Source: Anaerolineae bacterium
GTDB lineage: Bacteria > Chloroflexota > Anaerolineae > Anaerolineales > Anaerolineaceae
Reading direction: 5' to 3'
DNA length: 64,000 nucleotides
Assembly: GCA_013314735.1 (NCBI GenBank)
Contig: JABUFD010000002.1
Location: 868,001 to 932,000 of the forward strand
How positions within the stretch are numbered: position 1 is the first letter of the stretch; every line of letters begins with the position of its first letter. The notes below the pieces were generated by a model. That model did no database searches and was not told the origin of the DNA. It saw only the letters and a list, made by a program, of their open reading frames with translations. This document shows positions 1 through 64,000 of this stretch, one piece after another. The translations under genes and the position numbers were made by a program.

Positions 1-1
1 G

Positions 2-391
2 TCAAAGGTAGGTAGCGGTTTTGGAAAAAACATATCCAATTGGTTGGGACGTGATATGGTTTATCCAACCAATGTGATTCATATGGCAACAGAATGCGGA
101 AATAGAGGGCATAGTGCTGCCTTTCCTGAAGAATTGCCATCATGGTTCATTAAACTTTTTACCAAAGAACTTGATGTGGTTTTGGATCCATTTGTTGGTT
201 CAGGGACTACACCTGTGGCCGCAATACAATTAAATCGTAAATATATCGGCATTGATGTTCTAGAAGAATATTGCATAAAGTCTGAAGAAAGAATATCTAG
301 ATGCCAGATTCCATTGTTTTCCATAGCCGAGAAAAATGAATTGAACGAATATCGACCAAATTCACCTGCAAGAGGGGAAAAAGAGAGATGA
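2..391 (+). CDS. DNA methyltransferase, C-terminal part (5' end outside window)
   Basis: The frame is open from base 2, so only the last 129 residues are visible. The visible part carries DPFVGSGTT, the S-adenosylmethionine-binding motif I of N6-adenine/N4-cytosine methyltransferases, followed by NRKYIGIDV, the usual next strand. Motif I lies near the C-terminus, which fits the beta class, where the catalytic (D/S/N)PPY motif comes first and would be upstream of the window. The stop overlaps the start of the next gene (ATGA at 388-391), so the two are translationally coupled. With a restriction endonuclease next door this is most likely the protective methylase of a type II restriction-modification system. 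The DNA here is clearly AT-richer than the rest of the window, suggesting recent acquisition. Confidence 0.88.
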   Translation, partial: SKVGSGFGKNISNWLGRDMVYPTNVIHMATECGNRGHSAAFPEELPSWFIKLFTKELDVVLDPFVGSGTTPVAAIQLNRKYIGIDVLEEYCIKSEERISRCQIPLFSIAEKNELNEYRPNSPARGEKER

Positions 392-1143
392 CGACATTAA
401 ATCTTGATGAAGTAAATGAATTTGTTAATTCGAATATTGTGCGTTTCCATGAAAACCGGTTAAAAATTGTTCGGCAATTAAGCCTGAATAAATTGATTCA
501 CAAGAATCCGTATCTTTTTAAAGCAAAGAATCATAACTATGCTCCTCAATTAATCGAAAGTTTCTTATCAGCGTTTTTATCTTCTTCTGAGGAGAAAATA
601 TTTGGCGATTTTCTTGAAGATCTTGCTATTTTTGTCGCCAGCAAAACCTGTAATGGCAGAAAATCTACTGCACAGGGGATTGATTTGGAGTTTAACCGGG
701 ATTCAATTCACTACATAGTTTCGATCAAATCTGGGACGAATTGGGGAAACAGTTCCCAACACAAAAAACTGGCAGAAGATTTTAAAACAGCCAAACGAGT
801 ATTGCAACAATCCCAATTTGGAACAAATGTACAGCCTGTTCTTGGCATTTGTTATGGAAATACGAAAACCACTATTACGAAAGATGATTATTTAAAAGTG
901 GTTGGTCAAAATTTTTGGTATTTAATTTCCATGAATGATTGTTTGTATATTGATATCATCGAACCAATTGGTTACCAGGCGAAAGTTCATAATGAGGCTT
1001 TTGATGAGAGCCGCGATAAATTAGCCAATCGGTTGATAATGGAATTTGTGAAAGAGTATTGTTATCCTGATGGCGCTGTCAATTGGGAAAAGTTGGTGCA
1101 GCATAGTTGCGGTAATTTTGACCTGAATACATTTATCAAATAA
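388..1143 (+). CDS. PmeII-like type II restriction endonuclease
   Basis: A 251-residue protein directly coupled to the methyltransferase. From memory it resembles the PmeII family of type II endonucleases: an N-terminal helical part with NPYLFKAKN, then IFGDFLEDLAIF, then GIDLEF (D99) and VSIKSGTNWGNSSQ (K114). D99 and K114 are spaced like the PD-(D/E)xK nuclease core, with E77 a further candidate metal ligand. The usual acidic residue before x-K is a serine (S112), so the catalytic assignment is tentative. It would cut unmodified DNA at a site protected by the preceding methylase. AT-rich composition sets this pair apart from the genes after 1.2 kb. Function is inferred from family resemblance and context; specificity is unknown. 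Confidence 0.78.
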   Translation: MTTLNLDEVNEFVNSNIVRFHENRLKIVRQLSLNKLIHKNPYLFKAKNHNYAPQLIESFLSAFLSSSEEKIFGDFLEDLAIFVASKTCNGRKSTAQGIDLEFNRDSIHYIVSIKSGTNWGNSSQHKKLAEDFKTAKRVLQQSQFGTNVQPVLGICYGNTKTTITKDDYLKVVGQNFWYLISMNDCLYIDIIEPIGYQAKVHNEAFDESRDKLANRLIMEFVKEYCYPDGAVNWEKLVQHSCGNFDLNTFIK

Positions 1144-1197
1144 CCTTTCCTGTTTTTTTCCTATTGCGGAAGGGGACGAAATAAATCCGTCTAAGCG

Positions 1198-1860
1198 CTA
1201 CCCCGCCGGGAACCATCGTAGGACTTCGCGAGTGACAAGTTCGTGCCCCTTGCGGTTGGGATGATTGCTCCATGATAGCAGATCGGTCAAATCACCGAAT
1301 TCCCGGTATTGCTGGAAGGCGGCAAAGCTGTCAGCCAGGCCGACACCGTGGTCATGTGCCAGCTGACAAATTTGCCGGGCGTGCTCCCCTAACTGTGCCG
1401 CATCATCACCGCTATAGGATGCCAGCTGGGTGATATCGTGAGTCGGGGTCAGCAGGATCATCCTGGCGCCTGCCCGGGTACCCGCCTCGATCATACTCGT
1501 CCAGGCGGCGTGTGCTTTCTCCAGCCCCATGCGGCGGTCGTTCAATCCATAATCAATCGTGATCACGTCCGGTCGGTGGCAGAGCACCTCTTCGGTAAAC
1601 CGTTCGGCGCCAGATTCAGAATTTTCCCCGCCAATGGCTGTGACAATGACATTGATGACCGCAAATGGAAAGCGTTGTTTAAGGCCGGTCAGCAGGAGGT
1701 GAGGGTAGGCGCTCAGGCTGTCAACCATTGGTGTGGCGAAATAACCCGCCGGCACGCTGTGACCATGGCAGACGATATTCACCGTACGGTTATCGGGCCA
1801 ATGCCGCCGGAGGTTTTCGGTGATCGTTGCCAGGTAGGTGTTGCTGTCCGGGATGCTCAA
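1198..1860 (-). CDS. SGNH/GDSL-type hydrolase
   Basis: A 220-residue protein with all four blocks of the SGNH hydrolase fold: GHS near residue 33 (nucleophile Ser, although the usual GDS is GHS), AIGGENS (Gly block), DYGLND (Asn block) and SNHPNRKG near the C-terminus (His block). The family hydrolyses esters of lipids or acylated carbohydrates through a Ser-His-Asp triad. No signal peptide is visible, so it is probably cytoplasmic. The best start is TTG at 1860; no ATG or GTG lies between it and the in-frame stop upstream. It follows the permease gene by 27 bases on the same strand and is probably in one transcript with it. Substrate unknown. Confidence 0.8.
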   Translation of the reverse strand: MSIPDSNTYLATITENLRRHWPDNRTVNIVCHGHSVPAGYFATPMVDSLSAYPHLLLTGLKQRFPFAVINVIVTAIGGENSESGAERFTEEVLCHRPDVITIDYGLNDRRMGLEKAHAAWTSMIEAGTRAGARMILLTPTHDITQLASYSGDDAAQLGEHARQICQLAHDHGVGLADSFAAFQQYREFGDLTDLLSWSNHPNRKGHELVTREVLRWFPAG

Positions 1861-1887
1861 GGTGTTGAACCTATCATCAGGTTGGTA

Positions 1888-3105
1888 TTACTCGGCATGA
1901 TCCGCTGACGGGGATGTTTCTCCATTTTCATTTGGGGGTGTTTCCGCATCATTTTCTTTGTTTGGAACGGATCCCTCCCGCCGGAGGCTGCGGCGGATGA
2001 AGCGGCGCAGTTGGCGCGGGACCTTAATCTTTGGCAAGCGTGGGGTTCGCGGCAGCTTGGGGTTCGCCGTCATCAACAAAGCCAGCCAGGCGGTTTCTTC
2101 AGACCGTTCCAATAGCAATTTGGTGACGATGATCGTGAGTGGGATGGCCAGGATGGTGCCGGTGGGTCCGAGAACAAAACCCCAGATCAACAGGGACAGG
2201 ATCACAAACAGCGGTGAGATGTTAAGGTTCTCCTCCATCGCCTTGGGCTTGATGATGTTTTCGACAATCCCGTTGATCAATTCAAAACCGATGAACACCA
2301 GCAGGCCGCGCACCCAGCCGAATTCCAGCATGGCGAGGATGGCGGGGGGAATGATCGAGATGATGATACCGATGTTGGGAATGTAATTCATCACAAACGC
2401 CAGGATGCCCCACAGGATCGCGAAATCCACACCGAGGATCATCAATAAAATGGCGTTGACAAACCCGGTCAGCAGGCCGGTCCAGGTGGTGATGGATATG
2501 TAGCGCCGCATGGAATCGATCAGGTTCAGGATACCGCTGACCTCGCCGGTTTTTTTGAAGCTGCGTTCCAGCTTCTGCGGCAGGAGCGCAAAATCGACCA
2601 GCATGAATGCCACCAGCACCAGGATCAGTGCCCAGTTGGAAAGGATGTCGAGTACCCCACCCAATATGCCGACCGACAGATTGACGATTTGGGAGGCGTT
2701 GACGATTTCCAGGTCCAGCAGGCTGCCAACTTCAATCGGCAGCAGGGTGGTCCATTCCTCCACCGTGCTGATGATGTTCTGGAGCGGTACCTGGTACTGC
2801 GGAATGCGGTTGATGAACTGGGTGATGGACATGATGGTAAGGGACAACAAACCACCGATCACCAGCAGCATCACCAACAGGACAATCACCAGGGCCAGCC
2901 AGGGCCGCAGTCCTTTTTGGATCAGGAAGGATTGCAGCGGCAGGAAAATGATCGTCAACAGGAAGGCCAGCAGGATCGGAACGATGATACCGGACGCTTC
3001 GCGCATGCCGAACAATACCACCACGGCGCAGGCCAGGATCAACAGCATTTTTGTGGCGGAACCCAGGTTGAATCGTTGGGATGAGGGGTGGACAGGTGTT
3101 TCCAT
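1888..3105 (-). CDS. AI-2E family transporter (PerM/YdiK-like membrane protein)
   Basis: About 405 residues with seven to eight hydrophobic segments: one pair at the N-terminus, one near residues 65-95, and a cluster from about 150 to 340 containing the conserved PNIGIIISIIPPAILA stretch and FVLGPTGTILAIPLTI near the end of the membrane domain. This is the architecture of the AI-2E transporter/PerM family, whose members export small molecules or act as Na+/H+ antiporters; the name does not prove autoinducer transport. The charged C-terminal tail (arginine-rich, then Glu/Asn-rich) is cytoplasmic in character. I chose ATG at 3105 because an AAGGAG lies 11 bases upstream; the GTG at 3117 overlaps that ribosome-binding site. 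Confidence 0.85.
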   Translation of the reverse strand: METPVHPSSQRFNLGSATKMLLILACAVVVLFGMREASGIIVPILLAFLLTIIFLPLQSFLIQKGLRPWLALVIVLLVMLLVIGGLLSLTIMSITQFINRIPQYQVPLQNIISTVEEWTTLLPIEVGSLLDLEIVNASQIVNLSVGILGGVLDILSNWALILVLVAFMLVDFALLPQKLERSFKKTGEVSGILNLIDSMRRYISITTWTGLLTGFVNAILLMILGVDFAILWGILAFVMNYIPNIGIIISIIPPAILAMLEFGWVRGLLVFIGFELINGIVENIIKPKAMEENLNISPLFVILSLLIWGFVLGPTGTILAIPLTIIVTKLLLERSEETAWLALLMTANPKLPRTPRLPKIKVPRQLRRFIRRSLRREGSVPNKENDAETPPNENGETSPSADHAE

Positions 3106-3280
3106 TGGTTGGTTCACTCCTTTGCCGGTCGGTGACCGCTTTCTCTATAATCATAGCAAAAAATAAGAAAGAGGGGGGGACGATTGCCCTTCGTTCCGGG
3201 CCGCTTTTCACCCGGCACGGTTAACAAAAAAACAATGGTTATCGCCTATAATCAACTTACGAACGAAAAGAGGAACAACC

Positions 3281-4027
3281 ATGGCTCAAAAAGGTATACG
3301 GATTTTTATCGCTGTTGTTGCAATTGCCGCCCTGGCTTTCATCATCTGGGGCTGGACGCCGGCGGGGCCGGGCAAAGCCGCCCGTGCGGCGTTGAAAAGT
3401 GATGCCGCAGTGACTGTGGTTCGAGAAGGCAAACGCCTGTGGTTCTGCCCGGCGGAATCGGGCAGTGGTGCGGCGTTGGTGTTTTACCCGGGCGGGCACG
3501 TGGATTATCGTTCCTATGCACCGATCCTGCGGCGCATTGCAGAAGAGGGGACGATTGCGGTGGTGCAGCGTATGCCCTTCAGCCTGGCGGTGCTGGCAGC
3601 CGCCAGTGCGCGCGATAGTTTTGCGCAGACGCTCGATAATCCCTGTGGACAGGCGATTTCCAGCTGGTACATTGGCGGCCATTCATTGGGCGGTGCCATG
3701 GCAGCGGTGTACGTGGACCGCAACCCGGAACAGATGCAGGGGCTGGTGCTGTGGGGTGCCTATCCCGATGACAGCCTGGACCTCAGCGGCAGCAGCATCC
3801 GCGTGTTGTCGGTGTATGCCAGCAACGACGGGTTGGTATCGGAGGAAGAACGGACGGGGGCGGTTAACAATCTGCCTGCATCGACAACGGTTGTGGAAAT
3901 CACCGGCGGCAACCATGCCCAGTTTGGCGATTATGGCAGGCAGGCCGGTGACGGTGCCGCCGCCATCCCGGCACAAACCCAGTGGGACTGGACGGCGCAA
4001 GTCACCAGCCAGTTTATTATTCCGTAG
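3281..4027 (+). CDS. alpha/beta hydrolase, membrane-anchored
   Basis: A 248-residue protein beginning with one hydrophobic segment (residues 7-24) that acts as an uncleaved anchor or signal peptide. The alpha/beta-hydrolase core shows GGHSLGGAM with nucleophile S135, ASNDGLV (acid D183) and TGGNHAQFG (H212), a complete triad. FYPGGHVD near residue 70 forms the oxyanion-hole turn. It resembles the 'alpha/beta hydrolase family 5' group, with unknown ester or peptide substrates, and probably acts outside the membrane. A TATAAT lies at 3247-3252 and AGAGGA precedes the ATG. The next gene begins 10 bases after the stop and is also a hydrolase, so the two form an operon. Confidence 0.85.
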   Translation: MAQKGIRIFIAVVAIAALAFIIWGWTPAGPGKAARAALKSDAAVTVVREGKRLWFCPAESGSGAALVFYPGGHVDYRSYAPILRRIAEEGTIAVVQRMPFSLAVLAAASARDSFAQTLDNPCGQAISSWYIGGHSLGGAMAAVYVDRNPEQMQGLVLWGAYPDDSLDLSGSSIRVLSVYASNDGLVSEEERTGAVNNLPASTTVVEITGGNHAQFGDYGRQAGDGAAAIPAQTQWDWTAQVTSQFIIP

Positions 4028-4037
4028 AGGTGTTGGA

Positions 4038-5012
4038 TTGAAAAAAGTACTGCGCATTACCGGGACTGTCCTGGGGGCATTACTGCTCCTTGCACTGTTC
4101 GGCCCGTTCCTGGTGCCGTATCTTCCGCCACGCGGCGTGCTTCCACTGCCGGAAGCGATGCTGCCGGAAAGCCGGACGGTGGAAATAGACGGTGTTACCG
4201 TTCACTACGTGGAAGCCGGCGAACCGGGAGACCCGTTAATCCTGCTGATGCATGGTTTTGGTGCCAGCACATTTTCGTGGCGCGAGGTGATCGAACCGCT
4301 TGCGGCATACGGGCACGTGGTAGCGTATGACCGCCCGGCCTTCGGCCTGACGGAACGTCCCCTGCCGGGTGATTGGGAGGCAGGCAGCGTCAGTCCGTAC
4401 AGCGAACAGGCCAACATCGGTTACGTGCTTGGTCTGATGGACCATTTTGGGGCGCAGCAGGCGATCCTTGTCGGCAATTCTGCCGGCGGACGGGTGGCGT
4501 TGGCGGTGGCAGCCGCCCATCCCGAACGGGTACGGGCGCTGGTGCTGGTGGATGCCGCCGCGAATGGGATGGAATGGAATGGCCTGGAACGGGCTTTCTT
4601 CCTTTCCCCTCAGCTGCGTGCGGTGGGGCCGTATGCTGTACGCGGTATCGCCGGCAGTGGCGATGCCAGCATCCGCCTCGCCTGGCATGATCCCGCGCTG
4701 GTGACCGAGGCTATCATCGCCGGCTATCGCCTGCCGTTGCAGGTGGAAAACTGGGACCGTGCCCTGTGGGAATTCCAGCGTGCGGGTGAGCGCCGGGATT
4801 TAACCGATGATCTGCGTCAGATGGACATTCCCGCCCTGGTCCTCAGCGGTGACGATGATCGCATCATCCCGGTGGAACAGGCCATCGCGCTGGACGCGCT
4901 GTTGCCTGATTCACAGCTGGTGATCATTGAAAACTGCGGCCACCTGCCGCATGAGGAGAAACCGGCCGAATTCATGCAGGCCGTGGCGGCCTTCCTTTCA
5001 GGATTGGACTAG
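4038..5012 (+). CDS. alpha/beta hydrolase, membrane-anchored
   Basis: A 324-residue hydrolase with an N-terminal membrane segment (residues 8-28). Core motifs are LMHGFGAS (oxyanion loop), VGNSAGGR with nucleophile S148, LSGDDDRIIP (acid) and ENCGHLPHEEKP (catalytic His), the typical order of the epoxide hydrolase/haloperoxidase-like branch. The reading frame stays open far upstream, inside the previous gene, but the start must be TTG 4038: AGAGG at 4026-4030 sits seven bases before it and the protein then starts with a typical MKK plus membrane anchor. Ten bases separate it from the previous hydrolase, so they are cotranscribed. The two share the fold but not close sequence, so this is not a recent duplication. 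Substrate unknown. Confidence 0.87.
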   Translation: MKKVLRITGTVLGALLLLALFGPFLVPYLPPRGVLPLPEAMLPESRTVEIDGVTVHYVEAGEPGDPLILLMHGFGASTFSWREVIEPLAAYGHVVAYDRPAFGLTERPLPGDWEAGSVSPYSEQANIGYVLGLMDHFGAQQAILVGNSAGGRVALAVAAAHPERVRALVLVDAAANGMEWNGLERAFFLSPQLRAVGPYAVRGIAGSGDASIRLAWHDPALVTEAIIAGYRLPLQVENWDRALWEFQRAGERRDLTDDLRQMDIPALVLSGDDDRIIPVEQAIALDALLPDSQLVIIENCGHLPHEEKPAEFMQAVAAFLSGLD

Positions 5013-5194
5013 GGTTCTCAAGACTCGCGCCGGCGAACAATTCGCAGCGCCTGTCTGCTACTTCCATAATGCACCTTTAAACAGGTGTATTATGATCCCC
5101 ATTTTCAGGGGATTCTCCCTGGATTGCCTTCTTTCTTAAAAAACCTTCATTTCACTGGCAGGCCTGTTTTGCAACTCCAGCGGCAGACTGCCGT

Positions 5195-5246
5195 ATATTG
5201 TGTTAGAGACAGTCGATACCGCGCAGCACACAATATCCGCTGCGCG
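5195..5246 (+). promoter_or_regulatory. candidate pseudoknot in the 5' leader of the membrane protein gene
   Basis: CGCGCAGC (5220-5227) pairs perfectly with GCTGCGCG (5239-5246), enclosing an 11-base loop. The first nine loop bases, ACACAATAT (5228-5236), are the exact reverse complement of ATATTGTGT at 5195-5203. The order A-B-A'-B' is that of an H-type pseudoknot. A second ACACAAT at 5247-5253, directly before the AAAGG ribosome-binding site, could compete for the same upstream strand. Seen in sequence; the regulatory role is inference. A protein operator with nested repeats is the alternative. Confidence 0.45.
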
Positions 5247-5269
5247 ACACAATGGAAAGGAATGAAACG

Positions 5270-6241
5270 ATGAACTTTGGAGATGTATTTTCAAAAGCAT
5301 GGAAGACCATCTGGAATAACAAAATCCTGTGGGTCTTCGGATTGATGGCGGGATTTCTCAGCGCCAATAACGGCGGCGGCAACCCCGGCAGCGGCATCCG
5401 CTATGAGTATTCCGGCAATTGGCAGAATCTGCCCTTCGGGCTGCATCAGTGGGGTACGAACCTGGAGCAGTATATGGACCGGTTTGCGGCCCCCAATGTG
5501 GCGATCATCCTGGCGCTGGTGTGCCTTGGCATTTTGTTTGCCCTGTTGTTCACCTTCCTGGGGATCGTGGGACAGGGAGCACTGGTCAAAGGCGTGTGGC
5601 AATATGATGAGGACAATACCCGCAAGCTGCGCTTTGGTCCGCTGTTCAAGGAAGGCCTCAAGTACTTCTGGAAACTGTTTGCACTGGGTCTGCTGTTATT
5701 TGCCGCGGGAATCGGTGTGGCGATTGTGGTGGTGATCCTGGCTGTGGTAACACTGGGGATCGGTGCTGTGATCTTTGCCTGCCTGGCAATTCCGCTGGCC
5801 ATTGGTGTGGCGATCCTGCTGAAGCAGACCGTGATCTCGATCGTGGCGGAAGACATGGACATTTTTGCTGCCATCGAACATGCCTGGGACTTTGTTTTCC
5901 AGAAAAACCTCGGCAATTACCTGCTGATGTGGCTGATTGTCGGCGTGGGCGGCGCGGTGGTGAATTTCCTGGTGGCTCTGCCGTTTGCGGCAATGGCCCT
6001 GCCCATGCTGGGTTCGCTTGCCTTCGGCGGTGATACTGCCATCGGCGGCGGAATGCTGGTGGGCTTCATCCTCGGCCTGGCGTACCTGCCGATCTACCTG
6101 GTGCTGGCCGGCGGCCTGCGAGCCTTCACCGATAGCGTGTGGGCCATCTTCTACCGCGAGCTGCGCTTTGCGCATGATGAGGCCAGCCTGACTTCGGCTG
6201 AACTGGAGGCGAGCATCCCTGCCAGTGGTGACGAAGCCTGA
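5270..6241 (+). CDS. multi-pass membrane protein of unknown function
   Basis: A 323-residue protein with about six membrane segments: residues 75-100, two long ones at 125-185, then 215-240, 250-275 and 280-300. It begins MNFGDVFSKAWKTIWNNKIL and ends in a short acidic tail. The amphipathic start followed by glycine-rich helices resembles proteins annotated as glycerophosphoryl diester phosphodiesterase membrane-domain or DUF7544-like, but I see no catalytic motif. ATG 5270 is preferred because AAAGG lies nine bases before it; the in-frame ATG 18 bases upstream carries that ribosome-binding site within its codons. The leader contains a candidate pseudoknot. A strong terminator follows the stop. 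Confidence 0.75.
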   Translation: MNFGDVFSKAWKTIWNNKILWVFGLMAGFLSANNGGGNPGSGIRYEYSGNWQNLPFGLHQWGTNLEQYMDRFAAPNVAIILALVCLGILFALLFTFLGIVGQGALVKGVWQYDEDNTRKLRFGPLFKEGLKYFWKLFALGLLLFAAGIGVAIVVVILAVVTLGIGAVIFACLAIPLAIGVAILLKQTVISIVAEDMDIFAAIEHAWDFVFQKNLGNYLLMWLIVGVGGAVVNFLVALPFAAMALPMLGSLAFGGDTAIGGGMLVGFILGLAYLPIYLVLAGGLRAFTDSVWAIFYRELRFAHDEASLTSAELEASIPASGDEA

Positions 6242-6268
6242 TCCTGCAAAAAATCAAACGGAAACACC

Positions 6269-6303
6269 AATCCCGGCCTTACACAGGCCGGGATTTTGTT
6301 TGT
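6269..6303 (+). terminator. intrinsic terminator
   Basis: Perfect 11-bp stem AATCCCGGCCT / AGGCCGGGATT with a five-base loop, followed by TTGTTTG. It separates the convergent genes at 5270-6241 and 6328-7272. Confidence 0.85.
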
Positions 6304-6327
6304 TCGCAGGTATTTTGGGGTGGCTGT

Positions 6328-7272
6328 TCACTTTTTCTTCGCATTGGTTGCCAATCCCTGGGCGAGGGGGGTCAATACCTGTACTTCCTCTGGGGTCAGC
6401 AGGGTGGAGAAAATCCGCCGGCTGGCATTTTCTTTTTTCTCTTTGTTTCTCTCCATTTTGACCGTTTCGGTCTGGTAGGTGGCTTCAAGAACGCCGGTTC
6501 CCGCGCAGCCTTTGCAATAATAGTAAAGCAGGCTCAATCCTTTTTTCATCTGACCCTGGGTTACAACAGGGGTTTGTGGCTGGCCTGGTTCACCTTCCAC
6601 CGCAACCACCGCGCCATTGTCCAGCTCTGCCTGGTTTTGCAGTACCATCAGGAATTGGCGGTCCTGGAGGGCCTGCATCACCCGATGGACGTCATTCACC
6701 GGCATTTCGGGCAATTTCAATTTTTCCATATACTCCAGGCATGGTTCACAGAACGGAGGTAATGGTTCCGTTTGCCCGACTGCCAGCATTGAGATCGACA
6801 TCCCGATAGCACCGTAGATGACCACAACGACCACCACCCATCCGCCAACATCAATGTCTTCCAATGCGGTTCCATTGAACCACATGAATGCAAATACCAC
6901 GATCATTCCGATGATGGTGAAAACCATAAAAAACCAGCGCAGGCCCTGGTGGTTGTTATGGGTTGCCTTTTGCATACCCACATTAATAATATTAACCAAT
7001 TCCCCCACACCGTAGCCGAATACCCAGGGTACCGCCAGTGCGATCGGCAGGACAATGATCAGGATGCCGCACACATTGCAGAAATTGAATCCCATCGCCA
7101 GTACCAGGGTAATGATGAGCATGTAGATCACCGGGGCGAGGATGGCTACAACAATATCTGCCAGCAGGTTCACCAGAACCACCCAGGTGATTTTGCCATT
7201 GGTATGCCCGCTGGCGCGGTAGGCGTGTTCAGCCTCAGTCACATCCGTTACAGGAATATCGACATTTTCCAT
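6328..7272 (-). CDS. membrane protein with cysteine-pair motifs, unknown function
   Basis: A 314-residue protein with four or five membrane segments in the first 175 residues (about 27-60, 62-85, 108-130 and 145-168), then a soluble domain. Cys pairs FCNVC (within the second membrane region), FCEPC near 175 and CKGC near 265 could bind metal or form disulfides. The C-terminal part is charged (KMERNKEKKENASRR). I recognise no family. Start ATG 7272 has AAGGAGG five bases upstream. It is a single gene between the terminator shared with the convergent membrane gene and a 225-base gap in which I see nothing definite. Confidence 0.7.
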   Translation of the reverse strand: MENVDIPVTDVTEAEHAYRASGHTNGKITWVVLVNLLADIVVAILAPVIYMLIITLVLAMGFNFCNVCGILIIVLPIALAVPWVFGYGVGELVNIINVGMQKATHNNHQGLRWFFMVFTIIGMIVVFAFMWFNGTALEDIDVGGWVVVVVVIYGAIGMSISMLAVGQTEPLPPFCEPCLEYMEKLKLPEMPVNDVHRVMQALQDRQFLMVLQNQAELDNGAVVAVEGEPGQPQTPVVTQGQMKKGLSLLYYYCKGCAGTGVLEATYQTETVKMERNKEKKENASRRIFSTLLTPEEVQVLTPLAQGLATNAKKK

Positions 7273-7497
7273 GCAGCCCTCCTTGGCTACTCAGCGAAAA
7301 TTTTCCCAGTTTCTGTTTGGTTCCCCTTTCCTTAATTATACGATGACGGTCAAGCCCTCTTCTTCCCAAATGGTTAACGGACCGATGGCAGGTTAGAGGG
7401 ACAAGTGAGATATCACCAGCAAGTCGGGTGTTCCCCCATCATGGTTATAACCGTACAACGGCGCAAGATGTCCAGAACAGTTGGCGGGGTTGGCGGT

Positions 7498-8619
7498 CTA
7501 GAGTTCCGGGCGCTGATAGAGGGACGGTGTCTGGTTGGCAATCTCCTCGGCCACCTTGATGAAGTTTAAGGCTTCTTCGGCAGTAGCGAAGGGTTCGTAT
7601 ACGCACAGCCACACCCCCCGGGGGCCGGTGGCGCGCAGTACGTTCAGGGCTGCTTTCTGACTTTCACACAGCACCTGCAGGCATTTGCCGTGGCGCAGGC
7701 AGGTCTGGTAGATTTCGATCCAGTCATCCGCATCCCCCTGCCCGGCGCCGTATACCCACTGGATCCCGTTTAATTCGGGAATGGCGAGCAGGCTGGGGAG
7801 GTGTTGGAGCGAGGTGGGACCGTCGAGGTGAAAGATACTGCGTTCCAGCGGTTTCATTTCCTCCCGCACAGCCGGCAGGATAAAGCGGTCGCCCATGCGC
7901 CGGGAGACGAGCGCGAGGAAATCACAGGAGGGAATGTAGGCGGGGCCCTGGTGGTAATACGGAATCCAGCTGGCGCAGCCCATGCCGGTGCCTTCGATCA
8001 TGGTGAAGCTGCGCCGGGCGGCCTGGACCATCGCCTCCACGCCACGCGCGGCCATGCGCGTGATCACATCCGGGATATCATACAGGTCGGTGGACAGTCC
8101 CGCCGGAGAGCGCAAGCCGACGAGGATGTCATAACTGTTGTGCAAATCAGGCTGGCCCACCATCAGGCGATGATCCGAGCGTTCGATGGCCATGCGAGTC
8201 ATGTCTTCAATCGCCTGCCAGTACGGGTTTTGAAAGTTGAGGGGCATTTCCAGGTAGGGTTCCCAATCTCCGGGGGAATGAACGGTGGGGTGTACCCAGC
8301 TGGTATCCTCACCGAATTCCAGTTCAGCGTTGAACAGGGTCGTGGTCAGGTCCGGCCCAACGTTGGGGTGCCAGACCGGGTAGAAATCGCCCAAAAAATG
8401 GTAGGATTCCGCCATTGCCAGTGCCCGTTCCACCTGGTATTCCACATCCATCCAGCGTTCGCGCAGGGAACCGTGGTTGGCGGTGGGGAAGGATGGCGCC
8501 TGTTTCATCTCATGGGTGTACACATTGATCGGCAGGCGGTCGACAATTTCACCGAACCACCAGGCTTCAAAACGGGCGATGGTCTGCGCGAAATCGGGTT
8601 TTGTACTCAGTTCATACAT
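7498..8619 (-). CDS. uroporphyrinogen decarboxylase-like (URO-D) family protein
   Basis: A 373-residue protein. The C-terminal half, with FHLDGPTSLQHL, IPELNGIQWVYGAGQ and a following DWIEIYQ, matches the URO-D/corrinoid methyltransferase-like TIM barrel, where the HLDGP turn and the IQWV strand are conserved. True HemE signature arginines at the N-terminus (the RQAGR-type motif) are absent, so it is not a haem enzyme. Related proteins move methyl groups to or from corrinoid proteins or handle unknown glycoside-like substrates. AGGAG precedes the ATG, and TATGAT upstream is a likely -10. It appears monocistronic; a gap of about 107 bases separates it from the MerR gene upstream. Confidence 0.78.
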   Translation of the reverse strand: MYELSTKPDFAQTIARFEAWWFGEIVDRLPINVYTHEMKQAPSFPTANHGSLRERWMDVEYQVERALAMAESYHFLGDFYPVWHPNVGPDLTTTLFNAELEFGEDTSWVHPTVHSPGDWEPYLEMPLNFQNPYWQAIEDMTRMAIERSDHRLMVGQPDLHNSYDILVGLRSPAGLSTDLYDIPDVITRMAARGVEAMVQAARRSFTMIEGTGMGCASWIPYYHQGPAYIPSCDFLALVSRRMGDRFILPAVREEMKPLERSIFHLDGPTSLQHLPSLLAIPELNGIQWVYGAGQGDADDWIEIYQTCLRHGKCLQVLCESQKAALNVLRATGPRGVWLCVYEPFATAEEALNFIKVAEEIANQTPSLYQRPEL

Positions 8620-8672
8620 GGCAGGGCTCCTCGGTTGTGTGATGTTGTGAGTGTATCATAAACCTGCATTGG

Positions 8673-8706
8673 CAAAGCCCCATGCCGTAGTCGACATGGG
8701 GCTTTG
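8673..8706. terminator. 12-bp perfect hairpin downstream of the MerR gene
   Basis: CAAAGCCCCATG (8673-8684) pairs with CATGGGGCTTTG (8695-8706) across a 10-base loop. It lies just beyond the 3' end of the minus-strand regulator gene. No T-run follows on the minus strand, and on the plus strand the stem is followed by TAAAAATTTTT, so termination is plausible but not clear-cut. Confidence 0.5.
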
Positions 8707-8726
8707 TAAAAATTTTTCAGGTGGCT

Positions 8727-10103
8727 TTATGCCTTGCGGCGGATGGGTACATAGACATATAGCAGGGAGTCTTCCTGGAAGTCATTGAACTCTGGCGGGT
8801 ACAGCTCAAAATCGGGCTGGTCACGGTCATGTTCCCATTCGGTTTGCTGCGGCAGCCAGGTGGAAAAGATGTAGTCGTAGGCTTTGTGGATGCTTTCCTT
8901 GGGGCCGGGCGCTTCGACCACAACATAGTCCTGTTCCGGCAGCATGGCGATCTCGAACCCATCCGGGACATGGGTCAGTTTGTTGTCTTTAAGCGGAAAG
9001 GCGACCATGTAATCAAAGTTGTCATCCGCGCGGACGGGGTAGCACAAACCGAGCGAGTGGAAGCCTTCGGTTCCGGGCGCAATCAGCAGGTGTTGGATGG
9101 TTTGCCAGTCCTGGAAAAATTCGGTCCAAAATGTGCCGATCGCATCGGTGGTGTTCATGGTGAAGGAACGGGTTTTGCCGATATACAATTGGGCGGGTTT
9201 GCGGGTAATGGTGGCTGTTGCCATGATTTGTTTTCTCCTTTGTGGGGGTACAGGTTGGGGCGGCAGGGAGCGCTGGATCTCACGTTGAAGTTCGACCAGG
9301 TGTTTCTCGTCATCTTCATAATGCAGTTCCATGAACGGCCCTTCAAAGCGCCAGGCGTTGTGCTGGGCCCAGTCAAACATCGCCAGGCGGGCTTCTTCGG
9401 GTTGGTAGCGGTCCGGGTCATACAGGAGGGTGAGGACGGCCTCGCGGGGGGGAAGGTGCTGCAGGCATAGGGGGTGCGGCAGGCTGCCGGATGTTGCGGC
9501 CCGTTGCGCATCTTCCAGCGGAAGGCCCACCTCGATCCGCAGCAGGTCGCTTTCCTCGTCCTGCGCTTCCGTGAAACGCACCGTCCAGAAGGGGGCGGCT
9601 GCGGCACGCAGGCTGCGGCTGACGGCTGTTTCCAATACACTGCGCAGTCGCAGCACCTGATTACGCAGCGCGGCGCGGTTGTCATGCGGCAGATCCTCTT
9701 GCACCACAGCCAGGGCAAGCGCCGGCTGGTTTTTTACCAGCAGCTGGGCATGCAGGATGTCACTCTCTTGCTGTACCAACTGCGCCTGGCTGGCGCGCAG
9801 CCAGTTAAGGCGTTCCGCGGCCTCCTGCTGCTGCTCGCGCAGGTTTTGTTCCTGGCTTTGCAGCAGGCTCTGCACCTGCTCCGGGCTGCGGTGTTCCAGC
9901 AGATAGCTGATGTTCTCCAGCGAGAACCCCATCAATTTGAAGAGGAGGATCTCGTTCAGCCGCATCAACTGCGGCAGCTCGTAATAACGGTAGCCGGAGT
10001 ACACGTCCACCCAGGCGGGCTTGAGCAGGTTGAGGCGGTCATAATGCCGCAGTGTTTTGATGCTGACACATCCCAGTTTTGCGAACTCACCGATCTTGAT
10101 CAT
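8727..10103 (-). CDS. MerR-family regulator with two effector-binding modules
   Basis: A 458-residue protein. Residues 1-70 are a MerR winged helix (IKIGEFAKLGCVSIKTLRHY, then GYRYY); a coiled coil spans roughly 75-115. A first effector module runs to about 285 (FEGPFMELHYEDDEKH, then IQRSL). A second module from about 294 to the end looks like a GyrI/AraC-effector domain (GTFWTEFFQDWQ, YDYIFSTWLPQQ, ELYPPEFND). Most BmrR-type regulators have only one. The junction contains an in-frame ATG at 9224 with a good AAAGGAG nine bases before it, so the last 165 residues may also be made separately. Start ATG 10103 has AGGA upstream. It probably senses hydrophobic drugs or metabolites and controls its own promoter. 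Confidence 0.85.
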   Translation of the reverse strand: MIKIGEFAKLGCVSIKTLRHYDRLNLLKPAWVDVYSGYRYYELPQLMRLNEILLFKLMGFSLENISYLLEHRSPEQVQSLLQSQEQNLREQQQEAAERLNWLRASQAQLVQQESDILHAQLLVKNQPALALAVVQEDLPHDNRAALRNQVLRLRSVLETAVSRSLRAAAAPFWTVRFTEAQDEESDLLRIEVGLPLEDAQRAATSGSLPHPLCLQHLPPREAVLTLLYDPDRYQPEEARLAMFDWAQHNAWRFEGPFMELHYEDDEKHLVELQREIQRSLPPQPVPPQRRKQIMATATITRKPAQLYIGKTRSFTMNTTDAIGTFWTEFFQDWQTIQHLLIAPGTEGFHSLGLCYPVRADDNFDYMVAFPLKDNKLTHVPDGFEIAMLPEQDYVVVEAPGPKESIHKAYDYIFSTWLPQQTEWEHDRDQPDFELYPPEFNDFQEDSLLYVYVPIRRKA

Positions 10104-10149
10104 GTTCTTCCTGCCATACAAAAAAAATGAAGCGCTTCTAACTGCCTAT

Positions 10150-10180
10150 AGGATAAGCCCTGCCCCAGGGGGAGAGTCAA
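10150..10180 (-). promoter_or_regulatory. MerR-type promoter with 19-bp spacer and centred dyad
   Basis: Reading on the minus strand: TTGACT (10180-10175), a 19-base spacer, then TATCCT (10155-10150). The spacer holds the perfect dyad CCCTG-GGG-CAGGG (10158-10170), centred within one base of the spacer midpoint. A 19-bp spacer with a centred dyad is the hallmark of promoters that MerR-family proteins activate by untwisting. The start codon of the MerR gene lies about 40 bases downstream, indicating autoregulation. Confidence 0.75.
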
Positions 10181-10218
10181 GGGCTGAATGATGAAATTGC
10201 GCAAACTGGCAGGGTTAA

Positions 10219-12567
10219 TTATCCGATGAGTGGTTCAACATCATCACTCAAAAAGGCCACTGCCACCGATTTTTCATCATTCATGATCACTTTGAGGAAA
10301 TGGCCGGGACGAATGTCATTCACAGCGACTACCCGCAGGCATTCGCAAAAACGCTGATCGGTGGGGGAAAACTCCAGCAGGCGGTTGGGATGGTGTTCCA
10401 GCCAGCCGGCCTGGAACCGCGATCTTTCATCGCTCAGGTCCACCGCCAGGGGATAGATGTTGGCTTCCATCAGGTCCTGAAAAAAATGGGTACCCAGGGA
10501 CGGTTCCGGTGCGGGGCCGATGCCAGGGCCGGTCAGTTCGATCAGGGCTTCGGCGTGGTAAATGTCGCCATAGCTGACCGGTACGCCCAGGTCAGAGTTG
10601 GAGGAACCCCAACGGCCAGGGCCGATCAGGATGAAGCGTTTGTCCTTCATCATCTCATTCACCCGCCCGATGGCATGACTCAGTTCAAAGCGATCATTGA
10701 GGGAGGGCAGTGCGAAATAAGCCTGCGGGTCTACATACACGACCCACTGCACCTGGTCTATGAAACCTTGCGGCACGACAAAGGTGGTTTTGAACAACAG
10801 GTCCTCTTCTGCCAAATCGCGCGGGATGGGAGGTATCTCATGGATATCCATGTGGCTTTGCGGCCGGCACTGCAGGATGGTGATTTTGAGGTCAATGCTG
10901 CCGTCCGGCAGGGGGTCGATGTGCACAGTGAACTCCACATCAACCGGCGAGTTATAGCGTGTTTCGAGGATTTTCAGCATTTCTCGCATGCGCACCGCAA
11001 ACGAGGACAATTTCAGCAGGTCGTCGAACGTCAGTACCAGGTCTTTCTTGCGGCTGCCGATCAAGTTGCTGCGCAGTGAGGAAAAGTAACCACCCTCATC
11101 CAACTGGGCGATGTAGCGCAGGGGTTCATAACGGCCGCTGATCACCTCATGAATCGGCAGGGTGCGGAAGGAGTTGGTTTGCAGGTCAATCAGATCAACA
11201 AACTGCTGGGAATAACGCCGGATTTCCTTGCTGTTGGTGGATGGGCGCAGCAGGGGATGGCTGAGTGCGATCAGGCGGGGATAATCGTTGCCCACCCGGT
11301 CCACGGCGCGCGTGCCCAATCCCCACACCAGGCGCACAAAGCCGTCTTCACGGCGGATGTCCGGGTTCCAGCGGTACATGTTGCGGCTGAAGGCCACGCC
11401 GGCACCGTGCGGCAGGTAATAATGATTGAAGGTTTCCCCTTCGACCACCTGCACCAGCAGCGCCATGCGCTCATCGTAATCGATCAACCCTTTACTGCGG
11501 CGATACATCAGTGCACCCGGATTGAGAGTGGAGGCATAAATGTGGGCCATGGCGCGCACAAACGCTTTCAGGTTTTCATCCAGTGTGCCCTGGTTGGGCA
11601 GGAAGATGCTTTCATATTTCCCCGCAAACGATGTACCGAAGTTGTCCTCCAGCAGGCTGGAGGAACGCAGGATCAGCGGTTTGTTGGCGGTCACTTCCAG
11701 CACGTGGCGGATCTTTGCCAGCACGTCTTCCGGCATGGTGCCCTGCTCGAAGGCTTTCACAATCTGCGGATATTCGGCGCGCATGCGCTCTTCCGATTTG
11801 TATTTCTGCGTATTCCAGGGTTCCAGGTTGTTGTAGGAAATAAAGGTGTACAGCTCGCCGGAGCCGATGAAGAACGAATCCGGCACGCGCACATTGTCGG
11901 AGAGTTCAGGGATATTCACACGGCTGAGGATGGCGTGCGCCAGCAGCATCCCGGCGGCTTTACCGCCGATGCGCCCTGCGCCGATCTTGTGTTCGCGGAT
12001 GTGCGCCAGGTCATCGATGGTGAAGTAATCACGGGCGATCTTGATATAGCGCAGCTGGTCACTGATCAGGGTGCGGATCAGCACCACCTTGGCTTCCTCA
12101 TAACGTGACGCGAACTGGGCACGTTCATCCGGTTCCATCTGTTCCACATGGCGCGCGAAATCGAAGATCAACTCCATTGGTGCCAGTTCAAAATTGATGT
12201 TCAGCAGCAGGTCGCCGACCGAAATACCGCGTTCTTCCGCCAGGGTTTTATTGACAATTTCCTCAAAGACTTCAAACGAAAGGTTCTGGCTGAAGATGAG
12301 GGAGGTGAGGTGCTCGCGGATGCGTTCCATGCGCAGGTCCCACACCTCGTTGTTTTCCTCAAAGTAAGGGTCAGACAGCCCTTCGCGTTCCTGTGAGCGC
12401 AGCGCCATTTCGCGCACACGCGCCTCGAACACGCGCGGTGAGATGATATCGCGGTTGAACAATTCCCAGCGCATGGCTTCACGGATGCGCTTGCTGAGGA
12501 TTGGGTAATCACCCAGGGTCAGCAGGATGCGCAGGAAGCGGGTGGAGGATGCGGAGGTGGGGAACAT
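10219..12567 (-). CDS. PEP/pyruvate-binding (PPDK N-terminal) domain protein without the phosphohistidine domain
   Basis: A 782-residue protein. About 190 helical residues precede an ATP-grasp region like the N-terminal nucleotide-binding domain of pyruvate phosphate dikinase: PLILRSSSLLEDNFGTSFAGKY is close to the RSSA-ED-SFAG signature, and FVRLVWGLGTRAV is the next block. I find no GG-T-SHAA swivelling phosphohistidine motif and no C-terminal PEP barrel. Instead a C-terminal domain carries RFILIGPGRWGSSNSDLG. It is therefore not a complete PPDK or PEP synthase; it may phosphorylate or regulate a partner using ATP. It is a single gene between the MerR promoter region and dnaN, both on the same strand. 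Function unknown. Confidence 0.75.
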   Translation of the reverse strand: MFPTSASSTRFLRILLTLGDYPILSKRIREAMRWELFNRDIISPRVFEARVREMALRSQEREGLSDPYFEENNEVWDLRMERIREHLTSLIFSQNLSFEVFEEIVNKTLAEERGISVGDLLLNINFELAPMELIFDFARHVEQMEPDERAQFASRYEEAKVVLIRTLISDQLRYIKIARDYFTIDDLAHIREHKIGAGRIGGKAAGMLLAHAILSRVNIPELSDNVRVPDSFFIGSGELYTFISYNNLEPWNTQKYKSEERMRAEYPQIVKAFEQGTMPEDVLAKIRHVLEVTANKPLILRSSSLLEDNFGTSFAGKYESIFLPNQGTLDENLKAFVRAMAHIYASTLNPGALMYRRSKGLIDYDERMALLVQVVEGETFNHYYLPHGAGVAFSRNMYRWNPDIRREDGFVRLVWGLGTRAVDRVGNDYPRLIALSHPLLRPSTNSKEIRRYSQQFVDLIDLQTNSFRTLPIHEVISGRYEPLRYIAQLDEGGYFSSLRSNLIGSRKKDLVLTFDDLLKLSSFAVRMREMLKILETRYNSPVDVEFTVHIDPLPDGSIDLKITILQCRPQSHMDIHEIPPIPRDLAEEDLLFKTTFVVPQGFIDQVQWVVYVDPQAYFALPSLNDRFELSHAIGRVNEMMKDKRFILIGPGRWGSSNSDLGVPVSYGDIYHAEALIELTGPGIGPAPEPSLGTHFFQDLMEANIYPLAVDLSDERSRFQAGWLEHHPNRLLEFSPTDQRFCECLRVVAVNDIRPGHFLKVIMNDEKSVAVAFLSDDVEPLIG

Positions 12568-12668
12568 GGAAGGGGTACCTTTGGTGCGGGGAATGACCGC
12601 GGTTAATCAGGAATACACCAGCCGATCAGTGATCGCCGGTGTGGGACTGCGGAACAATTAGCGCCAGG

Positions 12669-13796
12669 CTAATTGACATGCATTGGCATGACAATGTGCT
12701 GGAAGCTGTTGTCTCCGGCGGGACACAACATGGCAGGGGTGTTCTTGGCGTTCGCTTCCAGGATGACATTGGGGGTGTTGATCACATCCAGCGCTTCGCG
12801 CAGGTATTTCACGTTGAAGGCGATTTGCAGTTCGGGTCCGCTGAGGGCGGCATCAACCACGATCTCGCTCTGCCCGGTCTCTTCTGATTGCGCGGAAAGC
12901 TGCACGCGTGCCGGGCCGCCGTTTTCGGGCATCACATTCATCACCACCACATTGCTGCCTTCACGGGCGATGATTTCTGCCTGGCGGCAGGCTTTGAGCA
13001 GGGCGGGAGTCGAGAACGTGACCATGGTTTTGTAGCTGTTGGGCATGATCGACTTGTAATCCGGGAAATTGCCATCAATCAGCTGTGAAACCAGTTCGGC
13101 ATTGGTGGTGTGGAAAATGACCTGTCCGCGGGAGGGCGGTACCACCATCACCAGGGGTTCATCGCTGTTGCCTGCGATGCGTGCGGCTTCGTTGAGGGCA
13201 CGGGCAGGGATGATCAATTTGTGGCTTTTACCGGTGGCGCCGGAAAGCTCGCCCTTGCGCACCGAAATGCGGAAACCGTCTGTGGCCACCAGGCTGAGCT
13301 TGTTGTCATTGATCTCCATCAGCACACCCTGCAGCACCGGGCGTGCCTCATCGGATGAGGCGGCAAAGGTGACCTGCTGGATCATTTCCTTGAAATCACT
13401 CACATTGAGGGAAACGCCGTCCTGCAGGTCCGGTACGGGGATGGGGGGGAATTCCTGGGCGTCAATTCCCTTGATATCGGTATGGTTTTTTCCACAGTGA
13501 ACATTGAGGGTGTTGGTTTTGATGATGTCATCGAGGGTGACATCTTCCTGCGGGAGGGCACTGACCAGGTCAACGAACGTGCGGGAGGGAACGGTGATGG
13601 CGCCTTCTTCTTCAATTTTGGCGCCAATCCAGCAGGTGATGGCCATTTCGAGGTTGGTGGCAGAAAGGCGCAGGCGCCCTTCGTCGGTGGCCAGCAACAC
13701 GTTGGCCAGGACGGGTAAAGTGCTGCGCGGTGCAATTGCCTTGGATACCAGGCTCAAACCATGTGCCAGTTGCTGCTGCGTTACGGTTACCTTCAT
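12669..13796 (-). CDS. dnaN: DNA polymerase III subunit beta (sliding clamp)
   Basis: A 375-residue protein, the usual clamp length. It opens MKVTVTQQQLAHGLSLVSKA and contains TLPVLANVLL, the FxxxVxxxxxAxSxDEARPVLQGVL block (TFAASSDEARPVLQGVL), TDGFRI, and the C-terminal MPMHVN that ends nearly all clamps. The homodimeric ring encircles DNA and tethers the polymerase. GGGAGA precedes the ATG, and a TATAAT lies about 55 bases upstream in the leader. It stands alone here rather than beside dnaA or recF, so it is not at a classical origin cluster. Confidence 0.97.
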   Translation of the reverse strand: MKVTVTQQQLAHGLSLVSKAIAPRSTLPVLANVLLATDEGRLRLSATNLEMAITCWIGAKIEEEGAITVPSRTFVDLVSALPQEDVTLDDIIKTNTLNVHCGKNHTDIKGIDAQEFPPIPVPDLQDGVSLNVSDFKEMIQQVTFAASSDEARPVLQGVLMEINDNKLSLVATDGFRISVRKGELSGATGKSHKLIIPARALNEAARIAGNSDEPLVMVVPPSRGQVIFHTTNAELVSQLIDGNFPDYKSIMPNSYKTMVTFSTPALLKACRQAEIIAREGSNVVVMNVMPENGGPARVQLSAQSEETGQSEIVVDAALSGPELQIAFNVKYLREALDVINTPNVILEANAKNTPAMLCPAGDNSFQHIVMPMHVN

Positions 13797-13976
13797 TGTC
13801 CATCTCCCAGGTGAATTGTATGGTCAGTCCGTGATCACTTTTGTTAAATTATAATGCAAAAAAAAGATTTTTCACCCATCAAATTTTCATCCTGTGATTC
13901 TGCGAGTGAGGAGGATTGATGCGAAGGGGTTACTTTCAGCCATATAAATATCCCTTAATCCTGGCATTGAAAACGA

Positions 13977-14006
13977 TTGACAAAAGTAAAAATCCTGTGC
14001 TATTCT
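13977..14006 (+). promoter_or_regulatory. sigma70-type promoter of the ferredoxin gene
   Basis: TTGACA at 13977-13982, an 18-base spacer and TATTCT at 14001-14006. An AAGGAGG ribosome-binding site follows at about 14050 and the ferredoxin ATG at 14063. Confidence 0.75.
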
Positions 14007-14062
14007 TACATTAAGTTGAGTAAGCCTGTATCACTCATTGTTCCTAATCAAGGAGGAAAATT

Positions 14063-14236
14063 ATGCCCCATATTATTAATCCCGATGAATGCATTCTTTG
14101 CGGTGCCTGCGAGGCCGAGTGCCCGTACGAAGCCATTTCCGAAAAAGACGGCTCGATGTGGATTGATCCGGAAATCTGCCAGGACGCAGGCGACTGCGTT
14201 GAGGTGTGCCCGGTGGATGCCATTTCTCCCGCCTAA
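14063..14236 (+). CDS. short ferredoxin with one complete and one incomplete 4Fe-4S motif
   Basis: A 57-residue bacterial-type ferredoxin. The first motif, [12 protein letters not shown], supplies C10, C13, C16 and C20. The second reads C39-QDA-GDC45-VEV-C49-P, so the expected second cysteine is A42. By analogy with 2[4Fe-4S] ferredoxins, cluster I (C10, C13, C16, C49) is complete, while cluster II has only C20, C39 and C45. That predicts a [3Fe-4S] cluster, or a [4Fe-4S] cluster with a non-cysteine ligand such as D41. It is a small soluble electron carrier. A strong promoter, AAGGAGG site and terminator surround it, so it is a monocistronic and probably well-expressed gene. Confidence 0.93.
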
Positions 14237-14265
14237 GCGTTAATCCGCAATCGCACGAATCCCAT

Positions 14266-14296
14266 CGGAGCTGGTTCAATGACCGGCTCCGTTTTG
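14266..14296 (+). terminator. intrinsic terminator of the ferredoxin gene
   Basis: CGGAGCTGGT (14266-14275) pairs with ACCGGCTCCG (14282-14291), ten pairs with one G-U, six-base loop, then TTTTGGTT. Confidence 0.8.
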
Positions 14297-14395
14297 GTTA
14301 AATGCTTAGGCTCACAAACAGTTTTTTAATGTTCCTGCACTTTGAATTTGTATAATAGTTGTAGAGAATACTGAAATTCACCGAAGGAGCGAAAG

Positions 14396-16177
14396 ATGAA
14401 AAAGCTGCCTCTATACTGGGGGATAGCCATTATTGGTTTAATGGTCTTCTCTGCCTGTGGGAACGGGCTGGATTTGTTTGGATCATCAAAACCAGGCGAT
14501 GAAAATGCACCGCAAAGCGAAAGTGGGGCGATGGATGACCTGGTCCCTGACCAAATTCATCCATCCACTTACCTTACCAGTGCCATTACTGAACGGCCAT
14601 CACACGTTCATTACCCGAATGGGATGGCTATTGATTACCTTTACCGCAGTTTTCTACAAATTCCTTCGGATATGGTTTGGGGACGCGATGGGAAGCTTTA
14701 CATTGCAGATTGGGCGGGCAGGCATGTGGTCACGGTTGATAAAGATGGCACCATGGCTGACCTGGGCCTTTGGAAAACAGTCCGGCCTTTTCAGGAGTTG
14801 GGTCCACGGCACCTGGAGATGGATTCAACTGGTAATCTCTATATCGCCACGCATAGCATGATTTTTCGCCTTTCACCAGCAGGTGATCTGGCGCCGCTTA
14901 CGGGCATTGATGAATACCCAATCAACAGTCTGGCAATATCACCAGAGGATGAGTTGTATTACACGATCAAGAACGACGGAAAAATTTATCGCTGGCAGGA
15001 GGGACAGTTTCCGATCTTGATAACCAGTGAGATCAGTGAAATTGGCGATATTGAGTTCGGTTTGGATGGTACTTTGTATATGACACAGACGGGGAAAACT
15101 ACCATCAAGAAAATTGACCTGGACACTGGTGACGTATTGCCCTTTGCCGTAGATGTTTGTGACCACGACCCTTGTTGGCTGACCGTGGATACCGATGGTG
15201 ATATCTGGGCGCGCAGCAACAATGAATTACACCAATTATCACCGGATGGGGTTGAGAAACCGTTCACTGTGGATGGGGTCATCGTGCCGGGAGGATTTTT
15301 TTGGTCGCATACCCCGGGTGGGATTGCATTTGATGACGAGGGAGCATTATGGATGGGATGTTACAATTCCAGGTTGATTCGCCTGGTAGCGGTTCCTGGA
15401 AAGGTGGATGAATTTTCAACTGAGTTCTTTGCCGGGTTTGAAGCCAGTGACCTGGCAGTGGATTCAAACGGTAACATCGTTGCCCCTGATATCAACCGGG
15501 GTGAGGTATGGAAAATCACACCGGATGGAGAGCGGGTGTTGGTTACCACGCTACGCAATACCGGTAGGATCACTGTCGCGTTTGATGCCGATGATCATTT
15601 GTTTATTGGAACTGGTAATGGTGAAATTTTAAGAGTTGAGTCAGACGGCACCACATCGCATTACGCCAATGTGGTTACACAACGGATGGTGTTTGGGGCG
15701 GATGGTGTACTGTACGCTGTTTCTGGCTATGATAATCAACTGAAGTCGATTGTGGCTGTGACTGGTATGGATACTGTCGCTTCCTTGATCAGTGAGGTGG
15801 ATGGCGTGAGCTTTGGCACCGGAGGAGTACATATCGCCCCGGCGTTGGATACTGGGTTGTTCGTGTTTGCGGAAGAAGGCCGCAATCTGTTCCATGTTGA
15901 TTTTGACGGCAATGGATCTCTGGTTGCTCATTTGAATCAGTTTGGCGCTGGGGGCCCGGTGGCCATGACATCTTCACCACTGTACGAGGAGGTTTACCTG
16001 ATTCCTCATGGCAGTTACGATCTCATCGGTGTTGGGATGGATGGGAGTGTAAAGGAACTGGTATACGATTTTTGGGGAGATCCCTGGGGAATGGTCTCGA
16101 GCCCGGATGGGAAGTGGTTATATGTGGCAGAATCCGGGGCAATTGATAAACTATCCATGAATATAATTCGGCCATAA
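14396..16177 (+). CDS. beta-propeller (NHL/SMP-30-like) lipoprotein
   Basis: A 593-residue secreted lipoprotein. The signal peptide ends in a lipobox, FSAC, with C21 as the lipidated residue, followed by a Gly/Ser/Glu-rich linker. From about residue 80 onward come repeated strands with the pattern 'GxLYIAD', 'GNLYIATHS', 'DELYYTIKNDGKIYRW', 'GTLYMTQTG', 'GNIVAPDINRGEVWKI' and 'KWLYVAESG'. These are NHL/gluconolactonase-type blades, enough for six or seven. Such propellers bind ligands or act as lactonases; I see no convincing metal-site signature, so function is open. A TATAAT at 14351-14356 and AAGGAG before the ATG fit a monocistronic gene. Confidence 0.82.
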   Translation: MKKLPLYWGIAIIGLMVFSACGNGLDLFGSSKPGDENAPQSESGAMDDLVPDQIHPSTYLTSAITERPSHVHYPNGMAIDYLYRSFLQIPSDMVWGRDGKLYIADWAGRHVVTVDKDGTMADLGLWKTVRPFQELGPRHLEMDSTGNLYIATHSMIFRLSPAGDLAPLTGIDEYPINSLAISPEDELYYTIKNDGKIYRWQEGQFPILITSEISEIGDIEFGLDGTLYMTQTGKTTIKKIDLDTGDVLPFAVDVCDHDPCWLTVDTDGDIWARSNNELHQLSPDGVEKPFTVDGVIVPGGFFWSHTPGGIAFDDEGALWMGCYNSRLIRLVAVPGKVDEFSTEFFAGFEASDLAVDSNGNIVAPDINRGEVWKITPDGERVLVTTLRNTGRITVAFDADDHLFIGTGNGEILRVESDGTTSHYANVVTQRMVFGADGVLYAVSGYDNQLKSIVAVTGMDTVASLISEVDGVSFGTGGVHIAPALDTGLFVFAEEGRNLFHVDFDGNGSLVAHLNQFGAGGPVAMTSSPLYEEVYLIPHGSYDLIGVGMDGSVKELVYDFWGDPWGMVSSPDGKWLYVAESGAIDKLSMNIIRP

Positions 16178-16212
16178 CCACATCTGCCCAAAGTGCGTTC
16201 CTGTCGCTGGGG

Positions 16213-16218
16213 TATAAT
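16213..16218 (+). promoter_or_regulatory. -10 box placing transcription start at the Elp3-like ATG (leaderless mRNA candidate)
   Basis: TATAAT at 16213-16218 is followed by seven bases and the ATG at 16226. No ribosome-binding site lies between. Transcription would start at or next to the A of the start codon. Confidence 0.6.
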
Positions 16219-16225
16219 TGGCTGC

Positions 16226-17860
16226 ATGGCAACCCCTGAGAACCGCGAACAGCGCTGGCGGCAGCGCCAGAAAATCACCCCGGAAAAAGAGGAAGTCGCC
16301 CGCATTGTGCTGGCCAAAGCGCGTGGTGGGGCGGATGTGTTGTCCACACTGCGCAGCCATCCCCTGCCCAGCGGGGGACATCTCTCAAAGGCGGTACTGG
16401 TAGCGGTGTATTGGGAAGGCGTGAACGCCGGGGAATGGGAGGCGGACCCCGCCCTGCTGCAACGCATCCGCAAGAAGCCGATGCGTTCGCTCTCTGGCGT
16501 GACCACGGTGACCGTACTCACCCGTCCGCAGGACTGCCCCGGTAACTGCATCTTCTGCCCGGATGATGTGCGCATGCCCAAAAGCTACCTGCCGGATGAA
16601 CCCGCCGCGGCGCGTGCCCTGCAAAGCGCGTTTGACCCGTTTGTGCAGGTGGAAAGCCGCCTGGCAGCCCTCACCAATGTCGGCCATCCGACCGACAAGG
16701 TGGAAATCCTGATCCTCGGCTCTTCGTGGGATGCCTACCCGCCGGATTACCGCGAATGGTTTGTAAAGCGCTGCTTCGATGCCCTCAATGAGCGCGAAGC
16801 ATCTTCATTGGTGGAAGCGCAGTTGTGGAATGAAACCGCGGCACACCGCAATGTGGGGTTAACGATTGAAACCCGCCCCGACCTCCTCACGCCGGAAGGG
16901 ATTGTCCATCTGCGTTACCTAGGTGTCACCCGCGTGCAATTGGGAGTGCAAAGTCTCGATGACCACATCCTTGAGATTAACTGCCGCGGCCACGGACGCA
17001 CACAAGCCCTGCAGGGGGCGGCCATGCTGCGCGCAGCCGGATTCAAGATTGTGCTGCACTGGATGCCGAACCTGCTGGGTGCCACCCCTGAAAGTGACCG
17101 TGAGGATTTTACTCGCTTGTGGGCAGGTGCGGAGGCCGGGTTGGGTTTCAACCCGGATGAATTGAAAATTTACCCGACCCAACTGCTGGCAGGCACTGTG
17201 CTGTATGACCATTGGCGGCGCGGGGAATACCAGCCTTACACCACCGATACCCTGATCGATCTGCTGGCGGATATCAAACCCACCATTCAACCCTATTGCC
17301 GTGTAAACCGCGTCATCCGTGATATTCCCAGTGATCATGTGGTGGAAGGCAACAAGCGCACCAGCCTGCGCCAGGATGTATTTGACGAAATGCACCGACG
17401 CGGCACGCATTGCTCCTGTATCCGCTGCCGTGAGGTGCGCGGTGAAGCCGTGGCGCCCGGCGAATTGCAACTGCGCGACGTGGTGTACCATGCCGCGTAC
17501 GCCGAGGAGCATTTTCTGCAATTTGTCACACCCGATGACCAGCTGGCGGGTTACCTGCGGCTGTCGTTTGCAGATGCTGACCATCTGCCGCCCTGGCGCG
17601 ATGCGCTCCTGCCGGATTTGCGAGGTGCCGCCGTGATCCGCGAGGTGCACGTTTACGGGCAGTCGCTGGCGGTGGGGGAGGAGCAGCGTGGTGCCGCCCA
17701 GCATATTGGCTTGGGAACGCGCCTGCTGGATGAAGCTGCACGGCTGGCGCAGGCAAAAGGCTTTTCCCGCCTGGCGGTGATCGCGGCGGTTGGCACCCGG
17801 CGCTATTATGCCGGGCGCGGCTTTCGCATGGGGACGCATTACATGGTGCGAGACTTCTAG
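16226..17860 (+). CDS. Elp3-like tRNA uridine-34 modification enzyme (radical SAM + GNAT)
   Basis: A 544-residue fusion. The radical SAM half has DCPGNCIFCPDD (three Cys for the 4Fe-4S cluster), VEILILGSSWDAYP, NVGLTIETRPD and VTRVQLGVQSLDD, all typical of Elp3. The C-terminal ~140 residues form a GNAT acetyltransferase, ending with the acetyl-CoA loop GLGTRLLDEAARLA and GTRRYYAGRGFRMG. Elp3 uses acetyl-CoA and a SAM-derived radical to carboxymethylate U34 in tRNA anticodons; in bacteria and archaea it works without the rest of Elongator. The start is ATG 16226; upstream codons overlap the TATAAT box. Confidence 0.9.
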   Translation: MATPENREQRWRQRQKITPEKEEVARIVLAKARGGADVLSTLRSHPLPSGGHLSKAVLVAVYWEGVNAGEWEADPALLQRIRKKPMRSLSGVTTVTVLTRPQDCPGNCIFCPDDVRMPKSYLPDEPAAARALQSAFDPFVQVESRLAALTNVGHPTDKVEILILGSSWDAYPPDYREWFVKRCFDALNEREASSLVEAQLWNETAAHRNVGLTIETRPDLLTPEGIVHLRYLGVTRVQLGVQSLDDHILEINCRGHGRTQALQGAAMLRAAGFKIVLHWMPNLLGATPESDREDFTRLWAGAEAGLGFNPDELKIYPTQLLAGTVLYDHWRRGEYQPYTTDTLIDLLADIKPTIQPYCRVNRVIRDIPSDHVVEGNKRTSLRQDVFDEMHRRGTHCSCIRCREVRGEAVAPGELQLRDVVYHAAYAEEHFLQFVTPDDQLAGYLRLSFADADHLPPWRDALLPDLRGAAVIREVHVYGQSLAVGEEQRGAAQHIGLGTRLLDEAARLAQAKGFSRLAVIAAVGTRRYYAGRGFRMGTHYMVRDF

Positions 17861-17980
17861 CGCATTACTACTGGCGCGTTTCCTGCTGTGTTCTTTGTTG
17901 TAAATTGGTGGACTTTTGCTACAATCAGAGCAGTTTCCCTGATTTAAGTAACCTTCCCATTCGAACACGGAGAGAAAAAT

Positions 17981-18319
17981 ATGTCAGAAATTTATACCCC
18001 CGAACCCGGCAACTACCAGGCAGCGCCTGGTCCCAGCGGTGATTCCAGCAAGAATTGGATGGCGATTGTCGCCCTGATGGTTGGTATTCTCAGCCTGTGC
18101 GCCTGGCTGCTGCCGATTTGCGGTTTCCCCATCGCGATTGCCGGTATCGTGTTCGGCATCCTCGGGTTGAAATCGAACAAGCGCACCCTGGCGATTGTCG
18201 GCCTGGCAATGGCCGGCCTTGCCATCCTCGCGACCACCGTCAATGCTGTTCTGGGTGCCGCCCAGGCGATTGCTGATCCTACCATGTACCAGGACCTGCT
18301 GAACAACCTCGGCGGTTAA
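17981..18319 (+). CDS. DUF4190-like small membrane protein (first of tandem pair)
   Basis: A 112-residue protein: a short Pro/Gly/Ser-rich head starting MSEIYTPE, then two membrane helices (about 27-60 and 68-92) separated by GILGLKSNKRTLAIVGLAM. The loop GxxGLKSxKRTLAIxGL is typical of the DUF4190 group of two-helix proteins of unknown role. The gene 190 bases downstream is a paralogue with the same MSEIYTPE start, and both are preceded by a matching TTTGCTACAATCA promoter element, so gene and promoter were duplicated together. Confidence 0.8.
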   Translation: MSEIYTPEPGNYQAAPGPSGDSSKNWMAIVALMVGILSLCAWLLPICGFPIAIAGIVFGILGLKSNKRTLAIVGLAMAGLAILATTVNAVLGAAQAIADPTMYQDLLNNLGG

Positions 18320-18370
18320 TCCCGCGCCGACACCCGCCCTGGCAGCGAATGCCAGAACTCCAATACCAAC

Positions 18371-18404
18371 AACACCCGGTGAAATTATCCTTGCCGGGTG
18401 TTTT
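18371..18404 (+). terminator. intrinsic terminator between the tandem DUF4190 genes
   Basis: AACACCCGG (18371-18379) pairs with CCGGGTGTT (18394-18402), followed by a short T-run. Confidence 0.8.
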
Positions 18405-18509
18405 CATCCGTTGGCAGAATTTGTAATGTTAAACTTGTTTTGCGCTGCGCGTGAAGTTTGCTACAATCAATTAACCAGATTGGGCTGAACTAAAAAATAG
18501 GAGAGAACC

Positions 18510-18890
18510 ATGTCAGAAATCTATACCCCCGAAAACTTGCCCCCTTCCAGTTATTCCGCCCCGGGTGTGACTGCCCAGGGTGACCCCAGCAAAGACTGGA
18601 TGGCGTATGTTGCCCTCGGTTTGGGCATCCTCAACCTGTGCGGCATCTGTACCTTTTTCATTCCCTTTGTGTGCTGCATTACCACCCTGCTCAGCATTGG
18701 CGCGGTGGTATTTGGTATTCTGGGAATGAAATCCACCAAGCGCACGCTTGCCATCATCGGCCTGGCGCTGGGCGGGGTGGGCCTGCTGCTGCAGATCATC
18801 GCCAGCCTGATCGCCCTCATTGGCGGAACCTTCACCAGCTCCTTCGATCCTGAAATGTGGATGGAGCAGCTGGAAAATTTTGATTATTAA
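18510..18890 (+). CDS. DUF4190-like small membrane protein (second of tandem pair)
   Basis: A 126-residue paralogue of the preceding gene. It keeps the MSEIYTPE opening and the loop GILGMKSTKRTLAIIGLALGG between two membrane segments (about 33-68 and 75-105), but has extra cysteines (CGIC, CCI) and a slightly longer head. GGAGAG before the ATG and TACAAT about 50 bases upstream give it its own transcription unit. Function unknown; family assignment is by layout and loop motif. Confidence 0.8.
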   Translation: MSEIYTPENLPPSSYSAPGVTAQGDPSKDWMAYVALGLGILNLCGICTFFIPFVCCITTLLSIGAVVFGILGMKSTKRTLAIIGLALGGVGLLLQIIASLIALIGGTFTSSFDPEMWMEQLENFDY

Positions 18891-18955
18891 TTTCCAGAGC
18901 GGACCGTCGGAAGATTGCCTGTTCGGATCATTCCGACCCGGTAAGCCTTAATGAA

Positions 18956-18991
18956 AACCGCCTGCTGTTCATTTTCGTGCAGCAGGCGGTT
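18956..18991. terminator. bidirectional terminator
   Basis: AACCGCCTGCTG (18956-18967) pairs perfectly with CAGCAGGCGGTT (18980-18991) around a 12-base loop, between the convergent DUF4190 and trehalose synthase genes. Confidence 0.85.
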
Positions 18992-19018
18992 ATTCTTGCG
19001 TTGCCAGGGTGGGTTGGG

Positions 19019-20644
19019 TTACTGCATCAGCAGCCACTGGTATTCATACGGCCCCAACAGGGTGCGATGGTATTCATCCTCCGAAAATCCCTGCGGAATG
19101 CTGCTGAAGAGTTCAATTTTCTCACTGGCTTTGTATTCCGGCAGGTTGATGCGCACAGCCTGCTCACAGTCTGAGAAATTCGCCAGGGCGAGGATGCTTT
19201 CGCGGTCATCCACGCGCAGGATGGCAAGCACCGCCGGGTTGTCGGTTTCCACGAAGCTATACGTCCCGCGGCTGAAGGCCGTGTGCGCTTTGCGCAGGGC
19301 GATCAGGTGCTCCATCCAGTACCAGATGCTGTCCCGATCGGCCAGGGCATTTTCAACATTCACGGTGCAGTAGCCGTACTCGGAATCATCGATCACCGGG
19401 GCATAGGTCTCGTCGGCATCGGAAAAACCGGCATGGGTGGTGTTGCTCCACTGCATCGGTGTGCGCACGCCGTTGCGGTCGAAGAGCCAGATGTTGTCAC
19501 CCATGCCGATCTCATCGCCGTAATACAGGATCGGCGATCCGGGCAGGGCAAACAGCACCGCGTGGAGCAGTTCCACCTTGCGGCGGTCGTTATCGAGCAG
19601 CGGGAACAGGCGGCGGCGGATGCCGAGGTTGAGGCGCATGCGTTCCTCCGGGGCATATTGCTGCCACATCCATTGGCGTTCTTCTTCCGTAACCATTTCG
19701 AGGGTGAGTTCATCGTGATTGCGCAGGAAGGTGCACCACTGGCATGATGACGGAATTTCCGGGGTGCGCTGCATGATGTCGATCACATCGGAAACCTCTC
19801 CCTTTTTAATCGCCATGAACAGGCGCGGCATCACCGGGAAATGGAAGCACATCTGGAACTCATCACCGTCGGCAAAATACGGCCGCAAATCCCACGGCCA
19901 CATGTTGGCTTCGCCCAGCAGAATGGTGCCGGGGAATTCTTCCTCCATGAAGGCGCGGAAGTCCTTGAGGATGACGTGCGTTTCCGGCAGGTTTTCGCAG
20001 TTGGTGCCCTCGCGTTCGATCAAGTAAGGGACGGCATCGGCGCGGAAGCCATCCAACCCCATCGAGAGCCAGAAACGGGCAATGTCCTTGAACTCCTCAA
20101 TCACTTCGGGGTTGTCCCAGTTCAGGTCGGGCTGGGTGCGGTAGAAGCGGTGCCAGAAATACTGTCCCGCCACGTCGTCGTAGGTCCAGTTGGAGGGTTC
20201 AGTATCGAGAAAGATGATGCGGGTTTCGTTGTATTTCTGGTCGGTGTCGGACCACACATACCAGTTGCGGTAGGGTGAATCCTTGCTCTTGCGTGCCTCC
20301 TGGAACCAGGGGTGCAGGTCAGAGGTATGGTTCATCACCAGGTCGGTGATGATGCGGATGCCGCGTTTTTTCGCCTCGGATACCAGGAATTTGAAATCAT
20401 CCAGCGTGCCATAATCGGGATGGATGTCGTAATAGTTGGATATATCGTAGCCGTCATCACGCAGCGGGGAGGGGTACATCGGCGAAAGCCACAGGCAGTC
20501 GATCCCCAGGTCTTTGAAATAATCGAGTTTCTGTGCCAGGCCGATCAGGTCACCGTGCCCATCGCCGTTGCCGTCATTAAAGGCGCGGATGTAGACTTCG
20601 TAAAAAACAGCGTCCTTATACCAGGTCAGGTTTTTTTCTGTCAT
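19019..20644 (-). CDS. treS: trehalose synthase (maltose alpha-D-glucosyltransferase), GH13
   Basis: A 541-residue GH13 enzyme. [37 protein letters not shown] and the DGYDIS block are those of TreS, which interconverts maltose and trehalose. Catalytic positions are visible: [10 protein letters not shown] (nucleophile Asp), [10 protein letters not shown] (acid/base Glu) and FLRNHDEL (transition-state Asp). [14 protein letters not shown] and [11 protein letters not shown] support TreS over plain amylases. It lacks the fused maltokinase domain found in some actinobacteria. The start is ATG 20644, with AAGGAGC upstream; the 29 further in-frame codons upstream include the promoter (TACAAT) region. 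Cytoplasmic; likely role in compatible-solute or storage sugar metabolism. Confidence 0.9.
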
Positions 20645-20805
20645 GGCAGCTCCTTTTGGTGAATACAGAGTGAATCTTTCTTTATTGTAATGGATTTTCG
20701 GCGGGATGGTACTCAGGGTTTTCCGCATCATCCTGTTAAGCTTAAATTTCGCGGGAAAACGGGTATTTTAAGGCGATCCGGCCTCCGAAAGGGGGGAATT
20801 GCACG

Positions 20806-20811
20806 TATAAT
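20806..20811 (+). promoter_or_regulatory. -10 box upstream of the cobalamin riboswitch
   Basis: TATAAT at 20806-20811, about 20 bases before the first paired stem of the riboswitch. No convincing -35 is visible. Confidence 0.5.
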
Positions 20812-20831
20812 CATGCACACAACAGAGAACA

Positions 20832-20944
20832 CATTGAGGTAACCCGATGCCCGGATGCCAGGGTGTAAAGGTGGAAGCTGGTGCAAGTCCAGCGCTGTGC
20901 CGCAACTGTAAGCGAAACCGCAAGCCAGGATGCCTGCCTCAACA
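20832..20944 (+). promoter_or_regulatory. cobalamin (B12) riboswitch controlling the nrdD operon
   Basis: The central core GGAAGCTGGTGCAAGTCCAG with following GCCGCAACTGTAAGCG, and the B12 box AAGCCAGGATGCCTGCC, match the conserved cobalamin aptamer. TTGAGG (20834-20839) pairs with CCTCAA (20937-20942) to close P1. Downstream, AAAGG-GACAA-CCTTT followed by a T-run (20970-20988) could be a weak terminator in the expression platform; this last part is uncertain. In known cases B12 binding shuts off the downstream genes. Here that would repress the anaerobic ribonucleotide reductase when B12 is plentiful. Confidence 0.9.
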
Positions 20945-21048
20945 ATGCAAAACAGAAGTCTTTTCGAGCAAAGGGACAACCTTTTTTTGACCCAGAGGGG
21001 GGAAACTTTGACGCCCCGACTGCTCCCGGTGACAATATGGAGGTATGC

Positions 21049-23079
21049 ATGCAGTTAACAGAGGTGATCAAGCGCGACGGCAGCCGGCAGGCATTCGACC
21101 GCGAGCGAATCGAAAACGCGGTGCTGGCTGCCGCGCGCGCGGTAAGTGCCGATGTGGGCCGCTCGTGGGCTGAGATGATCTCGTGGTCGGTGGTGGGTTT
21201 GTTAAGTAAACGCTGCGCTGATAGTGGGGTGGAGTCGCCATCGGTGGAACAAATTCAGGATGTTGTGGAAGAGGTGCTGACCAAGTCCGACCAGTTCCAG
21301 ATCGCCAAGGCCTACATCCTCTACCGCCAGAACCGGGAACAAACCCGCGCCACCCGGCAGATGATGCTGGACGGCGAGCGTTTGATCGAAGATTACCTGC
21401 AGATCAGTGACTGGCGGGTTTCCGAAAACAGCAATATGAATTATTCGCTGCAGGGGTTGAATTTCTACCTGGCTTCGGCCACGGCTTCGAAGTACTGGCT
21501 GCACAAGGTGTATCCCGCCGAGGTGCGTGATGCCCACCTGGAGGCGGCAATTCATATTCACGACCTGGGAGCGATTTCGGTCTATTGCTGCGGATGGGAC
21601 CTGTACGATCTGCTGATCCAGGGTTTTGGTGGGGTGAGTGCCAAGGTGGAAAGCACGCCCCCCAAACACCTGCGCACCGCGCTGGGGCAACTGGTGAATT
21701 TTTTCTACACCCTGCAGGGTGAATCTGCCGGGGCGGTGGCGGTGTCCAATTTTGATACCCTGCTGGCGCCGTTTGTGTATTACGACCGGCTGGAGTACGC
21801 GCAGGTGAAACAATGCGTGCAGGAATTTATTTTCAACATGAATGTACCCACCCGGGTGGGGTTCCAGACGCCGTTTTCCAATATCACCATGGACCTGACC
21901 CCTCCCTCCTTTTTCCAGACCCAGCCGGTGGTGATCGGCGGGGAGTTCAGGGAACGCACCTATGGTGAATTCCAGGCGGAGATGGATTTGATCAATCGTG
22001 CTTTTGCCGAGGTGATGCTGGAAGGCGATGCCAAGGGGCGTGTGTTCACATTCCCGATTCCCACCTACAACCTGGGCAAGGACTTTAATTGGGAGAGTGA
22101 GGTGCTCCAGCCGGTGTGGCAGATGGCGGGAAAATACGGCATCCCGTATTTTGCGAATTTTATCAACAGCGACATGGACCCTGAAGACGCACGTTCGATG
22201 TGCTGCCGCTTGCGGCTGGATAACCGCGAATTGCGCAAGCGCCTGGGTGGGATGTTTGCCGCCGCCCCGCTGACGGGTTCGGTGGGGGTGGTCACCCTAA
22301 ACCTGCCGCACCTGGCGTACCAATCTGCTGATGAAGGGGAGTTCCAGCGGCGCGTGCTGCAGATGATGGAAGTGGCGCGCACCAGCCTGGAGATCAAGCG
22401 CAAGCTGTTGGAGCAGTTCACCGACCAGCGGCTCTACCCGTATTCAGCACACTACCTGCAATCGGTGAAAGCGCGCACCGGCAAATACTGGAGCAACCAT
22501 TTTTCCACCATCGGGCTGATCGGGATGAATGAAGCTGCCCTGAACCTGCTGGGCGAGGGGATTGACAGCGCGGCAGGGCACGCCCTGGCGCTGCGCACGA
22601 TGGATTTCATGCTGGGAGTCGTGGAACGCTTCCAGGCTGAAACCGGTCACCTGTTCAACCTGGAAGCCACCCCGGCGGAAGGCGCGAGCTATCGCCTGGC
22701 ACGCACGGACCGGCGGCAGTTGGCAGGAATTGTTACCGCTGGTACGGCCGATACCCCGTATTACACCAACTCATCGCAGCTGCCGGTCAATTTCAGCGAT
22801 GACCTGTTTGCCGTGCTGGACCACCAGGATACCCTGCAGGTAAAATTTACCGGCGGAACGGTGGTGCATATATTCCTCGGTGAGCAGATTGACGACTGGC
22901 GGCAGGTGCGCCTGTTGGTGCGCACCGTGGCGGAAAACTACCACCTGCCGTATTTCACCCTGTCCCCCACCTTCAGCATCTGCCCGGTACACGGATACCT
23001 GGCGGGCGAGCATGCCTACTGCCCGTACCCCCACAGCGAAGAAGAACTGGCGCAGTTTGGCGTCAGCGTCGAATCCTGA
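21049..23079 (+). CDS. nrdD: anaerobic (class III) ribonucleoside-triphosphate reductase, catalytic chain lacking the glycyl-radical tail
   Basis: A 676-residue protein. Residues 1-90 form an ATP-cone (VIKRDGSRQAFDRERIENAV). NYSLQGLNFYLASATASKYW, IHIHDLGAISVYCCGWD and the finger-loop SMCCRLRLD (C385, C386) are class III hallmarks. Near the end is the zinc region, C645-PVHGYLAGEHAY-C658-P. It then stops after GVSVES, so the RxVGY glycyl-radical segment is missing from this chain. That segment is encoded 30 bases further on as its own small gene. The fourth usual zinc cysteine is also absent here. ATG 21049 has GGAGG just upstream; the region before it is riboswitch. The enzyme reduces NTPs to dNTPs without oxygen. 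Confidence 0.92.
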   Translation: MQLTEVIKRDGSRQAFDRERIENAVLAAARAVSADVGRSWAEMISWSVVGLLSKRCADSGVESPSVEQIQDVVEEVLTKSDQFQIAKAYILYRQNREQTRATRQMMLDGERLIEDYLQISDWRVSENSNMNYSLQGLNFYLASATASKYWLHKVYPAEVRDAHLEAAIHIHDLGAISVYCCGWDLYDLLIQGFGGVSAKVESTPPKHLRTALGQLVNFFYTLQGESAGAVAVSNFDTLLAPFVYYDRLEYAQVKQCVQEFIFNMNVPTRVGFQTPFSNITMDLTPPSFFQTQPVVIGGEFRERTYGEFQAEMDLINRAFAEVMLEGDAKGRVFTFPIPTYNLGKDFNWESEVLQPVWQMAGKYGIPYFANFINSDMDPEDARSMCCRLRLDNRELRKRLGGMFAAAPLTGSVGVVTLNLPHLAYQSADEGEFQRRVLQMMEVARTSLEIKRKLLEQFTDQRLYPYSAHYLQSVKARTGKYWSNHFSTIGLIGMNEAALNLLGEGIDSAAGHALALRTMDFMLGVVERFQAETGHLFNLEATPAEGASYRLARTDRRQLAGIVTAGTADTPYYTNSSQLPVNFSDDLFAVLDHQDTLQVKFTGGTVVHIFLGEQIDDWRQVRLLVRTVAENYHLPYFTLSPTFSICPVHGYLAGEHAYCPYPHSEEELAQFGVSVES

Positions 23080-23109
23080 CCCATTGCATTCCCGAAAAGG
23101 AGCCAACCC

Positions 23110-23268
23110 ATGGACGAAAACCAGAACAATTCACAAACCCCGACCCAAAAACGTGTCCCCTGCGAAGTGTATTCCCGCATTGTGGGTTACCTGCGGCCGG
23201 TGCAGAACTGGAACAAGGGCAAGCAGCAGGAATTTAAGGACCGCAAGACCTTCACCCCCGGCAAGTGA
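23110..23268 (+). CDS. separate glycyl-radical domain peptide of class III ribonucleotide reductase
   Basis: A 52-residue peptide that corresponds to the C-terminal glycyl-radical segment normally fused to NrdD: EVYSRIVGYLRPVQNWNKGK, with G26 as the predicted radical glycine, followed by QQEFKDRKTF. C18 just before it could supply the zinc ligand missing from the large chain. It has its own ATG with AAAGGAG eight bases upstream. Its stop overlaps the nrdG start (TGATG), so the three genes are coupled. It lies in the same frame as nrdD, separated by a TGA stop and 30 bases, which shows it arose by splitting one gene. NrdG would install the radical on G26 and the peptide would have to dock into NrdD. 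Confidence 0.9.
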   Translation: MDENQNNSQTPTQKRVPCEVYSRIVGYLRPVQNWNKGKQQEFKDRKTFTPGK

Positions 23269-23960
23269 TGATCAAGGGCTGGATTCCCGCCTCGCTGATC
23301 GATTACCCGGGGCGGATTGCCGCGGTGTTGTTCCTGGGAGGCTGCAACCTGCGCTGCCCGATGTGCCATAACGCGGCGTTGATTGACCATCCACAGGAAA
23401 TTGACGATATTCCCGTGGGTAACATCCTGGCGCATCTTGCGGCGCGCAAAGGGAGGGTGACCGGCGCAGTGGTCAGCGGCGGGGAACCCTGTTTACAACC
23501 CGACCTGCCGGGTCTGCTGGGGCAGCTGCGCGCGGCCGGGGTCAGCCTCAAGCTCGATACCAACGGTACCCGCCCCGGCATGCTGAAGTCCCTGCTGGAT
23601 GCCGGGCTGCTGGACGCGGTTGCGATGGATATCAAAGCACCGCCGGCAAAGTACGCGGAACTGAGCGGCACAGCGGTAAACCTGTCGGAGATCGAGGAAT
23701 CGATCCGGCTGCTGCGTGCATGGGGGGGATGGGTCGAATTGCGCACCACGGTGGTGCCGGGTGTGCTGGGGGTGGATGAGATTAAAGTGATTGGGGCATG
23801 GCTGTCCGGGTTGCCGCGATACGTGCTGCAGCAATTTTCACCGCAGCATTGTTACGCGGAAGACTACCGCCGCAAAATACCACTACCCTCAAGTGTGCTG
23901 CGGCAGATGGCAGCCGCGGCGGCACCGTATTTTTCAGAAGTGCATCTGCGCGGGGTTTAA
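23268..23960 (+). CDS. nrdG: anaerobic ribonucleotide reductase activating enzyme (radical SAM)
   Basis: A 230-residue radical SAM protein. FLGGCNLRCPMCHN carries the CxxxCxxC cluster motif; VVSGGEPCLQPDL is the GGE SAM-binding block; LKLDTNGTRP and VAMDIKAP are conserved in NrdG and pyruvate-formate-lyase activase relatives. It begins MIKGWIPASLIDYPGR, which fits the NrdG type seen with NrdD. It abstracts hydrogen from the glycine of the neighbouring peptide. ATG 23268 shares one base with the stop of the glycyl-radical peptide; a GTG one codon earlier is possible. Confidence 0.92.
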   Translation: MIKGWIPASLIDYPGRIAAVLFLGGCNLRCPMCHNAALIDHPQEIDDIPVGNILAHLAARKGRVTGAVVSGGEPCLQPDLPGLLGQLRAAGVSLKLDTNGTRPGMLKSLLDAGLLDAVAMDIKAPPAKYAELSGTAVNLSEIEESIRLLRAWGGWVELRTTVVPGVLGVDEIKVIGAWLSGLPRYVLQQFSPQHCYAEDYRRKIPLPSSVLRQMAAAAAPYFSEVHLRGV

Positions 23961-24072
23961 CACCGGATGCTGGCTTTGCAGGAAACTGGCTTTGGATGCC
24001 GGATTTACCCTGTTGAGAGAACCCAATTTCCATTACAATAAAGGTACTGACAGAAAAGAGGTTTGAGAGACC

Positions 24073-25683
24073 ATGTCACAGGCACTCTATCGAAAATACC
24101 GTCCGATGGGATGGGCGGCGGTTTACGGGCAGGACCATATTGTACGCACGATCCAAAATGCTATGCGCAGTGGACGCGTGGGGCATGCCTACCTGTTCGC
24201 CGGGCCGCGTGGTACGGGGAAAACCTCCACCGCGCGCCTGCTGGCCAAAGCCGTCAACTGCCTGCATTCCGAGATCGACCAGCGCCCCTGCAATACCTGC
24301 ACCAACTGCCAGGCGGTGAATGACGGGCGCTTCCTGGATTTAATCGAGATTGACGCGGCCTCCAATACCAGCGTGGATGATGTGCGCGACCTGCGCGACA
24401 AGATCAATTTCTCACCCACGCAGGGCACCTACAAGGTCTATATCATCGATGAAGTTCACATGCTTTCCACCTCGGCCTTCAATGCCCTGCTGAAAACGCT
24501 GGAAGAACCGCCGCCGCATGTGATCTTCATCCTGGCGACCACTGAAGTTCACAAGATCCCCGCCACCGTGCTGTCACGCTGCCAACGGCATGCCTTCCGC
24601 CGGATTCCGGTACAGGATATTGTCGGGCAGTTGCAAACGATCTGTGACGGAGAAGGCTTTGATGTTCCTGAGGATGTGCTGTACCTGATCGCGCGCCAAT
24701 CCAACGGTGGCATGCGCGACGCGATTTCCCTGCTGGATCAGCTGGCTTCCACCGGCGATGCGCTTTCATTGGACCTGGCGCAGGAAGTGCTGGGCACCGC
24801 CACCAACCAGAGCGTGGTTGATGTGGCAGATGCCGTGCTGGCGCGGGATGCCGCCGCCGGGCTGCGCGCCATCCATCATGCCCTCGATGAGGGTTCTGAC
24901 CCGCGCCAGTTCGGGCGGCAGGTGGTGGAATACCTGCGTAACCTGATCCTGGTGCGCGTGGGCAATGCGGATATGATTGATGCCTCGGAAGAGCTGCGGA
25001 CACAGATGGCGCGCCAGGCGCAGGCGTTTGAGCCGGAGCGGCTGGTGGAAGTGATCGAACATTTCAACGCGGCGGCTTCTGATCGCAATACGAGCTGGTT
25101 CCCGGGTCTTCCGCTGGAACTGGCAATGGCACAGTCGGTGGAGCGCAAAGCGCAGGCGATGGTGATGCCGGCGCAGGCGGCTGCCGCCAAAGCCAATGAA
25201 CCGCAGACAAATGCGGTGGGCGCTCCAACCCCGACCCATGCAGCCGGGACGCACACCCCCGAAGCGGTGCCTGCCGCACCGGATGAGTTTGAATCCAACC
25301 CGGTACTGCTGGAAAACGGCAAAACCCTGACCATCCAGGACGTCAACCACAACTGGCGGCGGTTGCTGGCACTGGTGCGCAAGCACAATCCCAGCACGCA
25401 CGGCCTGCTGAATTCATGTAAAATACTCGCCCTCAAGAACGGCGAGCTCGTTCTCGGCTTCCAGAGCGATATTGTGCGCTCCAAAATGGAAGACGGGAAA
25501 AATATTGACCTGACCCGCCGGGCGATCGCCCACCTGATGGAAGCCAAGCTGGACGTACGCTGTGTTGTGATCAGCGACAAAGTGGATTTTTCCAGCATGG
25601 ATCCAACCGAAGCCGGCAGCGGCATGGTGGGCGAAGCGATCAACCTGGGCGGGCGGGTGCAGAAAAAAGAAAGCTTCCAGTAA
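24073..25683 (+). CDS. dnaX: DNA polymerase III subunit gamma/tau
   Basis: A 536-residue AAA+ clamp-loader subunit. AGPRGTGKTST (Walker A, K50), a four-Cys zinc module with CNTCTNC, IIDEVHMLST (Walker B) and ATVLSRCQRH (the SRC arginine finger) are all in place. After about residue 370 comes an Ala/Pro-rich linker and a tau-like C-terminal domain (VNHNWRRLLALVRKHNP). It loads the beta clamp onto primed DNA. It heads the widely conserved dnaX-ybaB-recR operon, the next gene starting 15 bases after its stop. Confidence 0.96.
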   Translation: MSQALYRKYRPMGWAAVYGQDHIVRTIQNAMRSGRVGHAYLFAGPRGTGKTSTARLLAKAVNCLHSEIDQRPCNTCTNCQAVNDGRFLDLIEIDAASNTSVDDVRDLRDKINFSPTQGTYKVYIIDEVHMLSTSAFNALLKTLEEPPPHVIFILATTEVHKIPATVLSRCQRHAFRRIPVQDIVGQLQTICDGEGFDVPEDVLYLIARQSNGGMRDAISLLDQLASTGDALSLDLAQEVLGTATNQSVVDVADAVLARDAAAGLRAIHHALDEGSDPRQFGRQVVEYLRNLILVRVGNADMIDASEELRTQMARQAQAFEPERLVEVIEHFNAAASDRNTSWFPGLPLELAMAQSVERKAQAMVMPAQAAAAKANEPQTNAVGAPTPTHAAGTHTPEAVPAAPDEFESNPVLLENGKTLTIQDVNHNWRRLLALVRKHNPSTHGLLNSCKILALKNGELVLGFQSDIVRSKMEDGKNIDLTRRAIAHLMEAKLDVRCVVISDKVDFSSMDPTEAGSGMVGEAINLGGRVQKKESFQ

Positions 25684-25698
25684 AAGGAGTCAAACAAC

Positions 25699-26061
25699 AT
25701 GGCAAAAGGATTTTCAAAACCCAAAAACATTCAGCGTGGTGCTTTCAATCAGGCCAGCATGATGAACCAGATTCAATCGATGCAGGACCAGATGGCGGAA
25801 GTGCAGGAAAAGCTGGGTGAAGAATTGGTGGAAGCCAGCGTGGGCGGCGGTGTGGTAAAGATCACCATGAACGGCCACCAGGAAGTGACCGCGGTCAGCA
25901 TCGCGCCGGAAATTCTGGAGGATGCCGACGCCGAAATGCTGCAGGACCTGCTGCTGTCGGCTTTCAACAGCGCGCTGGAACAATCCAAAGCGCTGCAGGA
26001 AGAACGCATGGGGGCTGTCACCGGTGGTCTGCAGGGGATGATGGGCGGGCTCCTCGGCTAG
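25699..26061 (+). CDS. YbaB/EbfC family nucleoid-associated protein
   Basis: A 120-residue DNA-binding protein. The middle shows the family pattern: an alpha helix MMNQIQSMQDQMAEVQEKL, then the beta strands VEASVGGGVVKITMNGHQEV and a C-terminal helix rich in Leu and Glu. YbaB forms tweezer-shaped dimers that bind DNA. A basic N-terminal stretch (AKGFSKPKNIQRG) and a Gly/Met-rich tail are extras. Position between dnaX and recR is the classical one and strengthens the call. Confidence 0.93.
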   Translation: MAKGFSKPKNIQRGAFNQASMMNQIQSMQDQMAEVQEKLGEELVEASVGGGVVKITMNGHQEVTAVSIAPEILEDADAEMLQDLLLSAFNSALEQSKALQEERMGAVTGGLQGMMGGLLG

Positions 26062-26068
26062 AGGCGCG

Positions 26069-26680
26069 ATGCCGATCCTGCCGGAACCGCTCCAGAACCT
26101 GATCGACGCCTTTGAATCCCTGCCGGGCATCGGTCCCAAGTCAGCCTCGCGGCTGGCGTTTTACCTGTTAAAAGCCCCGAATTACCTGTCGGACAACCTG
26201 GCCATTGCCCTGGCGGAGCTGAAAAAGCACACTGGCAGCTGCAAAGTGTGCTGCAACATTACCCTGGCGAAACAGGAGGTGTGCGATATCTGCGCATCGA
26301 GCCAGCGAGATGATGGGGTGGTATGCGTGGTAGAAGAACCCCTGGATGTGCTGGCGCTGGAACGCACCGGCGGGTTCAACGGGCGCTACCATGTGCTGCA
26401 TGGCGTGCTCTCACCGATTGAGGGCATTGGCCCGGAGGATTTGAAAATCCGGGAATTGTTCGAACGCCTGAAAGCCCATCCGGCTATCAAGGAAGTGATC
26501 CTGGCAACCAATCCCAGTATGGAGGGGGACGCCACGGCGCTCTATCTGCAGCGACAGCTGGGGGTTCTGCCGGTGCGGGTGACGCGACTGGCGCGCGGCC
26601 TGCCGGTGGGTTCTGACCTGGAATATGCCGATACCAACACCCTGCTGCGCGCCCTGGCGGGGCGGCAGGAATTGGATTGA
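26069..26680 (+). CDS. recR: recombination protein RecR
   Basis: A 203-residue protein of normal RecR length. Helix-hairpin-helix LPGIGPKSASRLAFYLL, zinc finger CKVC...CDIC (residues about 57-75), then the Toprim domain with VVEEPLDVLALERTG, GRYHVLHGVLSPIEGIGP and LATNPSMEGDATALYL. RecR acts with RecO and RecF to load RecA on gapped DNA. It begins eight bases after the YbaB gene, completing the dnaX-ybaB-recR operon. Confidence 0.96.
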   Translation: MPILPEPLQNLIDAFESLPGIGPKSASRLAFYLLKAPNYLSDNLAIALAELKKHTGSCKVCCNITLAKQEVCDICASSQRDDGVVCVVEEPLDVLALERTGGFNGRYHVLHGVLSPIEGIGPEDLKIRELFERLKAHPAIKEVILATNPSMEGDATALYLQRQLGVLPVRVTRLARGLPVGSDLEYADTNTLLRALAGRQELD

Positions 26681-26696
26681 ACTCAAGGGAGGCTGG

Positions 26697-27986
26697 ATGA
26701 AGATTGCAATCATCGGCGCCGGACCCGGCGGGCTGAGCGCCGCCTACGACCTGCGCAAAGCGGGACATGACGTCATCATTTATGAAGGCGCGCCAACTGT
26801 GGGCGGGCTGATGGGCGGCATTCGGGAACCTGGATGGGATTGGTCGGTGGAAAAATTCTACCACCACTGGTTCACCTCTGACGGTGCGATGATGAACCTG
26901 ATGCGTGAAACCGGGCTGGATCGCAAAGTGGAGTTTCACACCCCCAAAACCGTGATCTTTTACAAAGATCGCTTTTACCCGCTGGATACCCCGCTGGCGG
27001 CGCTGCGTTTCCCGGGCTTCAACCTGCTGGATGTGGCGCGTTTCGGCTTTGTCACCATCTACCTGCGCTACCTGGCGCGTTGGCAGTCTCTGGAACGTTA
27101 CCGGGCCGATGCATGGCTGCGCAAGGCATACGGCAAACGCGTGTATGCCATCTCCTTTGAGCCAATGCTGGAGGGTAAGTTCGGACCGCATGCCAAACAA
27201 GTGCCGCTTTCGTGGTTCTGGGCGCGCGTCAAGGCGCGCTCCACCCGACTGGGCACCTATGCCGGGGGGTTCCAGGTGTTCAGCGACGACCTGGCCGCGC
27301 ACCTGGCGCAGATGGGGGTGCAGTTCCAGATGAATGCCCGTGTGGAGCAGATTCGCAAGGAAGGTGACGGCTTTCTCCTGCGGGTGAACGGTGAAGAACA
27401 ACATGCCGGACGCGTGCTGGCAACGGTTTCCCCGCAATTGTTTGCGAAGATGGTACCGGACCTGCCGGATGGCGCGCTGGGGAACCTGCTGAAATTGAAG
27501 CATATGGGAGCGGTGGTGTTGATCCTGTCCCTCAAGCATCAGCTTTCTACGGAAGGTTACTACTGGTTCAACCTGCCCAAAAGCGCGGGTTTCCCATTCC
27601 TGGCGGCGGTGGAGCATACCAACTTTCTGCCCCCGGAACATTTCGGCGGTGACCATATTCTGTACCTGGGCGATTACCTCGATGCCGGCCATGAATATTT
27701 TTCGCTGAGCAAAGAGGAACTGCTGGAACGCTTCCTGCCCAGCCTTAAGCGCATCAACCCGGATTTTTCACCGGCGTGGGTGAAGAAAAGCTGGCTGAAC
27801 AAAACCAGCTATGCCCAACCCGTGCCGGAAGTGAACCATTCCCAAAATATCCCCCCCATCCGCAGCGGGGTGGAAGGGCTGTACTTTGTCAGCATGAGCC
27901 ATATTTACCCCTGGGACCGCGGCACCAATTTTGCCGTGGAATGGGGCCGGGATGCAGCAAGGTTGATGCTGGAGGACATCGGCTAA
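26697..27986 (+). CDS. FAD-dependent amine oxidase/protoporphyrinogen-oxidase-like oxidoreductase
   Basis: A 429-residue flavoprotein. It starts with the Rossmann FAD motif IAIIGAGPGGLSAAYDL followed by EGAPTVGGLMGG, the usual amine-oxidase order, and ends with GLYFVSMSHIYPWDRGTNFAVEWGRDAA, the second FAD contact. Related proteins include UDP-galactopyranose-mutase-like and carotenoid/porphyrin oxidases, so the substrate cannot be named; proteins of this type are often in polysaccharide or isoprenoid loci. ATG 26697 has AAGGGAGG upstream, 16 bases after recR, so it is probably cotranscribed with the dnaX operon. Confidence 0.82.
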   Translation: MKIAIIGAGPGGLSAAYDLRKAGHDVIIYEGAPTVGGLMGGIREPGWDWSVEKFYHHWFTSDGAMMNLMRETGLDRKVEFHTPKTVIFYKDRFYPLDTPLAALRFPGFNLLDVARFGFVTIYLRYLARWQSLERYRADAWLRKAYGKRVYAISFEPMLEGKFGPHAKQVPLSWFWARVKARSTRLGTYAGGFQVFSDDLAAHLAQMGVQFQMNARVEQIRKEGDGFLLRVNGEEQHAGRVLATVSPQLFAKMVPDLPDGALGNLLKLKHMGAVVLILSLKHQLSTEGYYWFNLPKSAGFPFLAAVEHTNFLPPEHFGGDHILYLGDYLDAGHEYFSLSKEELLERFLPSLKRINPDFSPAWVKKSWLNKTSYAQPVPEVNHSQNIPPIRSGVEGLYFVSMSHIYPWDRGTNFAVEWGRDAARLMLEDIG

Positions 27987-28057
27987 GCGCCGCCTCCCTC
28001 GACTCCACTCAGGGACGCCCTCGGCATCTGCCTGATTGTTTTCTGCCCGGGCACTTG

Positions 28058-28063
28058 CTATAA
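28058..28063 (+). promoter_or_regulatory. -10 box (TATAAT) in the gap before the zinc-ribbon/propeller gene
   Basis: TATAAT preceded by CACTTGC, about 195 bases before the next start codon, so the leader would be long. The remaining gap 28064-28258 shows no gene. Confidence 0.5.
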
Positions 28064-28258
28064 TAGAGGGGAGAGACGGAGAAATCACCAACACAGCCCC
28101 ATCGCCGTAAAAATTCTGAATCATCCGCCATGCTACCTTAAGCAAAATATTCAGGATGATGTTTTCGCGTGAAAGATCATCGATGCTTTTCAACCCGGTG
28201 CGCAGGGTGGTTTTACACACTGGTTTTCTAGCTGCCGTAAAGCAGAAATGGATGCCAG

Positions 28259-30541
28259 ATGGAAGCAGAACATAAAAAATGTCCTTTATGCGCGGAAGAA
28301 ATTCTCAGCGAGGCACAGGTCTGCCGCTTTTGCGGTGCCAGGTTCGAAGTGAACCGTCATGGCTATTGCAGCCATTGCCACGGTATCAAAAATGCTGACA
28401 GCAACGGGCACTGCCTGACCTGCGCTGAGCCGCTGATCGACCTCGTGGTCGAAAGCCAATGGATCGAACAACCAAAACCAGCCCCGGAGCCCCTTCCGCC
28501 TCCGCCCGAGCTGCCGTCAGCCATGCCTGCGGCTTCCCAGAATGATACGGGCAAATGCCAGCGGTTACGCATGTTCCTGGTGCAAAATTATGCCATGCCC
28601 GGTATCTGTGCGGCTTGCGGACATCCGGCCGGGGTGCATACCATGCGCGCCGAGGCCAGCCATAGTTCCCGCATGGGTAAATTACAGCAAAGCGTTCGGC
28701 TGGAATTTCCATTATGTGATGCCTGTGCCGCGGTCCACCATCAAAGCAGCCAATATCGAACGATCGGCTGCTGGATGTTCGTACTCGTGCTTGTTTTTGG
28801 TTTCACAGGTATCTTTGTGGAAAAAGGCAATGCCATCTTCATCATCCTGGCAGCACTTAGTTTCCTGACCGCTTATTTCTTTCCCTATATCATGCGCGCC
28901 AGGCAGCCAAAACCATTCCGCGAGGCTGACCGGCTGATCCGCAAGGCAGCCACCCTTTCCAACTATCAGCCCCCAACCATGTTCAGGTCATCCGGAAGTT
29001 TTGATGTTACCCTGGGCAATTCTGCTTTCGCCCAACAATTTCGTATGTTGAATGGGCACCTGGTGCAGTCTCAATCGCTTGCCAATGCCCCCGGTGATGC
29101 CGCTGCGATCAGCTGCGGGGTCATCCTGGCCATTCTCGGCGCGCTGACGTTGCTGGGGTACCTGCTTGCGCAATGCCAGGATACTAACAGCCTGGCTTCT
29201 GTTCCAACAGTGACAATGGAACCCAGCCGCGTCAATACCCTCATCATCAAAGACACCAGCACCCCTCCAACGGTCACTCCCGCCCCAAGCGCCACACCCA
29301 TTTCGCCCTTTTTGCCCGTCGCCGTCAATGGGGCCTGTTTCAGTTCTCGGGAATTCGGCATCTCCTGCCTGAGCGACAGCGGCTGGAACACAGGCTATAC
29401 CCCGATCGGGGCATATACTTCCATATATTCTGCCGCGGTTTGCCCTGACCAAAGTTTATTGCTGTCTTCGTATAATGAGGTATGGCAGTGGCAGCAGGGA
29501 CAGTGGCATACCCTCGGCATGGGCGATGTAGGCAGTGTGCAGGCCCTGACTTGCGGAAAAGATCTCTCCGTGTGGGTGCTGGGTTCCACAGGTCTCAGCC
29601 GATATACAGCGGCCGGCTGGCAGGATTTGCCGGTCAGCGCTATTCAAGCCGGTGAGAATAACTACAAGGGTGCCATCCAGGCCGCCGTTGATCCGTCTGG
29701 CTGCCTTTGGGTGGTGACCGACCACAGCATTGCCCGGCTTGAAAACAATGTCTGGCAGGTATTCAAAGAAGGCGACCCGCTCGATAAGGAATATACTTTT
29801 GTCGATATCGCCCTCGATTCATCAAACCAGCCCTGGGCAGCCCACAGCAGCGGTTTGCTGCGGTATGACGGTGAACAGTGGCTCCGAATTTCATTTTCAA
29901 ATTCCCACACCATCAATGACCTGTTGATCGATGAGCAGGATCAGGTATGGATCGGCACCAGCAATGGGTTGTACCTCTATCAGCAAGGCAGTTGGGTGCC
30001 CTATTCCATTGCCGCCGGAAAAACCTCGAAAAATGTGCGAGCGCTGGCGATGGATGGGCAGGAGCGCTTATGGGTGGGTACCACCTGGGGGCTGGCAGTG
30101 CTTTCCGGCAGTAAATGGTCGGTCTACCACATGAATACCTCCGGGCTGCAAACCAACCGGATCGAGTATATCCAGGTCTGGGGTGAAGGTCCTGCCCTGC
30201 CCGAGGCTGAGGAAAAAGAAAACGGCAGCATCAGCGGGCGACTGCTGCTCAATGATGCCGGTCTGGCACAAGCCAGGGTTGAAATCTGTGTCGAATACCT
30301 GGGTATGTTTTACACCGGCGCAACCCCCTGTTCGGGGCAGGCCCTGGTGCTTTCAGCCACCACCGACGCTGAGGGCTACTACACCTTTGCCGATGTACCC
30401 GCGGGTTGTTACAGCCTGATCTTTCGCATGCCTTCGGGCGATTGGAAGGTACTCTCTGAAACCTTCCGGCTGGGTTCCAAACAATTTTGTGTCTCACCCG
30501 GCAGTGAGTACCAGGTGGAGACGCTTGACGCCGGGGAATGA
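28259..30541 (+). CDS. zinc-ribbon, membrane-anchored beta-propeller protein
   Basis: A 760-residue multidomain protein. Two zinc ribbons head it (KCPLCAEEILSEAQVCRFCG, then YCSHCHG...GHCLTC). Another Cys motif (ICAACGHPAG) lies at about 118. Membrane segments are at about 177-215 and near 285-305. A Thr/Pro-rich linker leads to a propeller of two-component-regulator type (CLWVVTDHSIARLENNVWQ, QVWIGTSNGLYLYQQGSW, RLWVGTTWGLAVLSG). A C-terminal carboxypeptidase-like beta sandwich (GSISGRLLLNDAGLAQARVEI) ends it. Ribbons should face the cytoplasm and the propeller the outside. No kinase or known output domain; function unknown. The start lacks a strong ribosome-binding site. Confidence 0.72.
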   Translation: MEAEHKKCPLCAEEILSEAQVCRFCGARFEVNRHGYCSHCHGIKNADSNGHCLTCAEPLIDLVVESQWIEQPKPAPEPLPPPPELPSAMPAASQNDTGKCQRLRMFLVQNYAMPGICAACGHPAGVHTMRAEASHSSRMGKLQQSVRLEFPLCDACAAVHHQSSQYRTIGCWMFVLVLVFGFTGIFVEKGNAIFIILAALSFLTAYFFPYIMRARQPKPFREADRLIRKAATLSNYQPPTMFRSSGSFDVTLGNSAFAQQFRMLNGHLVQSQSLANAPGDAAAISCGVILAILGALTLLGYLLAQCQDTNSLASVPTVTMEPSRVNTLIIKDTSTPPTVTPAPSATPISPFLPVAVNGACFSSREFGISCLSDSGWNTGYTPIGAYTSIYSAAVCPDQSLLLSSYNEVWQWQQGQWHTLGMGDVGSVQALTCGKDLSVWVLGSTGLSRYTAAGWQDLPVSAIQAGENNYKGAIQAAVDPSGCLWVVTDHSIARLENNVWQVFKEGDPLDKEYTFVDIALDSSNQPWAAHSSGLLRYDGEQWLRISFSNSHTINDLLIDEQDQVWIGTSNGLYLYQQGSWVPYSIAAGKTSKNVRALAMDGQERLWVGTTWGLAVLSGSKWSVYHMNTSGLQTNRIEYIQVWGEGPALPEAEEKENGSISGRLLLNDAGLAQARVEICVEYLGMFYTGATPCSGQALVLSATTDAEGYYTFADVPAGCYSLIFRMPSGDWKVLSETFRLGSKQFCVSPGSEYQVETLDAGE

Positions 30542-30619
30542 ATCGGGATTGCACCGGTTTCTATTGCGCTTCTACTACCGATCTGGCATAATCAATTCAT
30601 ACCCATTAAGGAGCACAGA

Positions 30620-31102
30620 ATGACAGAACCTGCATTTTATGATTTCAGCGCCGTGACCATTGACGGAAAACAGCAATCCATGGCGGCTTACAAGGGCAAA
30701 GTGGTACTGGTGGTGAACACAGCCAGCAAGTGCGGTTTCACCCCGCAGTACGCCGGCCTGCAGACCCTGTTTGAGCGTTTTGGACGGCGCGGCTTTGTGG
30801 TGCTGGGGTTTCCCTGTGACCAGTTCGGGCACCAGGAGCCAGGCAGCGAGGCGGAGATTGCAGAATTTTGCCAGTTGAATTACGGCGTCAGCTTTCCGAT
30901 GTTTGCCAAGATCGAGGTCAACGGCAAGGGTACCCATCCGGTGATCCAATTCCTCAAAGACCACCTGAAAGGCCCTGATGGCAAGGCCATCGGGTGGAAT
31001 TTCACCAAATTCCTGGTGGACAAGGATGGCACTCCATTGCAGCGCTTTGAGCCGCAAGTCACCCCGGAAGAGATTGCCGGAGAGATCGAGAACCTTTTAT
31101 AA
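30620..31102 (+). CDS. glutathione peroxidase-type thiol peroxidase
   Basis: A 160-residue member of the glutathione peroxidase family. NTASKCGFTPQY holds the peroxidatic Cys (C38, not selenocysteine); GFPCDQFGHQEPGS holds the conserved Gln and a second Cys; GWNFTKFLVDKDG carries the Trp and Asn of the catalytic tetrad. Bacterial Cys-type members usually take electrons from thioredoxin and reduce hydroperoxides. AAGGAG precedes the ATG and CATAAT is about 30 bases upstream. It is monocistronic and faces nagB convergently; a CAGGCG/CGCCTG hairpin lies in the short gap. Confidence 0.92.
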   Translation: MTEPAFYDFSAVTIDGKQQSMAAYKGKVVLVVNTASKCGFTPQYAGLQTLFERFGRRGFVVLGFPCDQFGHQEPGSEAEIAEFCQLNYGVSFPMFAKIEVNGKGTHPVIQFLKDHLKGPDGKAIGWNFTKFLVDKDGTPLQRFEPQVTPEEIAGEIENLL

Positions 31103-31170
31103 GATTGAACCCAGGCGATCGCCGCCTGCGACCCGTCATTGCGTTGTCTGATGGGTGCGCCCCTGGTTGG

Positions 31171-31941
31171 CTACAAAAACGAAGCAGATTCCTCATCCAG
31201 GAACAGGCGTGCCTGCGAGGCCTGGCGCAGGATCGATGCCGGGCAGTCTTCCGTGATCGGCCCCAACAGGGCGGCTTTCACCGCCTCGGCCTTGCGCGCT
31301 TCGGGCACGATCCCGATCACGCACGGAGGCGCGAGCAGGGCAGGGATGGTAAGGGTGATCGCTTCCACGGGCACTTCTGCCAGGCTGGCGAAATGGCCTT
31401 CCCCCACCTGCTGCCGGCGGCTTTTTTCTGCCAGCTTTACAATCTTCACGGTTTGCGGGTCATCAAAATCGGCATAGGGCGGGTCATTGAAGGCTAGATG
31501 CCCGTTTTCCCCGATGCCCAGGCAGCACACATCGGCCGGGTAGCGTGCCAGCAGGTCCGCGTAGCGCTTACATTCCTCAACCGCATCAGGGGTATCACCT
31601 CGCACCTCGAAAAAAGCCTGGGGGTGTAGCCGGTCGATCACTTTTTCGTGCAGGTAACGGCGGAAGCTGGCGGGATGATCGGCGCGCATTCCCACGTACT
31701 CATCCATGTGGAAAATGCGCACGCGCTGCCAATCCACCTTGGGGTGGTGGCGGCAGATGCCGGCATAAAAATGAAGCATGGAATTACCGGTGGCAAAGAT
31801 CAGGTTGGCGGTTTCCCGGTGCTGGTGCAGGGCCTGGATGGTTTCGACCAGGTATAAGGCCGCGGCTTCGCCCATCGCCTGGTTGGTGGGATGGATTTCC
31901 ACATGCAGCTGGTCATAGATGCGCAGGTTGGTGTCGTTCAT
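31171..31941 (-). CDS. nagB: glucosamine-6-phosphate deaminase
   Basis: A 256-residue deaminase/isomerase of the NagB-RpiA fold. RIFHMDEYVGM (catalytic Asp), CCLGIGENGHLAFNDPP (the GxxGHxAFNxP active-site loop with His) and the earlier LIFATGNSML phosphate loop are conserved. It converts glucosamine-6-phosphate to fructose-6-phosphate plus ammonia. Its ATG overlaps the nagA stop (ATGA), giving a coupled nagA-nagB order in transcription, and AGGAGAA precedes it. Cytoplasmic. Confidence 0.92.
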   Translation of the reverse strand: MNDTNLRIYDQLHVEIHPTNQAMGEAAALYLVETIQALHQHRETANLIFATGNSMLHFYAGICRHHPKVDWQRVRIFHMDEYVGMRADHPASFRRYLHEKVIDRLHPQAFFEVRGDTPDAVEECKRYADLLARYPADVCCLGIGENGHLAFNDPPYADFDDPQTVKIVKLAEKSRRQQVGEGHFASLAEVPVEAITLTIPALLAPPCVIGIVPEARKAEAVKAALLGPITEDCPASILRQASQARLFLDEESASFL

Positions 31942-33089
31942 GTTTGTTCTCCTGGTTGAGGCTCGATGGGAATCATCTGCCCGGCAAGGGCAGTCAGTTG
32001 TATGGTAACGGCACCGGATCCGGGGTCGAGCGTGAAAAGCACCAGGCTCTCCTCCGGCAGGCCGAGTAAACGGCGCGGGTTTTCACTGGCCATGCGCAGC
32101 ACTTGCGGCAGTGGGAGCGCGTCTTCGCGCAGGGTGCGTTCCACGTTTTGCTTCAAAGTCTGGGCGGCGCCGGCCAGGTAGGGCGTGCCGTAGAGGGAAA
32201 GGCGCCCGTTGGGATGCAGTTCCACTGTTCCGCCGACCGCTTCTTCATAGATGCCGGGCGGCATGCCTGCCAGGCGGGTGGCATCGCTGACCATCACCAG
32301 GTGTTCCATCCCCTTGGCGCGCAGCAGCAGGATGCGCAGGTCAGACGGCAGGTGATGGCCGTCGAAGATCACGCCGGCGCTGAGGTTGTCCTGAACCAGC
32401 TGCGCCAACAGCGGGTTGGCATGGCGTGGCAGGAGAGCAGGCAGGCCGTTTCCGAGGTGGGTCGAAAAGCGTGCGCCAGCGTTAACCGCGGCATGGATGG
32501 TGGCGGAATCTGCCAGGCTGTGCCCGATGGCGGGTATGATCCCTGCTGTGTGCAGGCGTGTGATGAAGTCCAACCCGCCTTCCACTTCAGGGGCAAGGGT
32601 TACGAGGCGGATGCGCCCCCCGGCAGCGGCCTGGAAATGCTGGAACTGTTCCCAATCCGGTGGGCGGATATATTCGGCCGGGTGCGCACCGCGCGCACCT
32701 TCCTGTGGAGAAAGGAAGGGCCCCTCCAGGTGGATGCCGGGGATGCAAGCGGCGCACAGCGGGTCGCTTTCACAGGCGCGGCGTACAACTGCCAGCTGGT
32801 GGAGGATGGCTTCGTTGGAGGCGGTGATCACGGTCGGCAGCCAGGCAGTCACGCCTTCTGCCAGCAACAGTTCGCACAGGCGGTGCACGTGTTCGGTGGT
32901 CAGGTGCGGGGCGTTGATATCTATTCCATATGCACCATTAACCTGCATATCGCAAAAGCCGGGAAAGGCATAGATGGCTGTTTGCGCCGCGGCAGGGACG
33001 GCATCCGTGATGGAAAGGATGCGGTTGGAATCATGCCGCACCTGCCGGGTACGGCCGGTGAGCGGTTCAAACACGGTGATGACAGGCAT
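31938..33089 (-). CDS. nagA: N-acetylglucosamine-6-phosphate deacetylase
   Basis: A 383-residue amidohydrolase. GIHLEGPFLSPQEGARGAH carries the metal-binding Glu; IGHSLADSAT and FSTHLGNGLP provide histidines; IFDGHHLPSDL and MVSDATRLAG (catalytic Asp) complete the NagA pattern. It removes acetate from N-acetylglucosamine-6-phosphate, the step before NagB. TATAAT lies on the minus strand at 33096-33101, six bases before the ATG, with no ribosome-binding site, so its mRNA is probably leaderless. With nagB and the CBM9-like gene behind it, the region handles amino sugars from chitin or cell walls. Confidence 0.92.
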   Translation of the reverse strand: MPVITVFEPLTGRTRQVRHDSNRILSITDAVPAAAQTAIYAFPGFCDMQVNGAYGIDINAPHLTTEHVHRLCELLLAEGVTAWLPTVITASNEAILHQLAVVRRACESDPLCAACIPGIHLEGPFLSPQEGARGAHPAEYIRPPDWEQFQHFQAAAGGRIRLVTLAPEVEGGLDFITRLHTAGIIPAIGHSLADSATIHAAVNAGARFSTHLGNGLPALLPRHANPLLAQLVQDNLSAGVIFDGHHLPSDLRILLLRAKGMEHLVMVSDATRLAGMPPGIYEEAVGGTVELHPNGRLSLYGTPYLAGAAQTLKQNVERTLREDALPLPQVLRMASENPRRLLGLPEESLVLFTLDPGSGAVTIQLTALAGQMIPIEPQPGEQT

Positions 33090-33165
33090 GGTTCGATTAT
33101 AGTCCAGCCTGCGGATGAGGTTGGAGCGGGGTGTTCATTTGAAAATTTTTACCGCAGAATGTCGG

Positions 33166-34011
33166 TTACGGCAGGTCTTCCACCAGCTGTTCACTGAAAT
33201 GAACCTGGGTATAGCATTCCGGCAGGTGGTTGTCTGCTGTACCGATCCGGTTCCATGACCAGCCGGCGTAGGCGATTTCACCGTTCATATGGAATTTCTC
33301 ATAGCGTCCGAAAAAGATGCGCCAGGTATCGCCTTCCTGCGGTGGGATCGGGCGCCCGTTGGCGAGAATGCGCAGGCTTTCCCAGGGGAAGGCCAGGCAT
33401 ACCTGCCAGCCTTTGTCCGGTTCGGTGTTGTCATTGAGTTTGCCGTCAATGTGTACCCCCACCTGCACACCGGGCATGTCGTAATCGAGGAACGCCCAGC
33501 GCACCCCGCGCGGGTGGGTGCCGCGCCAGAAGTATTCATCAGTGCGGTCATGGTTGCCGCCGAAGGTGAGTGCTTTGCGGTTGTGCACATCAAATTCCGG
33601 GGTGTCAAAGCGGCTGCCTTTGGTGTAGGCGTCTTTCCAGATGAAGAACACCTCGTACAATGTGCCACGGGCATTCAACTCAAATTCATAATAACAGTCG
33701 CCGCCGTCGATGAAGACCTCGGCATCATTTTCGAGAAAGATCAGCTGGTCACGCTCGGTGATGTCGGCCTGCACATAAGGTTCTTCCATCCAGAAAGCGA
33801 TATACAGGTTGGCATCGTCCCACAGCACGGCGGAGCGGGTATCGTAGATGGCGGGTGTGCCGCCAACGACATCTACAAAGCGTGGTGAGCGTGGTACTTT
33901 GTGCCACACGGCTTCAGACAACTTCCCATCAACCGCGAGTGGGGTGCGGGTGCGGTATGCCGTATAATGGGCAATCTCTTCCGGGGCGGCTTTGTCAGCA
34001 ATATGGACCAT
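33166..34011 (-). CDS. carbohydrate-binding family 9-like protein
   Basis: A 281-residue protein. LAVDGKLSEAVWHKVPRSP, SAVLWDDANLYIAFWMEEP, DAEVFIDGG and YYEFELNARG match the CBM9-like beta sandwich found in xylanases and stand-alone proteins. The tail has TWRIFFGRYEKF and YAGWSWNRIGT. There is no signal peptide, which is unusual for a sugar-binding module and suggests an intracellular role. AGGAG precedes the ATG and TACAAT lies at about 34046. It is the same strand as nagA but with its own promoter. Confidence 0.82.
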   Translation of the reverse strand: MVHIADKAAPEEIAHYTAYRTRTPLAVDGKLSEAVWHKVPRSPRFVDVVGGTPAIYDTRSAVLWDDANLYIAFWMEEPYVQADITERDQLIFLENDAEVFIDGGDCYYEFELNARGTLYEVFFIWKDAYTKGSRFDTPEFDVHNRKALTFGGNHDRTDEYFWRGTHPRGVRWAFLDYDMPGVQVGVHIDGKLNDNTEPDKGWQVCLAFPWESLRILANGRPIPPQEGDTWRIFFGRYEKFHMNGEIAYAGWSWNRIGTADNHLPECYTQVHFSEQLVEDLP

Positions 34012-34079
34012 GCGATTCTCCTGTTCTGGGTGTTGGTATCAGGGCTATTGTATCATGATGGCAGGATGAAAAATGCGCT

Positions 34080-34676
34080 TCATTCATTTTTCATCCTGTG
34101 CCAGTCCTGTGCCAGCAGGCTGTAGATTTCCAGGTCGATGATGCCTTTTCCGGGCCATAACCTTCCCTGGCGCAGGACACCTTCCAGGACAAAACCATTT
34201 TTCAGCAGCACTTTTTTGGAATAGAGATTGGCAGGCATCACCTCGGCTTCGATCCGGTTGAAGCCGGCATCTTCAACCAGGAAGGTACACAGGATGCGGA
34301 CCGCTTCGGTGGCATACCCCTGGTGCCAGTAATCCGGATGGAGGAAGTAACCGATGGTCACCTGGTTGATTGGTTGGTTAAAACCGGTGGCCTCGATGAT
34401 TCCAATCACGGTTGCCGGTTGCTCCCTGCGTGCGATGCCCCATTTGATGCGTGTGCGCTTGTTGAAATCACGCTCAAAATGGCTGATCGATTTCAGCACG
34501 GTATCCCGGTTCTTTTTCACCAGGATACCGGCATATTCGAAAATGCGCTGATTGGAATAAATGGCAAAGATCGCGTCAATATCCGACGGGTCGATTTTTC
34601 GCAAGATGAGCGATTGCGATTCCAGGTGGGGAAATTGTCCAAACATTGATTGGTTCATTCTAGCCTGCCTTCTCAT
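34080..34676 (-). CDS. GNAT acetyltransferase, RimJ/RimL type
   Basis: A 198-residue acetyltransferase. LILRKIDPSDIDAIFAIYSN opens the domain; VTIGYFLHPDYWHQGYATEA is the RimJ/RimL acetyl-CoA-binding loop, and FNRIEAEVMPANLYSKKVLLKNGF the C-terminal block. Members acetylate N-terminal residues of ribosomal proteins or small amines. Its ATG overlaps the stop of the upstream GNAT gene (ATGA at 34673-34676); a second in-frame ATG at 34658 is a possible alternative start. Target unknown. Confidence 0.85.
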   Translation of the reverse strand: MRRQARMNQSMFGQFPHLESQSLILRKIDPSDIDAIFAIYSNQRIFEYAGILVKKNRDTVLKSISHFERDFNKRTRIKWGIARREQPATVIGIIEATGFNQPINQVTIGYFLHPDYWHQGYATEAVRILCTFLVEDAGFNRIEAEVMPANLYSKKVLLKNGFVLEGVLRQGRLWPGKGIIDLEIYSLLAQDWHRMKNE

Positions 34677-35170
34677 TTCTCCTGGTCATTGCCAGTGTCA
34701 GGGTGTTGAATGGGTTTGGCATACTTGAGCAAATCCGGCTGAAAACCCAAACGTTCGTACATCTGCCGGGCGCGGATATTTCCTGCAAATACATACAATG
34801 TGAGTATCTCATAGCCCATTTCCTGCGCCCAGTTTTCCGCCGCCAGCATCAGCATGCGCCCGATGCCTTTACCCTCATGGCCCCTGCTCACAGCGACATC
34901 AGAGATATAACCCTGTTGTTTGCCGCTGAAATAATCGGTTTCGGTTTGCAGGTGGATGAACCCGACCGGGCCGGCTTCGTCCTCCTCCGCAACCAGGATC
35001 ACTGAACCTTCTTCCTGGTTTTCCATGGCTTGCTGCAATGCACGATTGTTGGTTCGGTCAACATCCGTTTTTTCTCGCCACGGGGGGAGGTCAAAGTCTG
35101 AAAATCGGGCAACCAGCTGTGTGATGAAGGCGGCATCCCGTGCAGTAAAGGGGCGGATATGATAGGGCAT
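34673..35170 (-). CDS. GNAT acetyltransferase
   Basis: A 165-residue acetyltransferase. YHIRPFTARDAAFITQLV, GYISDVAVSRGHEGKGIGRML (acetyl-CoA pyrophosphate loop) and FAGNIRARQMYERLGFQPDL are the standard A, B and C elements. The frame is open for 36 more codons upstream, but ATG 35170, with GGAG eight bases before it, starts exactly where the family begins. It is coupled to the RimJ-like gene by a four-base overlap; two acetyltransferases in one transcript hint at a shared substrate class. Confidence 0.85.
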   Translation of the reverse strand: MPYHIRPFTARDAAFITQLVARFSDFDLPPWREKTDVDRTNNRALQQAMENQEEGSVILVAEEDEAGPVGFIHLQTETDYFSGKQQGYISDVAVSRGHEGKGIGRMLMLAAENWAQEMGYEILTLYVFAGNIRARQMYERLGFQPDLLKYAKPIQHPDTGNDQEK

Positions 35171-35418
35171 AGCGTGATCTCCATTATTCCATTCCCTGGC
35201 CACTGTTCCGGGACGGCGTGTTACCGGTGGCCGACCCAACAGCAGCCAGGATTGTATTTCAACATGCGGGTGTACCAACGTGGACAGCAGTTGATCGTTC
35301 CGAATTGTACTGCAAATGGCATGAACAGGTTTGTCCTATTGTCAAAAGTACCAACCGGTAAAAAGACCTGCACCTTTTGTGGGTGGTGAAATACTTGATT
35401 TATGGTATCCTAATTCCC

Positions 35419-35853
35419 ATGAGCAAGCTGGAAATGATCCTGATGCCGGAAGAATATATCATCTGCCGGCTGCCCGTGGAAAGTGCCGGGGCGAACATCT
35501 GGCTCCCCGCCGAGGGTTTCTGGTCTTTAACCCGCACACTGGACGAGGTATCGCTGGTGATGGCGGTAGACAACGCTGTGCCGATGAACGCGCAGGTGGA
35601 GAGCGGCTGGCGCATGCTGCGCGTGGCAGGCACACTCGACTTCGCATTAACCGGTATCCTGGCCGGACTCTCCAGCATTCTGGCACGGGCGGGCGTGTCC
35701 ATCTTCGCCCTTTCGACCTTCGATACCGATTACCTGCTGATCCGGCAGCAGCAACTGGATACTGCCATGCACGCCCTCACTGCCGCCGCCATCCACGTGA
35801 TGCCGTTCGACGAAGACGAAGTTCCGGCTGCCACTGTCAGCAGCAAACGCTAG
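35419..35853 (+). CDS. ACT domain-containing protein
   Basis: A 144-residue protein made of two ACT-like halves. WRMLRVAGTLDFALTGILAGLSSILARAGVSIFALSTFDTDYLLI, seen here in pieces, is the signature of the ACT_7 family (kin to the amino-acid sensor CASTOR), which binds small molecules such as amino acids. ATG 35419 is the start: a TATCCT -10 box at 35406-35411 lies seven bases before it, so the further-upstream frame is not transcribed and the mRNA would be leaderless. Stand-alone role unknown. Confidence 0.82.
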   Translation: MSKLEMILMPEEYIICRLPVESAGANIWLPAEGFWSLTRTLDEVSLVMAVDNAVPMNAQVESGWRMLRVAGTLDFALTGILAGLSSILARAGVSIFALSTFDTDYLLIRQQQLDTAMHALTAAAIHVMPFDEDEVPAATVSSKR

Positions 35854-35941
35854 GGTATTCGAATATCAGGAACAAATCTTGCTGTATGTCGTTTAATGAT
35901 GGACGGAAAATAGCATTACGATCTGGAAGGAATCGACTGGC

Positions 35942-37090
35942 ATGAACGCGAAACAAACCCCCAAACGTCGCCTGGAACTGCGCCGTGAGGAAGAACTGGA
36001 CCATCCGAATTTGTCCATGGCACACCCGATGGGTGAACGCCGCCCGGATGGAAGCAGTAACCCGCCGCGCATCGCAGCCCAACCCCGTGTTGAGCCGCTG
36101 GAACGCCCCAAATGGGCGCAGCCGCCGCGTGAAGAGCAGCCGTTGATCCCGCTGTCGCTGGAAGATTGGCGCGCAGAACAGGAACGCCAGCGCGCCGCCC
36201 AGCAGCCCGTTTCCACCCGTGCTGAACGCCTGCGGACCCGGAAACACAGCCAGCGCATCCAGCGCCGCCCCAGCCCTTTCAAGGTGTTATCATTCCTGCT
36301 GCTGGTGATCTTTGTGTGCGGTTTCTTGGGAATCTACCTGTTTGTGGCGGGACGCAGCAATATCCTGATCCTCGGGTTGGACCGCGCACTGGAAGAAGAT
36401 ACGTGGTACTCCCGCTCGGATACCATCATCCTGATGCAGACGCGCCCGATCTCCGGCGAGGTGCGCATGCTTTCCATCCCGCGCGACCTGTGGGTGGGAA
36501 TTCCCGGTTACGGTGAGAATCGCATCAATACTGCGCATTATTTTGCCGAAGTGAATGCCCCCGGTACCGGACCGGAGGCTGCGATGCAGACCGTGGAAAG
36601 CAACTTCGGGATTAAGCCGCAGCATTATGTGCGGGTGAAGCTGGAAGAATTCCCGCGCCTGGTGGACGCGATGGGCGGGATCACGCTGGAATTGAGTGAG
36701 CCGATGGGTGGGTTGGAGGCCGGCAGCCACAAACTGGACGGCACCGAAGCTCTTAAATTCGTGCGCGACCGCGCGGGAACGGATGATTTTTACCGCATGA
36801 AACAGGCCCAGGTGTTCCTGGGGGCGGTCATCAAGCGCCTGTTAAGCCCGGGCAGCTGGCTGCGCATGCCGGTGATCATCGGCACAGCCCTCGACCTGGT
36901 GGATACCGATATTCCGATGTGGCAGTGGCCGCGGATCGGTGTCACGATGCTGCGCTCTTATCCTGATAAACTCACCACCACCACCCTTACCCGTGAACAG
37001 GTGACGCCCTATATCACCGCGGATGGCGCGAATGTGCTGCTGCCCAACTGGGAAGCGATCTGGCCGCTGGTGGATGAGTTGTTCCGCTGA
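35942..37090 (+). CDS. LCP (LytR-CpsA-Psr) family protein
   Basis: A 382-residue membrane protein. An Arg/Pro-rich cytoplasmic head of about 115 residues precedes one membrane helix (about 118-138). The extracellular LCP domain follows: NILILGLD, SRSDTIILMQT, MLSIPRDLWVGIPGYGENRINTAHYF and DRAGTDDFYRMKQAQVFL, with the conserved Asp/Arg residues that bind polyprenyl pyrophosphate. LCP enzymes transfer glycopolymers from lipid carriers to the cell wall or to proteins. Nothing in the neighbourhood fixes the polymer. Confidence 0.88.
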   Translation: MNAKQTPKRRLELRREEELDHPNLSMAHPMGERRPDGSSNPPRIAAQPRVEPLERPKWAQPPREEQPLIPLSLEDWRAEQERQRAAQQPVSTRAERLRTRKHSQRIQRRPSPFKVLSFLLLVIFVCGFLGIYLFVAGRSNILILGLDRALEEDTWYSRSDTIILMQTRPISGEVRMLSIPRDLWVGIPGYGENRINTAHYFAEVNAPGTGPEAAMQTVESNFGIKPQHYVRVKLEEFPRLVDAMGGITLELSEPMGGLEAGSHKLDGTEALKFVRDRAGTDDFYRMKQAQVFLGAVIKRLLSPGSWLRMPVIIGTALDLVDTDIPMWQWPRIGVTMLRSYPDKLTTTTLTREQVTPYITADGANVLLPNWEAIWPLVDELFR

Positions 37091-37162
37091 CCAGCTGTGT
37101 GAGAGCATGATACAATCATCGTTGTCAGCCATACCATTGGAAGCAAACCACAGGAGAACACG

Positions 37163-37603
37163 ATGAGCAACTGGAACCAGGAAAAAAGCATTACCTCCAC
37201 CGTACGCTCGATCATCTGGATCGGCGGCCTGGCGATTTTATTCATGCGCGGAACGCTCTTTCCGGAAATCCTGATCCTGGTGGTACTTTCGATGATCGCC
37301 GAACTGGTGGTCAAGCTGTTCATCTCAAAAACTGGCGGCGGGAGCAACCCGGCGGAACTGCCCGATGCGCTTGAGCCGCTGGAACCGATCGATGTTGATG
37401 AGGGTGATGGGTTGAATGACCGCATGCAGCGGATCGACCCGGAACCGGAACCGATCCCGCCGCAGCCCGCCGAAGACCCGGACCGCCTGCCGGATGCCTG
37501 CCCGGCCTGCGGCGCGCCGCTGGCGGCACGGGATGTGGCATGGCTCAGTACCAACAAAGGAAAGTGCGGGTTCTGCGGAACGCATATCACACTGGAGCAT
37601 TAA
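37163..37603 (+). CDS. small membrane protein with C-terminal zinc ribbon
   Basis: A 146-residue protein: two membrane segments (about 18-52), an acidic Pro/Glu-rich linker (residues 65-105, including EPEPIPPQPAEDPD) and a C-terminal four-Cys ribbon, ACPACGAPL...GKCGFCGTHI. I recognise no family. ACAGGAGAA precedes the ATG. It follows the LCP gene on the same strand with about 70 bases between, where a -10-like TACAAT lies, and may be its own unit. Confidence 0.65.
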   Translation: MSNWNQEKSITSTVRSIIWIGGLAILFMRGTLFPEILILVVLSMIAELVVKLFISKTGGGSNPAELPDALEPLEPIDVDEGDGLNDRMQRIDPEPEPIPPQPAEDPDRLPDACPACGAPLAARDVAWLSTNKGKCGFCGTHITLEH

Positions 37604-37657
37604 TTGACGACCGGACTGCGGCAACCATCCGTAGCCGGTTCAAGGAGCCAGGCAACC

Positions 37658-38356
37658 ATGCTATCAAACACACTGAATCCGTTCCTGGCGGCGGGCATCC
37701 CTTTTCCCAAAGCAGTGTTGTGGGACATGGACGGGGTGATCTGTGACAACGGCCATCTGCATTATGCTTCCTGGAAGCAGGCTTTTGCCGAATTTCCACA
37801 ATACTCATTTTCCGAAGAATTTTTTGTGCGCACTTTTGGCATGAACAATTTCGGGGTATTAACACTGCTGCTGGAACGAGAACCAACCCCGGATGAGGTG
37901 GAACAAATTGCCGGGGAAAAAGAGCGTATTTTCCGCGAGATGATCGTGGGCAATATCACCTTCCTGCCGGGGGTGGAAGAATGGCTGCGTACGCTGAAAC
38001 AATGGGGCGTGCCGCAGGCAATCGCCTCTTCGGCGCCGCGGGACAATATTGTGGCGTTCCGGCAAGAACTGCACCTGGATGATTACCTTGATGTGTACAT
38101 CTCGGCACAGGATATGCCCTCCAAACCGGATCCGGCCGTATTCCTGGCGGCGGCTGAAGCCCTCAGTGTGTCTCCGCAGGATTGCCTGGTGGTGGAAGAT
38201 GCCACCGCCGGCGTGGCGGCTGGCGCAGCCGGGGGGATGCGGGTGCTGGCGGTCACCACCACCAACCCGCGTGAACGGCTGACCCTGGCCAACCTGGTAG
38301 TGGATACGCTGGCGGAGATTGACCTGGCAGCGTGGCGCGGGAGTGGTGCAGGCTAA
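37658..38356 (+). CDS. HAD-family phosphatase, beta-phosphoglucomutase-like
   Basis: A 232-residue haloacid-dehalogenase superfamily member. Motif I VLWDMDGVICD (nucleophile Asp and the acid Asp+2), motif II IASSAPRDN, motif III SKPDPAVFL and motif IV VVEDATAGVAAG are all intact, with an alpha-helical cap in between. This order is typical of sugar-phosphate phosphatases and beta-phosphoglucomutases. ATG 37658 with AAGGAG ten bases upstream is preferred over a TTG at 37604. Substrate cannot be read from the sequence. Confidence 0.87.
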   Translation: MLSNTLNPFLAAGIPFPKAVLWDMDGVICDNGHLHYASWKQAFAEFPQYSFSEEFFVRTFGMNNFGVLTLLLEREPTPDEVEQIAGEKERIFREMIVGNITFLPGVEEWLRTLKQWGVPQAIASSAPRDNIVAFRQELHLDDYLDVYISAQDMPSKPDPAVFLAAAEALSVSPQDCLVVEDATAGVAAGAAGGMRVLAVTTTNPRERLTLANLVVDTLAEIDLAAWRGSGAG

Positions 38357-38443
38357 CACAGGGATTCGATTGTTTTCTCCAACTTCGCAACGCAGGTCAA
38401 GAAAGAAACCGGCCGGATGGGTATACTCAATCATGAGGTGAAG

Positions 38444-39370
38444 ATGGTGAATAACCGCGAACATGTGGAAGCCGTTCAACGAATGCAAAACTGCATCGCC
38501 GACCATATCCAGGAGCCGATCACCCTGTCAATGCTGGCGAAGGCAGCCGGGTACTCGCCGTACCATTCCGCGCGCATTTTTAAGGAATATACCGGCAAAA
38601 CCCCATTCGACTATATCCGACGCCTCCGGCTTTCCAGGTCGGCCATCAAGCTGCGGGATGAGGCGGTACGGGTAGTGGATGTGGCGTTCGATTTCGTCTT
38701 TGACTCCCACGAGGGATTCACGCGTGCCTTCGCGAAGGAATTCGGACTGACGCCCAAACAATACGCCCGGAACCCCAAACCAATCTCGCTGTTCATGCCC
38801 TCCGATATCCGCGGTTATGCCCATATGCTGGAAAAGCAAGGAGACGAAAAAACGATGAGTGAAACTGCCAAAGTGATATTTGTCCAGATCGTGGAACGCC
38901 CGGCGCGGAAATTGATCCTGAAACGCGCCCAGACTGCCGAAGATTACTGGAAATACTGCGAGGAAGTTGGCTGTGATGTCTACGGTGTACTCAGCAGCAT
39001 CAAGGAGGCGCTGTATGAGTCGATCGGGATGTGGATGCCGGAGAATTTGACACCGGCTGGCACTTCGACCTACACCCAGGGCGTGGAAGTGCCGCTGGAC
39101 TATGCCGGTGAAATCCCCGCAGGATACGATCTGATCGAACTGCCGCCGTGCAAAATGCTCATCTTCCAGGGGCAACCTTATGATGATGAGCATTTCGTCG
39201 AGGCAATCGAGGAATTTTGGAAGCAGATTAAGGATTTCAATCCCGAAATCTATGGCTACGAGTGGGCGGATGCAGATGCCCCGCGCTTCCAACTGCCGCC
39301 GATGGGGTACCGCGGCTATATCGAAGGCCGGCCAGTGCGGGAGATCAATGCCCGGAAAAGTGCGGCGTAA
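38444..39370 (+). CDS. AraC-family regulator with GyrI-like effector domain
   Basis: A 308-residue Rob/SoxS-type regulator. Two helix-turn-helix units fill about residues 10-110 (PITLSMLAKAAGYSPYHSAR, then FDSHEGFTRAFAKEFGLTPK). After a linker, residues 130-305 form a GyrI-like ligand-binding domain (GYDLIELPPCKMLIFQGQPY). Such proteins respond to small ligands and control efflux or stress genes. ATG 38444 has GAGGTG upstream; the earlier ATG 38417 lies on a TATACT -10 box (38422-38427) and cannot be transcribed. No obvious target gene adjoins it. Confidence 0.87.
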   Translation: MVNNREHVEAVQRMQNCIADHIQEPITLSMLAKAAGYSPYHSARIFKEYTGKTPFDYIRRLRLSRSAIKLRDEAVRVVDVAFDFVFDSHEGFTRAFAKEFGLTPKQYARNPKPISLFMPSDIRGYAHMLEKQGDEKTMSETAKVIFVQIVERPARKLILKRAQTAEDYWKYCEEVGCDVYGVLSSIKEALYESIGMWMPENLTPAGTSTYTQGVEVPLDYAGEIPAGYDLIELPPCKMLIFQGQPYDDEHFVEAIEEFWKQIKDFNPEIYGYEWADADAPRFQLPPMGYRGYIEGRPVREINARKSAA

Positions 39371-39380
39371 GGGATGAACG

Positions 39381-39419
39381 AAAAATCCGGGGTCTTAAGA
39401 AGAACCCCGGATTTTTTTA
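39381..39419. terminator. bidirectional terminator
   Basis: AAAAATCCGGGGT (39381-39393) pairs with ACCCCGGATTTTT (39404-39416), 13 pairs, ten-base loop, T-runs on both strands. It separates the AraC gene from the convergent glutamate synthase operon. Confidence 0.9.
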
Positions 39420-39436
39420 TGCAAACGAATTCACAA

Positions 39437-42106
39437 TTAAGCCAACGCGCCCAGCCGTACTGCGCCTACCTTGCGGTAGACCTCATAAGGGTCGCGTTTG
39501 ACCCCATCAACAGTCAGCAGGTCTTCGACCTTGATGCCGAAATGGCGTTCATTTTCCTTCAGGTAGGGCAGGATCAGGTCCCAATCCTCGTCCGCGAGGA
39601 TGGAGAAATGACCGCCATTGAGCTGGTCTTCTTCCACCAGGAAATGCGGGTCGCGGATGTAGATGGCGCCGCCGGAGGCGAGGGAGAACAGGTTGCCGCC
39701 CGGGTAGGGTTCCGGCAGGTCGACCATCTTCCCATGGGCGTCAAATTCCACCCCGTTCAAAATCACGAAACCGCCGCCGTTGAGCGGGTCGCCGGCCATG
39801 AAGGATTCCGCCAGGTAATCGAGGCAGGTGCCGTTGATCACCACGCGTGGGAAGCCTACGGCGTTGATCAAGGGGCGGCCGGCGGCATTGCCGCGGATGA
39901 AAGCCTTCCCGCCCTTGGCGCCGTACATGAAGGTCTGCCCCACGTCGCCATGTACCACGAGCGTGCCGTGGTTGTAAATCTGCGCCAGCTGGTCCTGGGC
40001 GTTGTTGTGGACATAGATGCTGATATTGTCACCGTCGAGTCCGCTGGCGAGGTAATCGCCGGGGGAGCCGTAGGCATCAAAGCGCAGGCGTTCCTTGACC
40101 GGACCCAGGTTGCATCCCAGGAAGCGCTGCCCGCGCCAGTTGTACGAAACCAGGTGATGCCAGCCCTTGCGTGAGGCTTCTGCCAGGAAAATACCGGGGC
40201 CTTCGTCGCCTTCGGCGGGGAAGCCGTCCAGATCCAGGACCAGGGTGGCACCGCGGATGACGGGCGGCTGGAGGGCATGGCGGGTTTCCCAGGTGAAGCG
40301 TGCGGCAAACAAGGGCCTGGCAGGATCGAACAACGGGACTGCGTCCAGCAGCCGCACAATCGCGTCATCGAGCATGGCGAGGAGCCCCGCGCGGCGCTTG
40401 CTGCCGGGATCATAGATGCGGTCGCGGATGCGGCTTAACAGAGCCAGAACCATCACGGTATCACGCACGCCGCTCACGGCTTGCTGCACCCAGTGGTCAA
40501 TAACCGCCTGGATTTCACCAAACGATGCATCCTTGAGCCAGGCCACGATGCGCGGGAAGACCGGATCCACCACTTTTTCAAAATCATTATCCAACGGGCG
40601 GGTGGCGTCAAATATCTGCCTGAGGATCTCACCGGCAATGGGGGAAAGATCAGCCTGTGATGCTCGCGCCTGGGACGGGCGGTGGTGCTGGTCACCAGCG
40701 GTGGTGATCACCTGGCCAAACTTGTTGGTGCACACCAGTTCGCGGATGCTGCCGTAGGGCGCATCGGGGCTGGATTTCTTGACGGCGAAGGAGAAGGAAC
40801 CACCATCGGTATACGATCCACCGCGTGCATTCCAGTAGCGGTCTGCCACCGGGCAGATCGCCGGATTTTCAGCATGCAGGCTGTGCAGGGTGGCGTCAAT
40901 TGCCTGCTTTTCCGAAGCAATCAAGCCCACCTGGTAGCGTTTGCCGTCGGCTTCCGCGTCCACCAGGGCAAATACTTGCGGGCGCAGCATCGAGGTATCG
41001 GTGATACCCAGCAGCTGGCACAGGTCCTTTTCCGGCTGGCTGCGGGCGATGATGAAGAACCATGGTCCATCCGGGGAGGCATGGATATGGGTGGATTGGA
41101 TGGCGCGGTACATCTGCTGTTTTTTCTGCGGCAGCCGGGCGTAGTCACGTTCGGTGGTGGGTGCCAAAGCTTCGATCACAGCTTCCAGCGGGTAATGATA
41201 GCCGCGGTCCAGCAGGTCAAACAGCTGTACGGAGATTTCGGTATCGGTGAGGAAGAGGGGGGTGATGTTGCGCTGGCGCAGGTAGGAGGATACCGCGTGG
41301 TAGTTGGCAAAGTCGCCGTTGTGCACCAGGGCTTCGTTCAGCCCGATGAAGGGGTGTGCCCCGCCGGGATGCCATACACGCCCCTTGGTGGGGTAACGCT
41401 GGTGGGCGATCCACACATGGGCTTCCATCTCTTCCAGTTTGTAATACCGGGCGGCTTCTTCGGCGTAGCCGACGATCTTGAATACCAACAGGTCACGCCC
41501 ATGAGAGAGGACGAAAGCACGCTGTTTGCCCAGTGAGGCGTAGAACTGGGTGTTGAGCTTAAAAGTGTTGCGGAATACGTATTCGTCTTCCAACTCCCGC
41601 GGCAGCAGGTCCGCCAGGTTGGCGGTACGGGCAAAGTCCGCGAGGGCGTCTGCTTTGGCGCGCACAAAATAGCGCACCACGTCCGGTGGGCGCAGTTCCA
41701 GCCCGGGAACTTCGTGGAAGTCCGCCACGGTCTCGATCTCATAACTTTGCAAAACATCGTAGGCCGGGAAGATGCAGCTTTGCTCCACTTCGGCGCGGCT
41801 ATCGGGATCGATATACGCCACCTGCAGCAGGGTGGCATCGCGCAGCACTTCCGGCGAAACGCGCATCTGGACCGGGTTCAACCCCGCTGCGGCGATCCCG
41901 CCGCCTTTGCCGTTGCCGCGGTTGTGCATCTGTTCAGCCGCCTGGAAGAAGTGTTTCCCCACCACCGGGAAGGAGGCGGTCATGCCGACCACCCCGCAGC
42001 CGCCTTCAGCGGCTTCCTCACGGGTCAGGGCCGGATGCAGGTGGGCTTCACGCACGAGGTCCGCGCGGGATGCGATGATACGCTGCAATTGATCCAGTTC
42101 AGCCAT
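39437..42106 (-). CDS. glutamate synthase-type glutaminase (GATase II) fused to GXGXG domain
   Basis: An 889-residue protein, last gene of the etf-glutamate synthase operon. The N-terminal glutamine amidotransferase has EGGCGVVGM, with C37 the nucleophile after a 36-residue propeptide, WIAHQRYPTKG and LVHNGDFANYH (Asn and Gly of the oxyanion hole). The central ~350 residues are less recognisable. The C-terminal part is the GXGXG beta-helix of glutamate synthase large chains (GDVGQTFMYGAKGGKAFIRGNAAG). It should release ammonia from glutamine and channel it. The FMN barrel found between these domains in GltB is a separate gene next door. Its start overlaps that gene by eight bases. Confidence 0.87.
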   Translation of the reverse strand: MAELDQLQRIIASRADLVREAHLHPALTREEAAEGGCGVVGMTASFPVVGKHFFQAAEQMHNRGNGKGGGIAAAGLNPVQMRVSPEVLRDATLLQVAYIDPDSRAEVEQSCIFPAYDVLQSYEIETVADFHEVPGLELRPPDVVRYFVRAKADALADFARTANLADLLPRELEDEYVFRNTFKLNTQFYASLGKQRAFVLSHGRDLLVFKIVGYAEEAARYYKLEEMEAHVWIAHQRYPTKGRVWHPGGAHPFIGLNEALVHNGDFANYHAVSSYLRQRNITPLFLTDTEISVQLFDLLDRGYHYPLEAVIEALAPTTERDYARLPQKKQQMYRAIQSTHIHASPDGPWFFIIARSQPEKDLCQLLGITDTSMLRPQVFALVDAEADGKRYQVGLIASEKQAIDATLHSLHAENPAICPVADRYWNARGGSYTDGGSFSFAVKKSSPDAPYGSIRELVCTNKFGQVITTAGDQHHRPSQARASQADLSPIAGEILRQIFDATRPLDNDFEKVVDPVFPRIVAWLKDASFGEIQAVIDHWVQQAVSGVRDTVMVLALLSRIRDRIYDPGSKRRAGLLAMLDDAIVRLLDAVPLFDPARPLFAARFTWETRHALQPPVIRGATLVLDLDGFPAEGDEGPGIFLAEASRKGWHHLVSYNWRGQRFLGCNLGPVKERLRFDAYGSPGDYLASGLDGDNISIYVHNNAQDQLAQIYNHGTLVVHGDVGQTFMYGAKGGKAFIRGNAAGRPLINAVGFPRVVINGTCLDYLAESFMAGDPLNGGGFVILNGVEFDAHGKMVDLPEPYPGGNLFSLASGGAIYIRDPHFLVEEDQLNGGHFSILADEDWDLILPYLKENERHFGIKVEDLLTVDGVKRDPYEVYRKVGAVRLGALA

Positions 42107-44651
42107 GGTTCACCTCCGTTGTCACGGTATCGCCTTCCTTGTCGAGATACACCAGCAGGTCCGTCCGGCCGCGCAGTTCGCGGATGGATTTCAATCCCAG
42201 CACTTTGACGATGTTGGCCAGTTGGAAGCGCCAGGAGCGGTACATATTCTTGACGCGCTCAGTGCTGGCCACCGGGTCAACCAGTTTGGACATCTCCGGG
42301 TCGGTGGTGGTGATGCCGAAGGGACAGCCCTTGTCTTTTTCGCAGCAGCCCAGGCGCACGCAGCCGATCGCCACCAGGTCTGCGGTACCGACCACAACGC
42401 CGTCCGCGCCCAGGGCAATCGCCTTGGCAATATCAAAGGCGCTGCGCACCCCGCCGGATGCCATGATGACGATCTCGTCGCGGATGCCTTCGTTGATCAG
42501 GAAATGGTGTACCCGGCTGATGGCATACTCAATCGGCAGGGCGATGTTCTTCTTGGCAATTTCCGGCGCGGCGCCGGTGCCGCCGTAAGAACCGTCAATA
42601 TGCAGGATATTGGCACCGGCGTAATACGAACCAACCGCGACCATATCGACATCGGTCGGGGTGGAAACCTTGACCGAGACCAGCGCGCGCGGATTGACCG
42701 TTTTCACCCAGTCGACATGTTTCTTGTGGTCTTCCACCGAGTATACGCTGTGGAAGGGGAAAGGCGAGAACAGGCTGAACCCGCGCACCGCCTGGCGCAT
42801 TTTCGCCACCGCTTCGGTCGATTTGCTGCCCAGCAGGTGTCCGCCCAACCCGGGTTTGGCACCCTGGGCATATTTGAATTCGATGATCGGGGCGCGCTGC
42901 AGGGTTTCTTCACGCACACCAAACAGGCCGGTGGCCACCTGGGTGATCAAATGCTCAGCAAACGGGATCAGGTCGGGCGGGTAGCCGCCTTCACCGGTGG
43001 AGATGAAAGAATGGAATTCCTTCGCCGCCTGTACGCGGGCCAGCATGGTGTTCACGCTGACCGAGCCAAATGACATCCCGCCGCCGTACCACGGTTGGGG
43101 CAGTTCCAGTTCAGGCCGTCCGTCCTTGCGGTGATTGAGCACCAGGGAAAGGTCAACCTCCTGTTCGGCGTTGTCATCCCAGGCAAAGTGTTTCATATCC
43201 TGTTCGAGTTCGAAGCGGAAGCGCATCCGGTCAAAACCACCGTTGGAACGTCCATGGCGGTATTCCATCCCGGAAACCGGCGGCTTGCCGGTGCGGGCCT
43301 GTTCAGCAGTGGCCAGCAGCAGTTGGGTGGTCCAGCGCAGGTCGCCTTCGATCTCGCCGGCGTTGGCTTCCAGCGCGGGCAGGACGGGAACCTCAAGGTC
43401 ATCCGGGCGGCTGAAGAGTTGTCGGAAACGCAGTTCTTCTTCTTTGTAGAACATGGCGCGGCCCAATTCGCCGCGCATACGGCGTACCTCGCGGATACCC
43501 ATGGCGCCCATTGCTTCCAGCAGCTGATCACGCCAGGCGCTGATGATATTGACCAGGCGCTGCGCGCCCCATTCGGCATCAAATTCGCCCGCTTCCACCT
43601 TGCAGCCGTGGCGCACATCTGCCCATAAACCGCAGCCCAACGCCATCAGGATCACAAAATCGATCGCCACAGCATCCGCGCCGCAGATGATCGATTTCGG
43701 CATGTGTTCTGCATTGGCAATCCCGCCGCTGACGATGATCGAGATCTGGTCGCGCAGACTTTCTGCGACCAGGTGGTCATGGATGTCGCGGATGGCATCG
43801 GTCAGGAAACGCTCTCCATCCAGTTCGTGGGCCATTTCATCGGCCACCAGGTGCACGATCGGGCATCCTTCGCGCACCAGCGCATCCACGGCGGCTTTGC
43901 TGGCGGGATTCAGCGGCAGGCGGACAATGAGAGTGGCATCCGGCAGTGCCTGACGGGCATGGCGGTAGAACTCCAGGGCGCGTTCCTGGTTGGGGGCGGC
44001 CAGCGCTACCAGGCTGCTGTGGTGGATCAGGCTCCAATAAAACTGGTCCTCGGTATCCAACAGTGGTACCACGCCATCGAGATACGGCAGCAGGTCATCA
44101 TCCAGGTCGGCAAAGCGCAGCATGGCGAGATTGCCCAATTGGTGGGCGGCCATGGCACGTGCCAGGTGAATGGCGCGGCCGGGGATGTCCAGCGGAATCG
44201 TATCAAAAATGACCGGGACCGGCAGGGTGAGCATGTGGGGCGGGATGTCAATCAGCTCGCCGTCCTGCGAAAAATGCAGGCGCAGCGGACGCGGGCCGAG
44301 GTCGACCGTGGTGGAAATGTACTCACGCCCATGGATCCCGTCGCGGGTGGGGCGCACAATCTCGGACATATCGAGCCAGATGGCATCGAAACCGGCTTCA
44401 GAGAATCCGCCGCCGTAACCGGCGCCAGAGATGGGAATTTTGCCGGTTTCGGCCTGGTACCAGGTCTGGGTGATGATTTGTGGAGTCCAATGTGGATCCC
44501 CGCCATAACGGCCGTTGGGGAGTCCCTGGTGGCCGTACTTGACATAATCATCCATCTCATCCTTGCGGAAGGTAATGGGATAATCAAATGGCGCCGGAGC
44601 GGGTTTGGTGGTGATATGGTAGCGGCTGCTGTGATGGTCAGGGCTGCTCAT
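42099..44651 (-). CDS. glutamate synthase FMN-domain protein with internal tandem duplication
   Basis: An 850-residue protein with two copies of one unit. Copy 2 (about 440-836) is an intact FMN/iron-sulfur synthase domain: GGGMSFGSVSVNT, KPGLGGHLLGSKST, DGSYGGTGAAPE, ASGGVRSAFDIAKAIALGAD and the Cys cluster at C764, C769, C770 and C776. Copy 1 (about 55-403) keeps the same beginning (WTPQIITQTW versus WTTQLLLATA), the same VSGGIANAEHMPKSIICGAD strand (308-326) and the same RxxRG end, but lacks the FMN loop and has only C340 and C350. It should convert 2-oxoglutarate plus ammonia into glutamate with electrons from a partner. Four bases overlap etfA. Confidence 0.88.
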   Translation of the reverse strand: MSSPDHHSSRYHITTKPAPAPFDYPITFRKDEMDDYVKYGHQGLPNGRYGGDPHWTPQIITQTWYQAETGKIPISGAGYGGGFSEAGFDAIWLDMSEIVRPTRDGIHGREYISTTVDLGPRPLRLHFSQDGELIDIPPHMLTLPVPVIFDTIPLDIPGRAIHLARAMAAHQLGNLAMLRFADLDDDLLPYLDGVVPLLDTEDQFYWSLIHHSSLVALAAPNQERALEFYRHARQALPDATLIVRLPLNPASKAAVDALVREGCPIVHLVADEMAHELDGERFLTDAIRDIHDHLVAESLRDQISIIVSGGIANAEHMPKSIICGADAVAIDFVILMALGCGLWADVRHGCKVEAGEFDAEWGAQRLVNIISAWRDQLLEAMGAMGIREVRRMRGELGRAMFYKEEELRFRQLFSRPDDLEVPVLPALEANAGEIEGDLRWTTQLLLATAEQARTGKPPVSGMEYRHGRSNGGFDRMRFRFELEQDMKHFAWDDNAEQEVDLSLVLNHRKDGRPELELPQPWYGGGMSFGSVSVNTMLARVQAAKEFHSFISTGEGGYPPDLIPFAEHLITQVATGLFGVREETLQRAPIIEFKYAQGAKPGLGGHLLGSKSTEAVAKMRQAVRGFSLFSPFPFHSVYSVEDHKKHVDWVKTVNPRALVSVKVSTPTDVDMVAVGSYYAGANILHIDGSYGGTGAAPEIAKKNIALPIEYAISRVHHFLINEGIRDEIVIMASGGVRSAFDIAKAIALGADGVVVGTADLVAIGCVRLGCCEKDKGCPFGITTTDPEMSKLVDPVASTERVKNMYRSWRFQLANIVKVLGLKSIRELRGRTDLLVYLDKEGDTVTTEVNHG

Positions 44652-45661
44652 CGGGCACTCCTTTCTTTTTCCTGGCGGACCAGTTCAGTGATCAAGGGCA
44701 CCATCGTGAACAGGTCACCCACCACGCCCAGGTCAGCCACCTGGAAGATTTGCGCGTCGGGATCGGTGTTGATGGCAATAATCGTTTCGGCGGTTTGCAT
44801 GCCGACGATGTGCTGTACTGCGCCGGAAATACCGCAGGCAATGTACAGCTGCGGGGCAATCGTCTTGCCGGAAAGTCCCACTTGCTTGGGATAAGGACGC
44901 CAGCCCTGCTCCACCGCGGCGCGCGAGCTGCCCACGGTGCCGCCGAGGATATGCGCCAATTGTTCGAGGATCAGGAAATTTTCCTTGTTCTGCATCCCCT
45001 TGCCGCCGGACACTACAATATCGGCATCCTCAATCGGCAGTTCATCGCTCTGGTCGGGGATGAAGCGTTCCAGCGTCATGCGCGCGGCACACAGGTCAGC
45101 CGGGATGTTGACCTCGATGATCTCCCCGGTGCGGCTGGCATCCGCTGGCAGCGGACGCGCCGACTTGGGGCGGACGGTCGACATCTGCGGCCGCGCATCC
45201 GGCGTTTTGATGGTGGCCATGATGTTGCCGCCGATGGCGGGGCGGGTCTGGTGCAGGTTGCCGGTTTCCGGATCGATCGAAAGCCCGGTGCAGTCGGCGG
45301 TCAGACCCGCATGGGTCTGGATGGCAACATACGGCATCACCGTGCGACCGGTGGTGGTCGCAGCGGCGATAAACACCTCCGGGTGGTAGGTTTGCACCAG
45401 GTGCTTGATCACACGCGCATGCGATTCGGCGATGAAATGCGCCAACTGCGGATGGCGGACGAGGTAGACCACATCGGCGCCATGGGCGATGAGGGATTCC
45501 AGTTCCCCTTCGCCAAGGGTATCGGCCAGCACCACCGAACACAGTTTGCAGCCGCGGTCGTTCGCCAGGCCGCGACCCCATGCCAATAATTCGTACGAAA
45601 CACTGTGCAGGTGGCCGTGTTTGACCTCTGCCAGCGTCCAGATATCTTTCCATTCAGTCAT
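44648..45661 (-). CDS. etfA: electron transfer flavoprotein subunit alpha
   Basis: A 337-residue protein. The FAD-binding C-terminal half reads VSGGKGMQNKENF, VGSSRAAVEQGW, KQVGLSGKTIAPQLYIACG and IIAINTDPDAQIFQVADLGVVGD, the EtfA signature. It carries FAD and forms a heterodimer with EtfB that passes electrons between dehydrogenases and other flavoproteins. ATG 45661, with GGAGG seven bases upstream, is preferred over a GTG two codons earlier. It lies directly between etfB and the glutamate synthase genes, with an overlap of four bases to the latter. No acyl-CoA dehydrogenase is present nearby, so the partner is unclear. Confidence 0.93.
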   Translation of the reverse strand: MTEWKDIWTLAEVKHGHLHSVSYELLAWGRGLANDRGCKLCSVVLADTLGEGELESLIAHGADVVYLVRHPQLAHFIAESHARVIKHLVQTYHPEVFIAAATTTGRTVMPYVAIQTHAGLTADCTGLSIDPETGNLHQTRPAIGGNIMATIKTPDARPQMSTVRPKSARPLPADASRTGEIIEVNIPADLCAARMTLERFIPDQSDELPIEDADIVVSGGKGMQNKENFLILEQLAHILGGTVGSSRAAVEQGWRPYPKQVGLSGKTIAPQLYIACGISGAVQHIVGMQTAETIIAINTDPDAQIFQVADLGVVGDLFTMVPLITELVRQEKERSAR

Positions 45662-45675
45662 ATTCACTCCTCCGC

Positions 45676-46476
45676 TTAGATCAGGTTGCGCGCTTTAAGC
45701 AGTTCCACCACGCGGCGTGCGGCTTCACCATAGTCTTCCGGGGCACGGGCGTACACCAGGTCCGCCTTGCGGGTAACCTGCGGGCGGTCGATCTTGACCA
45801 CGCGGGTGGGGGAGCCGTTGAGGCCGAGATTGGCCGGTTCCGCCTCGATTTCTTCGGGTCCCCAGGTGGTGATCTCTGCCCTGGCCGCATTCAGCTTCTG
45901 GCGCAGGGTAGGAAAGCGCGGCGCGGCCACCTCCTTGATCACGGTCAGCACGGCCGGCAGGGGGGTGCGCAGGATTTCAACACCGTCCTCCACCATGCGC
46001 TCAATGCGCAGCTGCCCGGATGGGATCAGGGATACCGCGCTGACATAGGTAGCCAGCGGCAGGTTAAGGAAGGAGGCAATCCCCGGACCGACCTGCCCGG
46101 TGTCGCCGTCGGTGGCGCGCTCACCGCAAATGATCAGGTCAAAGTCGCCGATCTTGCGGATGGCTTGCACCAGTGCATAAGATGTGGCCCAGGTGTCGGA
46201 CCCGGCAAATTGCCGGTGGCTGAGCAGCACGGCATCATCGCACCCCATCGCCAGTGCCTCACGCAGGGCGAACGCCGCATTGGGCGGACCCATGGTGAGG
46301 GCGATCACCTCGCCGCCCTGGTTCTGGTCGCGCAGGCGCAGTGCGGTTTCGATCGCATAGTGGTCGAGGGGGTTGATGATGCTGGCCAGGCCGGAACGCA
46401 GCATGGTTCCAGTTTCAGGGTCCATTTTGACATTGCTGGTCTCAGGCACCTGTTTGATCGGCACAATAATTCGCAT
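45676..46476 (-). CDS. etfB: electron transfer flavoprotein subunit beta
   Basis: A 266-residue protein starting MRIIVPIKQVPETSNVKMDP. DLIICGERATDGDTGQVGP and LPLATYVSAV are the EtfB nucleotide-binding region, and PAVLTVIKEVAAPRFPTL the family tail. It is the smaller half of the flavoprotein dimer. ATG 46476 follows AGAGG by eight bases; the GTG at 46485 overlaps that site. TATAAT on the minus strand at 46579-46584 is the likely operon promoter. The presence of AMP versus a second FAD, which separates housekeeping from bifurcating types, cannot be settled by eye. Confidence 0.93.
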   Translation of the reverse strand: MRIIVPIKQVPETSNVKMDPETGTMLRSGLASIINPLDHYAIETALRLRDQNQGGEVIALTMGPPNAAFALREALAMGCDDAVLLSHRQFAGSDTWATSYALVQAIRKIGDFDLIICGERATDGDTGQVGPGIASFLNLPLATYVSAVSLIPSGQLRIERMVEDGVEILRTPLPAVLTVIKEVAAPRFPTLRQKLNAARAEITTWGPEEIEAEPANLGLNGSPTRVVKIDRPQVTRKADLVYARAPEDYGEAARRVVELLKARNLI

Positions 46477-46485
46477 CGGTTTCAC

Positions 46486-47081
46486 CTCTTTTGCGTGAGT
46501 TTATGGTCAATGGTGGTTATGCCCGGGTTGCCGCCGCTGCTTGGACAGGGGTGTAGACCGGCGCGGCATGACGTAGAAATTATACATGAATTCACCGACA
46601 ATCACTGGTGAGTTTATTGCCCGGTTTTTCCGGGCATATGTATCGGTAAACGGGTGCGACGCCTGCGGTATTCTGTGCTCATTTTTAACGGACAGGCCCC
46701 CGGAGATTGACTGGAAGGCAGGGGTAGCATAAGGCTTTCAGCGGGGTCAGTACCATGAGGTAAGCCAATCGGCAGGCGGACACGAGGCTGCGCCTCGCCG
46801 CGGGAAGGATGAAAGTCCATACGGCATTCTCCTTGATCAGGTTGTTGTCAATACAGTGTAAGGTGAGTACGACTGTTTTATTGATACAGGTCTACCTGTA
46901 TTATAGTGAAAAATCGGGAAAATGGGGAGGTGATTTCGTATTCGTCGGGTGTGCGCATGGAACCGATGGCTGTTTCATTGGATATGGGAAAAATGGGATA
47001 TGTTTTTGACGAATTCTTGACGGATGGGTGCATAATCAATGTAGCAATGGTTGATTAACTGATGAACAGGAGGAATGGCGG
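46486..47081. other. 596-base region without a convincing gene
   Basis: It holds the etfB promoter (TATAAT at 46579-46584 on the minus strand), a GCCCGG-TTTTT-CCGGGC hairpin (46619-46635), a structured GC-rich stretch at about 46650-46830 (with GAGGC-TGC-GCCTC) and an AT-rich part to 47050. Short frames within it do not resemble proteins. TTGACG at 47006-47011 and CATAAT at 47031-47036 probably drive the lipoprotein gene. The structured part could be a relic of a group II intron or an unrecognised RNA; that is a guess. Confidence 0.5.
46884..46901. promoter_or_regulatory. perfect palindrome, candidate operator
   Basis: ATACAGGT-CT-ACCTGTAT, an eight-base inverted repeat with a two-base centre. 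It overlaps the -10-like TATTAT at 46899-46904. It probably binds a dimeric regulator, but no gene obviously starts just after it. Confidence 0.5.
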
Positions 47082-48650
47082 ATGAAATCCAGACGTGTGA
47101 TGATCGGATTCTTAATGGTGATGATGGCATTTTCCATGGCGTGCAGCTGTGGCTTGTTGAACAACATCCTCAACAAGGGAGATGGAGAGCAGGCCGTTGG
47201 CGGTGGGGATGAGGTCAGCCTGGGCGAGGAATTCCGCAGTGATTTCGGCGGATTCGCTTTTCAGCAAATTCCGGGCTATGATACCGAAGAGGCCTTTGGC
47301 ATTGTGCAAATGACCGCTCCCGGCGGCGACGTGCAAAGCGGTCCCGGCATGCTCTTTACTGGTGGTTTGAACACCGAAAAGTTGAGTTTTGAAGATGCGA
47401 TCGGTAACCTTAAGGATTCCACCCCTGATTATGTCTACGAAGAACCGGAAGAGATTGAAGTGGACGGCGAAGATGGCGTCGCGCTTGATTTTACCGGGGT
47501 ATATGAAGGGAAAGACGTGGTGGGGCGGATCGTGATCGTGATGATTGGTGATTATCACCAGTTCATCTGCATGATGGTTGCCCCGCCGGACGATTGGGAT
47601 GAGGTGCAGCCGCTGTATCACTCCGTCCTTGACACGGTGAAATTCTTCGAACCGGACCCCGATGCGCTTGATCTGGGTGAAGGGGAGAGTTGGGAGGAGG
47701 CAGAGGAAGAACCATTGCAGGAACAGGTCTTGCCGACCGCGGCGCCGGTGGCGGTGGAATCTGCCATTATGCGCCAATGGGCTGTGGCGGCGGTGGCCAG
47801 TGACCAGTACGGCGACAATGCCTGGGGAGCGGTGCAGGCGGTGGGTGAACCGGATGTGGATGAATGCGGTGACAGTACCTATGCCTGGGCGGCTCTTTCG
47901 CCCACCTCCTACTCGTGGATCGAACTGACTTACACCACCCCGGTCAACCCGACCGAGATCAACATTTACCAGAACTACAACCCTTCAGCCGTGGTGGAAG
48001 TGGATATCATCACGGTGGACGGCGAGGAATATATCGCCTGGACCGGCACCCCGAAAGAAGTCGATTACTGCCCCGATCTGATGACGATCACGATCGACCT
48101 GGTGGAGCCGCTGGCGGTCAACAAGGTGCGGGTGTATATTGACCAGAGCTATTTCAATGATTGGACCGAAATTGACGCGGTGGAACTGGTGGGCATGCCG
48201 GCCGGTAACGGCCAGCCGCTGGACCAGCCGCAGCCCACGGGCGATGCTGAGACGCCGTGGTCCTTCGGGCTGACCGGGTGCGAAGACCAGATTGTCAATG
48301 GCACCGATGGCTGGCTCGACGTGGACAGCAACCAGTTGATCCTGTTGTTTGACGGCGGCAGCGTGGTGGTGCCCATGCCGGATGACTGGCGGGAACATAA
48401 TTTTATGGAGCTGGGTGCTTTTGTCCCCTGGGAGACGCCGCTGCCCACCGCGCAAATTCAATTCTTCGACCGCGACACCATTTACTACACCGATTCAGGC
48501 AGTATCTGGTGGGATTACGCCGATGCCACTCATATCACCGGCATGTTGGATTTCAAGGCGAGTGAATATGATACATTGAAAATGACCCTGACCAGCCCGG
48601 TGTGCCAGGTGGGGGTGTGGGTGGCCTTCTCCAATATATCGGTGGAATAG
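47082..48650 (+). CDS. lipoprotein with discoidin-like domain
   Basis: A 522-residue secreted lipoprotein. A positively charged signal peptide (MKSRRVMIGFLMVMMAFSMAC) ends in lipobox SMAC with C21. Residues 45-195 form a domain with many acidic residues. From about 225 to 370 there is a discoidin/F5-8 type C-like beta sandwich (WAVAAVASDQYGDNAWGAVQ, then YSWIELTYTTPVNPTEINIY and YFNDWTEIDAVELVG), usual for sugar or surface binding. The last 130 residues form another beta domain. AGGAGG precedes the ATG. Function unknown; likely surface attachment or substrate binding. Confidence 0.75.
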   Translation: MKSRRVMIGFLMVMMAFSMACSCGLLNNILNKGDGEQAVGGGDEVSLGEEFRSDFGGFAFQQIPGYDTEEAFGIVQMTAPGGDVQSGPGMLFTGGLNTEKLSFEDAIGNLKDSTPDYVYEEPEEIEVDGEDGVALDFTGVYEGKDVVGRIVIVMIGDYHQFICMMVAPPDDWDEVQPLYHSVLDTVKFFEPDPDALDLGEGESWEEAEEEPLQEQVLPTAAPVAVESAIMRQWAVAAVASDQYGDNAWGAVQAVGEPDVDECGDSTYAWAALSPTSYSWIELTYTTPVNPTEINIYQNYNPSAVVEVDIITVDGEEYIAWTGTPKEVDYCPDLMTITIDLVEPLAVNKVRVYIDQSYFNDWTEIDAVELVGMPAGNGQPLDQPQPTGDAETPWSFGLTGCEDQIVNGTDGWLDVDSNQLILLFDGGSVVVPMPDDWREHNFMELGAFVPWETPLPTAQIQFFDRDTIYYTDSGSIWWDYADATHITGMLDFKASEYDTLKMTLTSPVCQVGVWVAFSNISVE

Positions 48651-48666
48651 CCAGGTATTTTTGCTG

Positions 48667-48712
48667 CCCAACCCGGGGTTTGCGCAGGATGCAATCCCGG
48701 GTTGGGTGTTTT
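48667..48712 (+). terminator. intrinsic terminator of the lipoprotein gene
   Basis: CCCAACCCGGG (48667-48677) pairs perfectly with CCCGGGTTGGG (48696-48706), followed by TGTTTT. Confidence 0.85.
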
Positions 48713-48782
48713 CCAGCATACGGCTTTTTTTCGGGTATGATTAACCGGAACAGGAATCATCACCCGAAAGGCGGAAGCCGAT

Positions 48783-49478
48783 ATGTACACTACTGGATTG
48801 CTGACCACCCCACTCTCCATACTCTGGATGACCCAGGTTATGTTGGGCACGCACCGGGCAGGGAAAACCTACCGGGGTTTGCCCTCGCGGGGGAACGGCG
48901 TGCTGCTGATGCTGCTGTCATTGGCGCTATTTGGTGGGGGACTGTGGCTGGAATGGCGTGGCAGTATTCCGCCGGAATTGTTTGGTAAACCGATGGCGGG
49001 TTGGATCGAAACCCCGGAACTGCTGGCGCTAATCCGCCTGATCCTTAACCCGCTGATCAGCCTGGGGCTGGCGTGGACGGTTTCCAATGCCAATGACCTG
49101 ATGCACACCCATCAATTGGAGGGGGAAGGCCGCCTGGTGCCGGTGGATGGGTTGGAGGCAGTGATGCAGCGCGGTCGTAAAGGGGGCAGGGCGTATTACG
49201 CAAGGTATCGGTACCTGGGGGAATGGCATGGGCAACAGCAGATTTTCCACGCCCAATACCGGCGGCTGACGGCAGCCCTGAAAAGCGGTGGAAGCCAGCA
49301 GGCGGCGAGAAATTACGTGGTGCTGGTGCTGCCAGGGCTGGAGTGGGTACATCGCCTGCTGGAAACTGAAAGCCTGGGGGCAGGTCAGCAGGCCCGTTAT
49401 CTTTCCATGCTGCTTTCGGAGGAAGGCAGAGATGCTGTGCGGGGGGATGTGCGGGATACTGATACAGGCAACGGGTGA
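48783..49478 (+). CDS. membrane protein of unknown function
   Basis: A 231-residue protein. Hydrophobic stretches at about 5-22, 39-57 and 80-100 suggest two or three membrane segments. The C-terminal half is soluble and basic (RGRKGGRAYYARYRYLG) with a helical tail. I recognise no family or motif. It starts 130 bases after the lipoprotein terminator with a purine-rich site before the ATG. It has its own unit, ending about 50 bases before the permease promoter. Confidence 0.6.
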   Translation: MYTTGLLTTPLSILWMTQVMLGTHRAGKTYRGLPSRGNGVLLMLLSLALFGGGLWLEWRGSIPPELFGKPMAGWIETPELLALIRLILNPLISLGLAWTVSNANDLMHTHQLEGEGRLVPVDGLEAVMQRGRKGGRAYYARYRYLGEWHGQQQIFHAQYRRLTAALKSGGSQQAARNYVVLVLPGLEWVHRLLETESLGAGQQARYLSMLLSEEGRDAVRGDVRDTDTGNG

Positions 49479-49526
49479 GTTGAGGGTAATTTAACCTTAA
49501 AAAATTCACAAACCGCCGCAGACCTA

Positions 49527-49554
49527 TTGCAAATTTTCGTGGATTTGCTATAAT
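49527..49554 (+). promoter_or_regulatory. promoter of the uracil/xanthine permease leader
   Basis: TTGCAA at 49527-49532, a 16-base spacer and TATAAT at 49549-49554. The transcript would begin near 49561 and run about 320 bases before the permease start. Confidence 0.7.
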
Positions 49555-49560
49555 TGCGGC

Positions 49561-49798
49561 AATTTGGGCATACAACAAAAGGGATTTGTATAGACAAGAT
49601 GAACGGCTGGAAATTGAAGAAACGCAAACCAACAGGAGGCCAGGGATGAAAACCCGCGGCGGATTGGAATCAGTGTTTCTTTTTTTCAATCCCCCCATTC
49701 CTGTTTTCTCTTTCAATTTCCCGCATTCCCCCAAAAAACTTCCGTATTGGTCGAACAAAACTCCGTCATTGGCTTTTCAGCCCGGCGGAGTTTTTTTT
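49561..49798 (+). promoter_or_regulatory. long leader with intrinsic terminator (attenuator candidate)
   Basis: Between promoter and permease lies a leader with purine-rich DNA, a pyrimidine-rich tract (about 49677-49738) and a strong terminator: AAAACTCCG (49757-49765) pairs with CGGAGTTTT (49786-49794), an inner GGCT/AGCC stem, and eight T's. A near-repeat of the terminator's left arm, ACTTCCGTATTGG (about 49738-49750), could form an alternative fold. A 16-codon frame MNGWKLKKRKPTGGQG sits in the 5' half. The leader resembles no purine or PyrR element that I can identify. The terminator must be bypassed for expression. Confidence 0.6.
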
Positions 49799-49878
49799 GT
49801 GCCTGGCCGCCTGGCTGGTATCGTGTGTTGTTGAACAATCGAATCAACATTGTATAAAGGTAAAGGAGAGATTTGAAG

Positions 49879-51225
49879 ATGTCTGAAACCAAAAAAGTGA
49901 TCGGCTACCTGCCCCAGGACAAGCCACCCTTCGGCGCCATGCTCAGCCTCGGGCTGCAGCAAGTGCTGACGATGTTCCCTGCCACCGTGCTGGTGGCGAT
50001 CCTCACCAAGTTTGACATCGGTGTCACCCTGCTCGCCTCCGGCCTGGGTACGATCATCGCCCTGCTGGTTGCCAAACGCAAGATCCCCATGTACTACGGT
50101 TCCAGCTTCTCATACCTGGCCGTGATCATGACCGCCATGGCCACCCTCGGCGCGGATTGCACCGATGCCTATTGCCCGAATGTGGTGCGCCTGGTCCAGG
50201 TTGGCATCATCCTGACCGGTGTGTTCAACATCATCATCGGCCTGGTGGTGCAGAAACTGGGCAAGAAAGCCCTCGACCGCGCCCTGCCGCCCATCATCAC
50301 CGGCTCGATGGCGGTTGTGATCGGTATTGCCCTGGCAGGTGTGGCGCTGAATGACGCTTCCAAGCATTGGGGTGTGGCCTTCATCACCCTGATCGCGACG
50401 ATCCTGTTCTCGGTCTTCCTGCGTGGCAAAGGCTTGCTGGGGATGCTCCCGATCCTGTTCGGCGCCATCGTCGGCTACATTGCCGCGGGAGCTTTCGACT
50501 TGATAGACTTCAGCGTGGTCGCCAACGCCGACTGGCTGCGCATTCCGAACTTCACCTTCCCGGCCTTCGGCAGTGGCGAAGCGTGGGGGATGGGCCTCAG
50601 TATCGCCCTGATCGCGATCGCGACCATCCCGGAATCGACCGCCCACCTGTACCAGATGAGCCTGTACATAGACGAACTTGCCAAGGAAATGGGCCGCAAG
50701 GAAATGAAGATCAAAGACCTGATCGGCCTCAACCTGGTGGCCGATGGCGCCAATGATATTGTCAACGGTTTGCTGGGCGGCTGCGCCGGCACCAACTACG
50801 GTGAGAACAACTCGCTGATGGCAATCACCCGCAACTACTCCGTGCCGGTGCTGATCACCGCTGGTGTGATCGCAATCCTGCTGGGTTTCGTCGGCAAGCT
50901 GGCGGGTGTGGTGCAATCCATCCCCACCGCCGTCACCGGCGGCCTCTCGATCTACCTGTTCGGTGTGATTGGCATGCAGGGTGTGGCGCTGATCCAGAGT
51001 GAAAAGGTTGACCTGTTCAGCCCGCGCAACCTGGCAATCGGTGCGGTGATCCTGGTGGCTGGCATCGGCGGCAACATGGGCCTGCCCAACGGCACCTTCC
51101 CCTTCCCGATCCCCGTCCTGTTCCCCAACGGCATCCCCGCCATCGTTTTCGCCGCCATCCTCGGCATCGGCCTCAACGTGATCTTCGAGGTATTCGCCCC
51201 GCAGAAGAAAAAAGAAGCTGCGTAA
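49879..51225 (+). CDS. NCS2-family uracil/xanthine permease
   Basis: A 448-residue transporter with about 14 membrane segments. MLSLGLQQVLTMFPATVLVAIL opens the NCS2 fold (seen in two halves), YYGSSFSYLAVIMTAMA is the first substrate loop, IPESTAHLYQMS holds the conserved Glu of the uracil site and GCAGTNYGENNSLMAIT the NxGxxxxT block. The TNYGENN form favours uracil permease (UraA type) over xanthine. It imports the base with H+ or Na+. ATG 49879 has AAAGGAG ten bases upstream. The leader before it contains a terminator, so expression is probably controlled by attenuation. Confidence 0.92.
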   Translation: MSETKKVIGYLPQDKPPFGAMLSLGLQQVLTMFPATVLVAILTKFDIGVTLLASGLGTIIALLVAKRKIPMYYGSSFSYLAVIMTAMATLGADCTDAYCPNVVRLVQVGIILTGVFNIIIGLVVQKLGKKALDRALPPIITGSMAVVIGIALAGVALNDASKHWGVAFITLIATILFSVFLRGKGLLGMLPILFGAIVGYIAAGAFDLIDFSVVANADWLRIPNFTFPAFGSGEAWGMGLSIALIAIATIPESTAHLYQMSLYIDELAKEMGRKEMKIKDLIGLNLVADGANDIVNGLLGGCAGTNYGENNSLMAITRNYSVPVLITAGVIAILLGFVGKLAGVVQSIPTAVTGGLSIYLFGVIGMQGVALIQSEKVDLFSPRNLAIGAVILVAGIGGNMGLPNGTFPFPIPVLFPNGIPAIVFAAILGIGLNVIFEVFAPQKKKEAA

Positions 51226-51250
51226 GCTGCGTCATCTCCAGGAAGTAACC

Positions 51251-51295
51251 ATCGAGTCCAGGGTTTTCCAACAATCCTGGACTCGATTCTTTTTT
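51251..51295 (+). terminator. intrinsic terminator of the permease gene
   Basis: ATCGAGTCCAGG (51251-51262) pairs perfectly with CCTGGACTCGAT (51276-51287), followed by TCTTTTTT. Confidence 0.9.
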
Positions 51296-51414
51296 AATGG
51301 ATATTTTTCTTTTCTTACCACGAATGGGTGAAGAAAAATGTTAAAGCCATTCGCGGTCGCTGACGGCGTTCAGGCGTGCCATCTGCTCCACGTTCATGGT
51401 GAATGTGTTACTAC

Positions 51415-51765
51415 TTAATTCAAACTCTGGTGAATCTGGGTCAGCAATTCTTTGGCTTCGGGGATGTTGGCGATGAATCCCTGGATGGTTTCGCAGCTTT
51501 CGAATTTGGCGCAGTGGCCGCAGGTGTCCACGCCCTTTTCGCTGGCGCAGGCGCGCACTTTGCACTCGGCACAGTAGCCGATGCGTACCCCATCACCCTT
51601 GCAGCCGGTGCAGCGCACCATCTCCCAGGTGACATTTTGCATCCCCCAATCGGTCATCGCCATCTGGGCGACCTTTTTCAGGGCTTCGATATCATTGGCC
51701 TGCGTCGCCAGCAGCGAGGGGCAGTCGGTGCAGACCAATCCGCAGTAGGCAATCATTTGTTCCAT
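51415..51765 (-). CDS. DUF3795-like cysteine-rich protein
   Basis: A 116-residue protein with ten cysteines: IAYCGLVCTDCPSLLA at the start, then VRCTGCKGDG, YCAECKVRACA and CGHCAKFESC. This is the pattern of the DUF3795 family, thought to bind metal or iron-sulfur clusters, role unknown. ATG 51765 is chosen because AAGGAG precedes it by twelve bases and the family starts here; the frame is open further upstream without resemblance. Monocistronic. Confidence 0.85.
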   Translation of the reverse strand: MEQMIAYCGLVCTDCPSLLATQANDIEALKKVAQMAMTDWGMQNVTWEMVRCTGCKGDGVRIGYCAECKVRACASEKGVDTCGHCAKFESCETIQGFIANIPEAKELLTQIHQSLN

Positions 51766-51971
51766 TGTTTTCGTTTTTCTCCTTCGCAGTAGAAATAATG
51801 TTCTATACATGATAACATTTTCATCTACCTGTGGCAACAGGGAGGGTTGTTTTTTAATGTTAAAAATTCGGTCTCCCCGCCATTCCGCCTGCAATGGTGC
51901 AGCCCGGGCTGCTGCAACCATCCGCGCGGCAGGTTCGTATATAAAGTGAAGGAATGGAAGGAAAGGTTTTT

Positions 51972-53594
51972 ATGCTGCGTGAAGTGTTTGTGTTCTGGTA
52001 TCAACGCCTGTCAATTAATTTTTTGACCGACCCGTATTTCTGGGCGTTTTTCAGCCTGGCGGGGTTGTTCTTCTGGGTGGCGTTCACCAACCTGCGCATC
52101 GGACGCTACCGCCATTATTTTGACCTGGCGAGCATCCTCGTGTTCATCTGCGGGCAGCTGATGCTGGTGATGCCCACCACGGACGGCGAACGCCTGGGGT
52201 GGGGAGCCTGGCGCCTGGTGGTCGGGATGGTGTTCTTTGCCTTCAGCCTGGCGCAGCTGGTGACTGCCTGCCTGTACATGCGCGCCCTGTTCGATCCCGC
52301 CCGGCAAAGCGCCTACACGCGCCTGCTGCGGCGTACCGGCGGTATCTATTCGATGATCCGTTACCCGTTCTTCATCGCTGGCCTCGGTTTCACCGTTGGC
52401 GCGGCGGTTACTTTTAATTCCCTGATCGGATTGGTACTGCAGCCGGTATGGTGGGTGGCATTCTGGATGCTGCTGGCGGTGGAGGCGCGCCAGCTGCGGC
52501 GCGACCTGGGCGGTTACTTTGACCGCTACCAGCAGCGCATGATCCGCGGGCTGCTGCCATGGAAAGCGCTGATCGACCTGGAAGCCCTGCCGGCTTATCC
52601 ATTCAAGAACCTGGTATTCAAGGGCGGTGGGGTGCGCGGGCTGGCATACATCGGCGTGATGCAAGCCCTGGAAGAAAAAGGCATTCTGCCGCAGGTGGAG
52701 CGCGTGGCCGGCACCTCGGCTGGCGCGATTGTTGCCACATTTGCCGCGATGCGCATCCACCACGGTGAGTGGGCGCCGCTGCTGCGCAGTTTTGACCGCT
52801 ACACGGTGATGAACCGTGACGGCGGCCGGTTCAAGCTGCGCAATCTGGCGCGCTTGGAGAGTGATTACGGCCTGTTCCCCACCGACAGCTTCTATGAATG
52901 GCTGCAGGCGTTGATCGCGGAGCACTGCCAGGGCAATGGCCTGGCTACCTTCCGTGACTTTCAGCGCATGGGGCACCTGGATCTGTCTGTGGTGGCCTCC
53001 GACCTGACCACGCGCCAGGAAGTTGTGTTCAGCCTGAATACCACCCCCGATACACCGGTGGCGGATGCGGTGCGCATGTCAATGTCCATTCCGTTGTATT
53101 TCACCGCGCTGCGCCACAATGGACGGCAATTTCTGGACCCAAAACAATCCGGCAGCGGCAGCCTGTTTGTGGATGGCGGCCTGTTCAATAACTTCCCCAT
53201 CCACCTGTTCGACGGGCAGGAATTTTCCAGAAACAACCCGTGGTATCTCAATCGCATCAACTGGCAGACCCTGGGTTTTTACCTGTACCCGGAAAAACCG
53301 TTATCGGCCGATGCACGCGAAGTGCGGCATTTCATCGACTATCTTTCGTTGTTGATGAATAATGTGATGTTGGCGCAAGGCACCCAGGCTTTTGACGCCA
53401 GCACGGTTGATCAACGGCGCTCCGTGAAGATCAGCGACTGCGGCATCAGTGCCACTGATTTTGAAGCAGTGCTGCCGACCGCGCAGTTTGACCAGTTGGT
53501 GCGCTCCGGCTACGAGAGTACCATCGAATACCTGGAGAGTTACCAGCTGCCGATTGAGGGTAATCCGGCCATTCTAACCGCTGATTCCTGGTGA
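51972..53594 (+). CDS. membrane (ICMT-like) domain fused to patatin-like phospholipase
   Basis: A 540-residue fusion. The first ~200 residues have five or six membrane segments and the stretch GGIYSMIRYPFFIAGLGF followed by EARQLRRDLGGYFDRYQQR, which resembles isoprenylcysteine methyltransferase/PEMT-like proteins. A patatin lipase domain follows: FKGGGVRGLAYIGVM (oxyanion loop), AGTSAGAIVA (nucleophile Ser near 245) and LFVDGGLFNNFP (catalytic Asp near 400). The lipase would lie at the cytoplasmic membrane face and cleave acyl lipids. ATG 51972 has AAGGAAAGG just upstream; the ATG 18 bases earlier contains that site. Ends at a strong terminator. Confidence 0.82.
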   Translation: MLREVFVFWYQRLSINFLTDPYFWAFFSLAGLFFWVAFTNLRIGRYRHYFDLASILVFICGQLMLVMPTTDGERLGWGAWRLVVGMVFFAFSLAQLVTACLYMRALFDPARQSAYTRLLRRTGGIYSMIRYPFFIAGLGFTVGAAVTFNSLIGLVLQPVWWVAFWMLLAVEARQLRRDLGGYFDRYQQRMIRGLLPWKALIDLEALPAYPFKNLVFKGGGVRGLAYIGVMQALEEKGILPQVERVAGTSAGAIVATFAAMRIHHGEWAPLLRSFDRYTVMNRDGGRFKLRNLARLESDYGLFPTDSFYEWLQALIAEHCQGNGLATFRDFQRMGHLDLSVVASDLTTRQEVVFSLNTTPDTPVADAVRMSMSIPLYFTALRHNGRQFLDPKQSGSGSLFVDGGLFNNFPIHLFDGQEFSRNNPWYLNRINWQTLGFYLYPEKPLSADAREVRHFIDYLSLLMNNVMLAQGTQAFDASTVDQRRSVKISDCGISATDFEAVLPTAQFDQLVRSGYESTIEYLESYQLPIEGNPAILTADSW

Positions 53595-53626
53595 GAACCT
53601 TCTTCGGTTGGCAGATCTGATTAATG

Positions 53627-53662
53627 AAAACCCCGGAAATCGGTTCACCATTCCGGGGTTTT
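53627..53662. terminator. bidirectional terminator
   Basis: AAAACCCCGGAA (53627-53638) pairs perfectly with TTCCGGGGTTTT (53651-53662), 12-base loop, between the convergent patatin and CPBP-like genes. Confidence 0.88.
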
Positions 53663-53691
53663 TGCTATCGGGTAGAAAATGGATGGAAGTT

Positions 53692-54414
53692 TCAGGCTGT
53701 AGGCAGATACATGACAGCAAATGACAGGTTCATGAGAAAATGAATTACCGCCAACATCGGCAGCAGGCGCGGGCGCCAATGCAACAGGATGCCGGTATAG
53801 ACCGCGAAGGGCAGGTACATCAGCGCGCGCCAAACAATGAAACGCCAATCCAGCACCAGGGGGGCTGTCACGTGTTGGAGGCTCAGGAAAAGACTGGCAA
53901 GGCCGACAGCCACCCAAACTGGTAACCCTTGTTTTTCCAACCGTGGAGCGCAGAAGCGCATGTAGAAGGCCAGCTCGGTGATTGCCTGTCCCAGGGGGAA
54001 TAACACGATACTGGCGATGATCGCCCATGCAGGGAGCTGTCCGACAAACAAAGGTAATGTAGCTTGTGTGTCTCCATACAACCAGTTCGCCAGCAATAAA
54101 TTTGGTGCCACCGATAATGGTCCGCCAATTACCAGACTGCCGAGTAATAGTCCGAAATCCTTCCAGAAGTTTGTTTTGTCCAACTTGTATTCTGACCAAT
54201 ACCGGTTTCCTTCGCGTTTGTAAAGCCGGACCAATATAACCAGCGTAACCACATCGGCAAAAGCAACGCCAAGTGGCCACCATCTTGCTGACTCCTGCCA
54301 GGAAGTCAGGCGTCCGACAGCGAGGAGGATCAAGGCAAAAATAGCCTGTATCATGAGGAAGAGAAGAAGGCGGAACGGAAGCATCAGCCAGGGAAGTGAA
54401 TTGTCCTTTTTCAT
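53692..54414 (-). CDS. CPBP-like intramembrane protease family protein, degenerate first motif
   Basis: A 240-residue membrane protein with about seven segments. The three CPBP (Abi/Rce1) motifs are recognisable: ITELAFYMRF where the usual EExxxR is expected, LFLSLQHVTA (FxxxH type) and VIHFLMNLSFA (HxxxN). The first glutamate of motif 1 is Thr and the arginine is shifted, so catalysis is doubtful. ATG 54414 has AAGGAAA eight bases upstream. TATAAT lies at 54461-54466 on the minus strand. It may be an inactive relative. Confidence 0.7.
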   Translation of the reverse strand: MKKDNSLPWLMLPFRLLLFLMIQAIFALILLAVGRLTSWQESARWWPLGVAFADVVTLVILVRLYKREGNRYWSEYKLDKTNFWKDFGLLLGSLVIGGPLSVAPNLLLANWLYGDTQATLPLFVGQLPAWAIIASIVLFPLGQAITELAFYMRFCAPRLEKQGLPVWVAVGLASLFLSLQHVTAPLVLDWRFIVWRALMYLPFAVYTGILLHWRPRLLPMLAVIHFLMNLSFAVMYLPTA

Positions 54415-54687
54415 TGCGGGTTTCCTTCGTGGATGGATAGAAAGCATGGAATCTGTCATTATTATACGAGTGAATGCTTGCATTCGGTGACTGTTTTCCC
54501 TGGGAGATTGCAGGGCGAGGAAACCTTCCTTTGCCGACTAAGGGTACTCACGTCATCTGTGTGGGTTTGCTCAACGGATTGGACTGGTTTGGCGGAGTCA
54601 GGATGATTTCTATGGCTCGGTATAAAAAACCGCCAGGGTCTGCTACAATTGAAACCGTGAGGTTCATTGCCGCAGGATGATGAAGGG

Positions 54688-55782
54688 ATGTGCCGGTTGA
54701 AGGTTTTATTGATCTCATTGGCGCGCCGCGGGGGGATGGTGCAATACCAGGGACACCTGGCCGGGGCGCTGGGGACGCATGCCGAGGTTGCCGTGGTGAC
54801 AGCAGCCATTCATGCCGCACAGATCAGGCGCAAAGGGCTGCGCTGCTACCCCGTGTATACGGGAGGTAAGCCCATCGGCACTGCCCTCAACCTGCTGCAG
54901 CTGGAATGGCATAGAATCCTGCGCCGTGCGGTCAATGAAATCCAGCCCGACCTGGCGCACATTATCTCACCCCACGAGTGGAACCCCTTTGTATTGCATT
55001 GGCTGAACCGGGCTGGAATTCCAACCGTGTATACCGTACATGACCCCGAAATTCGAAAAGGGACGCCATTCCATTTTCGTTTACTGGAAACCCTGGCACG
55101 GCGTTTGCCAGCCGCCTGGATCTGCCTTTCGGCGCTGGCACGCCGGCAATTGTTGGCGCAGGGCTATCCCGCGGCGCGGGTTTTCGCCAGCCGGCTGGGG
55201 GTATTTGATTTTGGCCTGTCCGGCAGGGAACCCGCAGCGACTGCTGAAAAGCTGTTCCTGTTCTTTGGGCGAATTGAGCCGTATAAAGGCCTGGAGGTTC
55301 TGCTGCGAGCTGCTCCGGCGGTGTTTCACCAGGTGCCGGATTGGCGGCTGGTGGTTGCGGGGGAGGGCGATCTTTCAGCGTACAGGGCGCATCTTGATCA
55401 TCCGAATGTCACCGTGGCAAACCGTTACCTGGCAGACGAGGAATTGTCCGGCTGGTTGCAAAGCGCGGGTATCCTGGTTCTGCCGTATACCGAGGCCAGC
55501 CAATCTGCGGTGATCACGAGCGCATTCGCGTATGGGAAACCCGTCATCGCGGCGGATGCCGGCAGCATCGCCGAGGTGCTTGAGCCGGGGGTCAACGGGT
55601 TGTTGTTCCCGGTGCAGAACGTGGATGCCCTGGTACAGGCGATGGTATCGCTGGCGGGGGACTCAGCTGCCCGTACAGCAATGGCACATGCCAACCGGCA
55701 GGCAGCCCAAACCCGTTACAGTTGGGATCAGATCGCTGCTGAAACAGCAAGCATTTATGCGCAAGTCCCACGTTGTACGTAA
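54688..55782 (+). CDS. glycosyltransferase family 4-type
   Basis: A 364-residue GT-B glycosyltransferase. Features: the Gly-rich LARRGGMVQYQGHLAGALG, IISPHEWNPFVLHWLNRAG, FLFFGRIEPYKGLEVLLRA (nucleotide-binding domain start), and the EASQSAVITSAFAYGKPVIAADAGSIAEVL block equal to the E-x7-E retaining signature. It transfers a sugar from a nucleotide donor, probably in cell-surface glycan synthesis. ATG 54688 has AGGA ten bases upstream; TTG 54697, which gives the common MKVLLIS start behind AAGGG, is equally possible. TACAAT lies at 54644-54649. The aminotransferase starts 48 bases after it. Confidence 0.85.
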   Translation: MCRLKVLLISLARRGGMVQYQGHLAGALGTHAEVAVVTAAIHAAQIRRKGLRCYPVYTGGKPIGTALNLLQLEWHRILRRAVNEIQPDLAHIISPHEWNPFVLHWLNRAGIPTVYTVHDPEIRKGTPFHFRLLETLARRLPAAWICLSALARRQLLAQGYPAARVFASRLGVFDFGLSGREPAATAEKLFLFFGRIEPYKGLEVLLRAAPAVFHQVPDWRLVVAGEGDLSAYRAHLDHPNVTVANRYLADEELSGWLQSAGILVLPYTEASQSAVITSAFAYGKPVIAADAGSIAEVLEPGVNGLLFPVQNVDALVQAMVSLAGDSAARTAMAHANRQAAQTRYSWDQIAAETASIYAQVPRCT

Positions 55783-55829
55783 GTGCAACCAACATCATCA
55801 ACACACGATCTCCTTTATAATTCATCCAG

Positions 55830-57761
55830 ATGAAACCTGATTTTCCATCTCCATTCCAGGTATTGTTCCGCCGCGCTGAAGCCGCCCTGCAGGTATATTC
55901 CAATGTGCACCGGGGGATGGGGCATTTTTCGCTGGCTTCCACCGCCCTGTATGAGCGCGCGCGCCGCGAGGTGCTGCGCTACTTCGGTGCCAGTCCCCGC
56001 CGGCATGTTGCCATTTTTGGCAGTCCATCACGCCTGGCGCGGATCATGGAAGATGCCGGGGCGGCGGACTGCCGCCAGGTGTGTGCTGCTGACCTGGGCC
56101 TGGCGATGGGGGTGTGCGCGTTGGTGCTGCCGCGGCACAGCCTGCCCAAAGGAACGCCGGGCGAAACCGGCGGTGGGATCGTGCAGCTGGTGACGGAAAC
56201 CGGTGTGATCTGGCACCAGGGGGCGGAACGCTTTGAGGTTGGCACACCGCCGATCTTTCCCGCGATCCTGTTGGGGATTGCGCTGCAGATGATCCGGGAA
56301 ACAGGCGACCCGCTGTTATTCCTGCGGCGGGAACCCGCCTGCGCATGGGAAGATATCCTGGCACGGGATGAATTTTCCGGTTTGCAGGGTCAAGCCCTGT
56401 TATCGGCACTGACGCCCTCCCTGGTGGGGCATGATGTCCTGGTTCCCACCGCTGGCGGGTTGCACACCTACGTGAACCTTGACGGTGCCGCCAGCACCCC
56501 CACCTTCCGGCCGATCTGGCAGGCATACTGCGAGGCACTGATCCAGCCCGTCGCGGCTCAGGCCGCATTGGTGCGGCAGGGAGAGGAAATCCTGCGTGAT
56601 TTCTTCCATGCCCCGGCAGCGCAATATGATTTCGTGTTTGCCTGCAATGCTTCCGAGGCCCTCAATTTTGCCGCCCGATGCCTGGCAGCGGAAGATTTTG
56701 AGGAAATAGAGCCGGTGGTGGTCAACAGTCTGCTCGATCACCACTCCAATGAACTACCCTGGCGCTACCAGGCGGGGATGTGCCTGGTGCGGATGGATGT
56801 GAACCAGGATGGTTATTATGACCTTGATAACCTCGCGTCGCTGCTGAAAGCGTACAACCTCGACCACAGCCATGGCCGGCAGCGAATTGTGTTGGTGGCG
56901 GTGAACGGTGCATCGAATGTGCTGGGGACGTTCAATGACCTCACCAAATTATCGACACTGTGCCACCACTATGATGCCCGCATTCTGGTGGATGGTGCGC
57001 AGCTTTCCGCGCATAAGGCTGTCGATATGCTGGAGTCCGGGATTGATTATTATGCCTTTTCCGCCCACAAAATGTATTCCCCTTTCGGCAGCGGGGGGCT
57101 ATTCCTGCGCAAAGGCCTGCTGCGGGCAGAAGAAGCGCTGTGCCGCGGTGGGCTTGAAAATGCCGCTGGAGTGGCTGCCCTCGCCAAATCGTTGGATTTG
57201 CTGCGGCGGATCGGGATGGAACAGGTGCGGTCCTACGAATCTGCGCTGACCCGTACGGCTGTACTGGGCATGCAGGCATTGGAGCAAGTGTCCCTGTACG
57301 GGCTGACTGACCCGGCTGGTGAGTGTTGGGCCGATAAAGGCCCGGTGGTGTCCTTTGAACTCAACCACATTCCCCATAACCTTGTGTCGCGTTACCTGGC
57401 TGAATACGGCGGTATCGGCAGCCGCACTGGCTGTTTTTGCGCGCATATGATGGTGACACGGATGATGAACATCCGCCCCTGGCGCACCAGACTGGCATAT
57501 TTCCTGTTAAACCTGGGTTTCGCAGATATCCTGACCATCCTGCCGGGAGTGGTACGAGTCAGTTTTGGGATTGAGAATACACCGCAGGATGTTGAACGCC
57601 TGCTGACAACACTGGCGCAGTTGCAAACGCAGAAAGTCAGTGCGCTCAATCGCTGGCTGGCAAGCGTGCATGAGGGCACCTGGTTCTTCCCGCACAGCAA
57701 AACCATGCGCAGTATCCGGGCCTTCGTGGATGAGCGGGTCCGGATGGTCTTTCCGCACTGA
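55830..57761 (+). CDS. class V aminotransferase (cysteine desulfurase-like) with degenerate N-terminal copy
   Basis: A 643-residue protein, about 220 residues longer than the family. From about 215 on it is a full fold-type I PLP enzyme: VNLDGAASTPTFRP, NASEALNFAARC, VDGAQLSAHKAVD, YAFSAHKMYSPFGSGG with PLP lysine K414, and FEL...HNLVSRYLAEYGGIGSRTGCFC near the end. The first 165 residues carry pieces of a second copy: YSNVHRGMGHFSLASTALYERARREV and GGGIVQLVTETG...RFEVGTPPIFPAILLGIAL, which match the start and the GGTPN-like loop of SufS/Csd but lack the lysine region. TATAAT lies eight bases before the ATG, so the mRNA may be leaderless. Substrate unknown. Confidence 0.8.
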   Translation: MKPDFPSPFQVLFRRAEAALQVYSNVHRGMGHFSLASTALYERARREVLRYFGASPRRHVAIFGSPSRLARIMEDAGAADCRQVCAADLGLAMGVCALVLPRHSLPKGTPGETGGGIVQLVTETGVIWHQGAERFEVGTPPIFPAILLGIALQMIRETGDPLLFLRREPACAWEDILARDEFSGLQGQALLSALTPSLVGHDVLVPTAGGLHTYVNLDGAASTPTFRPIWQAYCEALIQPVAAQAALVRQGEEILRDFFHAPAAQYDFVFACNASEALNFAARCLAAEDFEEIEPVVVNSLLDHHSNELPWRYQAGMCLVRMDVNQDGYYDLDNLASLLKAYNLDHSHGRQRIVLVAVNGASNVLGTFNDLTKLSTLCHHYDARILVDGAQLSAHKAVDMLESGIDYYAFSAHKMYSPFGSGGLFLRKGLLRAEEALCRGGLENAAGVAALAKSLDLLRRIGMEQVRSYESALTRTAVLGMQALEQVSLYGLTDPAGECWADKGPVVSFELNHIPHNLVSRYLAEYGGIGSRTGCFCAHMMVTRMMNIRPWRTRLAYFLLNLGFADILTILPGVVRVSFGIENTPQDVERLLTTLAQLQTQKVSALNRWLASVHEGTWFFPHSKTMRSIRAFVDERVRMVFPH

Positions 57762-57772
57762 TCCGCCAGGGC

Positions 57773-59410
57773 TTAATCCTGTTTGAAGACCATGCCGAAA
57801 CTGTCCTGGTATACCAGGGAATAGCCGTCAATCTGGTCCAGCAGGGCATCGCGGTAAAAGCGGTGCATCGGTTCCAGGCGCTCCGCGTCCGGCGCACTTT
57901 CCAGGTAGTCTTCAGCGCCGTACGTGATCACATTGGCCTTTTCCAACAGCAGGTAATCCGGTTGGCGGGTTTCGATCATCTCATTATTCGCCAGTTCCCA
58001 GTCGATGAAGACTTCAGCGTTTTCATCCGCGGGGTAATAGATGCGCCAGTCACGGTAGATTATCAGGCGGGTGGCCTCCGTGTTGGTGGCAATCCATTGC
58101 GAGCGCACCGTTTCGGTAAATTGCAAACTGGGAGAAGTTTGCTCCCGCTGCGTTGCATTGATGATGATTTTCACATCGGTGACAACAAACAGGAGAAGCT
58201 GGGCAGCGACCAACACTGACAACAGACCGAGCCAGGCCTTTTTCGGCCATGCGGCCTTCAGGGAGGGGCGGTCAGGGAATAGCGGAAGAATCACCGCCAT
58301 CAACGGCAGGAGTATCGGCAGCCAGTAATGCTGGCGCTGTGAGCTGGCGTTCAGAATCACCAGGCTGTATGGTACAACCCATGCTGCCAGCAAGATCGAT
58401 TGGATGCGCGACTCTTTCCTGGCGATCCCTGCCGCAAGGCCGCCTGCCAGCAGCAGCAGAAATGGGGCCATGCCGTAATTGGCGGTGAACCATTGCGGGA
58501 GCCGGCCGTTCTGCAAAAAAGGTTGTTTTCCCATCAGGATGCCCTGGCTGGTCTGTGAAAACTGCAGTACCTGGTTTTCGATGATCGCGGAACGTTCCTG
58601 CAGCAGCAGGAGCGGATTCGATGCAACCACCGTAACCAGCATGATACCAACGAATACCGCGGCGTGGAGCGCCATTTTGCCCCAGGTGATCTTCTTCAGG
58701 TGCAGTCCGATCAATAAATAAGCCGGGATCAGCAGGAAGAAAAAAGCGCCCATGTATTTCACGCCGAAGGCCACACCCACCGCTGCAGCGCAGAGGGAAT
58801 AGAAGATGCCAAAGCGCAGCCGGTCCAGCCGCAACAGGAAGAAGGCCAGCGATACGAACATCAGGCCGACAGCGTCCGGGTGCCACCACAGGCTGTTGCC
58901 CAACAAGCCGGGGGAAAACAGCAGCAATGTGAAGAGCAGCATGCTTTTCCAGGCAGGCCTGAACCGGGTGGCGCTGTACGTGAGCAGCCACACGCTGAGG
59001 ATATTGGGGAGCACGTTCACCAGCTGGCGCAGCACCAGCACAATCACCTGGGTCTGGCTGCGCCAATCGATTCCCGCAATCCATTTGACCGGGATCAGCG
59101 AAAGGCCGGAGAAGAAATAGAACGGGTAACCATAAAAGTAATGGTCGTATACCAGGAAATTACGAAGGCTGCCCTTCAGCGTATCAGCCGGGTTTAACAA
59201 TTGCAGCGCGTGTGAGTATTGGGCGTACTCATCCACCTCGAATACGGACAACATCTCTGGTGTTTTTGCGCCGGTGGCATTGGGCAATGCCAGCAGGAAA
59301 AAGTAAGCCAGGCTGAGAAGTATCATGGCTGCGATCCACTTTCTTTGCGGCGCAGCGTAGTGTCGGACATTGCTGGTTGCAATTTCTTCCATCGTATTGC
59401 TTGCTGTCAT
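57773..59410 (-). CDS. GT39-like (PMT-type) membrane glycosyltransferase
   Basis: A 545-residue membrane protein with 10-11 hydrophobic segments (about 28-48, 100-115, 140-210, 222-262, 266-288, 320-345, 355-405). SVFEVDEYAQYSHALQLLNP in the first outside loop has the Asp-Glu pair typical of GT39/ArnT-type enzymes that use lipid-linked sugars. A soluble ~120-residue C-terminal part follows. The sugar and acceptor are unknown; neighbouring glycosyltransferase and LCP genes fit surface glycosylation. A GATAAT/TAAGAT box lies within a few bases of the ATG. Its 3' end is 11 bases from the convergent aminotransferase. Confidence 0.8.
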   Translation of the reverse strand: MTASNTMEEIATSNVRHYAAPQRKWIAAMILLSLAYFFLLALPNATGAKTPEMLSVFEVDEYAQYSHALQLLNPADTLKGSLRNFLVYDHYFYGYPFYFFSGLSLIPVKWIAGIDWRSQTQVIVLVLRQLVNVLPNILSVWLLTYSATRFRPAWKSMLLFTLLLFSPGLLGNSLWWHPDAVGLMFVSLAFFLLRLDRLRFGIFYSLCAAAVGVAFGVKYMGAFFFLLIPAYLLIGLHLKKITWGKMALHAAVFVGIMLVTVVASNPLLLLQERSAIIENQVLQFSQTSQGILMGKQPFLQNGRLPQWFTANYGMAPFLLLLAGGLAAGIARKESRIQSILLAAWVVPYSLVILNASSQRQHYWLPILLPLMAVILPLFPDRPSLKAAWPKKAWLGLLSVLVAAQLLLFVVTDVKIIINATQREQTSPSLQFTETVRSQWIATNTEATRLIIYRDWRIYYPADENAEVFIDWELANNEMIETRQPDYLLLEKANVITYGAEDYLESAPDAERLEPMHRFYRDALLDQIDGYSLVYQDSFGMVFKQD

Positions 59411-59569
59411 GTGATTATCTTACCACGGGTGCCGCTGCAGTATGGGGTGAGTGATCCGCCAGCAGGTCGACGGGTGATATGCGGCGCCAGGATTCCTGCT
59501 GTTTATCCATGGCAGGATTATGGTTTTCCAGTAAGATAAAGGTGTGGTGTTTTTTAAGGAAGTTCCCCC

Positions 59570-60511
59570 ATGTTTGATGTGATCGGGATTGGCATGAATG
59601 TGCTGGATATCCTGATCCGCACGGACCGCATGCCCACCTGGGAACGAGCGGCGGCGCCTTCTGCGGTGCAGGTGGATGGCGGTGGATTGGTGGCGACCGC
59701 CCTGGCAGCGGCGCAGCGATTCGGGCTGCGTACTGCTTTCATTGGCAGCCACGGCTGCGACCAGAACGGACGCATCAAGCGCGGACTGCTGGCACAGTAT
59801 GGGGTGGACCTCAGCCATGCGGTTGAGATGCCGTATCCGGAGAATCAGATCTGTGTGGTGTATGTCCATGAAAGCAGCGGTGAGCGCTACTTCCAGGCGA
59901 AGGCCGATTTCTGGGACCATTTCATTGAACCTGCGCAGTTGGAGAAAAATTTCATCACCGGCGCGGAACTGCTGCACATCGACGGATACCATTTTGAAGC
60001 CGCGCTGCAGGCGGCGCGCTGGATGCAGGCCGCGGGTAAGCCGGTGATGTTCGATGCCGGGCGCACAAGCGAAAAACAGCTCAGCGGTGAGAACATCGAC
60101 CTGGTGCGCCATACCGATTATCTGATCAGCGGATCGGGGTTTCTGCAGGCGTTGACCGGGATCGATGATGTGTTGGAAGCCGGGCGGAAAGCGTTGGAGA
60201 TGGGGCCGTGGGTGGTGGTGCAGACGGAAGGGGAACAGGGTTCCATTACCATCACGCGTGAAGACAGCTTTCACACACCGGCATTCCCGGTGGACGTGGT
60301 GGATACCACCGGCGCAGGCGATGTGTTCCATGGTGCGTATCTGTATGGTATCCGGCAGGGTTGGAACCTGCGCCGCATCGCGCGTTTTTCGGCTGCCGCC
60401 GCGGCGCTGGAGTGTACCGCATTGGGCGGGCGGATTGCCATGCCCACGTTAACCGCGGTGGAACAATTTTTATCGGGTCAAGAAGCGGAAGGTGGAAGCG
60501 CCTTCCGGTAA
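59570..60511 (+). CDS. PfkB-family carbohydrate kinase
   Basis: A 313-residue ribokinase-fold enzyme. FDVIGIGMNVLDILIRTDRM and the GGGLVATALAAAQRFG entry are the N-terminal PfkB signature region; VDVVDTTGAGDVFHGAYLYG is the C-terminal PfkB signature with the catalytic Asp of GAGD. It phosphorylates a sugar with ATP in the cytoplasm. AAGGAAG precedes the ATG. The class II aldolase gene follows after 15 bases, which suggests kinase and aldolase act in one pathway (for example via tagatose- or fructose-phosphates); the exact sugar is not readable. Confidence 0.88.
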   Translation: MFDVIGIGMNVLDILIRTDRMPTWERAAAPSAVQVDGGGLVATALAAAQRFGLRTAFIGSHGCDQNGRIKRGLLAQYGVDLSHAVEMPYPENQICVVYVHESSGERYFQAKADFWDHFIEPAQLEKNFITGAELLHIDGYHFEAALQAARWMQAAGKPVMFDAGRTSEKQLSGENIDLVRHTDYLISGSGFLQALTGIDDVLEAGRKALEMGPWVVVQTEGEQGSITITREDSFHTPAFPVDVVDTTGAGDVFHGAYLYGIRQGWNLRRIARFSAAAAALECTALGGRIAMPTLTAVEQFLSGQEAEGGSAFR

Positions 60512-60526
60512 TCAAGGAGAAAGATT

Positions 60527-61360
60527 ATGCCGTTGGTATCGATTCAAGATTGTATGGTTGACGGGCGCGCGCGCCACTATGCCGTTCCCCTGTTTTGCGT
60601 TCCGAGCGTGAATGCCGCCATCGGGGTGGTGCGCGCGGCGGAAGAAGAGCAGGCGCCGGTGATCCTGGGGATGTATGGGGCGTGGTTCATGCGGCCGCAG
60701 GCCGAGGCGGTTTGCGAAGGCATGCGCCGGTTGGCGGCGGATGCTGCCGTGCCGGTGTCGCTGATGCTTGACCACGGCAGCAGCTTTGCAATGTGCATCA
60801 AAGCGATCCGCAACGGGTTTACCGATGTGATGTTCGATGGTTCTGCCCTGCCGTATGCGGAAAATGCCGCCACCACGAAACTCATCTGCCAGGCGGCGCA
60901 CAGTGTGGGGGTGAAGGTGGAAGCAGAATTGGGACATGTGGGTTGGGGCGATGACTATGATGCCGCCTCGGCACGGGCAGATTTCACCCAGCCGGAAATG
61001 GTGGCGCGCTTTGCGGCGGATACCGGTGTGGATTACCTGGCGGTATCCTTCGGCACCGCGCACGGGGTGTATAAATCAGCGCCGGAACTGGACCTGCCCC
61101 TGTTGGAAACATTGAACCAGGTGTCCCCGGTGCCGCTGGCGATGCACGGCGGGTCGGGATTATCGGTGGAGCAATTCCGCGGTGCAATCGAGCGGGGTAT
61201 TGCCAAGGTCAACATCGGCACGCACCTGTACCAGAACGCGGCGCGGCTGATCGCGGAAAGCAGCGGGGACCTGTTCGCGGTGGAGGATGCGATTGCGGAA
61301 GGCTTCCGGGAACAATGCGTGCATTACCTGCGCCTGTTCGGTGCCAGCGGGAAAGGGTGA
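60527..61360 (+). CDS. class II fructose/tagatose-bisphosphate aldolase family protein
   Basis: A 277-residue zinc aldolase. SLMLDHGSS (Asp/His at the metal), DVMFDGSALPYAENAATT, KVEAELGHVGWGDD, VSFGTAHGVYK, LAMHGGSGLSVEQFRGAI and GIAKVNIGTHLY are the class II blocks in order. The family splits fructose-1,6- or tagatose-1,6-bisphosphate into triose phosphates. With the PfkB kinase just upstream (15 bases) they form a two-gene operon for breaking down a sugar phosphate. GGAGAAAG precedes the ATG. Substrate specificity cannot be told from the sequence. Confidence 0.9.
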   Translation: MPLVSIQDCMVDGRARHYAVPLFCVPSVNAAIGVVRAAEEEQAPVILGMYGAWFMRPQAEAVCEGMRRLAADAAVPVSLMLDHGSSFAMCIKAIRNGFTDVMFDGSALPYAENAATTKLICQAAHSVGVKVEAELGHVGWGDDYDAASARADFTQPEMVARFAADTGVDYLAVSFGTAHGVYKSAPELDLPLLETLNQVSPVPLAMHGGSGLSVEQFRGAIERGIAKVNIGTHLYQNAARLIAESSGDLFAVEDAIAEGFREQCVHYLRLFGASGKG

Positions 61361-61487
61361 TGATTCCGCCCAGGTGATTTTTTGATGGAAGACAGGGCAA
61401 TGGGGGTGTTTCACCCGGTTAGTATGGCAGGGTGGTACTTACGAATCCGGTTTGGTTCTGTGTTATCTTCGGTCCGAAGCGCGTGAC

Positions 61488-62474
61488 TTAAACCTTGTTG
61501 GCGAGGATCACACCCAGCAGGTCATCGAGGTTGGTGGTTGCCAGGCAGGTGACGGTGTCGGCGGCGCCGTAGTAGATTTTGAGTTCACCGTTGTCTTCCA
61601 GCACGGTGCCGCAGGGGAAGATGACGTTGTTGCGGTATCCACCACCGATCTCATAGTCTGCTTCCGGTACCATCAGCGGCTGGCGGGTATGGGCGATCAC
61701 CTTCCAGGGTTGGTCGAGGTCGAGCAGCATGGCGCCTACGGTGTAGCGTTTCTGCCAACGGGCCTCCCAGCCGTTCTTGCCACGGGCGGGGTCGGTATCG
61801 ACGGCATGGAACAGCGCCAGCCAGCCGGCTTCGGTGCGGATGGGCGGGGCGGCTGGTCCCAGCTTGGTGTTGGCAAAGGGCACTTCTTCCACCGCCAGCA
61901 GCAGCTTCGATTGCCCCCAATACACCAGGTCAGGCGATTCGGAAATCCAGATGTCAAAGCGCTCCTGCCCGCCGCGCGAATAGACCGGGAAAGGACGGTC
62001 GAGGCGTACATAGCGGCTGCCGATCTTCTGCGGGAAAAGGACGATGTTGCGGTTTTCCGGCAGCGAGAGGCTGATGATCTCAAAATGCTCGAAGTCTTCA
62101 GTCCGGGCAATCCCGGCACGCACGCCGTGATGGGTATCGACGGCAAAGCACAGGTAAATGGTTCCATCCTCCATTACCACCAGGCGCGGATCATAAGCGC
62201 GGGTGATATCGGCGTCTGCCATCGAAAAGATCGGTTGGGGAGCAGCCTGCCAATGGATGCCGTCACTACTGGTGGCGAGGCCAAGGTTGGTTTCTGAATG
62301 GCGCAGGTCCTCCGAGAAGTTGAAATCATTGCGGAACACCATCCAGTACTGTCCGCGGGTTTTGCACACCCCGGCGTTAAAAATCAACTGGGCGGGGTAG
62401 GGGATATCTGCCGCGGTGAGGATGGGATTGCCAGGATGGCGGTGAATGATCGTTGAACTGGTGATAGGTTCCAT
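61488..62474 (-). CDS. GH130 family beta-mannoside phosphorylase/hydrolase
   Basis: A 328-residue five-bladed propeller enzyme. HRHPGNPIL and FNAGVCKTRGQYWMVFRND at the start, TRAYDPRLVVMEDGTIYL (the conserved Asp of GH130), TKLGPAAPPIRTEAGWLALFH and YRNNVIFPCG...LKIYYGAADT at the end are characteristic of GH130. Most members phosphorolyse beta-1,4-mannosides such as mannosylglucose or mannosyl-N-acetylglucosamine to mannose-1-phosphate. No signal peptide, so it acts in the cytoplasm. It is divergent from the GntR gene and convergent with the aldolase. Confidence 0.9.
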   Translation of the reverse strand: MEPITSSTIIHRHPGNPILTAADIPYPAQLIFNAGVCKTRGQYWMVFRNDFNFSEDLRHSETNLGLATSSDGIHWQAAPQPIFSMADADITRAYDPRLVVMEDGTIYLCFAVDTHHGVRAGIARTEDFEHFEIISLSLPENRNIVLFPQKIGSRYVRLDRPFPVYSRGGQERFDIWISESPDLVYWGQSKLLLAVEEVPFANTKLGPAAPPIRTEAGWLALFHAVDTDPARGKNGWEARWQKRYTVGAMLLDLDQPWKVIAHTRQPLMVPEADYEIGGGYRNNVIFPCGTVLEDNGELKIYYGAADTVTCLATTNLDDLLGVILANKV

Positions 62475-62552
62475 GTGCGCTCCTTTGACTCGATTGAATC
62501 ATACCCATAAGAGCGGGGTTCCGTCAATACTTCACTTTTTAAGATGAAATGA

Positions 62553-62600
62553 TTGACAAAGGTGTGTTTAATATGTATACTGTGTATATATAATATATAC
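62553..62600 (+). promoter_or_regulatory. promoter and palindromic operator of the GntR-ABC operon
   Basis: TTGACA (62553-62558), 17-base spacer and TATACT (62576-62581) form a near-consensus promoter. GTATATA-TAA-TATATAC (62584-62600) is a perfect seven-base inverted repeat covering the transcription start. A GTAT...ATAC palindrome at the promoter is typical of YtrA-type GntR operators, so the operon is probably repressed by its own first product. Confidence 0.8.
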
Positions 62601-62614
62601 AGTTAGGAAAATTC

Positions 62615-62998
62615 ATGCTGATTGTCATCTCATACACCAATCCCGAACCGATATTCCGGCAGATCATGGAGCAGATCAAGATCGCCATTGCCTCCGGTGA
62701 TTTGAAGGAAGAAGAGAAGCTCCCCTCCATCCGGGAGATGGCGCAGGAGCTCAAGGTGAGTGTGATCACGGTCAAGCGCGCCTATACCGACCTGGAAACC
62801 GAAGGCTGGCTGGTCACCCGTCCCGGCCTGGGGTCCTTCGTGGCGCGCGTCAGCCGATCCGATTTGAAGGAAGAAAAGCGAAACGAAATCAAAAAGGTCC
62901 TGTTGGATATAGTCGACACGGCAGCTCAATACGGGATTACGGCGGAGGAAGTCGCCGGATTGCTGGCGTCGATCGAAAACGAAAGGAAAGGAAGTTAA
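62615..62998 (+). CDS. GntR-family regulator, YtrA subfamily
   Basis: A 127-residue repressor. SYTNPEPIFRQIMEQIKIAI opens the winged helix; LKEEEKLPSIREMAQELKVS and TVKRAYTDLETEGWLVTRPG are the conserved GntR helix-turn-helix. Beyond it only a short ~50-residue tail exists, with no large effector domain, as in the YtrA subfamily, whose genes precede ABC exporters. Here the ABC ATPase gene starts one base after its stop. AGGA precedes the ATG. Confidence 0.93.
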   Translation: MLIVISYTNPEPIFRQIMEQIKIAIASGDLKEEEKLPSIREMAQELKVSVITVKRAYTDLETEGWLVTRPGLGSFVARVSRSDLKEEKRNEIKKVLLDIVDTAAQYGITAEEVAGLLASIENERKGS

Positions 62999-62999
62999 T

Positions 63000-63872
63000 A
63001 TGGAGAATCTGGTGATTTGTAATGGCATTGGGAAACACTACCGGGAATTCACCCTGGGTCCGCTGGACCTGGTTGTCCCGGCCGGGCGCATCCTGGGAAT
63101 CATCGGCCCAAACGGGGCGGGAAAAACCACCACATTGAAAATGCTGATGAATATGGTCAAACCGGACGATGGGAGGATCGAAATCCTGGGAAAGCACTAC
63201 CCGCGGGATGAACGGGCGATCAAGAACGCGATCGGTTATGTGGGGGAGGAGCAATTCTTCTATGAGGACCGCACGGTGGCTTGGACAGGTCGGTTTGTTT
63301 CTCACTTTTTCACCGCGTGGAATGAGAACGAATTTGATCAACTTTTGATGCGTTTTGGCATCAGCCGCACCAAGAAAGTGAAGACACTCTCCAAGGGGAT
63401 GCGAGTGAAGTTGGCGCTGGCGGTTGCTTTGTCGCACCGGCCACAATTGATCATCCTCGATGAACCCACCTCGGGGTTGGACCCGGTCATCCGGCGCGAA
63501 CTGCTGGTAATCCTCAAGGAACGCAGCCTGGCAGATGAAAATCTGTCGATCATCATCTCCTCTCACATCACTGACGACCTGGAACGAATTGCCGACCTGG
63601 TGTATTACATGATTAATGGCCGGATTGTGCTGGCAGATGACAAGGATACCTTGCTGGATGAATGGAAAAAGCTGCATTTCAAAGCCGAGAAAGCTGACGA
63701 AGCCATGCTGGCGGGATTGCGCAATATTGAGCGTAACCTGTTTGGCATCAGCGGTATGACCAGCCAGTATAATGCGTTTCGTGCTGCACACGCCGAAGCG
63801 ATCCGCGCCGGTGATGTGCGGGTGGAAAACGTGCGTTTGGATGATATCCTGATCGCACTGATGGAACGGTGA
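63000..63872 (+). CDS. ABC transporter ATP-binding protein
   Basis: A 290-residue ATPase. IIGPNGAGKTTTLKML (Walker A), TLSKGMRVKLALAVAL (degenerate signature in place of LSGGQ), LIILDEPTSGLDPV (Walker B) and ISSHITDDLE (switch His) are complete, with a ~70-residue C-terminal extension after it. This is the drug/antibiotic exporter type (YtrB-like). It is the second gene of the GntR operon and powers the permease encoded next. Confidence 0.94.
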   Translation: MENLVICNGIGKHYREFTLGPLDLVVPAGRILGIIGPNGAGKTTTLKMLMNMVKPDDGRIEILGKHYPRDERAIKNAIGYVGEEQFFYEDRTVAWTGRFVSHFFTAWNENEFDQLLMRFGISRTKKVKTLSKGMRVKLALAVALSHRPQLIILDEPTSGLDPVIRRELLVILKERSLADENLSIIISSHITDDLERIADLVYYMINGRIVLADDKDTLLDEWKKLHFKAEKADEAMLAGLRNIERNLFGISGMTSQYNAFRAAHAEAIRAGDVRVENVRLDDILIALMER

Positions 63873-63877
63873 GTATC

Positions 63878-64000
63878 ATGGTTGCGATCTTGACAAAAGA
63901 CCTGTTCCAGTTGCGCTGGTTGCTGTTGGGTGCTTTGATGGTTTTGCTACTCCTGGCAGTGTTCTTGCCGGTGGACGCTCCCGTTGTATTAACCATATCG
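63878..64000 (+). CDS. ABC-2 type permease, N-terminal part (3' end outside window)
   Basis: Open to the window edge; 41 residues visible. MVAILTKDLFQLRWLLLGAL is followed by one strongly hydrophobic helix, as expected for an ABC-2 permease whose first segment follows a short cytoplasmic start. ATG 63878 lies five bases after the ATPase stop; a GTG at 63869 overlapping that stop is an alternative. Position after the YtrA-type regulator and ATPase makes permease the natural assignment. Confidence 0.7.
   Translation, partial: MVAILTKDLFQLRWLLLGALMVLLLLAVFLPVDAPVVLTIS

Follow-up and report, generated by a model that had tools for sequence, protein, structure and literature searches.

A putative electron transfer flavoprotein-dependent glutamate synthase encoded by a four-gene operon of an Anaerolineae bacterium

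Glutamate synthase is a main route by which nitrogen enters metabolism, and it is known to draw its electrons from NAD(P)H via GltD, from ferredoxin, and probably from F420 via an FrhB-like subunit. In the window, that is, the 64,000-nucleotide stretch of an Anaerolineae genome analyzed here, genes for both subunits of an electron transfer flavoprotein (ETF) are followed by two genes encoding the parts of a glutamate synthase, which raises the question of whether the flavoprotein powers the synthase. No published description of ETF-powered glutamate synthesis was found in the literature. We consider it probable, judging by gene content and motifs, that the four genes encode one enzyme, an ETF-dependent glutamate synthase in which EtfAB replaces GltD or ferredoxin.

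All four genes lie on the minus strand, to which all coordinates below refer, with spacings of 14, -4, and -8 bases when ATG starts are used. The first, etfB (45676..46476; PF01012, 2.4e-45), encodes an ETF beta subunit of the bifurcating type; its ATG is preceded, at a distance of 5 bases, by AGAGGTGA, and the list of open reading frames gives an alternative GTG start at 46485. It is followed by etfA (44648..45661; PF01012 and PF00766), encoding an alpha subunit without the N-terminal ferredoxin domain, of which no motif was found in a motif check of the window EtfA. The remaining two are an 850-aa FMN subunit without a ferredoxin module (42099..44651; PF01645, 335 bits, 6.5e-100) and an 889-aa glutaminase and GXGXG subunit (39437..42106; PF01493), in which the GATase_6 domain falls just below the cut-off (26.7 versus 27 bits). 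The gene order and spacing given in the initial annotation are thus borne out by the coordinates and by the Pfam domains. A promoter and terminator scan yielded the same numbers as shuffled sequences. The adjacency is more than a chance arrangement, since the same etfBA-synthase arrangement recurs in six archaeal loci.

The two synthase proteins correspond to a GltB cut in two, with the middle domains in one chain and the outer domains fused in the other. The FMN protein had been described as a single barrel, but it consists of two barrels equivalent to the central and FMN domains of GltB: its predicted structure (pLDDT 75) aligns to GltB residues 451-1182 with Z of 27-31, at an identity of only 22-24% over the aligned structure. 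The N-terminal, central-domain-like barrel spans about residues 50-420 (43392..44504), and the C-terminal FMN/synthase barrel about residues 430-840 (42132..43364). The latter contains KYAQGAKPGLGGHL, and a KxAQGAKPGxGG stretch is common to the window subunit and GltB. An iron-sulfur motif of the three-Cys form, C764-x5-C770-x5-C776 (42324..42362), has x5/x5 spacing as opposed to x5/x4 in GltB, the cluster being predicted from the cysteines alone. The possibility of two active synthase sites in this protein was rejected, as the N-terminal barrel has no cluster Cys pattern and matches the GltB central domain.

In the other chain, the GXGXG beta-helix region occupies residues 674-821 (39644..40087; PF01493, 36 bits at a cut-off of 32.5). 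Class II glutaminases are recognized by an N-terminal Cys exposed by processing and by RxxT, NG, and D residues. The corresponding residues are intact in the window protein: Cys37 (41996..41998), the presumed N-terminal nucleophile once a 36-residue leader is removed, which is invariant in a seven-row alignment, HQRYPT, HNGD, and TDTE. A match of sufficient length for scoring was obtained in 85 of the 99 loci: all four patterns are present in 44, the strict HQR[YF]P[TS] pattern alone fails in 40, and two patterns fail in one. The predicted structure of this protein is poor (pLDDT 63), and its fold match to GltB is weak.

The genome (4.09 Mb, 95.5% complete) contains a single PF01493 match, namely the window gene. 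A genome-wide PF01645 search returned the window FMN gene (302 bits) and, elsewhere, two partial matches (21.8 bits and 20.4 bits) that are listed as exceeding the cut-off of 20.4 bits. The absence of gltD noted initially holds for the genome as assembled: a PF14691 search found no stand-alone gltD, and the sole GltD-like match lies inside a 776-aa Nfn-like fusion on a different contig. Two genes of the glutamate dehydrogenase family are present as well, which corrects the initial annotation.

The best solved relatives of EtfB are five bifurcating ETFs, and those of EtfA are CarE, 4kpu, 7koe, 5ol2, and 7qh2. In group 2 bifurcating ETFs, according to PMC9232219, EtfB is marked by DGDTAQVGP, RXFXG, and SPT. 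The residues that the initial annotation had proposed to inspect are of this beta-FAD/NADH type: the window EtfB has the beta-FAD recognition stretch DGDTGQVGP (46084..46110), the NAD-binding stretch RQFAG (46201..46215), and SPT. In the EtfB of bifurcating ETFs, position Gly123 is occupied by a small residue (PMC12630350); the Gly of the window DGDT probably corresponds to this position, if equated through the A. woodii numbering in PMC9232219. The window EtfA contains RPAIGG (45227..45244), with the Arg that lies beside the bifurcating flavin; compared with the RPXFGG of group 2 ETFs, which PMC10734219 names under EtfB of its complex, the Arg is kept and Phe is replaced by Ile. The six archaeal EtfA linked to a synthase have RPAFGG (five cases) or RPAYGG (one), and all carry an N-terminal ferredoxin domain with two motifs. 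Their EtfB partners all have DGDT[AG]Q[VI]G and SPT, with the full RXFXG stretch in one of six and the final P of DGDTAQVGP in two of six.

Relatives were read from a contig scan (the best 80 of at least 510) and from two archaeal searches. Of 227 Asgard genomes searched, 42 gave a match at 1e-50; regions were read for 12 of these, L065 and L074 came from the contig scan, and the rest were mostly 31-41% matches; in Thermoplasmatota 30 of 389 genomes matched, and 20 of the 29 new ones were read. The FMN barrels of most family members read have attached ferredoxin modules or are separate genes. In one clade of the FMN tree (support 99) the barrels are fused and ferredoxin-free, with a three-Cys instead of a four-Cys cluster motif; the fourth Cys is missing in 25 of 25 fused forms and present in the scored relatives outside the fused form. 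The etfBA genes adjoin the synthase in seven of 99 distinct loci, all of them fused (7/25 versus 0/74; Fisher 3e-5, with loci treated as independent of kinship). The glnA, amtB, and glnK genes adjoin the synthase in part of the family. For instance, two archaeal loci, L074 and L165, have the order FMN-GATGX-etfB-etfA with overlaps of 4, 4, and 1 bases, and glnA (PF00120) lies upstream, 78-79 bases before the FMN gene. In two genomes, G318 and G315, the linked EtfA is the sole PF00766 match. The archaeal linked loci form one clade, hence they represent only a small number of events; those that bear a name are metagenome bins.

The conservation of linkage among relatives, which the initial annotation had named as a check and whose lack it had named as refuting, is found only in part: etfBA is linked in six of six archaeal fused loci, but no linked etfAB was found in any of the 12 bacterial fused loci for which both flanks could be read over at least 2.4 kb, six further ones being too short for judgment. 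A linkage general to the fused clade is thus ruled out in bacteria. No other redox partner was seen by eye beside the synthase genes in nine of these 12 (L042, L052, L059, L056, L063, L066, L077, L084, and L124). Among other neighbors, a glutamine-dependent NAD synthetase gene lies near the synthase genes in L059, L066, and L077, and an AraC/Ada-type and an EamA gene lie between them in L052, L056, and L063. In the nearest relative, L051 (82% identity), the sequence ends inside the FMN gene, before the expected place of etfBA; a search of its assembly (2.0 Mb) found no EtfB. Each of the 12 unlinked relatives has some EtfB elsewhere in the genome, so an ETF encoded away from the synthase may be the donor there.

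In the EtfBA tree, the archaeal linked pairs form one clade (100/100); other EtfBA, read from two of these genomes, fall outside it. The window pair groups with L050, a paralog in its own genome (100/100), so it is probably a separate recruitment, and the pairing with the synthase most likely arose twice from separately recruited EtfAB lineages. A single ancestral linkage followed by rearrangement is less likely given this position. One node (86/91, unstarred) unites the archaeal EtfBA with the window pair, L050, and L200, and it may reflect an old common source. The L050 pair adjoins genes for a zinc-type dehydrogenase and a xylose-isomerase-like protein, and its ETF lineage may therefore serve other substrates.

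We suggest the following mechanism. Ammonia set free from glutamine by the glutaminase subunit would be combined with 2-oxoglutarate in the FMN subunit, giving an imine that is reduced to glutamate there. NADH would reduce the EtfB-bound FAD; from the mobile FAD of EtfA, single electrons would pass to the three-Cys iron-sulfur cluster and then to FMN. The four-protein complex, this electron route, and NADH as donor are predicted from gene context and cofactor marks. The initial proposal that EtfAB delivers electrons to the synthase is supported in part: it agrees with the pairing in seven loci, all with a synthase of the ferredoxin-free fused form, and with the bifurcating marks of the window EtfB, but not with the absence of linkage in bacterial relatives. 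That EtfAB is in addition a bifurcating enzyme, with every second electron going to ferredoxin, has slightly less than an even chance in our view. Of nearly the same likelihood is the complete scheme of an electron-bifurcating glutamate synthase, in which two NADH would provide two electrons for the downhill path to glutamate and two for the uphill path to ferredoxin. In this scheme the enzyme would have at least two origins from different EtfAB lineages and would derive from a synthase that had already lost one cluster Cys and its ferredoxin modules.

EtfAB of bifurcating ancestry could instead be a plain NADH bridge, giving both electrons to the synthase with ferredoxin uninvolved. This variant, which shares the core of the proposed mechanism, is rather unlikely. 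The beta-FAD and NAD marks could persist in a non-bifurcating descendant, as PMC9232219 mentions EtfABs that do not bifurcate but are close relatives of those that do, and both the missing ferredoxin domain of the window EtfA and its Ile in place of Phe agree with it; yet the two-motif ferredoxin domain of all six archaeal linked EtfA would be needless for such a bridge. Improbable, too, is that etfBA is a co-transcribed neighbor serving a dehydrogenase elsewhere, while the synthase uses free ferredoxin like Fd-GltS. The 12 unlinked bacterial loci would fit, as would the EtfB content of unlinked bacterial fused genomes: 13 of 15 have one, the best being 32-45% identical to the window EtfB, and of the two such pairs whose neighbors were read, L209 lies beside an acyl-CoA dehydrogenase and L208 behind HdrA-like and CCG-domain genes. 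The archaeal recurrence with glnA and translational overlaps, and the two genomes with no other EtfA, argue against it.

N-methylglutamate synthase makes a related amino compound, and a product of this kind rather than glutamate would be compatible with the low identity to GltB. We regard this as very improbable in view of the glnA, amtB, and glnK genes that adjoin the synthase in some family members, with glnA identified by Pfam in L074 and L165, the KxAQGAKPGxGG stretch shared with GltB, and the sole GXGXG gene found in the genome. Least credible of all is a reverse-running, confurcating complex oxidizing glutamate: ETF complexes can confurcate, for example, Ldh-EtfAB (PMC9232219), but the intact glutaminase residues and the adjoining glnA in L074 and L165 fit the synthetic direction.

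If the ETF-dependent synthase exists as proposed, it would add a further electron input for glutamate synthase and an ETF acceptor unlike those found described for ETFs; the prediction extends to Asgard archaea, where the pair adjoins glnA. If it is bifurcating, some of the expense of ammonia assimilation would be recovered in the form of low-potential reductant, and nitrogen assimilation would have a new coupling site with the ferredoxin pool.

Compared with GltBD (Azospirillum, 1ea0/6s6s), the FMN subunit aligns with the GltB central and FMN domains, and the glutaminase and GXGXG domains and the three-Cys cluster motif are shared; in contrast, the window synthase is split between two chains, one of which joins the outer domains to each other, and EtfAB genes stand in the stead of GltD, which was not found. 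The ferredoxin-dependent synthase (Synechocystis, 1ofd/1llw) likewise has two barrels by fold and no GltD, whereas the window synthase is divided between two chains and is linked to an ETF of the NADH type, not to free ferredoxin. The F420-dependent glutamate synthase of methanogens, as described in PMC3087415 and PMC9012536, has several subunits and a foreign electron-input module, the FrhB-like subunit 4; that module probably uses F420, whereas in the window its place is taken by EtfAB, and no FrhB-like subunit was found among the four operon genes (Pfam) or the flanking open reading frames (by eye). Finally, Bcd-EtfAB, CarCDE, Ldh-EtfAB, and EtfABCX provide the nearest solved structures to the window EtfB and EtfA and share the beta-FAD/NAD marks, but genes for an acyl-CoA dehydrogenase, a lactate dehydrogenase, or an EtfCX partner are absent from the window operon, and the partner of its ETF would be the glutamate synthase.

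The synthase cluster of the window consists of four minus-strand genes: etfB (45676-46476), etfA (44648-45661), the gene of an 850-aa FMN protein (42099-44651), and that of an 889-aa protein with class II glutaminase and GXGXG domains (39437-42106; hereafter GATGX). With ATG starts, the spacings of 14, -4, and -8 bases reported in the initial annotation are reproduced, and a ribosome-binding-like AGAGGTGA is located 5 bases upstream of the etfB ATG. Promoter and terminator scans added nothing. On the plus strand, the flanking genes scanned include one for an AraC-type regulator, at the low-coordinate end, and one for a xanthine/uracil-type permease, at the high-coordinate end. In agreement with the original statement, no ETF-type dehydrogenase was seen by eye among the ORFs at 34-52 kb. 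The ORF at 47082-48650 (522 aa) begins like a lipoprotein and matches no Pfam family at 0.001.

In the FMN protein, the PF01645 match takes up the C-terminal half. The predicted model of this protein (17 sequences, pLDDT 75) matches, over nearly its full length, GltB residues ~451-1182, that is, the central and FMN domains (Z 27-31, 586-602 residues, rmsd 5.2-5.6; also by Foldseek). The 889-aa protein corresponds to the two outer GltB domains; its predicted model is poor and the GltB fold match weak, and its glutaminase Cys37 follows a 36-residue leader, with the remaining glutaminase residues present. Thus the window synthase is a GltB whose middle part is a separate chain.

In the corresponding genome assembly (4.09 Mb, 95.5% complete), PF01493 has one match, and PF01645 scores 302 bits in the window FMN gene; outside it, PF01645 gives two partial hits of 21.8 and 20.4 bits, which equal or barely exceed the cut-off. 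In line with the reported lack of gltD, no stand-alone copy was found at this completeness, the sole GltD-like PF14691 match being inside a 776-aa Nfn-like fusion; this protein (L220:14829-17159) combines both subunits in one chain. Two genes of the glutamate dehydrogenase family (PF00208) are present, and therefore the window synthase is not the sole possible ammonia route. Three etfAB pairs were found: one adjoins an acyl-CoA dehydrogenase (locus L049), another a zinc-type dehydrogenase and a xylose-isomerase-like gene (locus L050), and the third is the pair beside the synthase.

The C-terminal barrel was used as the query in a scan of GTDB contigs, and the best 80 of at least 510 loci were kept. 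Together with relatives from further genomes and the window this gave 112 loci, or 99 after removal of 13 duplicates: 40 in which the FMN barrels bear ferredoxin motifs, 29 split and 25 fused without such motifs, two fused with a long linker, and three unclassed. The fused form, to which the window synthase belongs, is a single clade (23 rows, support 99) in the FMN tree of 91 rows, from which eight too short sequences were left out. The four-Cys cluster motif (roughly CxRCxxCExGRGC) is found in 39 of the 40 ferredoxin and 28 of the 29 split loci (one unscored in each), in both long-linker and all three unclassed loci, and also in 20 Thermoplasmatota loci, whereas its second Cys is missing in all 25 fused loci, which have a three-Cys motif. 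The fused form is thus without ferredoxin modules and is also one cluster ligand short; judging from the sequences, a change from [4Fe-4S] to [3Fe-4S] may be tied to the loss of these modules. The FMN-C gene of genome G082 contains two in-frame TGA codons (L043:353-418, minus strand), the first at the position of the last conserved Cys of the cluster and the second 21 codons further, possibly reflecting selenocysteine, sequencing error, or decay.

Neighbors were counted in 86 loci, made up of the window, the 80 from the scan, and five relatives, with one duplicate among them. The common groups are MvhD/FlpD (24), MetV (16), MetF (15), GlnA (13), HdrA-like proteins with GltD-like domains (9), Amt (8), and HdrC-like (7), with NAD synthetase, EamA, and AraC/Ada genes among the further groups found in 7-8 loci. 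One member each of the MvhD, MetV, MetF, GlnA, HdrA-GltD-like, and HdrC-like groups was checked by Pfam; other groups were named by clustering. At seven loci with a ferredoxin-bearing synthase (L087, L090, L105, L113, L120, L123, and L126), the neighbors include some or all of MetF, MetV, MvhD, HdrB/C-like, and HdrA-GltD-like fusion genes, identified through the Pfam-assigned group representatives, a possible sign that a bifurcating Hdr/Met-type complex feeds the ferredoxin-form synthase there.

The gene cluster of the window is real, and the pairing of EtfAB with the synthase is recurrent. Using the window EtfA and EtfB as tblastn queries, we found both genes beside the synthase in the window, L062 (a Micrarchaeota bin), L065 and L074 (both Lokiarchaeota), L067 (Thermoplasmatota), and, in the same phylum as L074, L165 (genome G436) and L166 (G404). 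All seven loci are of the fused form (7/25 versus 0/74 others; Fisher 3e-5, which ignores kinship), and etf genes appear only within this form. They are absent from all ten Asgard control loci of the other types, of which some lie on short contigs and two repeat loci already among the 99, and from all 20 Thermoplasmatota control loci. Of the initially described arrangement, the pairing recurs in the six archaeal loci, but the gene order does not, being FMN-GATGX-etfB-etfA in archaea versus etfB-etfA-FMN-GATGX in the window. The cluster is preceded in L074 and L165 by a gene for glutamine synthetase, at a distance of 78-79 bases, and the four cluster genes overlap by 4, 4, and 1 bases; a NAD synthetase of the glutamine-dependent type then follows in L165 (Pfam) and L065 (clustering). 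Next to the fused synthase or the linked ETF genes, NAD synthetase genes lie at L066:7602-9407 and L165:2729-4384 (Pfam) and, by likeness, at L077:7401-9167, L059:8910-10664, and L065:6617-8266; in two cases the overlap is 4 bases. PF00766 matches nothing but the linked EtfA in the assemblies G318 (L074) and G315 (L062), bins that may be incomplete; G316 and G317 have two and three matches, respectively.

When 29 EtfBA pairs are placed in a tree, those linked to the synthase in the six archaeal loci form one clade (100/100), to which the further EtfBA sequences obtained from G316 and G317 do not belong, and the window EtfBA pairs with its own-genome paralog L050 (100/100), the next EtfB in 301 Chloroflexota genomes being at most 53% identical. 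Thus separate recruitment of the ETF in the window and in archaea is most likely, and it speaks more strongly for a functional link than a single inherited operon would. The window and archaeal groups are united by an unstarred node (86/91), so that an old common source is possible. Since the archaeal cases are one clade, they should be weighed as few events.

The solved proteins nearest to the window EtfB are CarD, LctB, and EtfB of C. difficile, T. maritima, and A. fermentans (9e-66 to 3e-52), with human, Paracoccus, and methylotroph ETFs much weaker (1e-25 and weaker); for EtfA, the same five systems score 9e-90 to 8e-60, followed by a drop to 1e-44. ETFs are reported to have been classified by Garcia Costas (2017). 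NADH has a potential of about -320 mV, and that of 2-oxoglutarate plus ammonium/glutamate is far more positive; on these potentials, we infer, bifurcation to ferredoxin would be feasible. According to the available text of PMC9232219, DGDTAQVGP corresponds to beta-FAD and is missing in non-bifurcating ETFs, RXFXG corresponds to NAD, and SPT is also given. Of the bifurcating-type residues, the window EtfB has DGDTGQVGP, RQFAG, and SPT, and it agrees with the Gly123 rule (PMC12630350, in excerpt) provided that the numbering is equated correctly; EtfA has RPAIGG at the site of RPXFGG (PMC10734219, in excerpt). The N-terminal ferredoxin domain is missing in the window EtfA and present in all six archaeal linked EtfA. 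The archaeal EtfB all have DGDT[AG]Q[VI]G and SPT, with the full RXFXG in only one of six, and hence an NADH site is less certain for them than for the window EtfB. Bifurcation by the window EtfAB, raised in the initial annotation, is a tentative proposal, with the balance leaning slightly against it. In genome G307 (L208:419-6809), an etfAB pair comes directly after genes for a CCG-domain Fe-S protein and for an HdrA-like protein with a fused MvhD/FlpD domain, possibly another unusual ETF partner.

Free separation of etfAB from the synthase genes in relatives had been named as evidence against their coupling. Linked ETF genes were not found at 18 fused loci: six of these end too near, and the other 12 are readable for 2.4 kb or more in each direction. 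Separation was found in all 12 readable loci, with linkage in the remaining seven fused loci. In the closest relative (L051, 82%), the contig ends inside the FMN gene, and EtfB was not found in its 2.0 Mb assembly. EtfB is encoded somewhere in 13 of the 15 searched genomes of unlinked fused loci, including all 12 readable ones, at no more than 45% identity, and no other partner was seen in the nine of the 12 inspected by eye. Electrons therefore reach these fused synthases from free ferredoxin, from an ETF encoded elsewhere, or from another donor. For the window, electron delivery from EtfAB to the glutamate synthase, as proposed originally, is the best reading, and we consider it probable.

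In the open-licence literature on glutamate synthase/GOGAT and ETF/bifurcation, an ETF-linked glutamate synthase is not described in the titles or opening abstract lines of the papers listed, nor in the available sections of PMC6085437, PMC6037941, PMC6046458, PMC8097209, PMC10746287, PMC5736913, and PMC7478625, which agrees with the initial statement that none was known. As a precedent for electron input through a foreign module, the F420-dependent glutamate synthase with its FrhB-like subunit comes closest (PMC3087415 and PMC9012536, in excerpt).
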